DNA from: Thermus caldilimi
GTDB lineage: Bacteria > Deinococcota > Deinococci > Deinococcales > Thermaceae
Direction: 5' to 3'
DNA: 64,000 nt
NCBI RefSeq assembly: GCF_004684245.1
Contig: NZ_CP038452.1
Location: forward strand, 1,040,796-1,104,795
The notes below the pieces were generated by a model. It was not told the DNA's origin. It was given only the letters and a program-made list of their open reading frames with translations, and ran no database searches. The position numbers and the translations under genes were made by a program. Positions 1 through 64,000 of this stretch are shown here, piece after piece (positions within the stretch are counted from its first letter, which is position 1; every line of letters starts with the position of its first letter).

Positions 1-242
1 CCAAGGCCCTGGACCTCCTCGCTTCCCCCAGGACCCCCCGGGAGCTGGCGGGGGCGCTGGGGCTAAGCCTCGAGGCCACCCTCCTCCTCCTGCAACAGCT
101 GGAGCGAAAGGGCTATGTGCAACCCCTCCCCTGCGCCACACGCTGCGGGGCCTGCGCCTTCCGCAACCTCTGCCCCGGGCCCAGCGAAACCCCCTGGGTA
201 CGGGTCTCGGTCAAACAGCCCGCTCCACGCTTTAGCCCTTAA
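1..242 (+). CDS. FeoC-like winged-helix Fe-S protein, 3' part
   Basis: The reading frame enters from the left edge with its first full codon at base 3 and ends at TAA 240-242, so only the last 79 residues are present. They start with a winged-helix-like segment (S-P-R-T-P-R-E-L-A-G-A-L) and end with a cysteine cluster, C-x3-C-x2-C-x5-C, around residues 45-58 of the fragment. This layout matches FeoC-like proteins, which pair a small HTH with an Fe-S ligand set and are normally encoded beside feoA/feoB. The partners would lie left of the window and cannot be seen. The family call rests on architecture only. Confidence 0.6.
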   Translation, partial: KALDLLASPRTPRELAGALGLSLEATLLLLQQLERKGYVQPLPCATRCGACAFRNLCPGPSETPWVRVSVKQPAPRFSP

Positions 243-324
243 CCCACTAGAACGCGTTAATGCCTTTGCCCACCAAGGCCACAAAGCTCTTCAGGAGCAG
301 TCGGATCCTTTCTCCGGAGCTCCC

Positions 325-338
325 ATGACCTGGGTCAT
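325..338. promoter_or_regulatory. Crp/Fnr-type operator upstream of the cupin gene
   Basis: The palindrome ATGACC-TG-GGTCAT has perfect 6-bp arms and fits the Fnr/Dnr pattern TTGAC-N4-GTCAA. Its centre (331.5) is at -42.5 relative to the cupin ATG at 374, which appears to be the transcription start. That is the normal place for a class II activator. Four similar sites occur beside the other island genes. Confidence 0.65.
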
Positions 339-361
339 GGTCAGGACACCCATATCGGCCT

Positions 362-367
362 TACCAT
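362..367 (+). promoter_or_regulatory. -10 box of a leaderless promoter (cupin)
   Basis: TACCAT is followed by six bases and then ATG 374, the spacing expected when the start codon is the first transcribed codon. No Shine-Dalgarno sequence precedes the gene. Confidence 0.6.
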
Positions 368-373
368 CAAATC

Positions 374-751
374 ATGGCGATGGGCAGGCATTTCTTTCAG
401 GCTCAATACGGGAAACTTGTACATTATGACAAAGAACGCTTTAACCCCATCTTCCTGGGAGAAGGGGCTCATCTTAGAGTGCTGCTCACCGCCTTGCTCC
501 CGGGTCAGTTCATCCCTTTGCACACGCCTGGGGTGGACCTGGCACTTTTGGTCCTCCGGGGAAAGGGATGGCTGGTAGTTGGGGAAAGCGAAATAGAACT
601 CGGCCCTGGCAGTGTGGCTCTGGTACCCCAAGGAATCCGGTGGAGCATCCATGCCACCACCAGATTGGTACTTTTCCAAGTAGTGTCTCCGCCACCCACG
701 GAAACTGATCACAGCGAGGTGCAAGACCAGTTAATGAGGGGGGTGCTCTGA
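374..751 (+). CDS. Small cupin-fold protein
   Basis: The protein has 125 residues. A single cupin barrel is suggested by L-P-G-Q-F-I-P-L-H around residue 45, a G-K-G-W-L-V-V-G strand turn and a G-P-G-S-V-A-L-V-P-Q-G-I segment near 80-90. Cupins bind metals or small ligands; neither the metal set nor the ligand can be read here. The ATG at 374 is chosen because a -10 box lies exactly six bases upstream; a second in-frame ATG follows at 380. The stop is four bases before the cupin-hemerythrin gene, so the two are co-transcribed. The Fnr-type site and island setting suggest a job in NO or redox stress, which is inference. Confidence 0.7.
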   Translation: MAMGRHFFQAQYGKLVHYDKERFNPIFLGEGAHLRVLLTALLPGQFIPLHTPGVDLALLVLRGKGWLVVGESEIELGPGSVALVPQGIRWSIHATTRLVLFQVVSPPPTETDHSEVQDQLMRGVL

Positions 752-755
752 AAGA

Positions 756-1328
756 ATGCCTAGGGCTACCTTCTTTCAAGGTAAGCTGCTGATGCGCCCC
801 GGGGGGAAAGTTCAGATCCTGGACCTGCAACCCGGAGAAGAGGTTTCCCTAGAAGTCTGGAAAGGTGAAGATGTCCTGGTCGCTCCCCTTCGGGGGAGGT
901 TGCAGCTTCTGTTTTGGCGGAAGGCAGTGGAGGTGGAGGTCGGAGAGGTAGCGCGCCTGCACCGCGGAAGGCTTGCCCTAAAGGCCCTTGAGAGGACAAG
1001 GGCCCTCTTGGTGACCCTGGGAGTTTCTCCCGACATCCTGGCCCAAGATCACGAGCGCCTTCTGGCCCTCCTCGAGGCCCTTCCCACGCGGGAAGCGACA
1101 GAGACCCTAGCCCGGAAGCTGGAGGAGCACATCGCCAAAGAGGAGGCCCTCTATTACCCCACCCTTTCCCCGGGCAAGCTAAAGGAGCGACTTCTAGAGC
1201 ACCGGCTCTTAAGGGAGCTACTGGCAGAGCTTCTCACTGCCCTAAAGGAAAACCGGCCCACAGAAGGCATCGTCCAGAGGTTCAAGGCCGCTCTTCTGGC
1301 CCACTCCGAGGCGGAGCTGGAAGAATAA
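756..1328 (+). CDS. Cupin-like plus hemerythrin-like (HHE) protein
   Basis: The product has 190 residues. Residues 1-90 look like a second, degenerate cupin barrel. Residues 95-190 carry a hemerythrin-like helical bundle with the expected ligand spacing: D-H-E-R-L-L, H-I-A-K-E-E-A-L-Y-Y-P, E-H-R-L-L and A-H-S-E-A-E-L. HHE proteins hold a diiron site and bind O2 or NO or help repair Fe-S clusters. The gene follows the smaller cupin gene by four bases. Its 3' end overlaps the convergent NDH-2 gene by 47 bases. A diiron NO-handling role fits the neighbourhood but is not proven. Confidence 0.75.
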   Translation: MPRATFFQGKLLMRPGGKVQILDLQPGEEVSLEVWKGEDVLVAPLRGRLQLLFWRKAVEVEVGEVARLHRGRLALKALERTRALLVTLGVSPDILAQDHERLLALLEALPTREATETLARKLEEHIAKEEALYYPTLSPGKLKERLLEHRLLRELLAELLTALKENRPTEGIVQRFKAALLAHSEAELEE

Positions 1329-2542
1329 GGGGTCCTTCGCGAAGGGACGTGCCGGGTACCAGTTCCCGTAGGAGAATCCGTACTCCTGGCTCCCGAAAGA
1401 AATAGGTGTAGGCCCAATCCAAAAGGACCAAGAGGCGGTTGCGGAACCCGACGAGTTCGGCAAGGTGCACTAAGGCCCAAAGGAGCCATGCGGGAAGGCC
1501 ATAGAACCCCAAGGTGCCTATCTGGGCCACGGCCCGGTTACGCCCGATCACCGCCAGCTGACCATGGTCCCGGTAATGAAAGGGCAGGGGCTCCTTCCCC
1601 CGCATGGTCCGCACCAGGTTGAAGGCCGCATGCCGGCCCTGCTGCAGGGCCACAGGGGCTAGCTGCGGCCAAGGTAGGCCATTGAGATCCCCCACCACAT
1701 ACACCTCGGGGTGTTGGGAAAGCCGCAGGAAAGAATCCGTAGGCACCCGCCCCCTGGAGTCCACGGGGAGGCCCACAAGGGCATTCCCCTTAACCCCCAC
1801 CGCCCACAGGATCAGATCCCCCCCCCAAACGGGCCCCACCCTGCAAATGGACCCCTCTTGGAAATACCTCCGCTACCTTCGCCTCAAGCCGTACCTCCAC
1901 CCCTAAGCGTTCCAGGGTCCTCAGTGCATAGCAGGAAAGGGCCGGGTTAAAGGAAGAGAGGAGCTGCTCTCCAGCCTCCAAAAGGACCACCTGGGCTTTG
2001 GGCACCTCCGGGTAGTCCCGGGGAAGTACATGGCAGAAAAATTCCGCCATGGCCCCGGCAAGCTCCACCCCTGTAGGCCCACCCCCAACCACCAAGACCT
2101 GGAAGGGTACCCTCCTACTGGCGGCCTCTTCCAAGCGGTAAAGTAGGGTATACCGGATCCTAAGGGCATCCTCGAGGGTCTTCAAAGGGTAGGTATAGGC
2201 TGTGACCCCGGGTATCCCCAGGGAGTGAGGTCTACTCCCCGTGGCCACGATGAGGTAGCGGTAGGGAAGCCTTTCCCCACCGGCCAGCAGCAAATAACGG
2301 CCCCTTAAGTCCACTGCCTCGACCTGGGCTAGGAGGAAGCGGCCTGCCTTCACCAGGGACCGCAGGGGGTGGGCCACGGCGGGAGCCTCCAAAAAACCGG
2401 TGGCCACCTGGTAGAGGAGAGGCTGAAACAGGTGGTGGTTTCTGGCGTCCACGAGGAGGTAGGGAATTCCGAAGCGGGCCAAAACCCTACTTGCGGCCAG
2501 CCCCGCAAACCCACCCCCAACAACCACCACTTCGGGTTCCAT
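1282..2542 (-). pseudogene. Type II NADH dehydrogenase (NDH-2), frameshifted
   Basis: NDH-2 is a one-polypeptide FAD enzyme that passes electrons from NADH to quinone at the membrane. The first part starts at ATG 2542 with an FAD-binding V-V-G-G-G-F-A-G-L and has the NADH-binding V-V-G-G-G-P-T-G-V-E-L-A near residue 150. That frame stops at 1790. The missing end (V-G-V-K-G-N, the Y-V-V-G-D-L-N segment and a C-terminal amphipathic membrane anchor) continues in another frame down to 1282. The frames meet in a run of nine G on the coding strand (1818-1826); eight G would give one protein of about 419 residues, the normal length. Its ATG overlaps the sdhB stop (ATGA). It may be a real mutation, a sequencing error, or slippage by RNA polymerase. 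Confidence 0.8.
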
Positions 2543-3132
2543 CAGACAGCCTCCTCTAGAATCCGGCGCTTCACCTCCGTAATCAGCTGGTTTACGTCAA
2601 TCCCCCTGGGGCAAGCCTCGGTGCAGTTATGGGCGTTCCGGCAACGCCATACCCCATTCCTCCCCCCCAGCCAGCCCTTAACCCGATCGGCCAAACCCCG
2701 GTCCCGGGAGTCGAAGAGGAAACGATGGGCCTGGACGATAGCAGCAGGGCCAATGTACTGGCCGTTAACCCAGTATACGGGGCAGCTGGAGGTGCAAGCA
2801 GCGCAGAGAATGCAACGGGTGCCCTCCTCATACCGGGCCAGCTCCTCCGGAGCCTGGAGCCTTTCCGTAGCCGGCGGTAGCTCATCATTGATAAGGTAAG
2901 GCTTCACCGCCCTGTAGCTAGCAAAGAAGGGCTCCATATCCACCACCAAGTCCTTCAGAGGGGGTAAGGCCCTCAGGGGTTCCACGCTTATCCTGGGGCC
3001 CAAGTCCCTCACCAAGGTCTTGCAGGCTAGGCGGTTTCGCCCATTGATGGTCATGGCATCAGAGCCACAGACCCCCTGGCCGCAGGAGTAACGGAAGCTC
3101 AGGGTGCCATCCACCTCACCCTTAATCCTTAG
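2542..3132 (-). pseudogene. SdhB-type Fe-S subunit, C-terminal part cut off by an IS
   Basis: This part carries the three Fe-S ligand sets of SdhB/FrdB: S-C-G-Q-G-V-C-G-S-D ... A-C for the [2Fe-2S] centre (Asp at the third position, as in E. coli SdhB), C-I-L-C-A-A-C-T-S-S-C-P and C-R-N-A-H-N-C-T-E-A-C-P for the 4Fe and 3Fe centres. The upstream codons run straight into the end of the insertion element. Removing the element and one TTAG copy joins this frame to the N-terminal piece at 4339-4447 without a frame change, giving 231 residues. No SdhA, SdhC or SdhD gene lies nearby, so the subunit probably serves the ferredoxin/membrane/NDH-2 chain of its operon. Confidence 0.85.
3129..3132. repeat. 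Left copy of the TTAG target-site duplication
   Basis: TTAG directly abuts the left terminal repeat and is repeated directly after the right end at 4339-4342. A 4-bp YTAG duplication is what I recall for the IS701 family. Confidence 0.8.
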
Positions 3133-3146
3133 CTCAAAACTTGCAC
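3133..3146 (+). repeat. Left terminal inverted repeat of the IS
   Basis: CTCAAAACTTGCAC is the exact reverse complement of 4325-4338. The transposase stop codon (TGA on the minus strand) lies inside this repeat. Confidence 0.85.
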
Positions 3147-4258
3147 CTCCCGAATACCCTGCATGAACACCCCCTTCCCCCCGCAGGCGGGGGCCAAAGA
3201 CCCAAAGCTCCCAGCTCGGCCATGAGGACCCGCAAGACCACCTCCGGCAGCAGCAGGCGCGCCGCTGCCCACCCAGCCTCCCGCCAAGAAAGACCTCTCC
3301 CGTCTGGAGCTAGCCTCACCCAGTGGGCCAGCAGGTAAGCCAGGAAGGACAGCACCAGAAACCGATGCACCCCCAAGGCCGTCCGCTGCCCAAAACGCCC
3401 CAGGGAAAACTCGCTCTTTACCGTGCGGAAGAAGTGCTCAATGGTAAACCGCCGCCGCCCCCACACCAGCACAGTCCGTGGCCCCGCAGGAAAGGTGGCC
3501 ACCACGTACCGCCACTCCCACCCTCCCCCGGGTAAGGGATAGCGGTACCAGCTCACCCACACGGGAAAGGGAAGTCCCCGCAGATGCACCCGACTCCCCT
3601 GCCGTCTGAGCCCAAAGAGGGGAAGCCCCTCCCGCGTCTTTCGGTCCCGCCGCATCCCCACCACCGCTTCCAGACCCAACCCCCGCACCCCCACAAGAAA
3701 CCGGGCGGTGCCGAAGGCAGCATCGGCCACCACCCGAAGGTGGAAGGACTTGCGCATCCAGGGGGGCAGGGAGGCCAGAAGACGCAGGGCAAGGAGGGAA
3801 AGGGCCTTCTCCCCCTTCCCCCGCCACACCCGGTAGGCCCAGGGGATGCGCAGCTCTCCCAGCACCAGATAGAGCACCACCAGGTGGAGCCCCCACTTGC
3901 CGTGGAAAAAGGAGAGGGGCAAGGCGGGGAAGAGGCCCCGCTTCTCCAGGGTGACCAGGTCCAGGACCACCAGGAGCCTGGGCTTGGGCCCCCGCCTGGG
4001 CCTGGCCCGGTGGAGGGTTTCCTGGGCCTTCTTGCGAGCCAGGCGGATGAGGGCGCGGGTGGGCCAGGGATAGCGGTTGAGGAAGCGGGAGAGGGCGGAA
4101 GGGGACTTGGTCTTGCTGTGCTGGGGCCTGGCCTTGCCGTGGCCGGTGAGAAGGAGGAGAAGAAGCGCTTTGAGGGATTCGCGGAGGTGGGGGGTTGGCA
4201 GGAGGGCCAGGAGGGTCCAGAGTAGAGAATGGGCCGTTTGGGTCATGGCACCCTTCAT
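3134..4258 (-). CDS. DDE transposase of the IS701-like element
   Basis: The protein has 374 residues. A likely catalytic triad is D100 (V-V-L-D-L-V-T-L-E), D179 (V-V-A-D-A-A-F-G-T) and E274 (F-T-I-E-H-F-F-R-T-V-K), the last in the usual setting of an arginine and a lysine helix turn downstream. The N-terminal 95 residues are basic and helical, suited to end binding. The frame is uninterrupted, so the element may still be active. M1 at 4258 and M5 at 4246 are both possible starts; the second has a GAAGGG stretch before it. Confidence 0.85.
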   Translation of the reverse strand: MKGAMTQTAHSLLWTLLALLPTPHLRESLKALLLLLLTGHGKARPQHSKTKSPSALSRFLNRYPWPTRALIRLARKKAQETLHRARPRRGPKPRLLVVLDLVTLEKRGLFPALPLSFFHGKWGLHLVVLYLVLGELRIPWAYRVWRGKGEKALSLLALRLLASLPPWMRKSFHLRVVADAAFGTARFLVGVRGLGLEAVVGMRRDRKTREGLPLFGLRRQGSRVHLRGLPFPVWVSWYRYPLPGGGWEWRYVVATFPAGPRTVLVWGRRRFTIEHFFRTVKSEFSLGRFGQRTALGVHRFLVLSFLAYLLAHWVRLAPDGRGLSWREAGWAAARLLLPEVVLRVLMAELGALGLWPPPAGGRGCSCRVFGRCKF

Positions 4259-4324
4259 CCGAAGGGAACCCGGCGGCCCTTTTCAAGTGGTCCCCTGGCG
4301 CATGGGTATGCGGGGGGTGGATAA

Positions 4325-4338
4325 GTGCAAGTTTTGAG
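4325..4338 (-). repeat. Right terminal inverted repeat of the IS
   Basis: GTGCAAGTTTTGAG is the exact reverse complement of the left end at 3133-3146, with no mismatch over 14 bases. Confidence 0.85.
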
Positions 4339-4342
4339 TTAG
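4339..4342. repeat. Right copy of the TTAG target-site duplication
   Basis: This is the second copy of the 4-bp repeat that flanks the element; on the coding strand it reads CTAA and lies inside the sdhB codons for L-L-L. Confidence 0.8.
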
Positions 4343-4447
4343 GAGAAGATCAAGCACCCGATCCCAGGGCATCGCTTCCAGGGTGTACCTAGCCCAGTAA
4401 GGATCCTTGCCTACATCCCGTCTAAGGATGGCCACCTCCACCCTCAT
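4339..4447 (-). pseudogene. SdhB-type Fe-S subunit, N-terminal part cut off by an IS
   Basis: The ATG at 4445-4447 overlaps the stop of the upstream membrane-TusA gene (ATGA) and starts M-R-V-E-V-A-I-L-R-R-D. The last native codons spell V-L-D-L-L-L, the end of the first helix of the N-terminal ferredoxin-like domain, before the element begins. In the split gene this frame runs into the IS and ends after a few foreign residues. No working Fe-S subunit can be made unless the element excises. Confidence 0.8.
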
Positions 4448-5523
4448 GGCTTCTCCAACAAAAAGCGGTGATAGCGGAATAGGAGGCCGCGTCTTTCCTG
4501 TCCGAGGAGGCGATATCCGTATTTGGAAGCCCATGCGGGCATCTCGTAGGGCGCGTAAATGTCCCGGGAAAGGAGTTCGAGGACCGTTCCCGAAGGAAGG
4601 CTTTCCATCACCTCCCTAGCCCGGATCAAGCCCAAGGCACAAGGGGTTTTACGGTTATCCAGACGACGAAGAGGCCGCACCCTAAGGTCATCCAGGCTGC
4701 ACACGCCTCTTACGGGCGAGCACTGGCGATATAGAGGGCAGGTGATGAAGATGGCTACAAGAGCCAGAATGAGGCCCAGCTTGAGGGCGATAAGGCTAAA
4801 GGGGAAAAATCCCCAGGCCTCTAAGGGGATTCTGTAGCCAAAGGCCATGAGCAGCCCCGTAAGTAGTAGAGTGGGAAGGGCCAAGCGCACCGTGAGGCGG
4901 AATCGCTCCAGTTGCCTTGCCCCAGCTACCACCGCTTCCACAAAAGGGTATCGCATGCCTACCGGAATGTTCACCGTGAGGTTGAAAAGCGCTCCTCCCA
5001 ACCAAAGGCCAAAGGCGGCCAAGTGCAGGGCTCGCAAGGTGAAGGACCAAAGGCCTTGGGTATCCCGCTCCGCCCAAAACAGGGTAAGGACTAGGGAAAG
5101 CCCCAGGGCTAGCCACGGTCTACCCAGCCAAAACGCTAAGCCAAGAGACGCTTGTGTAAGGGAAATAAGTCCCCAAGCGTGGCCGAGATAAGGGAAAAGC
5201 GCAAGGGAAGGACTAAGAAGAGCAAGAGCCAGACCCAAGGGCTGGGCCAAGCTTCTCCAGGCTGCTTGCTCCCCTGCTACGAAAGCCTGGGCCTCCGCCC
5301 CTAAATCCTTTTCCTCGCGTAGGTAAAGGGTATGCCAAGCGCTGAAACCCAAGGCTAAAGCCAACAGCCAAAGAAGAAGCCAGCGTAGTAAAAGGCCAAG
5401 AGGGGTAAGGCCTAGATGTAGGCCAGTAAAAACCGCCCCCGCCAAGGAGGCTAGGGATATGAGGGTAAAAGCCACCTTGGGCAGAAAGGGTACCTCCTGT
5501 CGTACCTCCACCAGGCCTGGCAT
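4444..5523 (-). CDS. Membrane protein fused to a TusA-like domain (NrcE-like)
   Basis: The product has 359 residues from the ATG at 5523, whose A is the last base of the ferredoxin stop (TAATG overlap). Residues 1-280 form about seven to eight hydrophobic helices with histidines near helix ends (G-L-H-L-G-L, A-W-H-T-L-Y-L, L-G-H-A-W-G, R-A-L-H-L-A-A-F-G), as in b-heme membrane anchors. Residues 285-359 look like a TusA/SirA fold with R-K-T-P-C-A-L-G-L-I-R-A-R-E and a glycine-rich end; TusA proteins carry sulfur on that cysteine. The stop overlaps the sdhB start. A membrane electron-transfer role in the operon is likely; what the TusA domain does here is unknown. Confidence 0.65.
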   Translation of the reverse strand: MPGLVEVRQEVPFLPKVAFTLISLASLAGAVFTGLHLGLTPLGLLLRWLLLWLLALALGFSAWHTLYLREEKDLGAEAQAFVAGEQAAWRSLAQPLGLALALLSPSLALFPYLGHAWGLISLTQASLGLAFWLGRPWLALGLSLVLTLFWAERDTQGLWSFTLRALHLAAFGLWLGGALFNLTVNIPVGMRYPFVEAVVAGARQLERFRLTVRLALPTLLLTGLLMAFGYRIPLEAWGFFPFSLIALKLGLILALVAIFITCPLYRQCSPVRGVCSLDDLRVRPLRRLDNRKTPCALGLIRAREVMESLPSGTVLELLSRDIYAPYEMPAWASKYGYRLLGQERRGLLFRYHRFLLEKP

Positions 5524-5789
5524 TAGGTTCCCTCCAGTACGTGCACATTGGGTAAGGTCTGGGCCCACCGGCGGTTTTTCTCAATGTAGACCTTCCAATG
5601 CTCGGGCACGTCCTCCTCGGGGTAGATGGCGTTCACCGGGCAGGCGGGGACACAGGCCCCGCAGTCGATGCACTCGTCCGGGTGGATGTAAAGCTGCTCT
5701 CCGGCGTCGTAGATGCACTCCACCGGACAGACCTCCTGGCAGGATCGGTCCTTCACGCCGATGCAGGGCTCGCAGATCACGTGGGGCAT
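5523..5789 (-). CDS. Thermus-type seven-iron ferredoxin
   Basis: The protein has 88 residues and two cluster motifs: C-E-P-C-I-G-V-K-D-R-S-C-Q-E-V-C-P near residues 6-22 and C-I-D-C-G-A-C-V-P-A-C-P near 40-51. This closely matches the [3Fe-4S]/[4Fe-4S] ferredoxin known from Thermus. It is a soluble low-potential electron carrier. It heads the minus-strand operon ferredoxin, membrane-TusA, SdhB, NDH-2, which resembles nrcDEFN of T. thermophilus as I remember it. The start is set by GGAGGTG five bases before ATG. A Crp/Fnr-type palindrome lies 53 bases upstream. It could also serve general metabolism. Confidence 0.9.
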   Translation of the reverse strand: MPHVICEPCIGVKDRSCQEVCPVECIYDAGEQLYIHPDECIDCGACVPACPVNAIYPEEDVPEHWKVYIEKNRRWAQTLPNVHVLEGT

Positions 5790-5835
5790 GGTTCACCTCC
5801 GAGGACCAGCTTCGCCCCTCCTCCCGGGACCGTCC

Positions 5836-5849
5836 ATGACCGGGGTCAA
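5836..5849. promoter_or_regulatory. Crp/Fnr-type operator between divergent genes
   Basis: ATGACC-GG-GGTCAA lies between the ferredoxin operon (minus) and the thioredoxin-fold gene (plus). Its centre is 53.5 bases from the ferredoxin ATG and 64.5 bases from the ATG at 5907, so one bound regulator could serve both directions. Confidence 0.65.
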
Positions 5850-5894
5850 GGGGACAAGCGCCCTTAGAGCACCTTGGCCGGGGAGGAAACGGGG

Positions 5895-5900
5895 TACCCT
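5895..5900 (+). promoter_or_regulatory. -10 box of a leaderless promoter (thioredoxin-fold gene)
   Basis: TACCCT is followed by six bases (AAGGAC) and ATG 5907. Confidence 0.5.
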
Positions 5901-5906
5901 AAGGAC

Positions 5907-6302
5907 ATGATCCGCCTGCGCGCCCCCCTTCCCCCCTACCTCCTCTGGACCCCGGAGGGGGCCAAGGTCTACCTGCCGGACCTCAAGGGGAGAATTCTGA
6001 TCTTGATGCGAAATCCTGCCCTGGCCCAGGCCCTGGCGGAGCGGCAGGAAGAGCTCCGGGAGCTTGCCGCCCAAGCCTACCTCCTGGCCCAGGCCCCCGC
6101 CGCAAGCCCCCTCCCGGTCCTCCTGGACCCGGGGGGCCAGCTCCTTGCGGCCCTCCCCGAGGAGGGGGTTCTGGTGGCCGACGCCTACCTGGAGGTCTAC
6201 CACTTAGGCCCCGTGGCCGATGCGGAGGAGGTGCTGGCCTGGGTGGGCTTCGTGGCCGCCCAGTGCCCGGAGTGCGTGCTGCCGGAGGCGGCATGGACCT
6301 GA
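5907..6302 (+). CDS. Thioredoxin/peroxiredoxin-fold protein with C-terminal CPEC
   Basis: The protein has 131 residues. It follows the peroxiredoxin-like order: a P-D-L-K-G-R strand, a helix rich in E and L, P-L-P-V-L-L-D-P-G-G-Q near residue 72 and E-V-L-A-W-V-G-F near 108. The usual N-terminal peroxidatic cysteine is absent; the only cysteines are in the end motif Q-C-P-E-C. Family membership is inferred from layout. The last 10 bases overlap the DUF488 gene, so the pair is translated together. It shares an Fnr-type site with the ferredoxin operon. Confidence 0.55.
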   Translation: MIRLRAPLPPYLLWTPEGAKVYLPDLKGRILILMRNPALAQALAERQEELRELAAQAYLLAQAPAASPLPVLLDPGGQLLAALPEEGVLVADAYLEVYHLGPVADAEEVLAWVGFVAAQCPECVLPEAAWT

Positions 6303-6652
6303 GGGTCAAGCGGGTCTACGACCCCCCTTCCCCCGAGGACGGGGTGCGGGTGCTCGTGGACCGCCTCTGGCCCCGGGGGCTCAGCAAAGAGGGGGCCAAG
6401 GTGGACTGGTGGGCCAAGGAACTCGCCCCCTCCGACGAGCTCCGCCGCTTCTTCGCCCACGACCCCGAGAAATACCTGGAGTTCCTCCGCCGCTACCGGG
6501 AGGAACTGGAGGGCAACCCCACCTTGGAGCGGTTGCGGGCCCTGGCCCAGCGGGGGAGGGTGACCCTCCTTTTCGGGGCCCGGGAAGCCCGGTACAACAA
6601 CGCCACCGCCCTGGCGGAGATCCTCAGGGAAAATCCGGGGGAAGCCGTGTAA
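6293..6652 (+). CDS. DUF488 family protein
   Basis: The protein has 119 residues and contains the family marks K-R-V-Y-D-P-P-S-P-E-D-G, V-D-R-L-W-P-R-G-L-S-K near residue 25-35 and a C-terminal L-L-F-G-A-R-E-A-R-Y-N-N-A. DUF488 proteins are small, soluble and of unknown biochemical function, often next to redox or stress genes. The ATG at 6293 has a GGAGG a few bases upstream inside the end of the preceding gene, which it overlaps by 10 bases. A strong hairpin follows the stop. Confidence 0.85.
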   Translation: MDLRVKRVYDPPSPEDGVRVLVDRLWPRGLSKEGAKVDWWAKELAPSDELRRFFAHDPEKYLEFLRRYREELEGNPTLERLRALAQRGRVTLLFGAREARYNNATALAEILRENPGEAV

Positions 6653-6657
6653 TACCA

Positions 6658-6685
6658 CCCCACCCCGGCTCGCACCGGGGTGGGG
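6658..6685 (+). terminator. Hairpin terminator after the DUF488 gene
   Basis: A perfect 11-bp stem (CCCCACCCCGG / CCGGGGTGGGG) has a 6-base loop and starts five bases after the stop. There is no T run. The remaining gap to 6818 shows nothing else clear. Confidence 0.6.
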
Positions 6686-6818
6686 GCTCGGTAAAAGGGT
6701 GTCCAAGGCTCTCAGTGGAAGAAGGCAGCGAACGGTTGGTTCAGCGTGGAAGGGTATAAGGCTCCCTAGGCGGGGGTGAACCTTCAGGGGAAAGGCCTAC
6801 CTGGGGTCCCCCGAGGCC

Positions 6819-6847
6819 TTGACGGTTAGGGGTGCCGGGCTTATCAT
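6819..6847 (+). promoter_or_regulatory. Sigma-A promoter of the cytochrome P460 gene
   Basis: TTGACG and TATCAT are separated by exactly 17 bases, the best -35/-10 pair in the window. A normal leader with AAGGAGGTGA then precedes the ATG at 6872. Confidence 0.8.
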
Positions 6848-6871
6848 TTAGGAGTCCTAAGGAGGTGAAGC

Positions 6872-7363
6872 ATGAGGAAGATTTTGGGAATCCTCGGCGC
6901 CTTGGCCTTAGGCCTCCTGGTCCTGGCCCAGTACGGGGGAGGGGCGACGCAACCCACCTTCCCCTACCCCGAGGGCCACCGGCTCTGGACCCACGTGAAG
7001 AGCATGGAGCTCAGGCCCGGCCACCCCCTCTACGAGAGCTTCGGCGGCCTGCACCACATCTACGTGAACCAGGCGGGGCTAAAGACCTACCTGGAGGGCA
7101 AGAGGACCCCCTTCCCTAAGGGCACGGTCATCGTCTTCGACCTCCTCGAGGCCAAGGCGGAAGGGAACGCCCTCCTGGAAGGCCCTAGGAAGCTCATCGG
7201 CGTTATGGTCAAGGATCCGGACCGCTACCGGGACACGGGGGGCTGGGGGTACTACGCCTTTGGCCCGGACAAGAGGCCCCTCAGCATCGACCCCCAATCC
7301 TGCCACGCCTGCCACCAGGGAGCCGCCCACACCGACTATGTATTCAGCGCCTTCCGGCCCTAA
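6872..7363 (+). CDS. Cytochrome P460 family c-type heme protein, exported
   Basis: The protein has 163 residues. Residues 1-20 are a signal peptide ending L-V-L-A-Q. The heme-binding motif C-H-A-C-H is near the C-terminus (about residue 147), preceded by the G-W-G-Y-Y-A-F and D-P-Q-S-C-H features of the P460/P460-like fold. Members oxidize hydroxylamine or detoxify NO in the periplasm; which applies cannot be read here. The start has an AAGGAGGTGA site. It has its own promoter and lies beside nirJ, nirS and nor genes, which favours an NO-linked role. Confidence 0.8.
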   Translation: MRKILGILGALALGLLVLAQYGGGATQPTFPYPEGHRLWTHVKSMELRPGHPLYESFGGLHHIYVNQAGLKTYLEGKRTPFPKGTVIVFDLLEAKAEGNALLEGPRKLIGVMVKDPDRYRDTGGWGYYAFGPDKRPLSIDPQSCHACHQGAAHTDYVFSAFRP

Positions 7364-7372
7364 GATGGGAGG

Positions 7373-7939
7373 GTGGAGGCTTCGCCAAGCGAACAGCAAG
7401 GGGAAAAACTCGTAACCTTGCTAGAGCGCCTAGCCCAGGCGGAGCGGGCCCTCCTCACCCGAAGGGCACACCGCCTGGGCCTCACCGCCCTCCAGGCCCA
7501 GCTTCTCCTCCACCTCTCCGAAAGGCCCTACGGGGTAGTGGCCCTGGCCGAGCTCCTGGCCCTTACCCCAGCCACGGTAAGCGAAGCCCTTACCACCTTG
7601 GAACGCAAAGGTTTTCTCTCCCGGGCTAAGGATCCGGGGGACGGCCGACGGTGGCTCCTCAAACCCACGGAAAAAGGGCTTAGGATGGCCCAGGCCCTGA
7701 AAGGTTACGCAGGGCCCCTCCACCAAGCCCTGGGGAAGGTATCCCATCAAGAGGGGCTCCTTTTAGGGCTCACGGAGTTATTGGCGGAGCTGGTACGGCA
7801 AGGAACGGTACCCGAAACCGGCCTTTGCCTTACCTGCCGCCACCTACGGCGGGAAGAAGGGTTTTTTTGCGCCCTTCTTAGCCTAGCCCTCACACCTTGG
7901 GACCTCCGCCTTGCCTGCCCGGACCACACACCCGCCTGA
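7373..7939 (+). CDS. MarR-type regulator with a C-terminal cysteine cluster
   Basis: The protein has 188 residues from a GTG start. Residues 10-140 form a MarR winged helix: L-T-A-L-Q-A-Q-L-L-L-H-L, T-P-A-T-V-S-E-A-L-T-T-L-E-R-K-G as recognition helix, then the D-P-G-D-G-R-R wing. After a dimerization helix a tail carries C-x2-C-x10-C-x15-C, a possible metal or Fe-S site not standard for MarR. It follows the P460 gene by nine bases and converges with the nirJ-like gene. It may sense NO, redox state or metal and control this island; that is inference. Confidence 0.8.
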   Translation: MEASPSEQQGEKLVTLLERLAQAERALLTRRAHRLGLTALQAQLLLHLSERPYGVVALAELLALTPATVSEALTTLERKGFLSRAKDPGDGRRWLLKPTEKGLRMAQALKGYAGPLHQALGKVSHQEGLLLGLTELLAELVRQGTVPETGLCLTCRHLRREEGFFCALLSLALTPWDLRLACPDHTPA

Positions 7940-7945
7940 CCCCCT

Positions 7946-9069
7946 TTATCCTGCCGCGGGAACCCTGCCCCGTTCCAGCCAGGCCGGGGGTACATAAACG
8001 CACCGGGGCTCGCTTTGCAGGTAGTCCCCGGTTTCCGCCCAGGCCCTGGCCCGGCTCCCCCCGCACACATAGCGGTACTCACAGACCCCGCACTTCCCCT
8101 TCAGGCGGTCCTTATCGCGCAGCGCCTGGAAGAGGGGGCTATGCCGGTAGATTTCCAGAAGGGGCCTTTCCCGCACGTTCCCCGCATAGACCGGCAGGAA
8201 GCCTGAGGGAGCCACGTCCCCGGTGGCGGACACGAAGACAAAGCCGTTTCCGTCCGTAACCCCCAGCCGCGAGTGCTCCATGCCGTCTTGGAAATACTCC
8301 CGGTACATGCTCTCCCCCGCCGCCAGGGCCCGGTCCTGCGCACCCGCTTCCCGCCGCTTTTGCAACACCACCCGGCGAAAGTGGTGGGCCTCGGTGGTTT
8401 TGACGTGGAAGGGATAGGAGAGGGCAACCTGGTAAAGCCAGTGGAGCACCTCCTCAAACTGCCGGGCGGAGAGTTGCCTGAGAAGGGCTCCCCGCCCTAC
8501 TGGAACCAGAAAAAAGAGGCTCCAAAGGACCACCCCCTTCCCGGCTAGCAGATCGGGCAAAGCCTGGATCTCCGGCCAGTTCTCCCGGGTCACGGTGGTG
8601 TTCACCTGGGTAGGAAGCCCCGCCTCCTTGGCCCAGTCCAGGGCCGCCAGGGTCCGGGCAAAGGTGCCTTCCTCTCCCCGAAAGGCGTCGTGGCTCTGGG
8701 GGCTAGCCCCGTCCAGGGAAAGGGCCAGCCGGGTCACCCCGGCCTCCTTGAGCTGGAAGACCTTCTCCCGGGTGAAGAGGGGGTGGCCGCCGGGGTGAGG
8801 CCCACCTTCAGGCCCAGCTCCCGGGCCTTTTGGATGAGGGAAAGGAGGTCGGGACGGGCCAAGGGGTCCCCTCCGGTGAGGAGCAGGAGGGGCTTGGGGC
8901 GGTAGGTGGCCACCTCCTCGATGAGTCGCAAGCCCTCGTCCGTGGAAAGCTCCCCGGGCAGGGGGTGGGGCATGGCGGAAGCCCGGCAGTGACGGCAGGC
9001 GAGGAGACAGGCGTTGGTCACCTCCCAGGCGACCAGATAAGGGTACTGGGCGAACTCGGGACGCTCCAT
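7946..9069 (-). pseudogene. nirJ: NirJ-like radical SAM protein (heme d1 maturation), frameshifted
   Basis: The N-terminal part starts at ATG 9069 and has the radical SAM motif C-L-L-A-C-R-H-C near residue 22 and L-L-T-G-G-D-P-L near 65. That frame ends at 8734. The rest (L-A-L-S-L-D-G-A ... and a C-terminal C-G-V-C-E-Y-R-Y-V-C-G-G cluster) is in another frame down to 7946. One extra base in the five-base run at 8779-8783 would join them into a protein of about 373 residues. NirJ removes propionate side chains during heme d1 synthesis, which NirS next door needs. A related radical SAM activity is possible. The break may be a sequencing error because nirS looks intact. Confidence 0.75.
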
Positions 9070-9075
9070 AGGGCC

Positions 9076-9081
9076 AAGCTA
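9076..9081 (-). promoter_or_regulatory. -10 box of a leaderless promoter (nirJ-like gene)
   Basis: TAGCTT on the minus strand is followed by six bases and then the ATG at 9069. There is no Shine-Dalgarno sequence. Confidence 0.55.
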
Positions 9082-9103
9082 ACCGGAAGACCCCTTGCCA
9101 GCC

Positions 9104-9117
9104 ATGACCGGGATCAA
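9104..9117. promoter_or_regulatory. Crp/Fnr-type operator upstream of the nirJ-like gene
   Basis: ATGACC-GG-GATCAA is centred at 9110.5, exactly -41.5 from the ATG at 9069, which the -10 box marks as the likely transcription start. It lies in the 95-base gap between nirS and the nirJ-like gene, so the latter has its own regulated promoter. Confidence 0.65.
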
Positions 9118-9164
9118 GGCCAGGCGGGGAGCGTTTGGATGCTCCCCGCCCTCAACCCAGGAGG

Positions 9165-10775
9165 CTAATAGATGTCGTAAGCGGTGTTGTACACGTTGAA
9201 CTTGCCCGTGGGGGTGCGCACCCAGTCCCCAGTGATGCGGGCCTTCTCCTTCAGGGTGAGGGCGTCGTAGACCACGATAAAGGTGGGGGTGTCCTTGGCG
9301 CCCCAAGCGGAGACCCAGATCTCGGTCCCGCCCTTGTTGAACTCGGGATGCACCATGCGGGCCTTGAGCTCCTGGGCTTTCGGCACCTCCCAACACTTGG
9401 TAACCTCCAGCTTGCGCTTGTCTATGGCGCAGAGGCTAGCCGCCGCCTGGGGGCTTGGGCTCATGGGGAAGTCCACGATGACCCAGGGGCTGTTGGGGTG
9501 GGTCTTGATGAAGAGGGTGCCGGCGTAGGGGAGGGTGATCCGCTTGACCACCTTCCAGGCGTACTGGGGATGCCTCTCGGGATCCACCCCCACCACGGTC
9601 ACCTCGGGGCTGCCGATGTTCCCCGTAGCCCAAACGGGCCCGTAAGTGGGATGCTCCCAGTTGGAGCCCCGGCCCGGGTGGGGCCTGACCCCCGCCTCCA
9701 CCTCAGCGGTGAACTCCCGGGTCTTGGTATCGATGACGATCAGCTTGTTCAAGGCGTTGGCCGCCACGATGAAGTAGCGCTTCAGAGCCCAGCCCCCATC
9801 GTGCAGGAAAAGGTCGGTGTCGATCATGGTGATGGGCAGGGGCCGGCCCTTCTTATGCAGATTGGAGTAGTCCACCAGCCAAGTCTGGCCCGACTCCTTG
9901 AGGTTTACGATCCACTCGGGGTTAAAGTGGCTGGCCACGATGGCCGCCACCCGGGCTTCCGTCACCAGTTCCCCGGCCCCCTTGGCGTAGGAGATGGTGG
10001 AGACCATCTTGAGGGGCTCGAGGGTCAGGCCATCCAGGACCACCATGGTGGGCGGCCAGTAGCACCCCACCACCGCGTACTTGTCCTCGTAACCCTTAAA
10101 CTTGCTGGACTCGATGGAACGGGCGTCCACGCAGGGCTTGGACTCGGCCACCACCTGGGGCGGGTTCATCCAAAGATCGATGAGGCTCGCTTTCCCATCC
10201 CGGCCGATGGCCATGAAGTAGCGGCCCGTGGCCGAGGAGCGCAGGATGTGGGTGGCGAAACCCGTGGGCACGATGGCGACCAGTTCCTTCTTGTCCCCGT
10301 CGATGATGGCCACCTGACCGGTATCCCGGAGCACCTGGCCGAAGAAGTTCTGCCAGTTGCGGTTATGGAGCGGTTTGGTGGGCCGCTTTTCCGGAGGAAC
10401 CTGCACCTTCCAGGTCTTCCGGATCTCCTCAAAGGTGGGGACCGGAGGCGCCGGGGGCTGCTCCAAAAGGAAGCGGGCCACAAGCTCGATATCCTTTTCC
10501 TTAAGAATCCCCTGCCGTCCCCAATCGGGCATGCCCCCAGGCAGGCCGCCGAAGATCACCGCCTTCAGGTACTCCACCCCCTTTTCCGCCATCTTCTTGG
10601 GGTCAAGGGCGGGACCCGTGGCTCCCTTCCGCAACACCCCATGACAACCTGCGCAGCGGTCAAAGTAGATTTTAGCTGCCTCCTCCTTTTCCACCGGATT
10701 TAGGGGTGCCGGAGCCTGGGCCAAGGCCAAAGCCCCTACCAACAGAAAGCCTAATAGGTCTAACCTCATCCTCAT
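9165..10775 (-). CDS. nirS: Cytochrome cd1 nitrite reductase
   Basis: NirS reduces nitrite to NO in the periplasm. The protein has 536 residues. Residues 1-20 form a signal peptide ending A-L-A-Q; the heme c motif C-A-G-C-H is at about 41-45 with Y-F-D-R before it. Residues 140-536 form the d1-heme eight-blade propeller with the repeats G-D-K-K-E-L-V-A-I, G-R-Y-F-M-A-I-G-R-D-G and H-P-E-F-N-K-G-G-T-E-I-W typical of NirS. The start at 10775 is chosen over the GTG-rich upstream codons because GGAGGTGA lies five bases before it. The frame is complete. It needs heme d1, so the broken state of the nearby nirJ-like gene matters. Confidence 0.93.
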   Translation of the reverse strand: MRMRLDLLGFLLVGALALAQAPAPLNPVEKEEAAKIYFDRCAGCHGVLRKGATGPALDPKKMAEKGVEYLKAVIFGGLPGGMPDWGRQGILKEKDIELVARFLLEQPPAPPVPTFEEIRKTWKVQVPPEKRPTKPLHNRNWQNFFGQVLRDTGQVAIIDGDKKELVAIVPTGFATHILRSSATGRYFMAIGRDGKASLIDLWMNPPQVVAESKPCVDARSIESSKFKGYEDKYAVVGCYWPPTMVVLDGLTLEPLKMVSTISYAKGAGELVTEARVAAIVASHFNPEWIVNLKESGQTWLVDYSNLHKKGRPLPITMIDTDLFLHDGGWALKRYFIVAANALNKLIVIDTKTREFTAEVEAGVRPHPGRGSNWEHPTYGPVWATGNIGSPEVTVVGVDPERHPQYAWKVVKRITLPYAGTLFIKTHPNSPWVIVDFPMSPSPQAAASLCAIDKRKLEVTKCWEVPKAQELKARMVHPEFNKGGTEIWVSAWGAKDTPTFIVVYDALTLKEKARITGDWVRTPTGKFNVYNTAYDIY

Positions 10776-10870
10776 GGCTTTCACCTCCAGCAACTAGGAT
10801 AGAGAACTCCGAGTAGTACAGATGTCCTATGGCCAAAGTCCCTACAAAACTCCGCGCTGAAACAAGGAAA

Positions 10871-10892
10871 CCGGACCCCAGATGGGGTCCGG
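10871..10892 (-). terminator. Hairpin terminator after norH
   Basis: CCGGACCCC-AGAT-GGGGTCCGG is a perfect 9-bp stem with a 4-base loop. On the minus strand it is followed by a T-rich stretch (TTTCCTTGTTT). It separates norCBH from nirS. Confidence 0.8.
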
Positions 10893-10907
10893 CACGGGAA
10901 GGAAAGC

Positions 10908-11204
10908 CTAATGGGCGTGCTCCTTCTCGTGAAAGGTGGTCACCACCCACCACATCCCTTGGGGAATGAATAGGTAGACCATGGAGCTGAAGGCGATCAG
11001 GTACTTCCAGAAGGGGTCCAGGTAGGGTGGCAGGATCATGCCCAAAGCCCCCAGGGCCTGCAAGGCGGCGAAGAGGTAGGAGAAAGCAACAACGGCAGGC
11101 CTCCCCAGCATCCGCCCCAGGGCGTAGAACATGGCGTAGAACCCTGCGGCGGAAACCATGAGCATCCCATAGAGCATCAGGTCCCGCACCGCCTCGCTAG
11201 TCAT
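10908..11204 (-). CDS. Small membrane protein of the nor operon (NorH-like)
   Basis: The protein has 98 residues and three hydrophobic helices, the last ending W-W-V-V-T-T-F-H. It starts at ATG 11204 with GGAGGTG upstream, eight bases inside the end of norB, so it is translationally coupled to the reductase. As I recall, Thermus nor operons carry such a third gene called norH; I rely on position and topology, not on a motif. A role in assembly, quinol access or stability of the NO reductase is likely. Confidence 0.6.
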   Translation of the reverse strand: MTSEAVRDLMLYGMLMVSAAGFYAMFYALGRMLGRPAVVAFSYLFAALQALGALGMILPPYLDPFWKYLIAFSSMVYLFIPQGMWWVVTTFHEKEHAH

Positions 11205-12627
11205 GGGCCCCCACCTCCTTGGGCACCTTGGCCTCGCCCTTGCCGATGGTCGCCACATCCCAGAGAAGGACCAGGTAGCTCACCAGGAAGAAGACCCCAA
11301 AGACGAAGCGCCAGACCATGCCGTTTTGGAACCAGGGATGCTGCTGGGCGTCTATGTAAGCCTGCCAGGTGCTGCCTCCGATGGCCCGCTCCACCATGGT
11401 CTGGGTGAAGCCAGCCACGGTCATGGCCGCGGACATGCCAAAGATGCTCACCACCATCAGCACAAACGCCCACTTCCAGAGCTTAGAGTCAAAACGGGGA
11501 AGCTCAGGACGACGCACCTGGTGAAGGGCCATGTAGATCACCGTGAGGATGGCGGTAACGTACGCCCCAAAGAAGGCCAGGTGGCCGTGGGCCGGGGCCA
11601 GCTGGGTGCCGTGGGAGTACAGGTTGATCTGGGGCAGGGTCTGCATGAACCCCCAGACCCCGGCGCCGATGAAGTTGCCGAAGGCTTGGGCGATGGCCCA
11701 GAAGAGGGCGGGCTGGTTCACGGTCTGCATGCGGTGGACTCCAGCGTCGTAGACGGCGTGGACCACCATGGCCACCAGGGGTATGGGCTCGAGGGCGCTA
11801 AAGAACCCCCCTAGGCCCAACCAGTACTCCGGGGTGCCGATCCAGAAGTAGTGGTGCCCAAGGCCCAGGATCCCGGTGCCGAAGACCAAGGCCACCTCCA
11901 GGTAAAGCCAAGTCTCCACGATGCGCCGGGGGGTACCCAAGAGGTGCATGAGGGCCATGGCCATGATGGAGCCCACCAGCACCTCCCAGGTGGCCTCCAC
12001 CCAAAGGTGGACCACCCACCACCAGAAGTACTGGTCCATGGAGATGTTGGGGGTATAGTGCATGCCGGCGGTGTAGAGCCCGGCCAGGGCCACCAGGTCG
12101 AACATGAGGACCGCCACCACCCCGGTGATGCGCTTGGCCTTGAGGGCGGTGGCCACCACGTTGTAGAGGAAGACGGTCATCACCGCAACGATGCCGAAAT
12201 CCGCCCAGCGGGGGGCCTCGATGTACTCCCGGCCCTCGGTGATGAACCATAGGGTAAAGGCATTGCCCGGCCCGTACTGCACGAGGAGGTAGACCAGGAC
12301 CACGATGCCCACCGCGGCGATGAGGGTGAAAAAGGCGAATCGGGCGAGCCGGATGCCCACCACCTCCCGCCCGAGCTCCAGGGGCAAGAACCAGTATACG
12401 CCCCCCATGAAGCCTAAAAGGAGCCAGACGATCATGGCGTTGATGTGGAGCATCCGGTTGGTCACGAAGTTAAGCTTGCCGTAGAGGAAATTGGGGTCTA
12501 GGTACTGCCAGGCCGCCAGCAGACCGAAAAGAACCTGGGCCCCAAAAAGGGCCAGGGCCACCCAGAAGTACCAAAGGGCCAGCTTCTGGGACTCGTAGAG
12601 TTTTCCTTGCGGTACAGCTTGGGTCAT
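11197..12627 (-). CDS. norB: Nitric oxide reductase large subunit
   Basis: NorB reduces two NO to N2O at a heme b3-FeB centre in the membrane. The protein has 476 residues and about 12 helices. The low-spin heme ligand region R-M-L-H-I-N-A-M-I-V-W is near residue 60. The FeB region V-V-H-L-W-V-E-A-T-W-E has the histidine and the glutamates that mark NOR rather than oxidase. L-G-H-H-Y-F-W and G-H-L-A-F-F-G supply further ligands. It starts after GGAGGTG, ten bases past norC, and overlaps norH. It is complete. Confidence 0.93.
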   Translation of the reverse strand: MTQAVPQGKLYESQKLALWYFWVALALFGAQVLFGLLAAWQYLDPNFLYGKLNFVTNRMLHINAMIVWLLLGFMGGVYWFLPLELGREVVGIRLARFAFFTLIAAVGIVVLVYLLVQYGPGNAFTLWFITEGREYIEAPRWADFGIVAVMTVFLYNVVATALKAKRITGVVAVLMFDLVALAGLYTAGMHYTPNISMDQYFWWWVVHLWVEATWEVLVGSIMAMALMHLLGTPRRIVETWLYLEVALVFGTGILGLGHHYFWIGTPEYWLGLGGFFSALEPIPLVAMVVHAVYDAGVHRMQTVNQPALFWAIAQAFGNFIGAGVWGFMQTLPQINLYSHGTQLAPAHGHLAFFGAYVTAILTVIYMALHQVRRPELPRFDSKLWKWAFVLMVVSIFGMSAAMTVAGFTQTMVERAIGGSTWQAYIDAQQHPWFQNGMVWRFVFGVFFLVSYLVLLWDVATIGKGEAKVPKEVGAHD

Positions 12628-12637
12628 GGGACACCTC

Positions 12638-13303
12638 CTACTGCGCCCCGGCGAAGCGGTCGGGGAAGCCGTTGGTATCGATGGCTGACATCCACTTCAA
12701 GAAGGCCACCAAAGCCTTAGCCTCCTCCTCGGTTAGACCGAGGTTGGGCATCCGGCGGACAAAGGTGGGATAGCGGTTTGGGTGTTGAAGCCATTCCGCC
12801 ATGGCCTCCTCCTTGGTGGCCTTGCCGGTCATGCCCTTGACCATGGTCTCCCACTTGGGATCCAACCAGGCGCGGGTGAGGTCCGGAGCGAAATAGGCCC
12901 CGTTGCCTAAAAGGGTGTGGCAGTCCATGCAGTTGCGGCTTTGCAAGGTCATCTTGCCCTTGTTGACCAGAGCGTAGGCCTCCTCCTCGCTCCAAATCTT
13001 GCCGAAAAACCCCACCTCCTCCCCAATGACCGGGATATCCCGGCGCTTCTCGTAGTCCCGCTTGAGCCCAATGGTCCTGTTGATCACGGTATAGGCTGGC
13101 ACCCGGGCCGAGCCTTCCCGGATCTGGTTCAGGGAATCAATGGTCAAATAGACCAGGATCCCGGTCATGATGAGGGAACTAACCACGGCAGCGTTGCGCC
13201 AGAAGCGGGGCTCGAGCCACCCGGACCCTCGGGAAAGCCATAGGGTGAGGATTACGGTGGCGAAGAGGGCTCCGATGGTGGTTTCTATCCAGCCAATCTC
13301 CAT
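12638..13303 (-). CDS. norC: Nitric oxide reductase cytochrome c subunit
   Basis: The protein has 221 residues. The heme c motif C-M-D-C-H is at about 125-129 with an R-R-M-P-N methionine ligand near 182. Two hydrophobic segments (1-24 and 36-57) precede the soluble domain, whereas the classical NorC has one. It takes electrons from donors outside the membrane and passes them to NorB. A clear AGGAGGTTAAGGT site precedes ATG 13303. A Crp/Fnr-type palindrome is centred 64.5 bases upstream, so the whole norCBH unit is probably switched on with the rest of the island. Confidence 0.92.
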   Translation of the reverse strand: MEIGWIETTIGALFATVILTLWLSRGSGWLEPRFWRNAAVVSSLIMTGILVYLTIDSLNQIREGSARVPAYTVINRTIGLKRDYEKRRDIPVIGEEVGFFGKIWSEEEAYALVNKGKMTLQSRNCMDCHTLLGNGAYFAPDLTRAWLDPKWETMVKGMTGKATKEEAMAEWLQHPNRYPTFVRRMPNLGLTEEEAKALVAFLKWMSAIDTNGFPDRFAGAQ

Positions 13304-13360
13304 ACCTTAACCTCCTTTCACCTCCAGCTCATAAACTCGGACCTATAGGGCGCCTTTTCC

Positions 13361-13374
13361 ATGACTCAGGTCAA
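13361..13374. promoter_or_regulatory. Crp/Fnr-type operator upstream of norC
   Basis: ATGACT-CA-GGTCAA has the TGA-N8-TCA core. The gap 13304-13538 also holds an A/T-rich patch at 13331-13336 that could be the nor -10 box; I see nothing else convincing in its right half. Confidence 0.6.
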
Positions 13375-13525
13375 GGGCAAAAGTCCCTGGGGACACCCGC
13401 CTGGCTCCGTGTCGGCGCAGGGATTCCTGGGAAGCCGTCGAAGCGGGCTCGATTATTCTTGCGACACCTGTCCCAAATGGGGATAACCCTTGATGCCAGT
13501 CGAAGCCAATTCTTTAGGGAAAGGG

Positions 13526-13531
13526 TATTTT
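13526..13531 (+). promoter_or_regulatory. -10 box of a leaderless promoter (YbaN-like gene)
   Basis: TATTTT, seven bases, then ATG 13539. Confidence 0.45.
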
Positions 13532-13538
13532 GAGGCCT

Positions 13539-13898
13539 ATGAAGGTGGCTTTTCTCGGCCTGGGCTTCCTCTTCGTCGGGCTGGGTTTTTTGGGGGCCTT
13601 CCTCCCCCTCCTCCCTGCCACCCCTTTCTTCCTGGTGGCGGCCTACCTCTTCTCCCGAAGCCACCCCCGCCTCGAGGCCTGGCTTCTCTCCTTACCCCAG
13701 GTGGGTCCCCTGGTGCGGAACTACCGGGCGGGCCGGGGCATCCCCCGAAAGGCTAAGCTCCTGGCCACAGGCATGGCTTTGGGGGCCGCAACCCTCAGCG
13801 CCTACGGCCTGCCCCACCCCGCGGGCCGGGCCCTGGTCCTCCTCCTCGTGGGCTACGGCCTCTACTTCCTCTGGCGGCGGGTGCGGACCTCGCATTAG
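13539..13898 (+). CDS. YbaN/DUF454 family small membrane protein
   Basis: The protein has 119 residues. The N-terminal hairpin of two helices has the family segment G-F-L-G-A-F-L-P-L-L-P-A-T-P-F-F-L-V. A P-L-V-R-N-Y-R-A-G-R-G-I stretch follows, and two more hydrophobic helices close the protein. The family has no settled function; members often sit near heme or NO genes. It is the first plus-strand gene right of norC and may share that divergent control region. Confidence 0.8.
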   Translation: MKVAFLGLGFLFVGLGFLGAFLPLLPATPFFLVAAYLFSRSHPRLEAWLLSLPQVGPLVRNYRAGRGIPRKAKLLATGMALGAATLSAYGLPHPAGRALVLLLVGYGLYFLWRRVRTSH

Positions 13899-13922
13899 GA
13901 GGAAATCCCCTGCCCGAAGGCT

Positions 13923-13928
13923 TACCAT
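13923..13928 (+). promoter_or_regulatory. -10 box of a leaderless promoter (Rrf2 gene)
   Basis: TACCAT, six bases (GAGGCC), then ATG 13935. Confidence 0.5.
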
Positions 13929-13934
13929 GAGGCC

Positions 13935-14360
13935 ATGGCCCTGCGTAGCCTCCTCAAGCGGGAAGAGTCCTACGCCCTCCACGCCCTTTTGCTCCTGGCG
14001 GAGGAACCGGGGCTTGGCGCGGCGGAGATCGCCAGGAAGCTCAAAGCTCCCCCCGCCTTCATGGCCAAGGTCCTCTCCAAGCTGGCCAAGGCGGGCCTGG
14101 TGGAAAGCCGCATGGGCCGAACCGGGGGGGTGTGGCTCCGGGTTCCCCCAGAGGAGGTCACCCTCCTCAAGGTGATGGAAAGCCTCTTCGGCCCAGTGGC
14201 CCTGGACCTCTGCGCCACCCTGAGGCGCTGCCCCACGGAGGAAAGGCGGGGGTTCTGCCACCTCAAGCCCAACCTGGTGCGTCTAAACCAGGAAATCCGT
14301 AGGGCCTTTGCCAGCCTCACCCTCAAGGACCTCCTGCCCGAAGCACCCAAGGAGGCTTGA
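13935..14360 (+). CDS. Rrf2-family Fe-S type regulator (NsrR/IscR-like)
   Basis: The protein has 141 residues. The winged helix spans residues 1-75 with Y-A-L-H-A-L-L-L-L-A and I-A-R-K-L-K-A-P-P-A-F-M-A-K-V-L-S-K-L-A-K as helix-turn-helix. Three cysteines follow as C-x5-C-x8-C near residues 95-110, the position of the Fe-S ligands in NsrR, RirA and IscR. NsrR uses such a cluster to sense NO. It is followed by a DUF542 gene and NO-related genes, so an NO-sensing repressor is the best guess. The closest subfamily cannot be fixed by eye. Confidence 0.8.
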   Translation: MALRSLLKREESYALHALLLLAEEPGLGAAEIARKLKAPPAFMAKVLSKLAKAGLVESRMGRTGGVWLRVPPEEVTLLKVMESLFGPVALDLCATLRRCPTEERRGFCHLKPNLVRLNQEIRRAFASLTLKDLLPEAPKEA

Positions 14361-14370
14361 TCTAGGTCAT
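14357..14370. promoter_or_regulatory. Crp/Fnr-type operator upstream of the DUF542 gene
   Basis: TTGATC-TA-GGTCAT overlaps the Rrf2 stop codon. Its centre is 43.5 bases from the DUF542 ATG at 14407. A weak -10 (AAGGCT) lies seven bases before that ATG, so this may be another leaderless activator-dependent start. Confidence 0.55.
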
Positions 14371-14406
14371 AGCGAGGAAATCCCTAAGAGCCCAAGGCTA
14401 AGGGGT

Positions 14407-14607
14407 ATGGAAGGGATCACCCTGAAGACCACAGTGAACGAAATCCTTAGGCACTTCCCCGAAACGGTAGGGCTTCTAAGCGGGCTTGGCCTGGACACCT
14501 GCTGCGGTGGGGCAGAGCCCCTGGAGGAGGCGGCCAAGGCCGCAGGCCAGGACCCGGAGGCCGTGCTCCGGGCCTTGGAGGCTTTCTTGGAGGAGGAAAA
14601 GGCATGA
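14407..14607 (+). CDS. Standalone DUF542 domain (ScdA/RIC N-terminal type)
   Basis: The protein has 66 residues. It shows the domain signature T-T-V-N-E-I-L-R-H-F-P-E-T-V near the start and L-G-L-D-T-C-C-G-G at residues 30-38. In ScdA/YtfE/RIC proteins this domain sits before a diiron hemerythrin domain and the whole protein helps repair Fe-S clusters after NO damage. Here it stands alone, and a hemerythrin domain is encoded separately at 756-1328. Its stop overlaps the next ATG (ATGA). Confidence 0.85.
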   Translation: MEGITLKTTVNEILRHFPETVGLLSGLGLDTCCGGAEPLEEAAKAAGQDPEAVLRALEAFLEEEKA

Positions 14608-14900
14608 ACCTCCGGGAGAAGGCCCGCTACGGAGCGGTGCGGGGGGTGGAGCTCCTCGCCGACCACCCGGAGGTGCGCCTGGTCCTCTTTAGCCTGCAAC
14701 AGGGGCAGGAGGTACGGGGCCAAGGGGAGCCCAGGGTGCACCTCGTCTGCCTCGAGGGGGAGGGCATCTTGTGGGCTGGGGAACGGAGCCTCCCCGCCAC
14801 CCCCGGTACCCTCATGGCCGCAGAGCCGGGGGAAGCCCATGGGGCCAAGGCCGGGGAGGGAACCTTTTTGGTGCTTGGCATCATCACCCCCAGGCCATGA
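14604..14900 (+). CDS. Small cupin protein
   Basis: The protein has 98 residues and one cupin barrel: V-R-L-V-L-F-S-L-Q-Q-G-Q-E-V, a V-C-L-E-G-E-G-I-L strand turn and P-G-T-L-M-A-A-E-P-G-E-A-H near residue 67-79, where one metal-ligand histidine is kept. It overlaps its neighbours by ATGA at both ends, so DUF542, cupin and the mini oxidase-like protein are made together. The ligand is not known. Confidence 0.75.
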   Translation: MNLREKARYGAVRGVELLADHPEVRLVLFSLQQGQEVRGQGEPRVHLVCLEGEGILWAGERSLPATPGTLMAAEPGEAHGAKAGEGTFLVLGIITPRP

Positions 14901-15274
14901 TCCCGGCGAGCCGGCTCGCCCTCACCGCGGCCCTCCTCTGGTTCTTGGCCGCTAGCCTGGTGGGCCTGCTCCTAGGCCTGGGCCTCCTGCCCTATACCTG
15001 GCGGCCCGCCCACGCCCACATGCAGCTTCTGGGCTTCGTAAGCCTTATGATCTACGGGGTAGCCTACCATGCCCTTCCCCGGTTCCGGGGGGTGGTCTTT
15101 CGCAGACCGGGACTGGCCCTCTTCCAAGTGCTCCTGGCCAACCTCGGACTTCTGGGAATGGTCTTGGCTTGGGGCCTGGGGCTTGGGATCCATGTATGGG
15201 GGTTCTTTGCTTTCCTCTCGCTTGTGGCGGGAAGCCTCTTTGTCCTCCTCATGCTGGAGGTACTCTGGGGCTAA
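14897..15274 (+). CDS. Mini heme-copper-oxidase-like membrane protein
   Basis: The protein has 125 residues and four helices. Helix two opens with R-P-A-H-A-H-M-Q-L-L-G-F-V-S-L-M-I-Y-G-V, which resembles the heme-binding helix of oxidase/NorB subunit I (H-x-H-x3-L-G). It is far too short to be an oxidase and lacks the copper or FeB site. It may bind a heme and sense or shuttle; this is inference from the motif. It is coupled by ATGA to the cupin gene. Confidence 0.6.
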   Translation: MIPASRLALTAALLWFLAASLVGLLLGLGLLPYTWRPAHAHMQLLGFVSLMIYGVAYHALPRFRGVVFRRPGLALFQVLLANLGLLGMVLAWGLGLGIHVWGFFAFLSLVAGSLFVLLMLEVLWG

Positions 15275-15305
15275 AGGGTCTTCGGACCACAGCTTGGAGA
15301 GCGGT

Positions 15306-16403
15306 ATGCGCGCAACCGGTGTTCCCCTTAAGACCATAGCCCTCCCCACGGAGCACGGGGGCTGGGGGTTTACCCTAGAACCCATCCTCCTGGGCCTATT
15401 CATCTCGCCAGGACCCCACACCCTGGGGCTGTTCCTCCTGGGTCTTTTCGGGTTCCTGGCCCGGCACCCCTTGAAGCTGGTTTACCAGGACCTAAGGAAG
15501 GGCAAGCGCTACCCCCGCACCGCCCTAGCCTCGAGGGTGGGCGGGATCTATCTGGCCCTGGCCCTTCTGGGCCTTCTCCTTGCTGCCTGGACCGCCCGAG
15601 GCCCCTTTCTCCTACCCCTTCTCCTCGCCCTCCCCCTGGGGGCCTACATGCTCTGGGCGGATGCCTCAAACCGCTCCCGGGACCTTTTCCCGGAAATCGC
15701 TGCTGCCTTGGCCATGGCCTCCTTAGCGCCAGCAGGGGTTTTGGCAGGTGGCTTGGAGACGGAAATCGCCTTGGGGAGCTTTTTGGCCTTGGCCCTAAGG
15801 GATATCGCCGCCCTCTACTATGCCCGCACCCAGGTGCTCAGGGCCCGGGGAGGAAGCCCCAAGCGCTACCCCGCCCTCCTGGCCCTTTGGGCCTCCTTCC
15901 TCCTCGCCCTTTTTCTTCAAGGCCAAGGGCTCCTTCCCGCTCCCACCACCCTCGCCCTTCTCCTCCTCGCCCTTTACGGAAGCCTGGCCCTCTTGAAACC
16001 CCCGGTGGCGGCCCGGATCATCGGCTGGACGCAGATGGGCTTTGGCCTTTTGGTGGTCTTGGCCACCGCTATAGGCTACACCCTTCAAGGCCTTCCCACG
16101 GCCCTGCTGGGTGTCCCTAGCCTCCACCGCCTCCTGGGGTGGGCCCTGGTGGGGCTAGCCTTCCTAACCGGGCTTTACCTCTTCTTCCGCCGGGAGGTAC
16201 CCCGGGAGGTACGCCTTCTGGTAGGGCTTTACGACCTGAACGCCCTCTTGGGCCTTCTCTACTTGGCCTTCGTTTGGAAGCCCCTTCCCCATCCCTTCCT
16301 GGCCCTCTTGGGGGTGGCCCTCCTCCACCTCCTTCTCCGAAGGCACCACCCCTGGCCGGCAGCAGGGTTCCTCCTCCTGGGATTTCTCCTCCTCTGGCAC
16401 TGA
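15306..16403 (+). CDS. YwiC-like membrane protein with C-terminal extension
   Basis: The protein has 365 residues and about ten helices. The first 230 residues match YwiC-like proteins: P-T-E-H-G-G-W-G-F near residue 14, H-P-L-K-L-V-Y-Q-D and A-D-A-S-N-R-S-R-D-L-F-P-E. Residues 235-365 form an extra block of four to five helices (S-L-H-R-L-L-G-W-A-L) that typical YwiC lacks as I know it. YwiC lies beside nitrate-respiration genes in Bacillus but has no proven function. GGAG lies six bases before ATG 15306. Confidence 0.7.
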   Translation: MRATGVPLKTIALPTEHGGWGFTLEPILLGLFISPGPHTLGLFLLGLFGFLARHPLKLVYQDLRKGKRYPRTALASRVGGIYLALALLGLLLAAWTARGPFLLPLLLALPLGAYMLWADASNRSRDLFPEIAAALAMASLAPAGVLAGGLETEIALGSFLALALRDIAALYYARTQVLRARGGSPKRYPALLALWASFLLALFLQGQGLLPAPTTLALLLLALYGSLALLKPPVAARIIGWTQMGFGLLVVLATAIGYTLQGLPTALLGVPSLHRLLGWALVGLAFLTGLYLFFRREVPREVRLLVGLYDLNALLGLLYLAFVWKPLPHPFLALLGVALLHLLLRRHHPWPAAGFLLLGFLLLWH

Positions 16404-16461
16404 GGCCCGGATGGTGGGGAAGACCCCCTTTGCGGCGGCGGAGCGGTTGCACAATGAGAGC

Positions 16462-17466
16462 ATGAGGCAAGCCTGGGGTCTTGCCCTTCTGGTCCCCTTT
16501 GGCCTGGCCCTTTACGCCCTCTTTGGCAAGGAACCGCCCCTCCGCTGGGCCGAACCCGTGCAGGCCCCGCCCGCGGGCCTGCAGGAGGTCTACGCCCGGG
16601 CCCACCCCGCCGTCCTCCGCATAGAGGGCCCCGAGGGGAGCCGCGGCACGGGCTTCTTCTACGCCCCGGGCCTGGTCCTCACCGCCTACCACGTGGTGGC
16701 GGAAGGAGGCCCTTACACCCTGGTGCTCGCCAACCGGGAGCGGGCTGCCGCCACCCTCCTCGGCTTCGCCGAGCCTTTGGACCTGGCGGTCCTCCGCACC
16801 GAGGCCCAGGCCCCCGCCCTCCTGCCCTTGGAAACGGGAAGGGCCCCGCGGGTGGGGGAAGCGGTGCTCCACATCGGCAACAGCCGGGACCAGTTCATCG
16901 CCCCCCGCTACGGCCGCATCACCCGGCTTGGGGTGAGCCCCTCCCCCTTCCTGCCCCAGGGCCTGGGGGAGGCCAGCCTTCCCCTCGCCCCCGGGGACTC
17001 GGGGGGACCAGTGCTGGACGGGGAGGGGCGGGTGCTGGGGGTGGCGGTGGCCATCGGCCAGACGGAGGAGGGCTTCCGGAGCTTCTTCACCCCCCTCTTG
17101 GGCCGACAGGCGGTCCTGGCCGCCCTGGAGCGCGGGGAAAGGAGCTACTGGCCCTACCTGGGCCTAAGAGGCCCCCGGGCCCTGACCCCAGAGCTGGCTC
17201 GGGAGCTGGGCCTCCCCCCGGGGGGTGTGGTGGTGGGGGAGGTGGTGCCGGGCGGGGCCGCCCACCGGGGGGGGCTAAGGGGGCTGGAGGCGGGCGGGGT
17301 GCCGGACGTGATCCTGGAGGTGAACGGGGTCCCGGTGAACAGCTTTGAGGACCTCCTGCGGGAGGTGCGCCGCTACCAGGTGGGGGACCGGATCCGCCTT
17401 AGTGTGCGCCGGGGTGGGGAGGTATTCCAGGTGGAGGCGGAGCTCGCCCCCTTTCCCGGAAGGTGA
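16462..17466 (+). CDS. HtrA/DegP-like serine protease with PDZ domain
   Basis: The protein has 334 residues. An N-terminal signal anchor (5-22) precedes a trypsin-like domain: T-A-Y-H-V-V (His), L-D-L-A-V-L-R (Asp) and G-D-S-G-G-P (Ser) form the triad. The C-terminal 100 residues are one PDZ domain with G-L-E-A-G-G-V-P-D-V-I-L-E-V-N-G. Such proteases clear misfolded envelope proteins. ATG 16462 is chosen because the hydrophobic anchor starts there; an upstream in-frame ATG at 16411 would add 17 polar residues. The gene converges with the P1 peptidase three bases away. Confidence 0.85.
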   Translation: MRQAWGLALLVPFGLALYALFGKEPPLRWAEPVQAPPAGLQEVYARAHPAVLRIEGPEGSRGTGFFYAPGLVLTAYHVVAEGGPYTLVLANRERAAATLLGFAEPLDLAVLRTEAQAPALLPLETGRAPRVGEAVLHIGNSRDQFIAPRYGRITRLGVSPSPFLPQGLGEASLPLAPGDSGGPVLDGEGRVLGVAVAIGQTEEGFRSFFTPLLGRQAVLAALERGERSYWPYLGLRGPRALTPELARELGLPPGGVVVGEVVPGGAAHRGGLRGLEAGGVPDVILEVNGVPVNSFEDLLREVRRYQVGDRIRLSVRRGGEVFQVEAELAPFPGR

Positions 17467-17469
17467 TCC

Positions 17470-18444
17470 TCAGCCCATGAGGTCCCGGTAAGCGGGGATC
17501 CCCGGTGCGCTTTCCGAAAGGAGCACCGCCCGGAGGATGGCCCGGGTTACGGCATCGGCGGCGTAGGCCCCAAGGCGGAGAAGGGTATAAGGGCCCACCC
17601 CATTCCCCTCCCCTTGGGCCAAAGCAAAGACCAGATCCCCATCCAAAGGCGTATGGGCCGGGCGGATGGCCCGGGCGATCCCGTCCTGGGCCATGATGGC
17701 GAGCCTTTTGGCCTGGGCCTTGCTAAGGGGGGCGTCGGTGGCCACCACCGCCAGGGTGGTGTTCTGGCCGAGGAGGAAGGGGTAACGGTAGTCCTCCGGG
17801 CTTCCCTGGTAGCGGGAGCGATCCGGGATCAGGGCCCTCTCCCTTTCGGTCAGGAAGTCCTCCCCGTAAAGCCTCCCCGTCCAGGGGTCAAAGGGACGGC
17901 CTAGGCTATTCACCGCCGCCAGGGCCATGACCCGGTACCCCTCCTCCAGGAGGTACCCCGCCAGGCCCACCCCGCCCTTCACCCCTCCCGCCACCGCCCC
18001 GGTGCCCACCCCCACGCTCCCTTCAGCCACCTCCTCCCCTGCGGCTAGGGCCGCCCGGTAGCCTGCTTCCGCCCCCGGTGCCCGGTTCACCCTTCCCCGG
18101 CCCAGGTCGTAGAGCACAGCGGCAGGAACAATAGGCACCACACCCCCCGGGGTAGGGAAACCCTTTCTCCTTTCCGCCAGGAAGCGCATCACCCCCTCGG
18201 CCGCCGCCAGGCCAAAGGCGCTTCCCCCTGTGAGCACCACCGCCTGCACCCTTTCCACGGTGTTTTCCGGCAGGAGCAGGTCCGTCTCCCGGGTGCCGGG
18301 GGCTGCCCCCCGCACATCCGCCGCCGCCACCCACCCCTCCTCCCCCAGGACCACGGTGCAGCCGGTGAGGGCCTCGAGGTCGGTGAAATGCCCCACCCTC
18401 AACCCCGGCAAAAGGGCCGCCTTACCCTCCAAGGCTTCCGCCAT
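17470..18444 (-). CDS. P1 family (DmpA-type) aminopeptidase
   Basis: The protein has 324 residues. The fold marks are G-L-R-V-G-H-F-T-D near the start, V-L-T-G-G-S-A-F-G-L-A-A-A-E-G-V near residue 72, and G-Q-N-T-T-L-A-V-V-A-T-D-A near 230, where the family cleaves itself before the N-terminal nucleophile (here Asn-Thr). DmpA relatives act on small amide or beta-peptide substrates; the real substrate is unknown. The enzyme is soluble. A GATACT stretch six bases upstream of the ATG could be a leaderless -10. Confidence 0.85.
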   Translation of the reverse strand: MAEALEGKAALLPGLRVGHFTDLEALTGCTVVLGEEGWVAAADVRGAAPGTRETDLLLPENTVERVQAVVLTGGSAFGLAAAEGVMRFLAERRKGFPTPGGVVPIVPAAVLYDLGRGRVNRAPGAEAGYRAALAAGEEVAEGSVGVGTGAVAGGVKGGVGLAGYLLEEGYRVMALAAVNSLGRPFDPWTGRLYGEDFLTERERALIPDRSRYQGSPEDYRYPFLLGQNTTLAVVATDAPLSKAQAKRLAIMAQDGIARAIRPAHTPLDGDLVFALAQGEGNGVGPYTLLRLGAYAADAVTRAILRAVLLSESAPGIPAYRDLMG

Positions 18445-18488
18445 AAGGCCAGTATCGGGTAGGCTAGGGAGCAGAGCAAGGAGGGAGT

Positions 18489-19550
18489 ATGTGGGAGTAC
18501 CTGATCCACGGCGAACCTTCTCCTAAGGTCCAGGCTTTTCTGGAAGGTCTGGGGAAAGCTTTGGAAGCCCAGGGGTTTCACCATAACCCTAAGGCCGAGG
18601 CCCCCAACCTGGTGCTGAACGCCATTTCCCCGGAAAACCCTAAGCCCTACCGCCGGCGGGCCCAGGCCACCTTCGTGGCCTCGGTGCTGGAGCTTCCCAG
18701 GTTCCCCGAAGACCCCCTGAAGGAGCTCTACCCCTACCTGGTCCGAGCTCTTTCCAACGTGCTCCTGGCCTATGTGCCCCACCAGGGGGTCAAGTTCCTC
18801 ACCCTGGAGCTCGGGCACTACGACGAGCCCAACGGGGAAGGGTTTTACGAGAGGGTAGCCGGGCGCCTTAAGCCCATCGCCTGCAGCCGCCTGGTCATCC
18901 ACAACGTCTTTCACACGGACCTCGAGCCCGAGCTTTGGCAAGGGGATGCGCTCACGGAAAGCATGTACCGGGCGGGGAAGAAACTCAAGGAATGGGACCT
19001 CCTTCCCGCCCCCTTCCCCATCGAGGAGATCCTCTCCCCCGAGGACCTGCGGCATGTCAAGCGGCTTTACGGTATCGGGGGACTTTCCTATGGCAACCTC
19101 TCCGTGCGCAAGGATGAGCGCCGCTTCTGGATGTCCGCAAGCGGGGTGGACAAGGCGAACCTCAAGGAGATCGGCCGGGACATCCTCATGGTGAAGGACT
19201 ACGACCCTGAAGAAAACGCCATCCTCCTCTCCGTTCCCCCCCACGTGGAACCCCGGCGGGTCAGCGTGGACGCCATCGAACACTGGATGATCTACCGGGA
19301 ACACCCCGGGGTGGGAGCCATCCTGCACGTGCACGCCTGGATGGAAGGGGTGCCCGCCACCCCCTTCAACTACCCCTGCGGCACCTACGAGCTGGCCCAG
19401 GCGGTGGCGGAAAAGGTACGGGAAGCTCCTGACCCCACGCGGGCGGTGGTGGGCCTGAAAAACCACGGCCTCACCATCACCGGGCGGAGCCTGGACGAGA
19501 TCATGGAAAGGATCGAGGGCCGGCTCATCCGCACCGTGCCCATGACATGA
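18489..19550 (+). CDS. Class II aldolase/adducin domain protein with N-terminal extension
   Basis: The protein has 353 residues. Residues 165-345 are a class II aldolase domain: G-G-L-S-Y-G-N-L-S-V, the metal-binding L-H-V-H-A-W-M near residue 280 and K-N-H-G-L-T-I-T-G. The family covers fuculose- and ribulose-phosphate aldolases/epimerases and dehydratases. Residues 1-160 form a separate domain I do not recognise, with V-I-H-N-V-F-H-T-D. The gene overlaps the alcohol dehydrogenase by ATGA, so they probably act in one sugar or polyol pathway. The start has AAGGAGGGA before it. Confidence 0.75.
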   Translation: MWEYLIHGEPSPKVQAFLEGLGKALEAQGFHHNPKAEAPNLVLNAISPENPKPYRRRAQATFVASVLELPRFPEDPLKELYPYLVRALSNVLLAYVPHQGVKFLTLELGHYDEPNGEGFYERVAGRLKPIACSRLVIHNVFHTDLEPELWQGDALTESMYRAGKKLKEWDLLPAPFPIEEILSPEDLRHVKRLYGIGGLSYGNLSVRKDERRFWMSASGVDKANLKEIGRDILMVKDYDPEENAILLSVPPHVEPRRVSVDAIEHWMIYREHPGVGAILHVHAWMEGVPATPFNYPCGTYELAQAVAEKVREAPDPTRAVVGLKNHGLTITGRSLDEIMERIEGRLIRTVPMT

Positions 19551-20641
19551 AGGCCCTCCTCTACACCCCTTCCCTGCCCCGCTTCTTCGCCGCCAGGGCC
19601 CTGGGCAAGCGCTTTCCCAAGGGGCTTCTCCCCTTGCGCCTGGTGGAGGTGCCCCTACCCGAGCGGCAGGGCTTCGTAAAGGTCAAGGTGAGGCTAAGCG
19701 GGGTCTGCGGTTCGGACCTGGCCCTTCTCTACGGGAAAAGCCCCCCTTCCATCAGCCCCTTTTTCTCCTTCCCCGCTGTCCTTGGCCACGAGATCCTGGG
19801 GGAGGTAGAGGGAAGCCTGGTGGCGGTGAACCCCCTCCTCTCCTGCACTGACCGCGGACTTCCCCCCTGCCCAAGGTGCCAGCAGGGCGAGGAGGGCCTA
19901 TGCCAAAACGTGGCCGAAGGCCCCCTAGCCCCCGGGATGCTGGGCTACAACCGGGACCTGCCCGGGGGCTGGGGGGAGTGGGTCCTGGTCCGGCCCGAGA
20001 GGCTTTACCCCATTCCCGAGGGCGTGCCCGAGGAGCGGGCGGTGCTCGCCGAGCCCCTGGCGGTGGTGGTGCGGGGCCTCAAGAAGCTTAAACCATGGCC
20101 AGATGAGATCTTGGTGCTAGGCATGGGCACCCTGGGGCTTTCGGCCCTCAAGGCCCTTAGGGCCCTGGGGTTTTCCGGAAAAGCCTACGCGGTGGCCAAG
20201 TACCCCCGCCAAGCGGAGCGGGCTTTGGTCTTCGGAGCGGATAGGGTCTACGGAAGCGCCAAGGAGGCCCTGCTGGAGCGGGCCAAGTGCTACCGCTACC
20301 TCCTCTTTGAAGGGTACCGGGGTGGGTACGAGGCGGTCATTGAAGCCTCGGGGAGTGGGGCAGGTTTCCGCCAAGCCCTTACCCTGGCCCAGGAGGGAGG
20401 CAGGGTGCTCCTCTTGGGGGCTCCGGGCGTGGACTGGGCCGACCTCTCCCCCTTCTGGTTCAAGGAGGTGGGCCTGGTGGGCAGCTACACCTACACCCAT
20501 GAGGAGTTCGCCCAGGCGGTGGGCCTATTGCCGGAGCTAAAGGGATTGGAAGGCCTCATCGGAGGCATCTTTCCCCTCGAGGCCTGGCCAAAAGCCCTTT
20601 CCGCCAAGGGCAAAGCCCTATTCCGGCCAAATGTGTCCTGA
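19547..20641 (+). CDS. Zinc-dependent medium-chain alcohol dehydrogenase
   Basis: The protein has 364 residues. Catalytic zinc residues are in G-V-C-G-S-D (about 54-59) and L-G-H-E-I-L-G. Structural zinc cysteines follow as C-x8-C-x2-C-x7-C near residues 103-123. The cofactor fold has L-G-M-G-T-L-G-L near 192. This is the MDR family; the substrate is unknown, and the partner aldolase-type gene suggests a sugar alcohol. The N-terminal S-L-P-R-F-F-A-A-R-A stretch is unusual for the family. Confidence 0.85.
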   Translation: MKALLYTPSLPRFFAARALGKRFPKGLLPLRLVEVPLPERQGFVKVKVRLSGVCGSDLALLYGKSPPSISPFFSFPAVLGHEILGEVEGSLVAVNPLLSCTDRGLPPCPRCQQGEEGLCQNVAEGPLAPGMLGYNRDLPGGWGEWVLVRPERLYPIPEGVPEERAVLAEPLAVVVRGLKKLKPWPDEILVLGMGTLGLSALKALRALGFSGKAYAVAKYPRQAERALVFGADRVYGSAKEALLERAKCYRYLLFEGYRGGYEAVIEASGSGAGFRQALTLAQEGGRVLLLGAPGVDWADLSPFWFKEVGLVGSYTYTHEEFAQAVGLLPELKGLEGLIGGIFPLEAWPKALSAKGKALFRPNVS

Positions 20642-20699
20642 GGGGGAGTATCCCCTGGCCTGAGGGGCTACACTCCAGGGAAACCCTTAGGGGGTGGGC

Positions 20700-21737
20700 A
20701 TGGCCTGGGAAGAGGAACCCTTCTTGGCGGCAGGGGAAAGGTTTCGGGCCCTCCTGAAGGAGGTCAAGCGGGTCATCGTGGGCCAGGACCACCTCCTGGA
20801 GAGGATGCTGGTGGCCCTTCTCGCCCGGGGCCACCTCCTGATCGAGGGGGTGCCGGGGCTGGCCAAGACCCTGGCAGTGAAGACCCTGGCCCAAGCGGTG
20901 GGGGGGAGTTTCAAAAGGATCCAGTTCACCCCCGACCTGGTGCCCGCCGACCTCCTGGGAACCCGCATCTACAACCCCAAGGAGGGAGAGTTCAGGACCG
21001 AGCTCGGTCCCATCTTCGCCCACCTCCTTCTGGCGGACGAGATCAACCGGGCCCCGGCCAAGGTGCAGTCGGCCCTCCTCGAGGCCATGCAGGAGCGCCA
21101 GGTGACTCTGGGCAAGGAAACCTACCCCCTGCCCAAGCCCTTCCTGGTCCTGGCCACGCAAAACCCCATAGAAAGCGAGGGCACCTATCCCCTGCCGGAG
21201 GCCCAGCTGGATCGCTTCCTCCTCAAGGTGGTGGTGGGCTACCCTGCCTTCCACGAGGAGCTCCTCATCGTGGGGCGCATGACCACGGGGGAGGAGATCC
21301 AGGTGGGCCAGGTGCTTTCCCTGGAGGAGGTTTCGGAGCTTTCCCGCTTGGCCGACCGCGTCTACATCCACCCCAAGGTGGCCGAGCACGCCGTGGCCCT
21401 GGTCCAAGCCACCCGGGACCTGGAAAGGGCGGGGCTTAAGGACCTAAAGCCCTTCGTGACCTACGGGGCCAGCCCCCGAGCCTCCTTGGCCCTGGTCCAG
21501 GGGGCCAAGGCCCTGGCCCTGGTCCGGGGGCGGGCCCACGCCTTGCCGGAGGATGTGCGGGACCTGTACCTGGACGCTCTCCGCCATCGCGTGATCCTCT
21601 CCTACCAGGCCCTGGCGGAGGGCGTGCGGGTGGAAGACGTGCTGGAAGCCATCCTAAACCGCCTTCCCCCGCCCTTTGTACCCCTTCACGACCCCTATGG
21701 AGACGCCCGAAGCCCTCTTGGCCCGCCTGGAGCTTAA
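20700..21737 (+). CDS. MoxR-type AAA+ ATPase
   Basis: The protein has 345 residues. Walker A is G-V-P-G-L-A-K-T near residue 53, Walker B L-L-L-A-D-E-I-N-R-A-P near 105, and sensor 1 A-T-Q-N-P-I-E-S-E-G near 150. MoxR ATPases act as chaperones with VWA-domain partners and insert metals or remodel membrane complexes. It opens an operon with DUF58 and two VWA genes, the classic set. The first of two possible starts (GTG 20694, ATG 20700) is two codons longer. A TACACT box lies near 20669. Confidence 0.9.
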   Translation: MAWEEEPFLAAGERFRALLKEVKRVIVGQDHLLERMLVALLARGHLLIEGVPGLAKTLAVKTLAQAVGGSFKRIQFTPDLVPADLLGTRIYNPKEGEFRTELGPIFAHLLLADEINRAPAKVQSALLEAMQERQVTLGKETYPLPKPFLVLATQNPIESEGTYPLPEAQLDRFLLKVVVGYPAFHEELLIVGRMTTGEEIQVGQVLSLEEVSELSRLADRVYIHPKVAEHAVALVQATRDLERAGLKDLKPFVTYGASPRASLALVQGAKALALVRGRAHALPEDVRDLYLDALRHRVILSYQALAEGVRVEDVLEAILNRLPPPFVPLHDPYGDARSPLGPPGA

Positions 21738-22566
21738 GGTGGTGCGTCCCCTGGACGGGCTCCTCTTCGGGGACTACCGGGGGGTGTTCTACGGCAAGAG
21801 CCTGGAACTCGCCGAGATCAGCCCCTATGCCCCGGGGGACGAGGCCGAGCGCATTGACTGGCCCGCCACCGCCCGGACCGGGGAACTCCACGTGCGCCGC
21901 TTTCGCGAGGAGCGGGAGCTTACCCTATGGCTCCTCCTGGACGGAAGCCCCTCCATGCGCTTTGGCTCCCGTAGGCGAGAAAAGTACACCCTGGCCCTGG
22001 AGCTGGCCCTGAGCGTGGCCTACATCGCCCTGCGCCACGGGAACCGGGTGGGGGCTATCCTGCCCTCAGGCCTCCTGCCCCCCAAAGGGGGCAAGGCCCA
22101 GGCCCTCCTCCTGGCCCGGGAGGCCCTTAAAGGCGGGAAGGCGCTTCCCCTGGGGGAGGCCTTGGGGCTTCTGGAGCGGGTGGCCCGGCGCCGGAGCCTG
22201 GTCTTCGTCTTTTCGGACTTCCTGGATCCTTTCTTTGCCCCCTGGGCCCGCTTGGCTGCTCGGCACGACTTGGTGGCAGTCCTGGTGGAAGATCCCCTGG
22301 AGCGGACTTTACCCCAGGCAGGGGTGCTTTCCTTCTTCGACCCGGAAACCGGGGCCCAGGTGGAGGTGAACACCTTAGACCCAAGGGTGCGGGAAGCCTA
22401 CCGCCTCCGGGCGGAGGCCCTTAGGGCGGGCAGGATGCGGGAGATCCTCAGAGCCGGTGCCGATCTCCTCCTGGCCTCCACGGAGATGGACCTGCTCCCC
22501 CTCCTCCTGGGCTTTGTGGAAAGGAGGCGCAGATGGTCTTCAAAAGCCCCGAGGGCTTCCTCCTAG
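21697..22566 (+). CDS. DUF58 family protein (degenerate VWA)
   Basis: The protein has 289 residues. It has the DUF58 block G-D-Y-R-G-V-F-Y-G-K-S-L-E-L-A-E-I-S-P-Y and P-G-D-E-A-E-R-I-D-W. A VWA-like metal site follows (L-D-G-S-P-S-M-R-F-G). It overlaps the moxR 3' end by 41 bases and the next gene by 34. DUF58 proteins work with MoxR ATPases. No membrane helix is visible. Confidence 0.85.
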   Translation: METPEALLARLELKVVRPLDGLLFGDYRGVFYGKSLELAEISPYAPGDEAERIDWPATARTGELHVRRFREERELTLWLLLDGSPSMRFGSRRREKYTLALELALSVAYIALRHGNRVGAILPSGLLPPKGGKAQALLLAREALKGGKALPLGEALGLLERVARRRSLVFVFSDFLDPFFAPWARLAARHDLVAVLVEDPLERTLPQAGVLSFFDPETGAQVEVNTLDPRVREAYRLRAEALRAGRMREILRAGADLLLASTEMDLLPLLLGFVERRRRWSSKAPRASS

Positions 22567-23453
22567 GCCTTCTCCTCCTGGGGGCCGGCGGGCTTTTCCT
22601 CCTCCTGGGGGAGCGAGCCGGAAGGCGGCGGCTTCTTTCTGCCCTGGACCCCGGCTTCGCTCCCCGGCCTAGGCCCTTGGGCTGGCCCTTCCTCCTGGCC
22701 CCTCTCCTCCTCTTCCTGGCGGCGGGCCGGCCCGAGGCCCCCCTGCCCTGGCGGGAGAACCTCACCCAGGCCCTGCTGGTGGTGGACACCAGCCACTCCA
22801 TGGCCGCGGACGACGAGGCCCCCACCCGGCTGGAACGGGCCAAGGCCCTGGCCCAAAGCTTCCTTCGCGGCCTGGACCCCTCGGTCAAGGTGGGGCTGGT
22901 GAGCTTCGGACCCCAGGCGGTCCTGGTCCTCTCCCCTACCCGGGACCGCCAGGCCCTCCTCAAGGCCCTGCAGGGCCTCAAACCCGGGGGGACCACCCCC
23001 TTGGGCCAAGGCCTCCTCCAGGCCAAACGGGTCCTGCGTCCAGAAGGCCCCGAGCGGGACCTGCCCCAGGCCAAACCCCCTGCCGCCCTCCTTCTTTTCT
23101 CCGACGGGGCCGCCAACGTCGGTCGGGATCCCCTCGAGGTGGCAGGAGAGCTCTCCCGGGCAGGCCTCCCCGTCTTTGTGCGTCCCCTGGGCGACCCCAA
23201 GGGAGCGGTGAGCCGCATCGGGGAAGGGCTTTACTTCGTGCCCACCAACCCCACAAGCCTCCTGCGCCTGGCCCAGGCCACCGGAGGCCAGGTGCTCGGT
23301 GAGGATTTCCAACCCCTCTACCGGGCCCTCCGCCCCTACCGCGTGTGGCGAACCCAGACCTTAGACCTCACCCAGGCCCTGGTGGTGGCCGGATTTCTAT
23401 CCCTTTCCTTCGGCGCTTACCTGAACCTGGCCCGGGAAGGGAGGTGGCCGTGA
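22533..23453 (+). CDS. BatA-like VWA membrane protein
   Basis: The protein has 306 residues. Two hydrophobic helices near 8-27 and 50-66 precede the VWA domain with the MIDAS motif V-V-D-T-S-H-S-M near residue 85. A last helix at 285-300 anchors the C-terminus. In Bat operons such proteins present a VWA domain on the outer face of the membrane and are remodelled by MoxR. It overlaps both neighbours. Confidence 0.8.
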   Translation: MVFKSPEGFLLGLLLLGAGGLFLLLGERAGRRRLLSALDPGFAPRPRPLGWPFLLAPLLLFLAAGRPEAPLPWRENLTQALLVVDTSHSMAADDEAPTRLERAKALAQSFLRGLDPSVKVGLVSFGPQAVLVLSPTRDRQALLKALQGLKPGGTTPLGQGLLQAKRVLRPEGPERDLPQAKPPAALLLFSDGAANVGRDPLEVAGELSRAGLPVFVRPLGDPKGAVSRIGEGLYFVPTNPTSLLRLAQATGGQVLGEDFQPLYRALRPYRVWRTQTLDLTQALVVAGFLSLSFGAYLNLAREGRWP

Positions 23454-24382
23454 GCCTGCAGACCCCCGAGGCCCTAAGCCTCCTCATCCTTCTGGCCTTC
23501 CTGCTCCTGGGCCTCTATCCAAGGCGCCCTAAGGCACGCCTACCCCATCCTTTGGTCCCCCTGCTCCAGCAAGCAGCCCGGGAGTCCCGGGGAGTCCTTC
23601 CCTGGTTGCCCCCGGCCCTCTTTTTCCTGGGGCTTCTCCTCCTGGTCTTGGCGGCCACCCGGCCCCTATTGCCCCTCCCCGGCCCGGCGAGCCGAAACGT
23701 GGTGATCCTGGTCATGGACGTAAGCCGGAGCATGATGGCGGGCGACCTGAAGCCAAGCCGCCTCGAGGCGGCCAAGGAAGCTGCCCGGGTCTTCCTCCGC
23801 GAGGCGCCGAAGGCCCTGAGGATAGGGCTGGTGGCCTTTAGCGGCTACGCCCAGACCATCCACCCCCCCACCACCGACCGCAGGCTCCTGCGGGAAAGTC
23901 TGGACAGCCTGGAGTTCGGCCGCTCTACGGCCATCGGGGAGGGAATCCTGGAGGCCCTGCGCAACATCCGCGAGGCGGGGGGTGAAGGGGAAATCCTCCT
24001 CCTGACCGACGGCAGGAACCGCACGGGCACCGACCCCGTGGAGGCGGCGACCGAGGCCGCCAGGATGGGGGTGCGCATCTACGCCGTGGGGGTGGGGGTC
24101 CCAGGCTGGACCCCGGGCCCCGAGGACCCGGTGAGCGCCTTTGGCTTCTTCGCTGGGGCTTACGAGGTGGACGAGGAACTCCTCTGGTCCCTGGCAGAGT
24201 TCACCGGGGGGCGGTATTACCTGGTGGCCTCGGAGAGGGAGCTTTCTGAGCTTTACCAAAAGCTCGCTCGCTCCGTGCGCCTCGAGGTCAAGCCAGGGGA
24301 GGCGGCTGGACTTCTGGGAGCCCTGGGAGGGTTTTTGGCCCTCTTGGGGATGGCCTTGCGGCGCTACCTCTCCCCCGCTTAG
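23450..24382 (+). CDS. BatB-like VWA membrane protein
   Basis: The protein has 310 residues. It starts at GTG 23450, which overlaps the previous stop (GTGA) and follows GGGAGG. Hydrophobic helices lie at 8-22 and 52-70; the MIDAS motif V-M-D-V-S-R-S-M-M is near residue 90, with D-R-R-L-L and L-L-L-T-D-G-R-N as the further metal-site loops. A C-terminal helix closes it. It is the second VWA protein of the moxR operon. Its end overlaps the convergent small exported gene by four bases. Confidence 0.85.
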   Translation: MSLQTPEALSLLILLAFLLLGLYPRRPKARLPHPLVPLLQQAARESRGVLPWLPPALFFLGLLLLVLAATRPLLPLPGPASRNVVILVMDVSRSMMAGDLKPSRLEAAKEAARVFLREAPKALRIGLVAFSGYAQTIHPPTTDRRLLRESLDSLEFGRSTAIGEGILEALRNIREAGGEGEILLLTDGRNRTGTDPVEAATEAARMGVRIYAVGVGVPGWTPGPEDPVSAFGFFAGAYEVDEELLWSLAEFTGGRYYLVASERELSELYQKLARSVRLEVKPGEAAGLLGALGGFLALLGMALRRYLSPA

Positions 24383-24630
24383 GAGCCACCAAAGGGGTTA
24401 GGAACGGGCTCCACCGGGAAAAGCTCCTGGGGCTCACCCCCAGGCACCGGGAGCATGCGGAAAAACTCCCCGTTCAAGAAGAGGTACACCTGCGGCTCGC
24501 AGGCCCCTTCCCCTGGAGGGGGAAGCTGTACAGGTAAGGCCGCAGGCCGAGCCTCGGGTGCCCGAAGCATCCAAGCCGTCCCCACCCCCAGAAGACCCCC
24601 TAGGCACAGGCCCAGCAGGAAGGGTTTCAT
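24379..24630 (-). CDS. Small membrane-anchored protein, unknown
   Basis: The protein has 83 residues. Residues 4-20 are a hydrophobic segment (L-L-G-L-C-L-G-G-L-L-G-V) that could be a signal or anchor; the rest is proline-rich and extracytoplasmic with E-P-Q-V-Y-L-F-L-N-G-E-F near the middle. No family is recognised. ATG 24630 is chosen because the anchor starts there. A TACTTT box lies six bases upstream, with GGAGGT filling the gap, so the start could be leaderless or use a very close ribosome site. Confidence 0.6.
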   Translation of the reverse strand: MKPFLLGLCLGGLLGVGTAWMLRAPEARPAALPVQLPPPGEGACEPQVYLFLNGEFFRMLPVPGGEPQELFPVEPVPNPFGGS

Positions 24631-24636
24631 ACCTCC

Positions 24637-24642
24637 AAAGTA
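24637..24642 (-). promoter_or_regulatory. -10 box of a leaderless promoter (small anchored protein)
   Basis: TACTTT on the minus strand, six bases, then ATG at 24630. Confidence 0.45.
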
Positions 24643-24707
24643 GCAGGCCAAGCCCCGGGAGAAGAAAGCCAGACCACCTTCGTGCTAACCTACCTCAAGG
24701 AGCGGCT

Positions 24708-25220
24708 ATGGTGAGGGTCATCTACCACCTGGCGGTGAGCCTGGACGGGGTGGCGGTCCATCCCGCAGGGCCGGGTTGGCTCCTGCCCTTTGCCGAAGCC
24801 GCCGAAGCCTACATCCCCAGGCTTCTGGCGGAAGTGGACGGCCTCCTCATGGGAAGGCGCACCTATGAGGAGGCCCTGGCCCTGGGATGGGTCTATGGGG
24901 AAAAGCCCGCCTTGGTGGTGAGCCAAAGACCTGACCTCAGGGGCCCCGGCATGCAGGTGCCAAGCCCCGAAGCCCTCTTCCCCCAAGCCACGGCCATGGG
25001 CCTCACCACCTTGTGGCTTGTGGGGGGGCCCACCTTGGCCAAGGCCCTCACAGCGCACCTGGAAGAGGTGCGGCTCGCCTACTGCCCGGTAGTCCTGGGC
25101 CAGGGAAGGGGGTTTCTAGATGATTTCTTGGAGTTAACGCTCCTGGACACGGAAACCCTTCCCCAAGGCGTTCTCCTCGCCCGCTACCGACCGCGGCGCT
25201 TTCTCACACAAGGGGCGTAA
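24708..25220 (+). CDS. Dihydrofolate reductase-like (RibD C-terminal) protein
   Basis: The protein has 170 residues. It has the RibD-C/DHFR-like marks: H-L-A-V-S-L-D-G-V-A near the start, V-D-G-L-L-M-G-R-R-T-Y-E-E near residue 45 and L-W-L-V-G-G-P-T-L-A near 104. Such proteins are NADPH-dependent reductases of pteridine or pyrimidine-like substrates; the true substrate is unknown. AAGGAG precedes ATG 24708. ftsX follows within ten bases of the stop. Confidence 0.85.
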   Translation: MVRVIYHLAVSLDGVAVHPAGPGWLLPFAEAAEAYIPRLLAEVDGLLMGRRTYEEALALGWVYGEKPALVVSQRPDLRGPGMQVPSPEALFPQATAMGLTTLWLVGGPTLAKALTAHLEEVRLAYCPVVLGQGRGFLDDFLELTLLDTETLPQGVLLARYRPRRFLTQGA

Positions 25221-25223
25221 GAT
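25218..25223 (+). promoter_or_regulatory. -10 box of a leaderless promoter (ftsX)
   Basis: TAAGAT overlaps the stop of the preceding gene and is followed by seven bases, then the GTG at 25231. Confidence 0.45.
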
Positions 25224-25230
25224 ATAGGAC

Positions 25231-26085
25231 GTGTACGCTATCCGCGAGGGCCTGCGGCAAATCCTCCGCCATCCCACGGCCAGCCTCGCCACCTTCTTCA
25301 CCGCCCTCGTATCCTTCGCCCTGCTCTACTTCCTGGGCCTTGTCCTTTGGAACCTGGAGCGGGTAGTGCATACCCTGGAGCGGGAACTGGAAGTAGCGGC
25401 TTTCCTGAAAAGCGGTGCCAACGTGGAAGCCCTCCTCACCGAGATCCAGGGCTGGCCGGAAGTGGGCGAGGTGCGGCTCCAAAGCAAGGAAGAAGCCCTG
25501 GCCCAGCTGGTCCTGGACTACCCCTATTTGGCCGAGGCCAAGGACCTGGTGGAAAACCCCTTGCCCGACACCCTGCGCCTAAGGCTTAAGGATCCGGAGG
25601 CGGTGCGCAAGGTAGCGGAAAGGCTACGGAGGCTTCCGGGTGTGGAAGGGGTGGAGTACGGGGGGGAGCTCACGGAAAGGCTGGTCCAGGTGCTATCCGG
25701 AAGCCGGCTGGCCATGGGGGTCCTGGTGGGGCTCCTTCTCCTCAACACCTTCTTCAGCGTCATGGGCTCCATCCGGCTTTCCTTAGAAAGCCGCAAGGAA
25801 GCCCTGGGCATCATGCTCCTGGTGGGGGCCACCCGGCGCTTTATTCAGGCTCCCTTTATGGTGGAAGGAATACTGCTCACCCTGGGAGCAAGCCTCCTGG
25901 CGGTGGCCTTCGGTAGCCTTCTCTACCGAGGCCTGGCGCAGGCCCTCCAGGGGCTCCTTCCCTTCCTCCCCGTGCTGGGGGTCAGGGACCTCTGGCAGAC
26001 GGGTCTCATGGTCCTGGCCCTGGCAATGGTCCTAGGAGCCGGTGGAGCCCTCATGGCCACCCGGGCCTATCTGAGGGAAGTTTAG
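25231..26085 (+). CDS. ftsX: Cell-division protein FtsX
   Basis: The protein has 284 residues. One N-terminal helix (about 22-43), an extracytoplasmic domain (about 50-150, with F-L-K-S-G-A-N-V-E) and three C-terminal helices match FtsX. FtsX is the membrane part of the FtsEX complex that activates peptidoglycan hydrolases at the septum. An envC-like gene follows after one base, its likely target. The ftsE gene is not next to it but 1.9 kb away on the other strand. Confidence 0.9.
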   Translation: MYAIREGLRQILRHPTASLATFFTALVSFALLYFLGLVLWNLERVVHTLERELEVAAFLKSGANVEALLTEIQGWPEVGEVRLQSKEEALAQLVLDYPYLAEAKDLVENPLPDTLRLRLKDPEAVRKVAERLRRLPGVEGVEYGGELTERLVQVLSGSRLAMGVLVGLLLLNTFFSVMGSIRLSLESRKEALGIMLLVGATRRFIQAPFMVEGILLTLGASLLAVAFGSLLYRGLAQALQGLLPFLPVLGVRDLWQTGLMVLALAMVLGAGGALMATRAYLREV

Positions 26086-26086
26086 G

Positions 26087-27378
26087 ATGCGTCTTAGCTG
26101 GCTTCTCCTCCCCCTGCTTTTGTGCCCAAGCCTTCTCCCCTGGGCCTTGGGTCAGAACGTGCCCGTCCAGGAGCGCACCGTGCGCAACCTGGAAAGCCAG
26201 CTGAACCGGGCCAAGGCCCTCGAGGAGCAAAGCCAAAGGCGGATCCAGATCCTAAACCAGGAGCTTTCCCGCCTCTCCAGCCGGGTGGAGAACCTGCTTA
26301 AGGAGAAGGCCCGCCTGGAAGGGGAGATCGCCCGATTGGAAAAGGAGCGTGCCACCTTAAGCCGGCAGATCGCCCAGCTGAAAGAGGAGATCCGCCGGAC
26401 AGAAGGGCGCATCGCCCAACTGGAAAAGGACCTGGAAAGCCTCAAGGAACGGCTTCAGGCCCTGATGCGTAGCCTTCACCGGGAAAAGGCGGGCCGCTAC
26501 TTACCCCTCCTCAGGGCCCAGTCCTTCACCGACCTGGCGGTCCGGGCCCGCTGGGTGGGGTACATCTCCAAGCGGGATGCGGACCTGGTCCGCGCCCTCC
26601 AGGCCACCCTGAAGGCCCTAAGGGAAGAACGGGAGCGCCTAAGCCTTCTCCTCACCGACCTCACCGCCAAGGAAAAGGCGCTCGGGGAAACCCAAAGGGC
26701 CCTCGAGGGGCAGAAGAAGGAGCTGGAAACCACCCTCTCCAGCCTAGAGCAGGAAGCCCAGGGCAAAAGGGCCCTCCTGCGGGAGGCTTTACAGGAAAGG
26801 CAACGCCTGCAAGCGGAGCTTGCCCAGCTCCAGGCCCGGGTCCTGGCGGAGAGGCAACGCCTCCTGGAGCTCAAGCGCCAGGAGGAGGAACGGCGAAGGC
26901 AGGAGGAGGAACGGCGAAGGCGGGAAGCCGAGCGCCGCCAGGCCGCAGCCCAGCCAGCGCCCCGGGAAGCCAGCGTGGTGGTACCCCTCCTCCCCTGCCC
27001 GCCACCGTGGGCCGGTTGGCCTTCCCTGTCCCCGGGGGCAGGATCCTGGTGCCCTACGGGCAGGAAGGCCCGTTCCAGGTCATCCAGGGCCCCGCCCCGG
27101 GAAGCCCCGTGCAGGCAGCCGCCGAAGGGTACGTGGCCGGAATCCTCTATCTGCCCAACCTGGGCTACACCGTGATGCTGGTGCACACGGAAACCCTCTC
27201 CACCGTCTACACCAACCTGCAGGAACCCCTGGTGCAGGAAGGGCAAAAGGTAGAGCGGGGCCAACTCCTCGGCCACACCGGGGGCGGCCTTCTCATCCGT
27301 CCGGAAGAGCTGGAGTTTAGGGTGGCGGTACGCATAGGCGGAGAGACCCGCTTCGTGGATCCCTCCGCCTATTACTAA
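26087..27378 (+). pseudogene. EnvC-like coiled-coil LytM protein, frameshifted
   Basis: The protein begins with a signal peptide (1-22) and a coiled coil of about 270 residues rich in E, R and L. That frame ends at 27175 with non-native residues. The LytM/M23 domain (G-R-L-A-F-P-V-P-G-G-R-I ... V-Q-A-A-A-E-G-Y-V-A-G-I) continues in another frame from about 27007 to 27378. One extra C in the runs at 26992-27000 would restore a protein of about 430 residues. The LytM domain shows L-G-Y-T-V-M-L-V-H-T-E-T, but I do not see the full HxxxD/HxH zinc set, as in EnvC activators. FtsX would activate it. A sequencing error is a fair alternative. Confidence 0.8.
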
Positions 27379-27387
27379 AGGCCTTGG

Positions 27388-27948
27388 CTATGCGGGCTCA
27401 ATCAGCCCGTAGTTGCCGTCCTTGCGGCGGTAGATGACGTTGATCTCGTCGGTCTTGGCGTTGCGGAACACGAAAAAGTCGTGGCCCAAAGCCTCCATCT
27501 GGAAGGCCGCCTCCTCGGGATCCATGGGCTTCATCTCAAAGCGCTTGACCCGGACGATTTTAGGACCCTCCTCTTCCTCGGGTTTGCGAAGGGCCTCGAG
27601 GTCCTGAATCTCCGGGGGTGGGGGCCCCTGGTAGGAGTGGCGCTTGCCGATGAAGCGCCGTTCCTTATACCGCTTGAGCTGGGTTTCCAGGCGGTCCACC
27701 ATGCGATCGATGGCCGCGTAGAGGTCCTGGTCCTCCTCCTCCACCCGCACGAGCCCCCCGGGGAGGTCCACCTGCACCTCGGCCTTGGCCTTGCGGGCCA
27801 CGTGATTGCTACCCGCCAGGGAAAGCACCACCTTGGCCATGAGCTCCCCGTTCTGGTAGCGGTCCAGGCGGGAGAGCTTCCGCTCCACGTAGTCCCGAAT
27901 GGCGTCGGTGATCTCCAGGTTACGGCCGATGAGTTTGTAGACGTTCAT
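27388..27948 (-). CDS. hpf: Ribosome hibernation promoting factor, long form
   Basis: The protein has 186 residues. Residues 1-105 are the ribosome-binding domain (G-R-N-L-E-I-T-D-A-I-R-D-Y-V and Y-A-A-I-D-R-M-V-D-R-L). A linker and a C-terminal dimerization domain with A-F-Q-M-E-A-L-G-H-D-F-F-V-F-R-N and V-I-Y-R-R-K-D-G-N-Y-G-L-I-E follow, which marks the long form that makes 100S dimers. Its ATG overlaps the ftsE stop (ATGA), an unusual pairing. Confidence 0.93.
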   Translation of the reverse strand: MNVYKLIGRNLEITDAIRDYVERKLSRLDRYQNGELMAKVVLSLAGSNHVARKAKAEVQVDLPGGLVRVEEEDQDLYAAIDRMVDRLETQLKRYKERRFIGKRHSYQGPPPPEIQDLEALRKPEEEEGPKIVRVKRFEMKPMDPEEAAFQMEALGHDFFVFRNAKTDEINVIYRRKDGNYGLIEPA

Positions 27949-28673
27949 ACGCCCTCCTTTCCGCCCCGGTCAGGGCTTTCCCTTACCCTTATGCTACCAC
28001 CTTCCCCCGGACGTTCGTCCCGCACCACCTGCCCGGCCTTCAGCATCACCACCCGGGCCGGATACGCCTCCAGAAGTTCCCGGCTATGGGTGGCCACCAC
28101 CACCGTGGCCCCCCTTTGGTGGGCAGCTTTAAGGATATCCAGTACCTGCAGGGCGTTTTCCAGATCCAGGTTCCCCGTGGGCTCGTCCGCCAGGATGACG
28201 GGAGGGTCCAGAAGCAAGGCCCGGGCGATGGCCACCCGCTGGGCCTCACCCACGGAAAGTTCCTCGGGAAAGGCCCTTTTCTTGTGGGAAAGCCCCACCC
28301 GGCGCAGGGCCGTGGCGATGCGCTCTCCCCATTCCCTCTGGGGAACCCCCTGCACCCGGAGGACAAAGGCCAGGTTTTCCTCCACGGTCATGTCGGAAAG
28401 GAGGCGGTGGTCCTGGAAGACCATGCCGATCCTGCGGCGGTGGAGGGCCACCTGGTCTCCCTTGAGGAGCTTTAGATTTTGTCCGGCGAAATACACCGCC
28501 CCCTGGGTGGGAAGAAGCCGGCGCAGGATGAGGGAAAGCAGCGTGGACTTCCCCGCCCCCGAGTGCCCCACCACGTAGACGAACTCCCCCTTCTTCACCT
28601 CGAGGCTCACGTTGTAAAGCGCCTTGGTCCCCGTGCGGGGGTACTCCAGGCCCACCCGGTGGAAGGCGATCAT
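27945..28673 (-). CDS. ftsE: Cell-division ATPase FtsE
   Basis: The protein has 242 residues. Walker A is G-H-S-G-A-G-K-S-T near residue 36, the signature L-S-V-G-E-A-Q-R-V near 138, and Walker B V-I-L-A-D-E-P-T-G-N-L-D near 160. FtsE is the cytoplasmic ATPase of FtsEX. The C-terminal tail (from about 220) is charged. It shares an operon with hpf and faces ctpA across a short promoter gap. A TATAGT box six bases upstream and an AGGGAC stretch precede the ATG. Confidence 0.9.
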   Translation of the reverse strand: MIAFHRVGLEYPRTGTKALYNVSLEVKKGEFVYVVGHSGAGKSTLLSLILRRLLPTQGAVYFAGQNLKLLKGDQVALHRRRIGMVFQDHRLLSDMTVEENLAFVLRVQGVPQREWGERIATALRRVGLSHKKRAFPEELSVGEAQRVAIARALLLDPPVILADEPTGNLDLENALQVLDILKAAHQRGATVVVATHSRELLEAYPARVVMLKAGQVVRDERPGEGGSIRVRESPDRGGKEGV

Positions 28674-28679
28674 GTCCCT

Positions 28680-28685
28680 ACTATA
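28680..28685 (-). promoter_or_regulatory. -10 box of a leaderless promoter (ftsE)
   Basis: TATAGT on the minus strand, six bases, then ATG at 28673. Confidence 0.55.
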
Positions 28686-28723
28686 CGGAAGGCGGGCCAG
28701 ACTTTCTTCTCATGGAAAGGCGC

Positions 28724-28729
28724 TATAGT
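28724..28729 (+). promoter_or_regulatory. -10 box upstream of ctpA
   Basis: TATAGT lies 20 bases before ATG 28750, so this transcript has a short leader with AGGGAAGAG as ribosome site. No good -35 was seen. Confidence 0.4.
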
Positions 28730-28749
28730 GGGAATAGGTGAGGGAAGAG

Positions 28750-30075
28750 ATGAAAAAACGCGCATGGCTCATCGCAGGGCTCGGGGTGGTCCTGGCCCTG
28801 GTCTATGCCCAGCTTCCTCGTCCCCAGGCGGAAAACCTCCTGCAAAACCCCAACGGCCAGGCCCTCCTGGAGGTCTACCAGAGGATCCAGCAGGACTACC
28901 TGGAGCCCCTTTCCAAAGACAAACTCAACGCCCTCCTGGAAGGGGCCATCGGGGGTATGGTTTCCGCCCTGAAGGACCCCTTCACCAGCTACTCCCCGCC
29001 CCAGCGGGCAAGCCTAAGGCAGGAGGACCTCAGGGGGGAGTTCTTTGGCATCGGGGCCACCCTTTCCCCCGCCAACCCCGACGGGACGGGGGCGAAGATC
29101 GAAGGGGTGATGAAGGGCCTTCCCGCCCAGCGGGCAGGGATGCGGGCCGGGGATGTGATCCTCGAGGTGGACGGGGAGGATGTGACCGGCCTCCCCCTCC
29201 AGGAGGTGGTGGCCAGAATCCGTGGCCGCGAGGGCACCAAGGTCACCATCAAGGTGCGCCGGGAGGGCACCCCCGCCCCTCTGGTCTTCGAGCTTGTCCG
29301 GGAAAAGGTGGAGATCATCTCCGTCTCCACGGCCAGGATCGGGGACGTGGGCTACATCGCCCTGGAGACCTTCGCCAACTTCAAGGTGGAGGACCAGCTG
29401 AAGAAGGCCATCGACGAGCTCAAGGCCCAGGGGATGAAGAAGCTCATCTTCGACCTCCGGGACAACGGGGGAGGGCTCCTGGACCAGGGGTGCGCGGTGG
29501 CCAGCGCCTTCCTCAAGGAGGGCCCCATCGTCTACACCCGCACCAAGAACCTCACCCGGGTCTGGTGTGAGGCCTCGGGGAGGCCTTTGTGGGACGGCCC
29601 CATGGTGGTCCTGGTAAACGGGAACAGCGCCTCTGCCAGCGAGATCGTGGCCGGGGCCCTCCAGGACTACGGCCGGGCCAAGGTTATCGGGGAGAAAACC
29701 TTCGGCAAGGGCGTGGGCCAGACCCCCTACACCCTGGCCAACGGGGGCGAGCTCACCCTGGTCACGTTCGAGTGGCTCACCCCCAAGCGCCGGGCCATCA
29801 ACAAGGAGGGCCTGAAGCCCGACATCGAGGTGAAGGACACCCGCTTCCCCACTCCCTTCTCCCTGCAAGGGGCCGGGGCACCGCCGGGGGCCGAGATCAG
29901 CGTTACCTTAAATGGCAAGACCGTGAAGGTGAAGGCCGACGCCGAGGGCAAGTTCACCTACGCCGAACCCCAGCGCCAGCGGCCCCTCCCCGAGGACCGG
30001 GGGCAGGCAGTCTTGGACCTGGAGCAAGATGCCATCCTCAAGCGGGCCCTAGAGGAGCTTAACGCTGCCCGCTAG
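28750..30075 (+). CDS. ctpA: C-terminal processing protease (CtpA/Prc, S41)
   Basis: The protein has 441 residues. A signal anchor (3-22) is followed by a PDZ domain (about 90-175, G-A-K-I-E-G-V-M and A-G-D-V-I-L-E-V-D-G), then the S41 core. The catalytic serine is in V-N-G-N-S-A-S-A-S-E-I near residue 293 and the lysine in E-K-T-F-G-K-G near 320; D-L-R-D-N-G-G-G-L precedes them. Residues 375-441 are an extra C-terminal domain. Such proteases trim or degrade exported proteins. A GTG at 28738 would add four codons. Confidence 0.9.
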   Translation: MKKRAWLIAGLGVVLALVYAQLPRPQAENLLQNPNGQALLEVYQRIQQDYLEPLSKDKLNALLEGAIGGMVSALKDPFTSYSPPQRASLRQEDLRGEFFGIGATLSPANPDGTGAKIEGVMKGLPAQRAGMRAGDVILEVDGEDVTGLPLQEVVARIRGREGTKVTIKVRREGTPAPLVFELVREKVEIISVSTARIGDVGYIALETFANFKVEDQLKKAIDELKAQGMKKLIFDLRDNGGGLLDQGCAVASAFLKEGPIVYTRTKNLTRVWCEASGRPLWDGPMVVLVNGNSASASEIVAGALQDYGRAKVIGEKTFGKGVGQTPYTLANGGELTLVTFEWLTPKRRAINKEGLKPDIEVKDTRFPTPFSLQGAGAPPGAEISVTLNGKTVKVKADAEGKFTYAEPQRQRPLPEDRGQAVLDLEQDAILKRALEELNAAR

Positions 30076-30091
30076 CTGGGAGGAAGGCTAG

Positions 30092-30116
30092 GGGGGCCGG
30101 GCAAAACCCGGCCCCC
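30092..30116. terminator. Bidirectional hairpin terminator between ctpA and metG
   Basis: GGGGGCCGGG-CAAAA-CCCGGCCCCC is a perfect 10-bp stem between the two convergent stops. Confidence 0.75.
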
Positions 30117-30123
30117 TTCAACC

Positions 30124-32096
<1,973 letters not shown>

Positions 32097-32098
<2 letters not shown>

Positions 32099-32105
32099 CT
32101 TAGCA
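32097..32105 (-). promoter_or_regulatory. Extended -10 box of the metG leader
   Basis: TGCTAAGAT on the minus strand lies just past the rpiA stop codon; seven bases separate it from the inner leader ATG at 32089. Confidence 0.45.
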
Positions 32106-32113
32106 CCCGGCCC

Positions 32114-33267
<1,154 letters not shown>

Positions 33268-33273
33268 GAGGGC

Positions 33274-33279
33274 ATCTTA
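33274..33279 (-). promoter_or_regulatory. -10 box of a leaderless promoter (bcp)
   Basis: TAAGAT on the minus strand, six bases, then ATG at 33267. Confidence 0.5.
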
Positions 33280-33311
33280 CCCCAAGCCCCCGGAGCGGGG
33301 ATAAGAGGGCG

Positions 33312-33797
33312 CTAAAGTTTGTAGCCGAAACGGCGGAGAAGGTCTTTGCGCCAGGCCACCTCAGCCTCGTCCTCCACCCCCAGGGGCTTAAAACCATCCA
33401 TGACCCCCAGGATGGCCCTTTGCTCCCCCTCCTCCGCCACCACCACCTTGAGGGGATTGGCGGTGGCGGCATAGATGCGCACCACCTCCGGGCAGGCCTT
33501 CACCGCATGGAGCACGTTGATGGGGTAAAACCCCTCCCCTAAAACGATGAGGAAGCTGTGCCCCGCCGCCAGGTTGAGGAGGTTCTTGACTGCAAGCTCG
33601 GTAAGCTGGGGATCGGTGCCCGAGCGCCGCACCAGGCGCTTGCCGCTGGCCTCGGAGAAGGCAAGGCCGAACTTTATACCTGGCACCGCCGTCACCAAGG
33701 CCTCGTGCAGGTCCTCCACCGTCTTAATGAAGTGGGCCTGGCCCAGGATGACATTCAGGTTTCCCGGCTTCTCGATGGAGATTACCTTGAGTTCCAT
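33312..33797 (-). CDS. Adenosine-specific kinase family protein
   Basis: The protein has 161 residues and matches the small archaeal-type family first described as adenosine-specific kinase: N-V-I-L-G-Q-A-H-F-I-K-T-V-E-D, F-G-L-A-F-S-E-A-S-G-K-R-L-V-R near residue 44-58 and G-H-S-F-L-I-V-L-G-E-G-F-Y-P-I-N-V-L near 80-95. The reaction in Thermus is taken from the family name. TAAAAT lies six bases before the ATG. Confidence 0.85.
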   Translation of the reverse strand: MELKVISIEKPGNLNVILGQAHFIKTVEDLHEALVTAVPGIKFGLAFSEASGKRLVRRSGTDPQLTELAVKNLLNLAAGHSFLIVLGEGFYPINVLHAVKACPEVVRIYAATANPLKVVVAEEGEQRAILGVMDGFKPLGVEDEAEVAWRKDLLRRFGYKL

Positions 33798-33803
33798 GCT
33801 TTC

Positions 33804-33809
33804 ATTTTA
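33804..33809 (-). promoter_or_regulatory. -10 box of a leaderless promoter (adenosine-specific kinase)
   Basis: TAAAAT on the minus strand, six bases, then ATG at 33797. Confidence 0.5.
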
Positions 33810-33848
33810 CCCGTGGCCCAGCTTCCACCCGGCGAAGCCCTAAGGGTG

Positions 33849-33854
33849 TAGCAT
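33849..33854 (+). promoter_or_regulatory. -10 box of a leaderless promoter (mqnC)
   Basis: TAGCAT, seven bases, then ATG 33862. Confidence 0.5.
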
Positions 33855-33861
33855 AAGGCCC

Positions 33862-34995
33862 ATGGATGTGCTGGAAAAGGCCGTGGCGGGAGAAAGGCTT
33901 TCCGAGGCGGAGGTCATAGCCCTCTTTGACCTGCCCCTTCCCGAGCTGGCCGCCGCCGCCCATGAGGTCCGTTTGCAGAAGACCGACCCCGAGGTGGTCA
34001 CCTTCTTGATAGACCGCAACATCAACTACACCAACGTCTGCACCGTGGCCTGCGCCTTCTGCGCTTTTTACCGCACCCGGCGGCAAGAAGACGCTTACAC
34101 CCTCACCTACGAGGAAATCGCCAGGAAGGTGGAGGAACTCTACCAGGTGGGGGGAAGGCGCATCCTCATGCAAGGAGGCGTGAACCCCGACCTGCCCTTG
34201 GAGTGGTACCTGGACCTTCTGCGCTACCTGAAGGGCCGTTTCCCCGACCTGCGCATCGATGCCTTCAGCCCCGAGGAAATCCTGGGGCTAGAACGGCTTA
34301 CCGGACTTAAGGCCGAGGAAATCCTGGAAAAGCTGATGGAAGCTGGCCTGGATGGGATGCCGGGGGCGGGGGCGGAGATTTTAGTGGACGAGGTGCGGCA
34401 CAGGGCCGCCCCTGCCCGCATCCGGACCGCCGACTGGTACCGCATCGTGGACGCCGCCCAGGCCCTGGGGCTTTACACCCTGGCCAGCATGGTGATCGGC
34501 TTCGGGGAAGGCCCAAAGGAGCGCACCCTTCACCTCTTAGGCATCCGCACCCAGCAAGACAAGGCCCTGAAGCAGTACCGGAACGGCTTTGCCGCCTTCG
34601 CCCTCTGGACCCTGCAGGTGGAGCACACCCGCCTGAAGGGGAAAGCCCCAGGGGCCACGGCCCACGAGTACCTGAAAACCCTGAGCGTGGCCCGGCTCGC
34701 CCTGGACAACTTCGCCCACCTGCAGGCCTCCTGGCCCACCCTGGGGTTCAAGGTGGCCCAAGCGGCGCTTTACTACGGGGCAGACGACTTCGGTAGCACC
34801 ATGCTGGAGGAGAACGTGGTCTCGGCGGCAGGGGGGCACGGGCGCACCCACGCCACGGTGCGCCAGATCGTGCGCCACATCGTGGACGCAGGGTTCAAGC
34901 CTGCGGAGCGGGACCCCCTCTACCGCATCCTGCGCTACCCGGACCCCGAGGCCATCCTGGCCGAGGAGGAGCCGGTGGAGCTCCCCCTGGCCTGA
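33862..34995 (+). CDS. mqnC: Cyclic dehypoxanthinyl futalosine synthase
   Basis: The protein has 377 residues. The radical SAM cysteines are C-T-V-A-C-A-F-C-A-F near residue 58, with R-I-L-M-Q-G-G-V-N-P-D following. The enzyme closes the ring of dehypoxanthinyl futalosine in the futalosine route to menaquinone, the quinone used in Thermus respiration. The paralogues MqnE and CofH share the fold; the sequence around the cluster and the length favour MqnC. It ends before a large hairpin. Confidence 0.9.
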   Translation: MDVLEKAVAGERLSEAEVIALFDLPLPELAAAAHEVRLQKTDPEVVTFLIDRNINYTNVCTVACAFCAFYRTRRQEDAYTLTYEEIARKVEELYQVGGRRILMQGGVNPDLPLEWYLDLLRYLKGRFPDLRIDAFSPEEILGLERLTGLKAEEILEKLMEAGLDGMPGAGAEILVDEVRHRAAPARIRTADWYRIVDAAQALGLYTLASMVIGFGEGPKERTLHLLGIRTQQDKALKQYRNGFAAFALWTLQVEHTRLKGKAPGATAHEYLKTLSVARLALDNFAHLQASWPTLGFKVAQAALYYGADDFGSTMLEENVVSAAGGHGRTHATVRQIVRHIVDAGFKPAERDPLYRILRYPDPEAILAEEEPVELPLA

Positions 34996-35040
34996 CACCC
35001 TTTTCCGCCGAACCCCCTGCCTCACCGAGACGGAGGAGGT

Positions 35041-35091
35041 GGCCACCCTTCCCACGGACCCCCAGGGGGACGGGGTCCGCGTGGGGTGGCC
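35041..35091. terminator. Long nested hairpin between mqnC and the lipoprotein gene
   Basis: An outer stem GGCCACCC / GGGTGGCC encloses an inner stem CACGGACCCC / GGGGTCCGCGTG (one bulged base). It lies between two convergent stops and probably ends transcription from both sides. Confidence 0.65.
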
Positions 35092-35607
35092 TCAGGGGCG
35101 CTGCCCCTGGCGGTAAAGATCAAAGCCGGTGTAAAGGGCGGCCTGGTAGGGCTCGCCCTCCTGGGCGGCATCATAGCCGTTCCAGCCGTGGCGCACCCGG
35201 AGAAGCCGCAGGGTACCCGCCCAGTAAAGCTTGTCCCCGGAGCCATTGGCGTAGAGGAGGTACCGGCTGCAGGTGTCGCCCAGCACCGTATCTCCCCGGC
35301 TGAAGTGGCCGTTGTTGTCCTCGTCCCGGTAAGCCACCACCTGGTAGCTGCCCTCGGCGGCCACGGGGAGAAGCTCCATCCAGTAGCCCCGGAGGAGGCT
35401 CGGGTCCTTGATCTCCAGCGGGTTGGAGTAGTCCACCTGGCCCTCGGAGGTCAGGCCCACCAGGGCCAACCTCAGGCCCGAGGCCACCTCCTGCCAGTCC
35501 CCCTGAAACCCGCCCGTCACCTTAGGACCTCCAAAACCAGGGATAAGGCCACACGCAGCCAAGAACAGCAGCCCTGCCCCTACGGGGAAGATCCTCGTCA
35601 ACCCCAC
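35092..35607 (-). CDS. Predicted lipoprotein, unknown function
   Basis: The protein has 171 residues from a GTG start with GGAGGTGA six bases upstream. The N-terminus is a lipoprotein signal (L-L-F-L-A-A-C-G, Cys about residue 19). The mature part contains A-Y-R-D-E-D-N-N-G-H-F-S-R-G-D, a calcium-binding-like loop near residue 93-107, and C-S-R-Y-L-L-Y. No family is recognised. It follows trpBA on the same strand, separated by a hairpin that covers its ribosome site. Confidence 0.7.
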   Translation of the reverse strand: MGLTRIFPVGAGLLFLAACGLIPGFGGPKVTGGFQGDWQEVASGLRLALVGLTSEGQVDYSNPLEIKDPSLLRGYWMELLPVAAEGSYQVVAYRDEDNNGHFSRGDTVLGDTCSRYLLYANGSGDKLYWAGTLRLLRVRHGWNGYDAAQEGEPYQAALYTGFDLYRQGQRP

Positions 35608-35613
35608 GGTTCA

Positions 35614-35642
35614 CCTCCGGAGGGGAGGCTACCCCCCGGAGG
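35614..35642 (-). promoter_or_regulatory. Hairpin covering the ribosome site of the lipoprotein gene
   Basis: On the minus strand CCTCCGG (35642-35636) pairs with CCGGAGG (35620-35614); the second arm contains the GGAGG ribosome site. It may act as a terminator after trpA or restrain translation. Confidence 0.45.
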
Positions 35643-35702
35643 TTAACAGGCGGTAAACGATCCCCTCCCCAGGGCACCTCTCCCGGCGAAGCCAGGGCAG
35701 CG

Positions 35703-37696
<1,994 letters not shown>

Positions 37697-37709
37697 ACTT
37701 GCTCCGAAA

Positions 37710-37737
37710 ATGGGCGCCCTAGCGCCGCAAAGCCCAT
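37710..37737 (-). promoter_or_regulatory. Leader hairpin of trpBA
   Basis: On the minus strand ATGGGC pairs with GCCCAT, followed by TTTT. A competing stem GGCGC / GCGCC shares bases with it. A short frame runs through it but holds no Trp codon, so a Trp-specific attenuator is not supported. Confidence 0.35.
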
Positions 37738-37739
37738 CC

Positions 37740-37769
37740 ATCCTACACGCCGCAAGCCCTTAGAGCCAA
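37740..37769 (-). promoter_or_regulatory. Sigma-A promoter of trpBA
   Basis: On the minus strand TTGGCT (37769-37764) and TAGGAT (37745-37740) are 18 bases apart; the leader to the trpB ATG is about 37 bases. Confidence 0.6.
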
Positions 37770-37867
37770 GGTCAAGAGGGCCTGTAGCGCCCATGCCGCC
37801 ACTTGTAGGCAAAGGGGGTGCGGACCCGCATGAGCTTAGGGTAGACCCCTTCGGGCCAAAGGGCAAG

Positions 37868-37873
37868 TAGACT
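37868..37873 (+). promoter_or_regulatory. -10 box of a leaderless promoter (thyX)
   Basis: TAGACT, seven bases, then ATG 37881. Confidence 0.5.
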
Positions 37874-37880
37874 CAAAGGC

Positions 37881-38702
37881 ATGGGTCATGCGGAAGCGTA
37901 CCTTGAGATTGCGGTTTTGGACAAGGGGTTCGTGCGCTTGGTGGAGGTGATGGGAAGCGATGCCTCCATCGTCCAGGCGGCCAGGGTTTCCTACGGCCCC
38001 GGCACCAAGACGGTGCGGGAGGACGCCGCCCTCATCGACTACCTCATGCGCCACCGCCACACCAGCCCCTTCGAGATGGTGGAGTTCAAGTTCCACGTGA
38101 AGGCTCCCATCTTCGTGGTGCGCCAGTGGTTCCGCCACCGCACCGCCAGCGTGAACGAGATCTCCGGTCGCTACTCCGTCCTTAAGGAGCAGTTTTACGA
38201 GCCACAAGCGTGGCGGAAACAAGCCCGGCGGAACAAGCAAGGCTCCGAGGGGGAGCTTTCCAATGAGGAAGCCTCCCTTCTCCTCAAAGACGTGGAGCGG
38301 GAAGCCTACCAGGCCTACCAAACCCTTCTGGAAAAGGGGATCGCCCGGGAGATGGCCCGCATGGTCCTGCCCCTAAACCTCTACACCGAGTTCTACTGGA
38401 AGCAGGACCTCCACAATCTTTTCCACTTCCTGGCCCTGCGCCTGGACCCCCATGCCCAGTGGGAGATAAGGCAGTACGCCAAGGCCATCGCCGAAATCGT
38501 CAAGGCCCATGTGCCCCTGGCCTGGCAAAGCTTTGAGGAGCATGTATTAAAGGGAGCCCATCTTTCCCGTACGGAGCTTAAGGCCCTCCAAGGGCTTCTC
38601 ACCCCGGAGCTTTACGAAAAGGCCCTGAAAGAGCTTGGTTTATCGGGTTCCAGGCTCCAGGAGGCCCTGGGAAAGATCTTTAACCCAGGCCTTCCAGACT
38701 GA
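37881..38702 (+). CDS. thyX: Flavin-dependent thymidylate synthase
   Basis: The protein has 273 residues. The ThyX motif R-H-R-T-A-S-V-N-E-I-S-G-R-Y is near residue 90-103. It makes dTMP from dUMP with FAD and methylene-tetrahydrofolate. The start is leaderless by spacing. It converges with ligA across 19 bases. Confidence 0.95.
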   Translation: MGHAEAYLEIAVLDKGFVRLVEVMGSDASIVQAARVSYGPGTKTVREDAALIDYLMRHRHTSPFEMVEFKFHVKAPIFVVRQWFRHRTASVNEISGRYSVLKEQFYEPQAWRKQARRNKQGSEGELSNEEASLLLKDVEREAYQAYQTLLEKGIAREMARMVLPLNLYTEFYWKQDLHNLFHFLALRLDPHAQWEIRQYAKAIAEIVKAHVPLAWQSFEEHVLKGAHLSRTELKALQGLLTPELYEKALKELGLSGSRLQEALGKIFNPGLPD

Positions 38703-38721
38703 CCCCACCCGGCCACCCGCC

Positions 38722-40779
<2,058 letters not shown>

Positions 40780-40789
40780 CCGAACCGGG

Positions 40790-40795
40790 TATAAT
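40790..40795 (+). promoter_or_regulatory. -10 box of the BMP binding-protein gene
   Basis: A consensus TATAAT lies 32 bases before ATG 40828. No good -35 at 17 bases was seen. A TAGGAGGTGG ribosome site follows. Confidence 0.6.
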
Positions 40796-40827
40796 GCCCT
40801 ACGGCGAAATGCCATAGGAGGTGGCAG

Positions 40828-41952
40828 ATGAAACGTATGGTGGCCCTTTTGGCGGTATTGGCCCTAGGTTTAAGCCTGGCCCAGGTGCGTGTGGGGATCG
40901 CCTTTGATGCGGGCGGCAAGTTTGACCGCTCCTTCAACCAGTCCGCTTGGGAAGGAGCCCAGAAGGCAGCCAAGGACTTCGGGGTTAAGCTCTTCGACTT
41001 CGAGCCCGCCGACCCCTCCCAGGTGGGCCAGGGCATCCGCACCTTCGCCGAGGAGGGCTTTGACCTGGTGATCGGGGTGGGCTTCGCCAACGAACCCGCC
41101 ATCACCGCCACCGCCAAGGAATTCCCCAAGGTGAACTTTGCGGTGATCGACGCCGTCCCCGGGGAAGGTAAGCTGCCCAACGCCGTGGGCCTGGTCTTCC
41201 GGGAGCACGAGGGAAGCTTCCTGGTGGGCTACATCGCCGGCAAGATGAGCCGCACCGGGGTGGTGGGCTTCATCGGCGGCATGGACATCCCCCTCATCCA
41301 CAAGTTTGAGGCAGGCTTCCGGGCCGGGGCGGAGTACGCCTTCAAGGAGGACAAGATCCAGGGCAAGGTCCTGGTGGGCTACGTGGGCAACACCCCCGCT
41401 GCCTGGAACGACCCCGCCAAGGCCAAGGAAATCGCCGCCAGCCAGGTGCGCCAGGGAGCCGACATCATCTACGCCGCCGCCGGTGGTTCAGGCCTGGGAC
41501 TCATCGACTACGTGAAGCAGGCCAAGTGCCTGAAAGAAGGCGGAGCCGTCCGCTTCGTGCGGAAGGCTGACCCCTACGCCAAGGTGCCCAAGTACGCCGA
41601 CTACACCAAGACCTGCGGCACCGACGGCACCAAGGCCACGCCTCTCTTCTTCATCGGGGTGGACGCCAACCAGAACTACCTGGGGGACACCGACAACAAT
41701 CCCGCCACCTTGAACCACGGCCTCACCTCCATGATGAAGCGGGTGGACGTGGCCACCTACGAGGTCATCAAGAGCGTGGTGCAGAAGGCCTTCAAGGGTG
41801 GGGTGCGGGAGTTCGGCCTGGCCAACAACGGGGTAGGCTACGCCTTGGACGAGTACAACAAGGCCCTGATCCCCGCTGCGGTGGTGAGCAAGCTGGAGGT
41901 TTTGAAGCAACAGGTCATCAAGGGCCAGCTCAAGGTGCCTGAAAAGCGCTAA
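40828..41952 (+). CDS. BMP-family (nucleoside-type) ABC substrate-binding protein
   Basis: The protein has 374 residues. A signal peptide ends L-S-L-A-Q near residue 19. The BMP/PnrA fold is shown by [14 protein letters not shown] near 30-43, [11 protein letters not shown] and F-I-G-G-M-D-I-P. Members of this family bind purine nucleosides for import. An insertion near residues 240-265 contains two cysteines (A-K-C-L-K and K-T-C-G-T) that may form a disulfide. A terminator follows, then the ATPase gene. Confidence 0.88.
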
Positions 41953-41966
41953 AAAAGGGCTCTCTA

Positions 41967-41992
41967 GGCCGGGGAGTTCCCCCGGCCTTTTT
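41967..41992 (+). terminator. Rho-independent terminator after the BMP gene
   Basis: GGCCGGGG-AGTTC-CCCCGGCC is followed by TTTTT. The next promoter -10 box starts two bases later. Confidence 0.85.
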
Positions 41993-41993
41993 G

Positions 41994-41999
41994 TATACT
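41994..41999 (+). promoter_or_regulatory. -10 box of a leaderless promoter (nucleoside ABC ATPase)
   Basis: TATACT, six bases, then GTG 42006. Confidence 0.55.
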
Positions 42000-42005
42000 C
42001 CGGGC

Positions 42006-43514
42006 GTGGAGGCTAGCGGAACCATCGCAAAGGCCCTGGTGCTCAAGGACATCACCAAGCGCTTCCCCCTGGTCCTGGCCAACGACCACATCAGCCTGGA
42101 CCTGAACTGGGGCGAGGTCTTGGCCCTGGTGGGGGAAAACGGGGCGGGGAAGTCCACCCTGATGAAGATCGTCTACGGCCTGCAGCCGCCGGACAAAGGG
42201 GAGATGTGGGTGGACGGCAAGCCCTACCGGCCCAAGAGCCCCCTGGACGCCATCGCCCACGGCATCGGCATGGTCCACCAGCACTTCATGCTGGTGGAGC
42301 CCTTCACCGTGCTGGAGAACCTGGTCCTGGGCCTCGAGCCGGGAAGCCCTCTATACCTCAATCTGGACGAGGCTAGGAAGCGGGCCACCGCCCTCATGGA
42401 GGAGCTGGGCTTCCAGGTACCCCTGGACGAGCGCATCGAGAACCTTCCCGTGGGCTTGCAGCAGCGGGTGGAGATCCTCAAAGCCCTCTACCGCCAGGCC
42501 ACAATCCTCATCCTGGACGAACCCACCGCCGTTCTAACCCCCCAGGAGGCGGAGGAGCTTTTCCGCTTCCTCAGGGCCTATGTGGCCAAGGGAAACGCCG
42601 CCATCTTCATCAGCCACAAGCTGAAGGAGGTGCTTTCCGTATCCGACCGGGTCACGGTGATCCGGGACGGGAAGGTGGTGGGCACGGTAAAGACCGGGGA
42701 GACCTCCCTGGAGGAGCTGGCTCGGATGATGGTGGGAAGGGAGGTGGTCCTAAGGGTAGAAAAAGGGCCTGCCAAGCCGGGCGAGGTGGTGCTGGAGGTG
42801 GAGGGCCTCGAGGCCGCCCCCAGGCTCAAGGGGGTGAGCTTCCAGGTGCGCTCCGGGGAGATCGTGGGCATCGCCGGGGTGGAAGGGAACGGCCAGACCG
42901 AGCTGGTGGAGGCCCTGGCGGGCCTGCGCAAGTACCGGGGAACGGTGCGCTACCTGGGCCACCCTCTTCCCCACCTGGCTCTCAAAGTACGGGAGGCAGG
43001 CGTGAGCCACATCCCCGAGGACCGGCTTGCCCGGGGGCTGGTCCTGGACTTCTCCGTGCGGGAGAACGCCATCCTGGGGGACCAGCACCGGAGGCCCTTC
43101 CGGGGGTTCTTGGGGTTTTTAGATGGCGAAGCGGTGGAGACCCACGCCCGCCGCTTGGTGGAAGACTTTGACGTCCGCCCCCGCTCCACGGAACTTTCCG
43201 CACGGCGGTTCTCCGGGGGCAACCAGCAGAAGATCGTGGTGGGCCGGGAACTCCTAAGGGACCCCAGGCTCCTCATTGCCGCCCAGCCCACCCGGGGCGT
43301 GGACGTGGGGGCCATCGAGTTCATCCACCAGCGCCTGGTGGAGGCCCGGGACCGGGGCCTGGCGGTGCTCCTGGTCTCTGCCGACCTTTCCGAGGTGATC
43401 AGCCTCTCCGACCGCATCCTGGTCATGTACGAGGGGCGCATCGTGGGGGAACTCACCCCGGAAGAAGCCAAGGAAGAGCGCCTGGGCCTCCTGATGGCGG
43501 GCGTGCCCGCCTAG
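42006..43514 (+). CDS. Nucleoside/sugar ABC transporter ATPase with two ABC domains
   Basis: The protein has 502 residues. Domain one (about 12-245) has Walker [10 protein letters not shown] and Walker B I-L-D-E-P-T. Domain two (about 255-500) has a degenerate Walker A (G-V-E-G-N-G-Q-T) and R-F-S-G-G-N-Q-Q-K signature, as usual in this class. It would drive the BMP-dependent importer. The two permease genes expected next are not in the window. GTG 42006 is chosen from the -10 spacing. Confidence 0.9.
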
Positions 43515-44452
43515 TCGCCGCGGAACTCCCCGGCCACCCCACCCAGGACCACCACTTCCCCGGTCTTCAGGGCGTAGCGCACCCGCTCCCCCCGCACCAC
43601 ACCCCTTTCGTCCCGGCTTTCCACCTTCCCATACAGGAAGGCGTACCCTTCCTTTTCCCTGAGAAGCGCCCGCTCAGCCTTGGTGGTGCGCCTGCCCTGG
43701 GTAAGCTCCACCCCTCCGAGAAGCCAGATCCGGTCCTCGTCCAGAAAATAGCGCAAGGAGCCCGCCTTGCCCGAAAGGGGCTTTTCCCCTTCCCGGCGCA
43801 CTTCCAGAGGACCCTCCAATAGGGCCTCCCCGGTATCGTTTTGGTAACGGAGCCTCTGCCCCTCCACCCGCACCTGCCCCTGGGCCAGCGCCACCTTTCC
43901 GGGGGCCGGCCTTAGCTCCAGCCGGCCTTCTTCCTCCAGGTACCGGGCCTCTCCCCCGGAGAGGAAGAGCTCCTCCACCCCACCCCGCTCCACCACCGCC
44001 AGGGGCCCCCTGGCCTCCACCTCCTCCCCCAGGCGCACCTCCACCCCCTTGGGGTCAAAGAGGACGAGGCGGAGGTAGCGGTCCCCTTTCCCTTCTCCAG
44101 CCCTTCGCAAACGCATCAGGTAGGGATGCCCCTCCTGTTCCCAATCGGGGTTATAGGCCACCTCCACCCTTTCCCCCACCTTCAGCCCCTCCTCCACCGT
44201 GCTCCCCGCATCCCTGAAAAAAGCCTGATCTCCCACCTGGACCCTCTCGGGGGAAAGGGCCTGCAGCTCCCCCACCAAGAGGTCCCCGTAGTCCGCGTAG
44301 AAGAGGCTTCCCTCCTCCTCGCTCACCCAGGCCACCACTCGCTTGTCCTTGCGGACCAGCTCCACCTCGGGGCGGAAAACCTCCTGGGCTAGGGCCCAGA
44401 GAAGGACCGCTCCAACGGCACTTCCCAGGAGGCCGAGGCGGAGGCAACCCAT
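43511..44452 (-). CDS. OstA/LptA-like exported protein
   Basis: The protein has 313 residues. A signal segment (5-23) is followed by a beta-rich body. The second half has repeated short strands ([30 protein letters not shown]) of the OstA beta-jellyroll type. It is the third gene of an lptC/lptA-like run and may act in transport of envelope lipid or glycolipid. Thermus lacks classic LPS, so the cargo is open. Confidence 0.65.
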
Positions 44453-44461
44453 ACTTAGAAC

Positions 44462-45319
44462 CTACTTCTCCCCTAGCTTTTTGAACTCCTCCACGGGCAA
44501 ACGGAAAGGCTTTCCATAAACCCGCACCTGGCGGCGATTTACGTTATGCTGTAGGGTGCTCCCCGAAAGCCTGAAGCCCTCTTTTTTATTCTCGCTCACC
44601 GCCGGCCTGCCCAGCACCAAGGCCTCCCCGGTGGTGTCGTCGTAGTAAAGGCTCTCCCCGGTGGTCACCAGATCCCCATCCTGCAGGCGTACCCCTCCGG
44701 TGGCGATGAGCCTTTTGGACCCGGTGAGGCTCCGCACCTCCTTGGCCCGAATCACCAAATCCCCTTCCTTGCGCTTGCGGACGAGGACCACCTCCTTGGG
44801 GTCGGTGAAGACCGCCAGGCCCTTCTCCTCCTCGTAGTAGACCAAGGCGGCCCGCCCCTCTTGGTTGCCGCTCTTAAGGAGGGCATTTTCGCTGCTGGAG
44901 GTGTCCGTGTCCACCTGAAAGGTCATGCGGCTGGCCTCCACCTCCACCGGGTCCTCCCCGGGCTTGGGCTCCTGGCGCATGCGGGCCGGGCCCAGAAGCT
45001 CCCCCTCCCCGGTCTTCTCCCGGTAGACCAGAACCGGTCCCCTGGCCTCCACCCGGCCCCGGCGCACCACCACCCCGCCCTCAAAGCGGGCCTCCCGCTC
45101 CCCTTCCGCCTCCTGCATGGTCTTGCCCTTGGGTGCGGTGAGGGTGGCCTTGGGGGAGCGGATCTCCAGGTCCTTCACCCGGCCCCTCACCTCCCCCTCA
45201 AAGGTCCAGGGGCCGTAGCGCAGGTCCCCCGAAAGGCGCCCCCCCTCCACCTGGATGATCCGGACGTTGGCAGCCGCTAAGGCCAAACCCAAAAGGGACA
45301 ACCAAACCCACCTTCTCAT
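44462..45319 (-). CDS. LptA/OstA-like exported protein
   Basis: The protein has 285 residues. Signal peptide residues 1-17 are followed by strands typical of LptA: A-R-F-E-G-G-V-V-V-R-R-G-R-V-E-A-R-G, L-I-A-T-G-G-V-R-L-Q-D-G-D and L-Y-Y-D-D-T-T-G-E-A. LptA forms the periplasmic bridge for envelope lipid transport. It overlaps the LptC-like gene by four bases. Confidence 0.7.
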   Translation of the reverse strand: MRRWVWLSLLGLALAAANVRIIQVEGGRLSGDLRYGPWTFEGEVRGRVKDLEIRSPKATLTAPKGKTMQEAEGEREARFEGGVVVRRGRVEARGPVLVYREKTGEGELLGPARMRQEPKPGEDPVEVEASRMTFQVDTDTSSSENALLKSGNQEGRAALVYYEEEKGLAVFTDPKEVVLVRKRKEGDLVIRAKEVRSLTGSKRLIATGGVRLQDGDLVTTGESLYYDDTTGEALVLGRPAVSENKKEGFRLSGSTLQHNVNRRQVRVYGKPFRLPVEEFKKLGEK

Positions 45320-45867
45320 GAGCTACCTCCTTCCACGGTACAAGGACCAAAGGTGCCACCCGCGGGCAACTCAAACCGCGGGCTTTCCGCTTCTATGCGC
45401 TCCATGCCGAAATCCGAGCGAAAGCCCTGGGCCTCTCCCCTCAGGTTAGGGGCCTCGATCCGCACCCAGGGGGCAAAAAACCCCTCCTTCTGCCGGATAA
45501 GGACCTCTCCCCTGCCCGGGGCGGAAAGCTGAAGGCGGAAGCATCCCTTCAGGATCTCCACCCGGGCGAAAGGAGCCCGCAGGTTATCCCCTGGCTCCAC
45601 CGCCACCTCGGGGGCGAAAAGGCGCAGGTCCAGCCGGTCCTCCACATAGCGTTCCCCCTTAAGCTCCCCCTGGATGCGGAAAACCCCCCCCTCCTCCACC
45701 ATCTCCTGGGCGGCGAACCGCCACTCCACCCCCTCCTCCTCGGGGAAAAGGTAGAACTCCACCCCCTTAAGGCGCACGCCTTCCGTGGGCAAGGGCTTGG
45801 GCTGGGGCCGGAGGAACCAAAAAACCACACTGAGAACGACAAGAAGGAGAAGGAGGAGCCGCACCAC
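45316..45867 (-). CDS. LptC-like membrane-anchored protein
   Basis: The protein has 183 residues from a GTG start. One N-terminal helix (2-18) anchors a beta-rich domain with Y-L-F-P-E-E-E-G-V-E-W-R-F-A-A-Q-E and V-E-I-L-K-G-C-F. The size and layout match LptC, which hands lipid to LptA. The call depends on the neighbouring LptA-like genes. Confidence 0.6.
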   Translation of the reverse strand: MVRLLLLLLVVLSVVFWFLRPQPKPLPTEGVRLKGVEFYLFPEEEGVEWRFAAQEMVEEGGVFRIQGELKGERYVEDRLDLRLFAPEVAVEPGDNLRAPFARVEILKGCFRLQLSAPGRGEVLIRQKEGFFAPWVRIEAPNLRGEAQGFRSDFGMERIEAESPRFELPAGGTFGPCTVEGGSS

Positions 45868-45921
45868 CTTCCCACCTTACCCAAGGCCCCTTGAGAAAGA
45901 TGACAAGACCCGCAAGCCCTT

Positions 45922-46944
45922 TCAGCCTAAGACATCCCGCGGGTTCCCCCGCACCCGCAGGTTCACCCAGGTCTTGCGCAGGCGCAGGAGGAGCTTCAAA
46001 GGGCGGTAGAGGGGGGAAAGGGGCAGGGTGTAGGCGGGAAACCGGACGCGCCTACCCCCAAACCCCTCCTTGAAGCGCCATATCCCCTCCGCGTGGCTAC
46101 CCTCCGGGGTCCTGGGCACGCCCCAGAGGTCGTAGATGCGGTAGCCGCGTCCGATCCCATGGCGGATGGCCGCCAGGTGCATGCCCATGGGCGCCTTGGC
46201 CTCGGGGTGGCTGCGGCTGCTTCCCCCATAGAGGTAGTCCACCTTACCGGCGAAGGCCACGAAAAGCCCCGCCGCCAAGGCTTCCCCCTCCTTACGGGCC
46301 AAGGACAAAAAGGCCTCCCCGTAGGGCTGGTTCATCTCCCTAAGCACCGCCTGGTAGTACTCCCTTGCGTGTTGCAGGAGCTTGGCCCGGCGGTTGGTTT
46401 CCTCAAAGAGGTGGAAGAACTCGGGAAAGGCCTCCTCCCCCTCCACGCTGAGCTCCGTGCGCTTGAGGGCTAGGCGGGCGTTGCGGCGGTGCATCTCCTT
46501 CATCCCCCTGAGGAGGGCTTCTTCCCCTTGGGTGAGGTCCAGCCATAGGGAATAGGCGGGCTGGACGGATTCCTCGAGGAGGAGGCCAGGAAAGGTGGGG
46601 GGAGGTTCCTCCGCCGGCAACCCCGCCTCGGGCTCGAGGACCAGGTGGGTGCCCCGGACCCCCTGGGCCAGGGCCTTGGCCACCAGGGGCAGGTCCTCGA
46701 GGCGGGCCAGGGCAGGTCCCCTAGGGACATAGGCCAGGCGGAGACCCCCAGGCAGGGGGCGCAGCAGCACCTGGGCCGCCCCCAGAAGCCCTTCCTTTCC
46801 GTAGACCGCAAGCCGCCTGGGCACCCAGCCGGAAAGCCGCTTCACCTCCCCCCAGCCCCAGGACTGCAAGGCGCTGGTGATGGGGAGGCTGGAAACCATC
46901 AGGTTCCAGGCCTCAGGATCGGTGATCTCTAAAAGTTCGGCCAC
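45922..46944 (-). CDS. FemX/FemAB-like peptidoglycan bridge aminoacyltransferase
   Basis: The protein has 340 residues from a GTG start close to the previous stop. Two GNAT-like halves are seen: S-A-L-Q-S-W-G-W-G-E-V-K near residue 24 and Y-L-Y-G-G-S-S-R-S-H-P near 240, then I-Y-D-L-W-G-V-P-R-T-P near 275. Fem enzymes add amino acids to the stem lysine or ornithine of lipid II using aminoacyl-tRNA. Thermus peptidoglycan has a glycine bridge on ornithine, which fits. Confidence 0.85.
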   Translation of the reverse strand: MAELLEITDPEAWNLMVSSLPITSALQSWGWGEVKRLSGWVPRRLAVYGKEGLLGAAQVLLRPLPGGLRLAYVPRGPALARLEDLPLVAKALAQGVRGTHLVLEPEAGLPAEEPPPTFPGLLLEESVQPAYSLWLDLTQGEEALLRGMKEMHRRNARLALKRTELSVEGEEAFPEFFHLFEETNRRAKLLQHAREYYQAVLREMNQPYGEAFLSLARKEGEALAAGLFVAFAGKVDYLYGGSSRSHPEAKAPMGMHLAAIRHGIGRGYRIYDLWGVPRTPEGSHAEGIWRFKEGFGGRRVRFPAYTLPLSPLYRPLKLLLRLRKTWVNLRVRGNPRDVLG

Positions 46945-46947
46945 CCC

Positions 46948-47697
46948 CTAAGCGTACAGGGCCTGGGCCAGCTCTTCCAGGAGGCCGTTCCCCTCCAGGG
47001 GTAGCCGCTTCTCCTCCAGATAGGCCTCCAGGTGGGAAGCCAGGCGGGGGTCCTGCACCCGGGCCGCCCGCTCCCTTAAGGACACCAGGGGCCAGCCAAA
47101 GGCCAGGTGGCCGAGGAGGTCATAGAGGTCGTATTCACCGGGAAGAAGGCGCCGCAAAAGGGCCTCGGTCCAGCCCTTGGCCAAAAGGTTTTTGAGAAGG
47201 GCACGGCGGCTTGCCGTCTTTCGCCAAAGGAGCTTGAAGCGGGCCTCTTCGGGCAAGGCGTGCCGCAAGCGGCTACCCACCTCCTCGAGGCTATTTACCC
47301 GCTCCCCGCCGGGCAGCACATACCCTTCCCGAGCGAGAAGGTTTTCCACCACCTCCTTGAGCCGGCGGCCGGAAACGGGCTTCTCCAGGAAGAGATCCGC
47401 CCCCAGGGCCCGGCCCAGCCCCTCCAGCTCCTTGCCACCCCCGGTGAACAGGATCACCGGCACCTTGGCCAGGCGGCGCACCGCCCGGATGCGCCCCAGG
47501 AGGGTGAGGCCATCCATGTCCGGCATCATGATGTCCAAAAGGATCAGATCCGGGGTTTCCCGGCGCAGGTACTCCAGAGCGGCCTTGGCGGAATCCGCCA
47601 GCACCACCTGGTGGCCGGCCCCGGAAAGAAGGAGCTCCAACAGGTGCCGGATGCGGGGGTCATCGTCCACCACAAGCAGCCGCGCCACAGGGGCCAT
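46948..47697 (-). CDS. Response regulator with an unassigned C-terminal domain
   Basis: The protein has 249 residues. A receiver domain (5-120) has L-L-V-V-D-D-D-P-R and the phosphorylated aspartate in I-L-L-D-I-M-M-P-D-M-D-G. The C-terminal 125 residues are helical and basic and do not look like a winged helix or a GGDEF domain. No histidine kinase is nearby. It is divergent from pheA and shares its operon with the femX gene, so a cell-wall link is possible. Confidence 0.85.
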   Translation of the reverse strand: MAPVARLLVVDDDPRIRHLLELLLSGAGHQVVLADSAKAALEYLRRETPDLILLDIMMPDMDGLTLLGRIRAVRRLAKVPVILFTGGGKELEGLGRALGADLFLEKPVSGRRLKEVVENLLAREGYVLPGGERVNSLEEVGSRLRHALPEEARFKLLWRKTASRRALLKNLLAKGWTEALLRRLLPGEYDLYDLLGHLAFGWPLVSLRERAARVQDPRLASHLEAYLEEKRLPLEGNGLLEELAQALYA

Positions 47698-47735
47698 GCT
47701 AAGGGAAGCGCCTTTCCCCTGTCTACGGGAAGCGG

Positions 47736-47741
47736 TAGGAT
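47736..47741 (+). promoter_or_regulatory. -10 box of a leaderless promoter (pheA)
   Basis: TAGGAT, seven bases (GGAGAGC, also ribosome-site-like), then ATG 47749. Confidence 0.45.
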
Positions 47742-47748
47742 GGAGAGC

Positions 47749-48570
47749 ATGAGGATCGCCTTCCAGGGAACGGAAGGAGCCTATAGCGAGGAGGCCCTGC
47801 TCAGGAGCTTTCCCGGCTCCACCCCCATAGGCTTTCCCACCTTCCACCAGGTCTTCGAGGCGGTAGAAGCCGGGGAGGCGCAGCTCGGGGTGGTGCCCGT
47901 GGAGAACACCACCGCAGGGAGCATCAACCAGACCTACGACTTGCTTCTGGAAAGCGACCTCCACGTGGTGGGGGAGATCATCCACCGGGTGGAGCACTGC
48001 CTCCTCGCTCCCGAGGGCACCGAGCTCAAAGACCTCAAGGCGGTCAAAAGCCATCCCCAGGCCCTGGCCCAGTGTGACGGCTTCCTAGCCCGCATGCGCC
48101 TTACTCCTATCCCGGTTTTTGATACGGCGGGGGCAGCCCGGTCCCTGTCGGAGGACCCCGAGCCCAGGGTGGGGGCCATCGCCAGCCGGCGGGCCGCGGA
48201 GCTTTACGGCCTAAAGGTGCTGGCGGAAAACATTGAGGATTACCCCCACAACTACACCCGGTTCTTCGTCATCGGGCGGGAGGAAGCCCCTAAGGGGGAA
48301 GGTCCCCACAAGACCAGCATCGTCTTCGCCGTGCGCCACCGGCCCGGAGGGCTTCTGGAGGCTCTTTCCGTGTTCGCCGAGGCCGGGGTGAACCTCACCA
48401 AGCTGGAGTCCCGGCCCAGGCGCGATAAGCCCTTCAGCTACCTCTTTTACCTGGACCTCGAGGGCCACCTGGAAGACCCTGGGCCCGCCCAAGCCCTTCT
48501 GGGCCTGCTCCGGCGGGCGGCCTTCCTCAAGGTTCTGGGCTCCTATCCCGCCTACCGCAACGGCGCCTAA
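47749..48570 (+). CDS. pheA: Prephenate dehydratase
   Basis: The protein has 273 residues. The dehydratase domain (1-185) has Q-G-T-E-G-A-Y-S-E near the start, V-P-V-E-N-T-T-A-G near 54 and the catalytic N-Y-T-R-F near 170. The C-terminal ACT domain has A-G-V-N-L-T-K-L-E-S-R-P, the phenylalanine-binding E-S-R-P motif, so feedback inhibition is expected. It makes phenylpyruvate. Its stop overlaps the convergent CBS gene by four bases. Confidence 0.94.
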   Translation: MRIAFQGTEGAYSEEALLRSFPGSTPIGFPTFHQVFEAVEAGEAQLGVVPVENTTAGSINQTYDLLLESDLHVVGEIIHRVEHCLLAPEGTELKDLKAVKSHPQALAQCDGFLARMRLTPIPVFDTAGAARSLSEDPEPRVGAIASRRAAELYGLKVLAENIEDYPHNYTRFFVIGREEAPKGEGPHKTSIVFAVRHRPGGLLEALSVFAEAGVNLTKLESRPRRDKPFSYLFYLDLEGHLEDPGPAQALLGLLRRAAFLKVLGSYPAYRNGA

Positions 48571-49199
48571 CCGGGGCGTACGTCCACCACCCGCTCCCCG
48601 GCGGCCCGAAGCCGGTCAGGGACACCCTCCACATCCTCCCCCACCACCCTCAGGACCAGGCGCTGGTACCCGTTCAAATGGGCAGCAGTGGCGATGGAAA
48701 CGATGTTGGCCGGGGGAACCGCCCGGGCCATCTGGGCCAGAGCCCCGGGGACATCGGGGATGTCCACGGTGATGCGCAAGCCCCCCATTTTAAGCCCCAA
48801 TACCTCAATAAAGGCCCTCAGGACATCGGTCACGGTGATGATGCCCACCAGTTTCTCCCCGTCCATCACCGGAAGGCCGCCGATCTTCTTCTCCTCCATC
48901 AAAAGAGCTGCCCTCTCCAGGGGGGCGTCGGCCTCCACGGTGATCACCGGCTTGGCCATGACCTCCTGCACCGTGAGCTTGGAGAGGAGGTAGTTCATCT
49001 CCCACACGGAGAGGGTGGTGGCCTTGGAGGGCATGGCGTCCTTGAGGTCCTTGTCGGTGACCAGGCCGATGAGCTTCCCGTCCTTCACCACCGGCAAGCG
49101 CCGGAAACCCTTGTTCTTCAAAAGATTGATGGCTTCCAGCACCGGGGTATCCGGGGCCACGGTGAGGGGGTCCTTGGTCATCCAGTCCCTGACCAGCAT
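48567..49199 (-). CDS. CBS-pair and ACT domain protein (AcuB-like)
   Basis: The protein has 210 residues. Two CBS motifs (3-65 with V-R-D-W-M-T-K-D-P; 75-135 with V-M-A-K-P-V-I-T-V-E-A) precede an ACT domain (about 140-205, I-P-D-V-P-G-A-L-A-Q-M-A). CBS pairs bind adenine nucleotides. The protein is a likely energy or amino-acid sensor; its target is unknown. GGAGGTGA lies before ATG 49199. Confidence 0.88.
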   Translation of the reverse strand: MLVRDWMTKDPLTVAPDTPVLEAINLLKNKGFRRLPVVKDGKLIGLVTDKDLKDAMPSKATTLSVWEMNYLLSKLTVQEVMAKPVITVEADAPLERAALLMEEKKIGGLPVMDGEKLVGIITVTDVLRAFIEVLGLKMGGLRITVDIPDVPGALAQMARAVPPANIVSIATAAHLNGYQRLVLRVVGEDVEGVPDRLRAAGERVVDVRPG

Positions 49200-49247
49200 G
49201 GCTTCACCTCCGGCTTTTAGTCTACCCCGAGACCTAAAGAAAAATGT

Positions 49248-49269
49248 CCCCACCCGAGGTTGGGTGGGG
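49248..49269 (-). terminator. Hairpin terminator after the exported beta-protein gene
   Basis: CCCCACCC-GAGGTT-GGGTGGGG is an 8-bp stem; on the minus strand a TTTTTC stretch follows two bases later. Confidence 0.75.
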
Positions 49270-49283
49270 AAGGGAGGGCCGCC

Positions 49284-49721
49284 TTAGCGCAGGTTGACCC
49301 CGATCACCGTGCGCCCAAAGCGGCCCGGGCCGCCGAAGGGATAGAAGTACTCCCCATCCAGGAAGATCCCCGTGCGGGCATCCAGGAGGAACTCCACTCC
49401 CAGGGACAGGTTAAGCCCCACGTCGCCGGAGCCGGCAAAGTACCCAGCAAGCCCCCCACCAAAGTAGGGGCGTACGCCCCTGAGGTCCCGGTCCAGCTGG
49501 CCCAGGTCGGGCTTGAAGAGCACCTCGCCCGCTGCCAGGAAGCTGGGCCCACCGGGGAAGAGGTCCACGAAGCCCCGGAAGGCCAGGTTGCGCTCCAAGG
49601 GCGCCTCGAGGCCCAATCCCAGCCCCGCCGGGGGCAGGGAGAGGCGGAAGGACACCGCCCGCTGGGCCAAAGCTCCCGTGCCTAAGGCTAATAGTGCCAA
49701 AACCCAGAACGCCTTGCGCAT
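49284..49721 (-). CDS. Small exported beta-strand protein, possibly outer membrane
   Basis: The protein has 145 residues. Signal peptide 1-19 ends A-L-A-Q. The rest alternates glycine and hydrophobic residues in strands (L-G-L-G-L-E, Y-F-G-G-G-L-A-G-Y, L-N-L-S-L-G-V-E-F) like a small beta-barrel. The family is not recognised. GGAGGTGG precedes ATG 49721. It is monocistronic, with its own terminator. Confidence 0.7.
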   Translation of the reverse strand: MRKAFWVLALLALGTGALAQRAVSFRLSLPPAGLGLGLEAPLERNLAFRGFVDLFPGGPSFLAAGEVLFKPDLGQLDRDLRGVRPYFGGGLAGYFAGSGDVGLNLSLGVEFLLDARTGIFLDGEYFYPFGGPGRFGRTVIGVNLR

Positions 49722-49805
49722 AATCCACCTCCGCCATGCATGGTACCCCCACCGGGGGCAAAGGGGAAGAGAGGCTTCTCTCACATCTCCTTCACCCTAC
49801 GGCCT

Positions 49806-49811
49806 TAGGCT
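49806..49811 (+). promoter_or_regulatory. -10 box of a leaderless promoter (skp-like gene)
   Basis: TAGGCT, seven bases, then ATG 49819. Confidence 0.45.
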
Positions 49812-49818
49812 CTAGGCT

Positions 49819-50310
49819 ATGAAGCGCTTCTCCCTTGCGGCCCTCCTCCTGGCCTTCGGCGCCCTCCTCACCCCCATGCTGGCCCAAAACAGGAGTGTGG
49901 CCACTCGGATAGGGTTCGTGGACGCTGATGCCTTGGTGCAGGCTCACCCCGACTACAAGAAGGTGCAGGATCTCCAGGCCCAGGCCCGTAAGGAGCTGGC
50001 CCCCCTGGAGGAAAAGCTCAAGCCCCTGGACCAAAAGGTCCGCTCGGGACAGGCCACGGCCAAGGAACGCCAGGACTACGAAGCTCTCCTCAAGACCTAC
50101 CAGGACACCCTGAAGAAATGGCAGGACCGGCAGAATCCGGTGCTCAAACCCATCCTGGAGGAGGTGGACCAGGCCATCGCCAAGGTGGCCAAGGCCCAGG
50201 GCTTCGCCGTGGTCATGAGCCGCCAGGTGGCGGCCCAGTCGGGGCTGGTGGTCTACGCCGACGAGGACACCGACCTCACCCAGGCGGTGATTAGAGAGTT
50301 AAAGAAGTAG
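49819..50310 (+). CDS. Skp/OmpH-like periplasmic chaperone
   Basis: The protein has 163 residues. A signal peptide (1-22) precedes [14 protein letters not shown] near residue 31 and a long charged coiled coil (45-130), then a C-terminal strand region. Skp holds outer-membrane proteins in the periplasm. Cells with an outer membrane, such as Thermus, need such a chaperone. A strong terminator follows. Confidence 0.8.
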
Positions 50311-50324
50311 CCCTCCAACCTCAG

Positions 50325-50348
50325 GCCCGGGGGAAGTATGCCCCGGGC
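50325..50348 (+). terminator. Rho-independent terminator after the skp-like gene
   Basis: GCCCGGGG and CCCCGGGC form an 8-bp stem with an 8-base loop, followed by TTCCCTTTTCCC. Confidence 0.7.
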
Positions 50349-50376
50349 TTCCCTTTTCCCCTCCACGCCACCAGGT

Positions 50377-50382
50377 TATAAT
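50377..50382 (+). promoter_or_regulatory. -10 box of a leaderless promoter (ftsK)
   Basis: A consensus TATAAT is followed by seven bases and ATG 50390. Confidence 0.6.
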
Positions 50383-50389
50383 CCTTCCG

Positions 50390-52990
50390 ATGGCGAAGCG
50401 GAAACCGGCTAGGCTCAGCCGAAACCGCGACCTCGAGGCCCTGGGTACAGTGGCCTTGGGGGCGGGGGTCTTCTTCGCCGCTCCCCTTCTACCCTTGCCC
50501 ACAGGGGCCTTCGGGTCCTTCCTCCGGGAAACCTTCTACCAGGCGCTGGGCCTACCCGCCTACCTCTTTCCACCAAGCCTTTTCCTCCTGGGGACCTTCC
50601 TCTTCCGGAATAAACCCCTAAAGCCTCTTCTTCGCCACCTTCTTTTCCTTTACCTCCTGGCCTTCGCCCTCCTTCCCCTTCTGGGACCCCTTTCCGGCCG
50701 GATGGGCGAGGAAGTGCGCTCCTTCCTGGAAGCCAAGGTAGGGGCCTTGGGCTTCCTCCTTCCCCCCATCCTGGCCTCCTTGGTCCTGGACCTCTGGCGG
50801 CGAAAACCTCCTTTTCACCTCCTTCTCACCGGCCTGCACCTGGGGGTGGAGGGCGTGCGCCGGATCCGCCACCGCCTGAAAGCCCTTCTTCTCAGGCAAA
50901 GGATCGGCCTCCTCGCCCGCCTTTACCCGGAACACACCGCCCTAAAGGCCCTGGCGCAGAACCTCTCCTCTGCGGAACTCCCGGGGGTGGAAAAGGCTTT
51001 AAGGGAGTTCCTGAAGGAACGGGCCGCCGAGCTGAAGCGGCAGATGGAAGAGGACCAAAGGCCCCTGGAACCCCGGCTCCAAGCCCTTCTCCAAGCCTTG
51101 AAAACCCCTGTGCCCGGGGGAGGTCCCTTGCGGGATGCCCTGGAGGAACGGCGGGCAGCCCTTCTCCTCGAGGCCCAGGCCCTTTTATCCCGCTTGAAAG
51201 CCCTTCTCACCTTTTCCGCGCCCAAGCCCAGCGTGGGAGGCCTGGTCCAGGGCCTAAGGCTTCGGGAAGAGCGCAAGGCCCGTTGGGAGGAGCTTTCCGG
51301 TTTGGTCCAGGACCTCGAGGGGCGCTACGAGGAACTTTCATCTTGGCTATCCTTCCTCTCCCGTCATCCCGAGGCCCAGGCCGAGGGGCTGAGGGCCCTG
51401 CTCACGGGGAACCCCCCGCCCGTGATTTCTCCCCCACCCCCTGCCCCTGAGCCGGAACCCTTTGACCTGGACCTGGTCTTCCCCGAACCTTCCCCAGCCC
51501 AGGTCCAGCCGGACCTCCCTTCACCGCCCCGCTCCCGTCCCCAGAGCACGGCCCTGGCCCTCCCCACCCTGGACCTCCTGGACCCCCCGGAGCCCAAGGG
51601 AACCGCCCGGGGCCTGGAGGAGGAGGCGGAAAGGCTGAAGCGCACCATCGCCGACACCCTCAAGCACTTCGGGGTGCAGGCGGAGGTGGTGGGCCATGCC
51701 CGCGGCCCCTCCGTGATCCGCTACGAGCTTCTGCCTGCCCCCGGGGAGAAGATCAGCCGCATCCAGAGCCTGCAAAACGACCTGGCCCGGGCCCTGGCGG
51801 TGGGGGCGGTGCGCATCGAGGCCCCCATCCCTGGGAAGAACACCGTGGGCCTCGAGGTGCCAAACCCCAAAAGGGAGCTGGTGCGCTTTTCCGAGGCGGT
51901 CCTCTCCCCCGCCTTCCAAAACGCCAAGGCCCTTCTGCCCTTAGTCCTCGGCAAGAGCATCGAGGGGGAGATCTGGGTGAGGGATCTCGCCAAAATGCCC
52001 CACCTCCTCATCGCCGGCTCCACGGGAAGCGGCAAGAGCGTGGCCATCAACGTCCTTATCGCAAGCCTCCTCTTTAAGCACCTCCCCACCTCCTTGCGCT
52101 TCCTCCTCATCGATCCCAAGATGGTGGAGCTCACCCCCTACGAGGGCATCCCCCACCTGGTGCGCCCCGTGGTCACCAGCCCCGAGGAAGCCGCCGGGGT
52201 CCTGCAAGGAGCGGTAGCCCACATGGAACGGCGCTACCGGCTCCTAAGCGGGGTGGGGGCCAGGAACCTGGAACAGTACAACACCAAGATGGAACGGGAG
52301 GGCGGGGAAACCCTTCCCTACCTGATCATCGTGGTGGACGAGCTGGCCGACCTGATGATGACCGCTCCCAAGGAGGTGGAAACCGCCATTTTGCGCCTGG
52401 CCCAGATGGCCCGGGCCACGGGCATGCACTTAATCCTCGCCACCCAGCGGCCCAGTGTGGACATCCTCACCTCCCTCATCAAGGTAAACATCCCCGCCCG
52501 CCTGGCCTTTGCCGTGTCCAGCGGCTTCGATTCCCGCACCATCCTGGACACCCAGGGAGCGGAAAAGCTCATCGGCCAGGGGGATGCCCTCTTCTACCAG
52601 CCCGGGCTCACCAAGCCCGTGCGCCTCCAGGTACCCTACCTATCCGAGGAGGAAGTGCAACGCCTGGCTGGCTTCCTCAGGGGCCAGAGCTACGAGGACC
52701 GCTTCGCCGAGGCCTACGGCCAGGACTTTGAGCCCCCCAAGGGGCCGGAAGGCGCGGGCCCCGGCGAGGTGGACTTCTCGGATCCCCTTCTCAAGAAGGC
52801 GGCGGAGATCGTGGTGGAGGAGGGTTACGGCTCCGTAAGCCGCCTGCAGCGCCGCCTTTCCATCGGCCACGCCCGGGCCGGAAAGCTGATGGATGCCCTC
52901 GAGGCCATGGGCATCGTGGGCCCCTCCAAGGGTTCCAAGCCCCGGGAGGTTCTCGTTAGCAAAGAGCAGCTCAAGGATTTCTTCGGGTAA
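50390..52990 (+). CDS. ftsK: DNA translocase FtsK/SpoIIIE
   Basis: The protein has 866 residues. Four hydrophobic segments lie in the first 145 residues. A charged linker (about 150-345) and a proline-rich stretch near 345-365 follow, then the motor. Walker A is G-S-T-G-S-G-K-S-V near residue 543, Walker [11 protein letters not shown] near 646, and a C-terminal winged helix (gamma, from about 795, [15 protein letters not shown]) binds orienting DNA sites. It pumps chromosome ends through the septum. Confidence 0.95.
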
Positions 52991-52995
52991 AGGTG

Positions 52996-53004
52996 TGCTA
53001 TCAT
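52996..53004 (+). promoter_or_regulatory. Extended -10 box upstream of the speD-like gene
   Basis: TGCTATCAT lies eight bases before the GTG at 53013, just past the ftsK stop. Confidence 0.45.
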
Positions 53005-53012
53005 AGCCCCTT

Positions 53013-54363
<1,351 letters not shown>

Positions 54364-54399
54364 GGGGGCCTCTCTCAGGGTTTCTCACTGGGAGCGTGG

Positions 54400-54405
54400 T
54401 AGAGT
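54400..54405 (+). promoter_or_regulatory. -10 box of a leaderless promoter (DsbA-like gene)
   Basis: TAGAGT, six bases, then ATG 54412. Confidence 0.5.
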
Positions 54406-54411
54406 AAACCC

Positions 54412-55047
54412 ATGCAGCGGGCTATAGTTCTCGTAGTGGTGGCCCTGGCCCTTCTCGGCTTGGGCTGGATCCTTTGGGGTCCCAAGGGGAAAGCCGGGCT
54501 GGACCCCGCCCAAGGTGCCCGCTTCGCCCTGGGCGACCCCAATGCCCCCGTGGTGGTGGTGGACTTTTCCAACTACCTCTGCCCCCACTGCCAGAACCAC
54601 GCTTTAAACGTCCTCCCCCGACTTAAAGCCGAGTACATCGACACCGGTAAGGTGCGTTACCTCTTCCGCGACTTCCCCTTCCCTGGCCAGGCCAACGTGA
54701 TCCGGGCCAGCGAGGCCGCTGCCTGTGCCGCCGACCAAGGGCGCTACTACGAGTACCACGAGGTCCTCTTCCGGGCTGCCCCTAATTGGGGAAACCTGCA
54801 GGGGAGCGTGCTGGACCGCTACTTGGTGGATCTGGCGAGGCAGATGGGGCTGGACGAGAACACCTTTAGCCAGTGCCTTTCCTCCAATAAGCACCGCGAG
54901 GGGGTCCTGGCCGACCAGAAGCTGGCCTCGGACCTAGGCCTCACGGGTACCCCCACCTTCTTCATCGCAGGGGAAAAGCGCACGGGCTTCCTGCCCTACG
55001 AGGAGTGGAAGACCCTCTTGGACAAGGCCCTGGCAGAAAAGAAGTGA
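54412..55047 (+). CDS. DsbA-family thiol-disulfide oxidoreductase, membrane anchored
   Basis: The protein has 211 residues. One N-terminal helix (4-22) anchors it outside the membrane. The active site is L-C-P-H-C near residue 60-64 and the cis-proline loop G-T-P-T-F-F-I-A-G near 180. Two more cysteines (A-A-A-C-A-A-D and F-S-Q-C-L) lie in the helical insert. It forms or reshuffles disulfides in exported proteins. Confidence 0.88.
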   Translation: MQRAIVLVVVALALLGLGWILWGPKGKAGLDPAQGARFALGDPNAPVVVVDFSNYLCPHCQNHALNVLPRLKAEYIDTGKVRYLFRDFPFPGQANVIRASEAAACAADQGRYYEYHEVLFRAAPNWGNLQGSVLDRYLVDLARQMGLDENTFSQCLSSNKHREGVLADQKLASDLGLTGTPTFFIAGEKRTGFLPYEEWKTLLDKALAEKK

Positions 55048-55103
55048 ACCTTTCGGTGTAGGGGCAAGGGAGGGTACACCCCCTTTGTCCCATGTTGGTC
55101 TGT

Positions 55104-55109
55104 TACCCT
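55104..55109 (+). promoter_or_regulatory. -10 box of a leaderless promoter (antiporter gene)
   Basis: TACCCT, seven bases, then ATG 55117. Confidence 0.45.
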
Positions 55110-55116
55110 GGAAGCC

Positions 55117-56652
55117 ATGGAAGCCCTCTGGGTGGCCGCTGCCTTTACTCTGGGCCTCTTAGCCAGCCGCCTGGGGCTTCCTCCCTTGGTGGGCTATCTG
55201 GGGGCAGGCTTCGCCCTGCACAGCTTGGGCCTAAGGGAGACGGAATTCCTGCATCATGCCGCCGAGATCGGGGTCCTGCTCCTCCTCTTCAGCGTGGGGC
55301 TAAAGCTTCGCGCGCAGGACCTGCTGGAACCCCGGGTCCTGGGGGTGGGAAGCCTTCACCTCTTCCTCTTTAGCCTCTTGGCCGCCCTTTGGCTGAAACA
55401 CCTTCCCCTGGCCTTGGCCCTGGCCTTCTCCAGCACGGTGCTGGTGGCCAAGGTCCTGGAGGACAAGAAGGAACTCACCACCTATCATGGCCGCCTGAGC
55501 ATCGGCATCCTGGTCCTCCAGGATCTGGTGGCGGTGGGCCTCCTCACCCTTTACGGGGGTAAGGAGGTGAGCCCGTGGGCGGTCCTGCTCCTCCTTTACC
55601 CCCTGGTTCGCCACGGGGTGGCCTGGCTTCTGGAAAGGAGCGGCCACGATGAGCTCCTCGTCCTCTTCGGCCTCGGGCTGGCCCTTCTGGGAGGGGAAAC
55701 CTTCCGCCAGGTGGGCCTTTCCCCCGAGCTGGGAGCCCTTCTCATGGGCAGCCTGCTCTCGGGCCACGCCAAGGGTACGGAGATGGCCCGTGCCCTTTGG
55801 AGCCTCAAAGAGGCCTTCTTGGTGGCCTTCTTCCTGGACCTCGGCCTAAAGGAGGGGTTTCGGAGCGTGGATATAGGGCTCGTGGCCAGCCTGCTCCTCC
55901 TCTCCTTGCTTAAGGCCCCTCTCTTCTTCGCCCTCTTCCTACTCCTTGGCCTCCGGGCCCGGACGGGCTTCGTGGCCGGGCTCTACCTGGCCAACTACTC
56001 AGAGTTTGCCCTCATCGTGGGGGTGGTCTTGGAACGGGCCGGCTACCTGCCCCTTAACCTCAGCACCCTGGCCGTGGTCGTGGCCCTCTCCATGGCCCTC
56101 TCCGCCCCCTTCGCCCGGTACAGCCACGGCCTTTACAAGCGCCTCGAGCCCTGGCTTTTGCGTCTGGAGCGCAAAGGAGGGCATCCGGACCAGGAACCCG
56201 AGCGCCTGGACGGGGCCACGGTGCTCATCATGGGGATGGGGCGCACGGGGGGAGCCGTCTACCGGGTGCTGGAGGGAGGGGGGGAGCAACCCGTTGGCCT
56301 GGATGCGGATCCGGAGAAGGTGGAGCGCCACCGGGCCAAGGGCAGGCGGGTGCTCTACGGGGATGCGGAGGACCCCGAGCTCTGGGAGCGCTTGGACCTC
56401 ACAGGGCTTAAGGCGGTGGTCCTGGCCCTGCCGGACCTCGAGGCCAAGCTCCTGGCCGCCCGTTGGCTGAAGGAGCGGGGCTTTAAGGGGATCCTGGCCG
56501 CCACCAGCTTCCACCTGGAGGAAGACCCCGTTCTGGAGGCTGCCGGCGTCACCCTCCTCTTCCACCCCTTCCGCGAAGCCGGGGAACGGCTGGCGGAGAA
56601 GGTACTGGAAAGGCTGGCTATAATGGGTGAGGTGAGCCATGGCCGGTCATAG
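55117..56652 (+). CDS. KefB-type cation:proton antiporter with RCK domain
   Basis: The protein has 511 residues. About twelve helices fill residues 1-345 with the CPA2 features F-S-V-G-L and G-I-L-V-L-Q-D-L-V-A-V near 130. Residues 365-505 are a TrkA-N/RCK domain (V-L-I-M-G-M-G-R-T-G-G), which binds NAD(H) or nucleotide. It exports K+ or Na+ against protons. Its last 14 bases overlap yebC. Confidence 0.88.
   Translation: MEALWVAAAFTLGLLASRLGLPPLVGYLGAGFALHSLGLRETEFLHHAAEIGVLLLLFSVGLKLRAQDLLEPRVLGVGSLHLFLFSLLAALWLKHLPLALALAFSSTVLVAKVLEDKKELTTYHGRLSIGILVLQDLVAVGLLTLYGGKEVSPWAVLLLLYPLVRHGVAWLLERSGHDELLVLFGLGLALLGGETFRQVGLSPELGALLMGSLLSGHAKGTEMARALWSLKEAFLVAFFLDLGLKEGFRSVDIGLVASLLLLSLLKAPLFFALFLLLGLRARTGFVAGLYLANYSEFALIVGVVLERAGYLPLNLSTLAVVVALSMALSAPFARYSHGLYKRLEPWLLRLERKGGHPDQEPERLDGATVLIMGMGRTGGAVYRVLEGGGEQPVGLDADPEKVERHRAKGRRVLYGDAEDPELWERLDLTGLKAVVLALPDLEAKLLAARWLKERGFKGILAATSFHLEEDPVLEAAGVTLLFHPFREAGERLAEKVLERLAIMGEVSHGRS
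56620..56625 (+). promoter_or_regulatory. -10 box upstream of yebC
   Basis: TATAAT lies inside the end of the antiporter gene, 13 bases before ATG 56639. A GGTGAGGTGAG ribosome site follows it, so this may be an internal promoter. Confidence 0.4.
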
Positions 56653-57373
56653 CAAGTGGGCACAGATCAAGCGCAAAAAGGCCGCCAACGACCTCAAGCG
56701 CGGCAAGATCATCTCCAAACACCTGCGGGCCATCCAGGCGGCAGCCCGCGCCGGGGGAAGCCCCCTCCCCGAGGTTAACGTCCAGCTCCGTAACGCCATC
56801 GAGGCCGCCCGGGCCGACGACGTTCCCATGGAGAACATCGAGCGCCTCCTGCAGAAACTGCAAGGGGGCGGGGAAGGCGCCGAGCAGTACGAGGAGATCG
56901 TCTACGAGGGTTACGCCCCGGGCGGGGTGGCCCTTCTGGTCTACGCCCTCACGGAGAACCGCAACCGCACCGCCGGAGAGGTGCGCCACGTCTTCAACAA
57001 GCACGGGGGCTCCTTAGGGGCCAGCGGCAGCGTGGCCTGGCAGTTTGAGCGCAAAGGCGTGATCGTCTGCCAGAACTCCGAAGCGGCCCAGGAGGCAGCC
57101 ATAGAGCTTGGAGCCCTGGACCTCGAGGAGGAAGGGGAAAGCCTCACCATCTACACCGACCCCGCCGAGGCCTACCGCATGGCTGAGGAGCTTAAAAGGC
57201 GGGGCATTCCCGTGGAGGCGGTGGAGGTGGTGCAGCATCCTCAGAATACCGTGGCCCTGCCTCCTGAGGAGGCCGCCAAGGTGATGCGCCTGGTGGAGGC
57301 TTTGGAGGACCTGGACGACGTGCAGCACGTCTACACCAACCTGGACCCTACGAGCCTCCAGGTGGAGGCCTAA
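56639..57373 (+). CDS. YebC/TACO1 family protein
   Basis: The protein has 244 residues. It opens with the family signature M-A-G-H-S-K-W-A-Q-I-K-R-K-K-A and has the three-domain layout with N-R-N-R-T-A-G-E-V-R-H near 104 and G-S-V-A-W-Q-F near 125. YebC proteins were called DNA-binding regulators and more recently ribosome-associated factors that relieve stalling at proline runs. A strong hairpin ends it. Confidence 0.93.
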   Translation: MAGHSKWAQIKRKKAANDLKRGKIISKHLRAIQAAARAGGSPLPEVNVQLRNAIEAARADDVPMENIERLLQKLQGGGEGAEQYEEIVYEGYAPGGVALLVYALTENRNRTAGEVRHVFNKHGGSLGASGSVAWQFERKGVIVCQNSEAAQEAAIELGALDLEEEGESLTIYTDPAEAYRMAEELKRRGIPVEAVEVVQHPQNTVALPPEEAAKVMRLVEALEDLDDVQHVYTNLDPTSLQVEA

Positions 57374-57386
57374 CCGAATTCGCCTT

Positions 57387-57411
57387 CCGGCCCGGGGTTA
57401 CCCCGGGCCGG
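57387..57411. terminator. Bidirectional hairpin terminator between yebC and secA
   Basis: CCGGCCCGGGG-TTA-CCCCGGGCCGG is a perfect 11-bp stem between two convergent stops. Confidence 0.8.
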
Positions 57412-57416
57412 TTTGC

Positions 57417-60400
57417 TCACTCTTTCTTGCGCTTCTTCTCCTCCCGCATGAGCCTTCGGCGCTCGGCCCGGGAAAGGCCAGGCTGGGGCGGCGTGGTGGG
57501 GCGCTTCTTCTCCACGCCAAAGGGCCGGGCTTCCCCAAGCTGCTCTCTTCGCAAAGCATCCTGGGGAGCGGGCACGGGCACGTAAGGAGCCTCCCGTACC
57601 GGGCGCACCGGCTCCGCCTCCACCTTAAGGCGGAAGAGGAACTTGGCCACCTCCCCCTTGATGAAGCCCACCATGTCGTTGAAAAGCCGGGTGGCCTCGA
57701 TCTTGTACTCCTGGAAGGGGTCCTTCTGGCCATAGCCCCGCAGGAAGATGCCCTGACGGAGCACGTCCAGGTTGTGCAGGTGCTCCTTCCAGGCGGAATC
57801 CACCACGTTGAGGATCACAAAGCGCTCCACCGCCCGCATCAGGGGAGGGGAAAGCTCCTGCTCCCTGGCCTCGTAGGCCTTTAGGGCCGCCTCCACCAGG
57901 CGCTCCACGCCCTCTTCCGGTTTTAAAGTGCGAAGCCCCTCAAAGGGGAAGTCCGCCAGCTGGGGCACGGTGTCCAGGAGAGCAGCTTTCAAGGCATCCA
58001 GGTCCCAGTCCTCGGGGTGCACCTGCGGGTTCAGGAAGTTTTCCGCAATCCCCGCCACCGTCTCCTCCACCATGCCCAAGGCCGCCTCCTTCACCTCCTC
58101 GTCCTTCCCCAGAAGGATCAGGCGGCGCTGGGCGTAGATCACCTCCCGCTGGCGGGCCATCACGTCGTCAAACTGCAAAAGCTGCTTGCGGATGGCGAAG
58201 TTGCGGTCCTCCACCCGCTTCTGGGCCCTTTCGATGGAACGGGTCACCATGGGATGTTCGATGGGCTCGGAGTCGTCAAAGCCCATGCGGTCCAGCATGG
58301 CGATGACCCGGTCCGAGGCGAAAAGGCGCATGAGGTCGTCGTCAAAGCTCACGTAGAAGCGGCTTCCCCCCGGGTCCCCCTGGCGCCCGGCCCGGCCCCG
58401 AAGCTGGTTGTCGATGCGGCGGGACTCGTGCCGCTCGGTGCCCAGGATGAAAAGCCCTCCCAGTTGCCGCACCCGTTCCTCATCAGCCTTGCACTCTTCC
58501 CGGATCTGGTGGATCTTTTCCTGGAGCTCTTCCTTTATGCCCAACTCCTGGGCCAGGGCCCGGGCCTCTTCCTCCTGACCCGCCACCATCTTCTTGATGA
58601 AGAGCTCCACCTTCCACTCGTACCGGTCAAAGCCCTCCTTTTCCAAAAGGGCTGCCGCCAGGTACTCGGGGTTGCCCCCCAGCTTGATGTCCGTGCCCCG
58701 GCCAGCCATGTTGGTGGCGATGGTGACCGTCTTGCTCCGGCCCGCCTGGGCCACGATCTCCGCCTCCTTGGCGTGGTGCTTGGCGTTCAGCACCTGATGG
58801 GGAATGCCCTGGCGCAGGATGCCCAGGGTGTGCACCGCCCGCTTTAAGCCTTCCCAGGCGGCCCGCAGATTCCCCTTCTGGGGGATGAGCCCCTCAAAGG
58901 CGGCCAGGTCCTCATCCTTAAGCTGGGTGGGCTTTTCCAGAAGCTTCCTCAGGCGCTCCCACTCCTCCCCCTGCTGCTTCTGGCTGGCCTTCTTGAAGAG
59001 CTCCAGGCGCATCTCCAGCCTGGGCAGATAGAGGCGGGGCTCCTTGAGCATCTGGGAAAGTCTTTCGGACTTCTCGATGCTGATGGTGCCCACCAATACG
59101 GGTTGGCCCCGTTCGTATTTCTCGGCGATCTCCTCCACCACCGCGTAGAACTTGCCCTTCTCCGTGCGGTAGACCACGTCGGGGAAATCCTGCCGGATCA
59201 TGGGGCGGTTGGTGGGCACCACCACCACGTCCATGCCGTAGATCTCCTGGAACTCCTTCTCCTCGGTTTTAGCGGTGCCGGTCATGCCGGCCCGCTTCTC
59301 GTAGAGGCGGAAGAAGTTCTGGTAGGTGATGGTGGCCAGGGTCTGGTTCTCCCGCTCGATCCTCACCCCCTCCTTGGCCTCAATGGCCTGGTGGAGGCCC
59401 TCCCCATAGCGCCGCCCCGGCATGAGGCGGCCCGTGAACTCGTCCACGATGATGACCTGGCCGTCTTGGACGATGTAGTCCCGGTCCCGGTGGTAAAGCT
59501 CCTTGGCCCTTATGGCCTGGATGAGCATGTGGGCAAGCTCCATGTTCTCCGGGCTGAAAAGCCCCTCCACCCCCAGGAGCTTTTCCGCCTTGGCGATGCC
59601 CTGGAGGGTGAGATGGACGGAGCGGTTCTTTTCCTCAATGGTGTAGTCCCCCGTGGGCTCCTTGCGCACCCCAGGCTCTGGAGGAAGGCCACGTTCCAGC
59701 TTCTTGGCGATCTCCGCCATCTTGTAGTAGAGGTCGGTGGCCTTCTCCGCCGGGCCACTGATGATGAGGGGGGTGCGGGCCTCATCGATGAGGATGGAGT
59801 CCACCTCGTCGATGATGGCGTAGTGCAAGGGGGTATCGTGGCGGAGCACCAGCTGGTCTGGACTGATGGCCATGTTGTCCCGAAGGTAGTCGAAGCCCAG
59901 CTCGGAGTTGGTCACGTAGGTGACGTCGGCGAGGTAGGCCTTGCGACGCTCCTCGGGGGTGGAGCCGTGCTGGATGACCCCCACCGTAAGGCCCAGGCCC
60001 CGGTACACGGGCCCCATCCACTCCGCGTCGCGGCGGGCCAGGTAGTCGTTCACCGTGACCACGTGCACGCCCTTGCCGGTGAGGGCGTTTAAGGCCACGG
60101 CCAGGGTGGCCACCAGGGTCTTGCCCTCCCCGGTCTTCATCTCCGCGATCTTGCCCTCGTGGAGCACCGCCCCGCCGATGAGCTGCACGTCAAAGTGGCG
60201 CATGCCCAAATAGCGCTTGGCGGACTCCCGGGTCAAGGCGAAGGCCATGGGGAGAAGCTCCTCGAGGCTCGCTCCCCTCTCGTGCTTCTCCTTGAGCTCC
60301 GCATAGGCCACGGCCAGGTCAGCGATCTTCTCCACCTCCGGCTCCAGCCGGTTGGTGGGCTCCACCACCTGCTTGTAGTAGCGGGCGATCTCCCGCTCGT

Positions 60401-60434
60401 TGTTGTCAAAGAGCTTCCGTATGAGGCCCAGCAT
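57417..60434 (-). CDS. secA: Preprotein translocase ATPase SecA
   Basis: The protein has 1005 residues. Walker A is M-K-T-G-E-G-K-T near residue 100, the DEAD-type box [13 protein letters not shown] near 207 and the second RecA domain has [12 protein letters not shown] near 578 and [12 protein letters not shown] near 676. The usual C-terminal zinc-binding tail is missing; the end is K-R-K-K-E-rich. It drives secretion through SecYEG. A TACAAT box lies ten bases before ATG. The upstream gap 60435-60566 shows nothing else certain. Confidence 0.96.
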
Positions 60435-60444
60435 CCTAGGGCCG

Positions 60445-60450
60445 ATTGTA
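60445..60450 (-). promoter_or_regulatory. -10 box of secA
   Basis: TACAAT on the minus strand lies ten bases before the ATG at 60434, leaving almost no leader. Confidence 0.45.
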
Positions 60451-60566
60451 CTCCCCTTTTGGATGAGAAACCCTCCTGAGGGCCCGCATGCAAAGCCCCC
60501 TATAGCCGGCGGAAGGGCATAACCATCGCCTCCTTAGGGCCCCCACCACAGGCCACAGCGGAGCAT

Positions 60567-61538
60567 TTAAGCCTCCTCGAGGGGCCAGTAGGCGGTGGCC
60601 CCAAGCGACAGGGGGCTTGGGGGAAAGCCCGCCTGGTGGCGCCTCCAGGCCGCCAGGGCCACCATGGCCCCGTTGTCCTGGGAAAGGCCTTTGGGAGGAA
60701 AGTACACGGTAAGCCCCGCCTCCTGGAAGCGAGCCTGCAGGGCCCGGTTGGCGGCCACACCTCCCGCTACCAGAAGCACCCTGTGGCCCGTGTCCTGGGC
60801 AGCCCGGATGACCACCTGAGCCAGGTGCTCCACCGCCGCCTCCTGAAACCCCCTGGCCAAGGCTGGAGCGGGATGCCCAGCCTCCACCAGCTGCACCGCC
60901 TTCGTCTTTAGGCCGGAGAAGCTGAACTCGTACCCCTTCTGGTCCTTGAGGGGAACGGGGAAGGGCACTTTCTCCCTGGCTTCCTGGGCCAGGCGCTCGA
61001 TCTCGGGTCCCCCAGGAAAGCCCAGGCCCAGAAGCCTCGCCACCTTGTCAAAGGCCTCCCCAGCGGCGTCGTCCCGGGTGGCCCCCAGAAGGCGGTACTT
61101 TCCCAGGCCCCGAACCTCAAAGAGGTGGGTGTGCCCTCCCGAGGCCACCAGGGCCAGGAAGGGAGGCTCTAGCCCCTCGGGCCAAGCGGCGGCGATGTGG
61201 GCCTCGAGGTGATGGACGGCGTAGAAGGGCCGCCCCAGGGCCCAGGCCAGACCCTTGGCGAAGGTGTACCCCACCAGCAGAGCCCCGATGAGCCCAGGGC
61301 CACGGGTAGCCGCCACCAGGGAAAGGTCCTTGGGCCCTATCCCCGCCTCGGCCAAGGCCCTTTCCGCCAGGGGGCGGAGGACCTTAAGGTGCTCGCGGCT
61401 CGCCAGCTCCGGCACCACCCCGCCATAGGCCTCGTGCAGGGCCACCTGGCTGGCCACCAGGTTCACCACCACTTTCCCGTCCTTCACCAGGCCTACCCCT
61501 GTGTCGTCGCAGGAGGTGTCAATACCCAAAATCCACAT
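60567..61538 (-). CDS. tsaD: tRNA threonylcarbamoyladenosine synthase subunit TsaD
   Basis: The protein has 323 residues from ATG 61538 (M-W-I-L-G-I-D-T-S-C). The metal-binding H-H-L-E-A-H-I is near residue 105 and A-T-R-G-P-G-L-I-G near 79; G-G-V-A-A-N-R near 272 is the second nucleotide loop. TsaD adds the threonylcarbamoyl group to A37 of tRNAs that read ANN codons. The upstream extension of the frame lacks homology. Confidence 0.95.
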   Translation of the reverse strand: MWILGIDTSCDDTGVGLVKDGKVVVNLVASQVALHEAYGGVVPELASREHLKVLRPLAERALAEAGIGPKDLSLVAATRGPGLIGALLVGYTFAKGLAWALGRPFYAVHHLEAHIAAAWPEGLEPPFLALVASGGHTHLFEVRGLGKYRLLGATRDDAAGEAFDKVARLLGLGFPGGPEIERLAQEAREKVPFPVPLKDQKGYEFSFSGLKTKAVQLVEAGHPAPALARGFQEAAVEHLAQVVIRAAQDTGHRVLLVAGGVAANRALQARFQEAGLTVYFPPKGLSQDNGAMVALAAWRRHQAGFPPSPLSLGATAYWPLEEA

Positions 61539-61752
61539 GGCTATCCTTCCAGCCAGGAAAAAGCCCTGCCCCCTTTCCAAGGACACTCCAGAGGAAAGCA
61601 TTCGCCACTTCCCTCGTCAAAAAAGGTAACCCGGGCTGCCCTCTCAGGCGATACCCTTTCCCTGTCGTATCCGGGCACTCCCAAGGCACCTTGGCTGGCG
61701 TCGGCCTAAGCCCCATGCCACCCCTACCCTAGCAGATGCCCAGGGACCGGAC

Positions 61753-61758
61753 TAGGCT
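61753..61758 (+). promoter_or_regulatory. -10 box of a leaderless promoter (BatA-like gene)
   Basis: TAGGCT, seven bases, then ATG 61766. An earlier ATG at 61736 has TACCCT five bases upstream and is the alternative start. In the rest of the gap 61539-61735 only a CCAAGG-CA-CCTTGG palindrome stands out. Confidence 0.45.
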
Positions 61759-61765
61759 AAGGACA

Positions 61766-63097
61766 ATGCTCTGGCTCCTCCTTCCGGTGCTCCTCCTCGT
61801 ATACCTCCTTTACCGGGCGAAGAGGCCCAGGGTGCGCCCCTGGGCCGGGGTATGGCTTTGGCAGAGGGGCAGGAAGAAGCGCTTTCGGCCCTGGCTGGAC
61901 TTAAGGCTTTTCCTCCTTCTCCTGGCAGCCGCCTTGATGGTCCTGGCCCTCGAGGATCCCCCCTTGGGGCCCTCCCCCATGGTCTTCGTGGTGGACACCT
62001 CGGCCAGTATGGCCTCCCGGGAAGGGGCCAAGACCCGTTTGGACCTGGCCAAGGAAAGGCTTCTTCCCCTCCTGGAAAGAGCCCCGGAGGCCGTCTTGGT
62101 GCGGGCTGGGGAAAGGCCGGAAGCCTATGGCCCCGCCCCCGGCATCGCCCTGAGAACCCGGCTCCTGGCGCTGGAGGCCAAGGACCGGGAGGCCCGGCTG
62201 GAGGAGGCCATCGCCCTAGGGCGGAGGCTTCTAAAAGCTCCGGTGCTGGTGGCCACGGATGGCCCCCCGCCCCCTGGGGCGGAGGGGTACATCGGGGTGG
62301 GAAGCCCCAGGGAGAACCTGGGGATCGTGGCCGTGGCCCAAGGGTTTCTGGCCTTAGGGAATAGCGCAAGCCGCCCCCTTGTCGCCCAGGTGGAGGTAGG
62401 TGGCAGGGTGGAAGAGGTGCGGGTTCCGGCCCGGGGCTTTGCCCAGCTGGAAAACCTTCCCCCCACCTTTACCGCCCGGCTCCTGAATGGAGGTGTCCTG
62501 GACTTGGACGACGAAGCGGGCTTCGGCCTAAAGCGGATCGGGGTGGACTACCCCAAGGCCCCTGCCTTGGAAAGGCTCTTCCTCCTTCTGGGGGCGGTTC
62601 CTGGGGAGGAGGTGCGGGTGCGCATCGGGGTACCCCAGGGGCTTCCCGACAGGCCTACCCTCTATCTGGCCCCTTCCGGGGGAAACCCTACCCTGGTTCT
62701 CCTCACCACCCCCCACCCCCTACTGGAAGGAGTAGCCCTCTTGGGGGAGAGACTCCCCCCACCCCCCAAGCCCCCCGCCCCCTGGCAGCCCCTGGTGGAA
62801 GGGGAGGATGGGGTGGGCCTCGTCTACTTGACGGAAAGAGGCCTGTACCTGCCTCCCTTGGCCGCCCTCCAGGAGCGCCCCTTCTTCCCCCTCCTGGTTT
62901 ACAACTTCCTCAAACCCTACCGGGAGGTGCGCGCGGGCCTCCTTTCCCCCGGAGAAACCCTCCTGCCCACCCCCGGGCCCAGCTTCCTTCCTTCAAAGCA
63001 GGGAGGGGCAGGCCGGTTCCTCGCCCTCCTCGCTGCCTTGGTGCTCCTTCTCGAAGCCTTTCTCTTCCGCCCCAAACCCCGGGCCCAGGAAGCATAA
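61766..63097 (+). CDS. BatA-like VWA membrane protein
   Basis: The protein has 443 residues. The N-terminal helix pair (1-16 and 44-60) with R-V-R-P-W-A-G-V-W-L-W matches the BatA N-terminal domain. The VWA MIDAS is V-V-D-T-S-A-S-M near residue 74; the domain is short and lacks a clear third metal loop. A long extracytoplasmic part and a C-terminal helix (about 415-432) follow. It lies 37 kb from the moxR/VWA operon and has no ATPase partner beside it. Confidence 0.75.
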   Translation: MLWLLLPVLLLVYLLYRAKRPRVRPWAGVWLWQRGRKKRFRPWLDLRLFLLLLAAALMVLALEDPPLGPSPMVFVVDTSASMASREGAKTRLDLAKERLLPLLERAPEAVLVRAGERPEAYGPAPGIALRTRLLALEAKDREARLEEAIALGRRLLKAPVLVATDGPPPPGAEGYIGVGSPRENLGIVAVAQGFLALGNSASRPLVAQVEVGGRVEEVRVPARGFAQLENLPPTFTARLLNGGVLDLDDEAGFGLKRIGVDYPKAPALERLFLLLGAVPGEEVRVRIGVPQGLPDRPTLYLAPSGGNPTLVLLTTPHPLLEGVALLGERLPPPPKPPAPWQPLVEGEDGVGLVYLTERGLYLPPLAALQERPFFPLLVYNFLKPYREVRAGLLSPGETLLPTPGPSFLPSKQGGAGRFLALLAALVLLLEAFLFRPKPRAQEA

Positions 63098-63104
63098 TGG
63101 GCCC

Positions 63105-63529
63105 ATGCGCTTCCGTCCTTTTACCGAGCTGGACCTGGACCTCCTCAACCGGGTGGCGGGAAGCCGGCCCTTGAGCCTGGGTGCTGTGCGCTTTTTCGCC
63201 CGCACCGGCCACTCCTTCCTGGCGGAAGGGGGGAGGAGCCCATGGGCTTTGCCCTGGCCCAGGCGGTGTGGCAGGGGGAGGCCACCACGGTCCTCGTCAC
63301 CCGGGTGGAGGGCAGGAGCCAGGCCGTCCTGGAGGGCCTCCTGGCTGCGGTGGTGAAAAGCGCCTACGACGCCGGGGTTTACGAGGTGGCCCTGCACCTG
63401 GACCCCACACGGGAGGACCTTCAAAGAGCCTTGCAGGCCCAGGGCTTCGCCATCGGGCCCCTGGTGCTGGCGGTGCGGGTCCTGGGGAGCCGGGGGCAAA
63501 GGGGGGAAACCCGGGGCGTCCTAGAATAG
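63105..63529 (+). pseudogene. DUF1999 (acetyltransferase-like) protein, frameshifted
   Basis: The first frame gives F-R-P-F-T-E-L-D-L-D-L-L-N-R-V-A and ends wrongly at 63356. The proper continuation (M-G-F-A-L-A-Q-A-V-W-Q-G-E-A ... V-Y-E-V-A-L-H-L-D-P) is in the next frame to 63529. One more G in the six-G run at 63228-63233 joins them into about 141 residues. The sequence fits a GNAT-like protein known from Thermus structural genomics as DUF1999. An assembly error is likely because both halves are well kept. Confidence 0.75.
63522..63527 (+). promoter_or_regulatory. -10 box of a leaderless promoter (HMA-like gene)
   Basis: TAGAAT, seven bases, then ATG 63535; it overlaps the end of the DUF1999 gene. 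Confidence 0.5.
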
Positions 63530-63534
63530 GGACC

Positions 63535-63744
63535 ATGAACCGGGTTCTCATCGGCATCCGGGGAGAGCCTACCCCCGAGGGGATGGAGCGGATCCTTAGG
63601 GCGTTGCGGGACCTCGAGGGCACCTCCCAGGTCCAGGCCACCGGCCCCACCCAGGTCCTGGTGGAGTACGACCCTCAGGTTCTCACGGTGATGGACCTTC
63701 TCCGCACCATCCGGGAACAGGGCTTCCTGGCAGGCATGCTTTAG
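63535..63744 (+). CDS. Small HMA-like domain protein without metal cysteines
   Basis: The protein has 69 residues in a beta-alpha-beta pattern: V-L-I-G-I-R-G, a helix, Q-V-L-V-E-Y-D-P-Q-V-L-T and a final helix. This resembles heavy-metal-associated domains but lacks the C-x2-C ligand pair, so metal transport is doubtful. No other family is recognised. Confidence 0.6.
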   Translation: MNRVLIGIRGEPTPEGMERILRALRDLEGTSQVQATGPTQVLVEYDPQVLTVMDLLRTIREQGFLAGML

Positions 63745-63780
63745 CGTCCCCAAGAGATAGACTGGTACCCGAGGTGCCCC

Positions 63781-64000
63781 ATGCTGGACTTCTACGCCCT
63801 GGAAGACCTCCTCACCCCGGAGGAAAAGGAGATTAGGAAGGCCGCCCGCCGCTTCCTGGAAAAGGAGGCCCTGCCCTTTATCCGCGACTGGTGGGAGGAA
63901 GGGGTCTTCCCCACCCACCTCATCCCCCGGTTCGCGGAGCTGGGCTTCCTAGGACCCACCCTGCCCCCGGAGTACGGGGGGGCAGGGGTTTCTAGCGCCG
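63781..64000 (+). CDS. Acyl-CoA dehydrogenase, N-terminal part
   Basis: The frame runs off the right edge after 73 residues. The start M-L-D-F-Y-A-L-E-D-L-L-T-P-E-E-K-E-I and the F-A-E-L-G-F-L-G-P-T-L-P-P-E-Y-G-G-A-G segment mark the N-terminal helical domain of acyl-CoA dehydrogenases; the style is like the glutaryl-CoA branch. GAGGTG precedes ATG 63781. The substrate cannot be read from this part. Confidence 0.85.
   Translation, partial: MLDFYALEDLLTPEEKEIRKAARRFLEKEALPFIRDWWEEGVFPTHLIPRFAELGFLGPTLPPEYGGAGVSSA

Follow-up and report, generated by a model that had tools for sequence, protein, structure and literature searches.

A gene for a MarR-family regulator is found at positions 7373–7939 of the window, the 64,000-nucleotide stretch of the Thermus caldilimi genome analyzed here, between the genes of a cytochrome P460 and of a radical-SAM protein called nirJ, and its product carries four cysteines after the MarR fold. 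The locus raises the question of what this tail is, which genes the protein controls and to which signal it responds. The features concerned are the following.

6819–6847, + strand: sigma-A type promoter (TTGACG-17-TATCAT) of the P460-MarR unit, from a pattern scan
6848–6860, + strand: predicted operator TTAGGAGTCCTAA, abutting the −10 box, from genome comparison
6872–7363, + strand: cytochrome P460 family protein, predicted target and first gene of the unit (Pfam PF16694, Cytochrome_P460, 1.4e-28)
7373–7939, + strand: MarR-family regulator with Cys4 tail (translation, Pfam, AlphaFold2 mean pLDDT 91)
7805–7936, + strand: Cys4 tail, residues 145–188 (pLDDT 77–87 by blocks over 141–188)
7826–7828, 7835–7837, 7868–7870 and 7916–7918, + strand: the four Cys codons (translation)
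7946–9069, − strand: radical-SAM/SPASM gene called nirJ, TIGR04053-like, with a frameshift near codon 97 (about 8780)
13935–14360, in the window: Rrf2 protein (PF02082)

Translation of 7373–7939 (+) from its GTG start gives a protein of 188 amino acids, in which C152-x2-C155-x10-C166-x15-C182 is situated C-terminal of the MarR fold. A sequence-only reading of this DNA had thus described the four-cysteine tail correctly, coordinates included. The Pfam matches above cut-off, among them MarR_2 (PF12802, residues 35–93, 1.4e-10) and a second one, PF01047 (8.8e-10), were confined to the winged helix-turn-helix (wHTH) part. The AlphaFold2 model has predicted helices at residues 5–34, 100–121 and 126–142, and the best 50 Foldseek matches of the full model were all MarR-type structures (111–153 aligned columns, best E 2e-7). 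The Rrf2 domain (PF02082) was absent from the 20 Pfam families matched by the protein at E ≤ 0.1, and the NCBIfam AdcR model NF038251 gave 28.1 bits, below its cut-off of 175. AdcR and ZitR, which sense zinc, combine the MarR fold with metal control, their metal sites being inside that fold rather than in a Cys4 tail. That the tail is a domain known to Pfam or NCBIfam was rejected, as no model above its cut-off covers it: four tail peptides had no Pfam match above cut-off, 43 tails had weak Pfam matches only (best E 0.017) and all NCBIfam matches of three family members were below their cut-offs. With respect to solved relatives of the tail, the best 60 of the 127 PDB relatives of the family profile all stop by profile position 157 of 221, and searches with the tail alone had no hit under E 0.9.

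Conservation of the tail was assessed in homologues that were not chosen by their cysteine pattern, but came from the hits in the window's phylum and from profile searches of 40 relatives of Rhodobacter and 39 of Corallococcus. Of 111 genomes of the phylum, 27 had matches at E ≤ 1e-12, and in a 12-sequence alignment from the phylum the four cysteines were invariant at a mean column identity of 50%. A family-profile threshold of more than 130 bits left 36 loci, 35 of which have C-x2-C-x(10-35)-C-x15-C; the sequences are related (the tails of L007 and L008 are identical, and L016, L044 and L082 seemingly belong to one genome), so that such counts are not independent. The exception, L016, has a tail that reads as frameshifted internally. 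The spacing between the third and fourth cysteines is 15 in 35/35, the loop between the second and third has from 10 to 35 residues, and three residues past the last cysteine there is a histidine in 32 of these 35 unselected group A tails (for the groups, see below) and a phenylalanine in 3. Variation of the cysteines among orthologues, together with the absence of bound metal, had been named beforehand as what would speak against a metal or Fe-S centre; given the conservation found, the tail is a conserved module with metal- or Fe-S-like spacing. Truncated copies of the regulator, which we call tail-MarR, were also observed at L019 (genome G051), L029 (G053) and L030 (G071).

A DNA pattern of the tail matches at least 118 stretches of the genome collection. 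The loci found in this way (L052–L169) were excluded as evidence of cysteine conservation, since the four Cys, Met, Thr and C-x-[DE]-H are built into the pattern itself. According to the record titles, the 118 matches listed come from about 18 phylum-level groups: Alphaproteobacteria, Myxococcota and other Deltaproteobacteria, Bacteroidota, Actinomycetota, Cyanobacteria, Acidobacteriota, Planctomycetota, Nitrospirota, Nitrospinota, Chloroflexota, Bacillota, Deinococcota, Gemmatimonadota, Bdellovibrionota, Binatia, Omnitrophota, Poribacteria and one Desulfurococcaceae archaeon MAG. An oddity restricted to Thermus was therefore rejected. The earlier remark that MarR proteins with such tails were not a familiar family agrees with the Pfam and NCBIfam searches, in which no model reaching its cut-off extended over the tail; the family is as widespread as just indicated. 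A frame with the tail was recovered in 79 of the 80 pattern loci checked, and plasmid copies in which the gene is annotated bear only generic MarR or HTH names (among the best 25 of 38 records). In Moorena bouillonii (L112), three pattern matches are located within 6 kb, i.e., tandem tail-MarR copies or repeats. Class and phylum names used for genome sets, and the name Thermus for the window's genus among its relatives, were taken from the named loci that these sets contain.

A tree was built with the MarR domain only, the tail having been removed, from 74 tail proteins of the window's kind (group A), 11 of a second kind (group B) and 41 ordinary MarR sequences. Group A formed one clade (74/74) with no other protein inside and a support of 0.983, and group B a separate clade that includes one ordinary MarR (support 0.909). 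The group B proteins (L230–L234, L266–L270 and L117) have a C-x2-C...C-x15-C tail as in group A; their gene is divergent from a sigma-32-like gene, identified by eye, in L230, L232 and L233, and has the 'secr' protein as its neighbour in L231 and L234.

The regulatory region of the unit is compact. The P460 gene is separated from the tail-MarR gene by 9 nt and is preceded by TTGACG (6819–6824), 17 bp, TATCAT (6842–6847), the predicted operator (6848–6860) and a ribosome-binding site, with the P460 start at 6872. The promoter pattern occurs once in 6600–8000, 0.2 occurrences being expected. MarR regulators act at a palindrome in front of their own operon or a linked one, and genome comparison points to such an operator here: the palindrome TTAGGAnTCCTAA is conserved upstream of P460 in the window's relatives, and 6848–6860 is both the only match with fewer than three mismatches in the 64-kb window and the only perfect copy in the 2.45 Mb genome. 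Two binding regions had been proposed for the regulator from the DNA letters; 6819–6871 coincides with the promoter plus the predicted operator, and around 9104 no copy comes closer to the operator than three mismatches. A strict pattern, which missed some loci that do have the operator, recovered the layout of −35 box, 17–18 bp, −10 box and operator at 12 of another 20 loci from the phylum; three of the 12 have one mismatch in the operator, and the first gene is P460 or protoglobin. At L045 (G059), a short frame comes after the operator, upstream of P460; it resembles the start and end of protoglobin fused together, by eye a deletion scar. Over the 118 pattern loci listed, the extended operator consensus is wwTAnTTAGGAnTCCTAAnTAww.

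These 118 loci (879 kb) contain 39 perfect, 37 one-mismatch and 46 two-mismatch sites. In 10 dinucleotide shuffles there were 0 perfect, 0–3 one-mismatch and 6–15 two-mismatch sites per shuffle, and 20 draws of palindromes with shuffled arms gave, in total, 0 perfect and 11 one-mismatch sites. Counted by locus, a site is present within one mismatch in 62/118 and within two in 96/118. The 56 listed loci without an operator within one mismatch, and the 22 without one within two, count against the main reading proposed below, as does genome G060, in which the regulator is kept without P460 and the operator. When loci chosen by neither the cysteine pattern nor the operator were compared, a site with at most one mismatch was found within 1.5 kb in 34 of 37 group A loci (all except L012, L019 and L229), 0 of 10 group B loci and 0 of 42 ordinary MarR genes (Fisher P 3e-19, kinship of the sequences being ignored).

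The search was also run in reverse, from operator to locus. In 41 genomes, the window's own plus relatives, the perfect pattern was present in 10, once each, and the reversed pattern in one; all 10 perfect sites are at tail-MarR loci, including that of G006, which the first protein search had missed. The 116 genomes of the class of Corallococcus terminator (2–13.5 Mb each) had 17 perfect sites in 16 genomes, and the reversed-pattern control occurred in 4 of the 116. All 16 class loci fetched, one per genome, hold protoglobin, and 15 of them have tail-MarR within 1.5 kb, as does the sixteenth once the stretch was extended; it must be noted that 8 of these 16 genomes were already known to hold tail-MarR. 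In 22 genomes chosen for holding tail-MarR there were 22 perfect sites in 17 genomes and none in 5, and among the 17 loci fetched from them MarR was present in 14 and only partner genes in one. The 14.8 Mb genome of Sorangium has a single perfect operator, at its tail-MarR locus, which marks the regulator as local rather than global. Two perfect cyanobacterial sites are away from tail-MarR loci, which counts against the main reading. That the protein acts as a local repressor at the predicted operator TTAGGAnTCCTAA is very probable. The existence of the family and its shared operator are well supported, the operator TTAGGAnTCCTAA being common to loci of Thermus, cyanobacteria, Bacteroidota, myxobacteria and alphaproteobacteria.

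With regard to the partner genes, profiles made from neighbour clusters were run on all stop-to-stop frames, with 136 of 138 loci anchored (all but L044 and L082) and 117 among the 118 pattern loci listed. Protoglobin, P460, Trx, redoxin and Hmp were named by Pfam matches of the cluster representatives (Protoglobin at 6e-28, Thioredoxin_3, AhpC-TSA/Redoxin, and Globin plus FAD/NAD domains), and NnrS, Rrf2-like, CMD/AhpD, truncated globin and sigma-32 by eye. Protoglobin was near 38 of the 118 listed loci (36 within 700 nt), redoxin near 36 (22 within 700 nt), a small CxxC thioredoxin-like protein near 28 (27 within 700 nt), an Hmp-like or single-domain globin near 7 (5 within 700 nt) and P460 near 5, all within 700 nt. 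A gene resembling truncated globin by eye was near one listed locus, and NnrS, also by eye, was in two (L090 and L136). In L105, L150 and L152 a gene that is Rrf2-like by eye adjoins both Hmp and MarR, and CMD/AhpD-like neighbours, again by eye, are present at some tail-MarR loci. Within 1.5 kb, a haem protein was found at 48/118 and a thioredoxin or redoxin thiol protein at 59/118 of the listed loci; none of the tested families was found at this distance in 21/118, which counts against the main reading. In the unselected loci, a neighbour of a tested family was present at 35 of 37 in group A, 2 of 10 in group B and 0 of 42 ordinary MarR genes. Of the protoglobin matches in the phylum, the best six (118–129 bits) all adjoin tail-MarR, and the 18 P460 matches of at least 100 bits in 50 genomes of the family are, without exception, directly upstream of it. 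Altogether, the neighbourhoods in the different phyla, with protoglobin, P460, proteins like thioredoxin or redoxin and, at a few loci, flavohaemoglobin, fit the sensing of NO or redox state that had been suggested for the regulator. The older unit was perhaps operator-protoglobin-P460-MarR, as in L033, L034, L038 and L039, with protoglobin lost elsewhere, the window's species included.

Some other genes were observed around these loci. A secreted-looking protein of about 250 residues (L163, L095, L104 and 26 more), the representative of which had no Pfam or NCBIfam match, is near 29/118 of the listed loci (26 within 700 nt). In the window, 5874–6302 (+) encodes a 142-residue protein, redoxin-like by eye and without Pfam or NCBIfam match, whose gene precedes those of DUF488 and P460; 8 related loci have a similar protein two or three genes ahead of MarR, and a stretch resembling the window's protein by eye replaces the N-terminal part of the truncated tail-MarR copy of G051. 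A frame of 435 residues, partly protoglobin-like (E 1.7e-9), is located at G000:C1:1023921-1024298, about 17 kb before the window, and such a frame is also about 20 kb from tail-MarR in G050, G052, G066 and G068; it is perhaps the O2 sensor DnrS.

On the other side of the regulator, the radical-SAM gene is convergent with tail-MarR and the cd1 nitrite reductase gene is beyond it. The best NCBIfam match of the radical-SAM gene, TIGR04053, is below its cut-off because the frame is split; in the close relative L032 the gene is a single frame. The placement of the regulator between P460 and nirJ is thus as had been claimed, except that nirJ is frameshifted in the window's genome. Of the 27 genomes of the window's genus, 15 have a nearly full-length tail-MarR, which in one of them (G068) has a frameshifted tail, and all 15 have a nirS match, some of these partial; among the other 12, G051 and G053 have tail-MarR remnants and no nirS, and G048 has a partial nirS match. 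In a different genus, probably Meiothermus, four genomes (G030, G031, G032 and G039) have P460-MarR and the operator with no nirS match; denitrification by NirS is therefore not required, which counts against the main reading.

In our main reading, to which we give a probability of about 0.5, the protein is an autoregulated local repressor acting at TTAGGAnTCCTAA, with a metal centre in its tail, likely a HiPIP-like [4Fe-4S] cluster, and is released by NO or a related signal. Bound as a dimer to the palindrome TTAGGAnTCCTAA, which lies over the start of transcription of P460-MarR, the protein would block the unit. The C-terminal Cys4 tail would hold the metal centre, most likely a HiPIP-like [4Fe-4S] cluster, which NO or a closely related nitrosative or oxidative signal would modify; the modified repressor would then dissociate from its operator, allowing synthesis of the thiol partners and of the haem protein, which is P460 in the window and protoglobin or another globin at other loci, and these would remove the signal. 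We infer repression and autoregulation because the predicted operator abuts the −10 box, over the transcription start. The action of NO on the tail centre, with the lifting of repression, is suggested by the partner genes and by the analogue ArnR, which binds DNA in its [4Fe-4S] form but not as the di-nitrosyl species (PMC12343034). A broader proposal, that NO-responsive MarR repressors with a HiPIP-like [4Fe-4S] sensor and one operator TTAGGAnTCCTAA are dedicated domain-wide to the protoglobin branch and to this P460 branch, is put forward only tentatively.

That the tail binds a metal is probable, and we see about an even chance that this metal is in an Fe-S centre. The idea of a HiPIP-like cluster was set down ahead of the structure searches. 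The order of the cysteines in the tail, one CxxC and then two lone residues, is the CX2CXnCXnC motif given for MASS beta, a HiPIP-like [4Fe-4S] subunit (PMC12358834), and the fetched HiPIP genes have the same order. When the AlphaFold2 model of the tail alone, from a homologue (pLDDT 81), was compared with two chains by VIA-align, only 4pkf_B reached Z 2 (Z 2.3, 45 residues, 3.2 Å), a value that may reflect merely a common arrangement. This chain comes from benzylsuccinate synthase, and its residue range fits the beta subunit (PMC12590467). Foldseek with the tail alone gave nothing significant, with one match at E 10. Comparison of tail and HiPIP by hhalign gave P 0.005 but a probability of 7%, with eight control families at P 0.07–0.77; the HiPIP profile was built on 4 sequences, and the HiPIP family search matched 3/142 genomes. 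The Pfam family HIPIP was weakly matched by 2 of 43 tails (best E 0.046), being one of two families that reached 2/43, and its signal is no better than that of DUF6767. Weak matches to the latter were seen in two tails of alignment A3 (best E 0.044), and DUF6767 may be another Cys-rich domain related to the tail.

Combined, the weak structural and profile signals tip the balance only a little from zinc towards Fe-S. Zinc sites with four cysteines are common, and the same repressor could act at the same operator with zinc in its tail; the site would then have a purely structural part, holding the dimer together, or would be a thiol-based redox switch from which oxidation or nitrosation releases the metal. 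Thiol-disulphide chemistry of this kind would suit the thioredoxin-like (28/118) and redoxin (36/118) neighbours of the listed loci, the histidine after the last cysteine (32/35 unselected group A tails) could be a further ligand, and Ada_Zn_binding was weakly matched by one of 43 tails (E 0.051). We nevertheless regard zinc as a reasonable candidate of lesser probability, given the lean of the weak matches to HiPIP-like folds and the single CxxC knuckle with two lone cysteines, as in the MASS beta motif (PMC12358834). That the tail is a degenerate remnant, with neither metal nor sensing role, is extremely unlikely: there are truncated copies (L019, L029 and L030) and the seemingly frameshifted L016, but 35 of 36 unselected members keep the four cysteines and the x15 spacing, though the loop between the second and third cysteines varies from 10 to 35. 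As to the signal of the proposed metal-tailed repressor, NO or an NO-derived species is somewhat favoured. Oxygen, peroxide or peroxynitrite, or the general thiol redox state, would be in line with the redoxin, thioredoxin-like and (by eye) CMD/AhpD-like neighbours, as thiol partners would suit a peroxide, S-nitrosothiol or general redox signal, and with the four genomes that have P460-MarR and no nirS match; in addition, a protoglobin of Methanosarcina has peroxynitrite isomerisation and nitrite reductase activity (PMC4020757). P460, the Hmp-like genes, the Rrf2-like gene beside Hmp (L105, L150 and L152), NnrS (by eye, L090 and L136) and the link with nirS in the window's genus lean instead to NO, and we consider a signal other than NO a reasonable candidate of lesser probability. 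The regulator is physically linked to nirS in most genomes of the genus that have it, which could also mean that the protein regulates the adjacent denitrification genes nirS and nirJ. Such a role is very unlikely, given the four genomes with the unit and no nirS match and the assignment of nirS, nirJ and norC of T. thermophilus to NsrR, DnrS and DnrT (PMC5748679), and nirS/nirJ were rejected as targets because the 64-kb window has no other operator copy with fewer than three mismatches. The Rrf2 protein at 13935–14360 appears to be the Thermus NO regulator NsrR.

A close analogue is ArnR of Corynebacterium glutamicum, which likewise joins a MarR/ArsR-like wHTH to a C-terminal, cysteine-based sensory part and represses the NO-detoxifying hmp gene, its [4Fe-4S] cluster reacting with NO and DNA binding being lost (PMC12343034). 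It differs in its three conserved cysteines (179, 193 and 223), with no CxxC among them; tail-MarR has four, as C-x2-C-x10-C-x15-C. Moreover, ArnR is described there as almost exclusive to Actinobacteria (PMC12343034), whereas tail-MarR is found in about 18 phylum-level groups and has other targets. NsrR also controls NO-handling genes as a wHTH protein and has a Cys-bound centre (PMC5748679), but it belongs to the Rrf2 family (PF02082), and that of Thermus has three conserved cysteines and the operator CTTGACCNNGGTCATGG (PMC5748679). The HiPIP-like small subunits (BSS beta, MASS beta/gamma and HPAD gamma) resemble the tail through the MASS beta motif (PMC12358834), although they are accessories of glycyl radical enzymes and not transcription factors, and the similarity is below significance. 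A MarR-family factor 'norR' is listed in Thermus denitrification clusters, separately from nsr (PMC9270275), and may be the tail-MarR gene. In the available part of that account no tail, operator, target or non-Thermus relatives are described (PMC9270275), and in that of the source cited for 'norR' (PMC7694296) the word MarR is absent from the main text. In the open-licence PMC literature, neither the tail family nor its operator nor a link between MarR and protoglobin was found to be described, and a HiPIP-like sensor in MarR proteins, if real, is not reported in the literature found there.

A local regulator and a 13-bp operator have apparently been kept together across about 18 phylum-level groups, which in our judgement is unusual for MarR proteins. 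The operator is specific enough, with often a single perfect copy in several Mb of genome, to make regulon prediction and reporter assays straightforward. The family gives a direct handle on the function of bacterial protoglobins and of this P460 branch. If the tail holds a HiPIP-like cluster, it would be a new architecture of Fe-S/NO sensor, and if the reading of an NO-responsive HiPIP tail is true, the protoglobin branch and the P460 branch would be assigned to the nitrosative-stress response.
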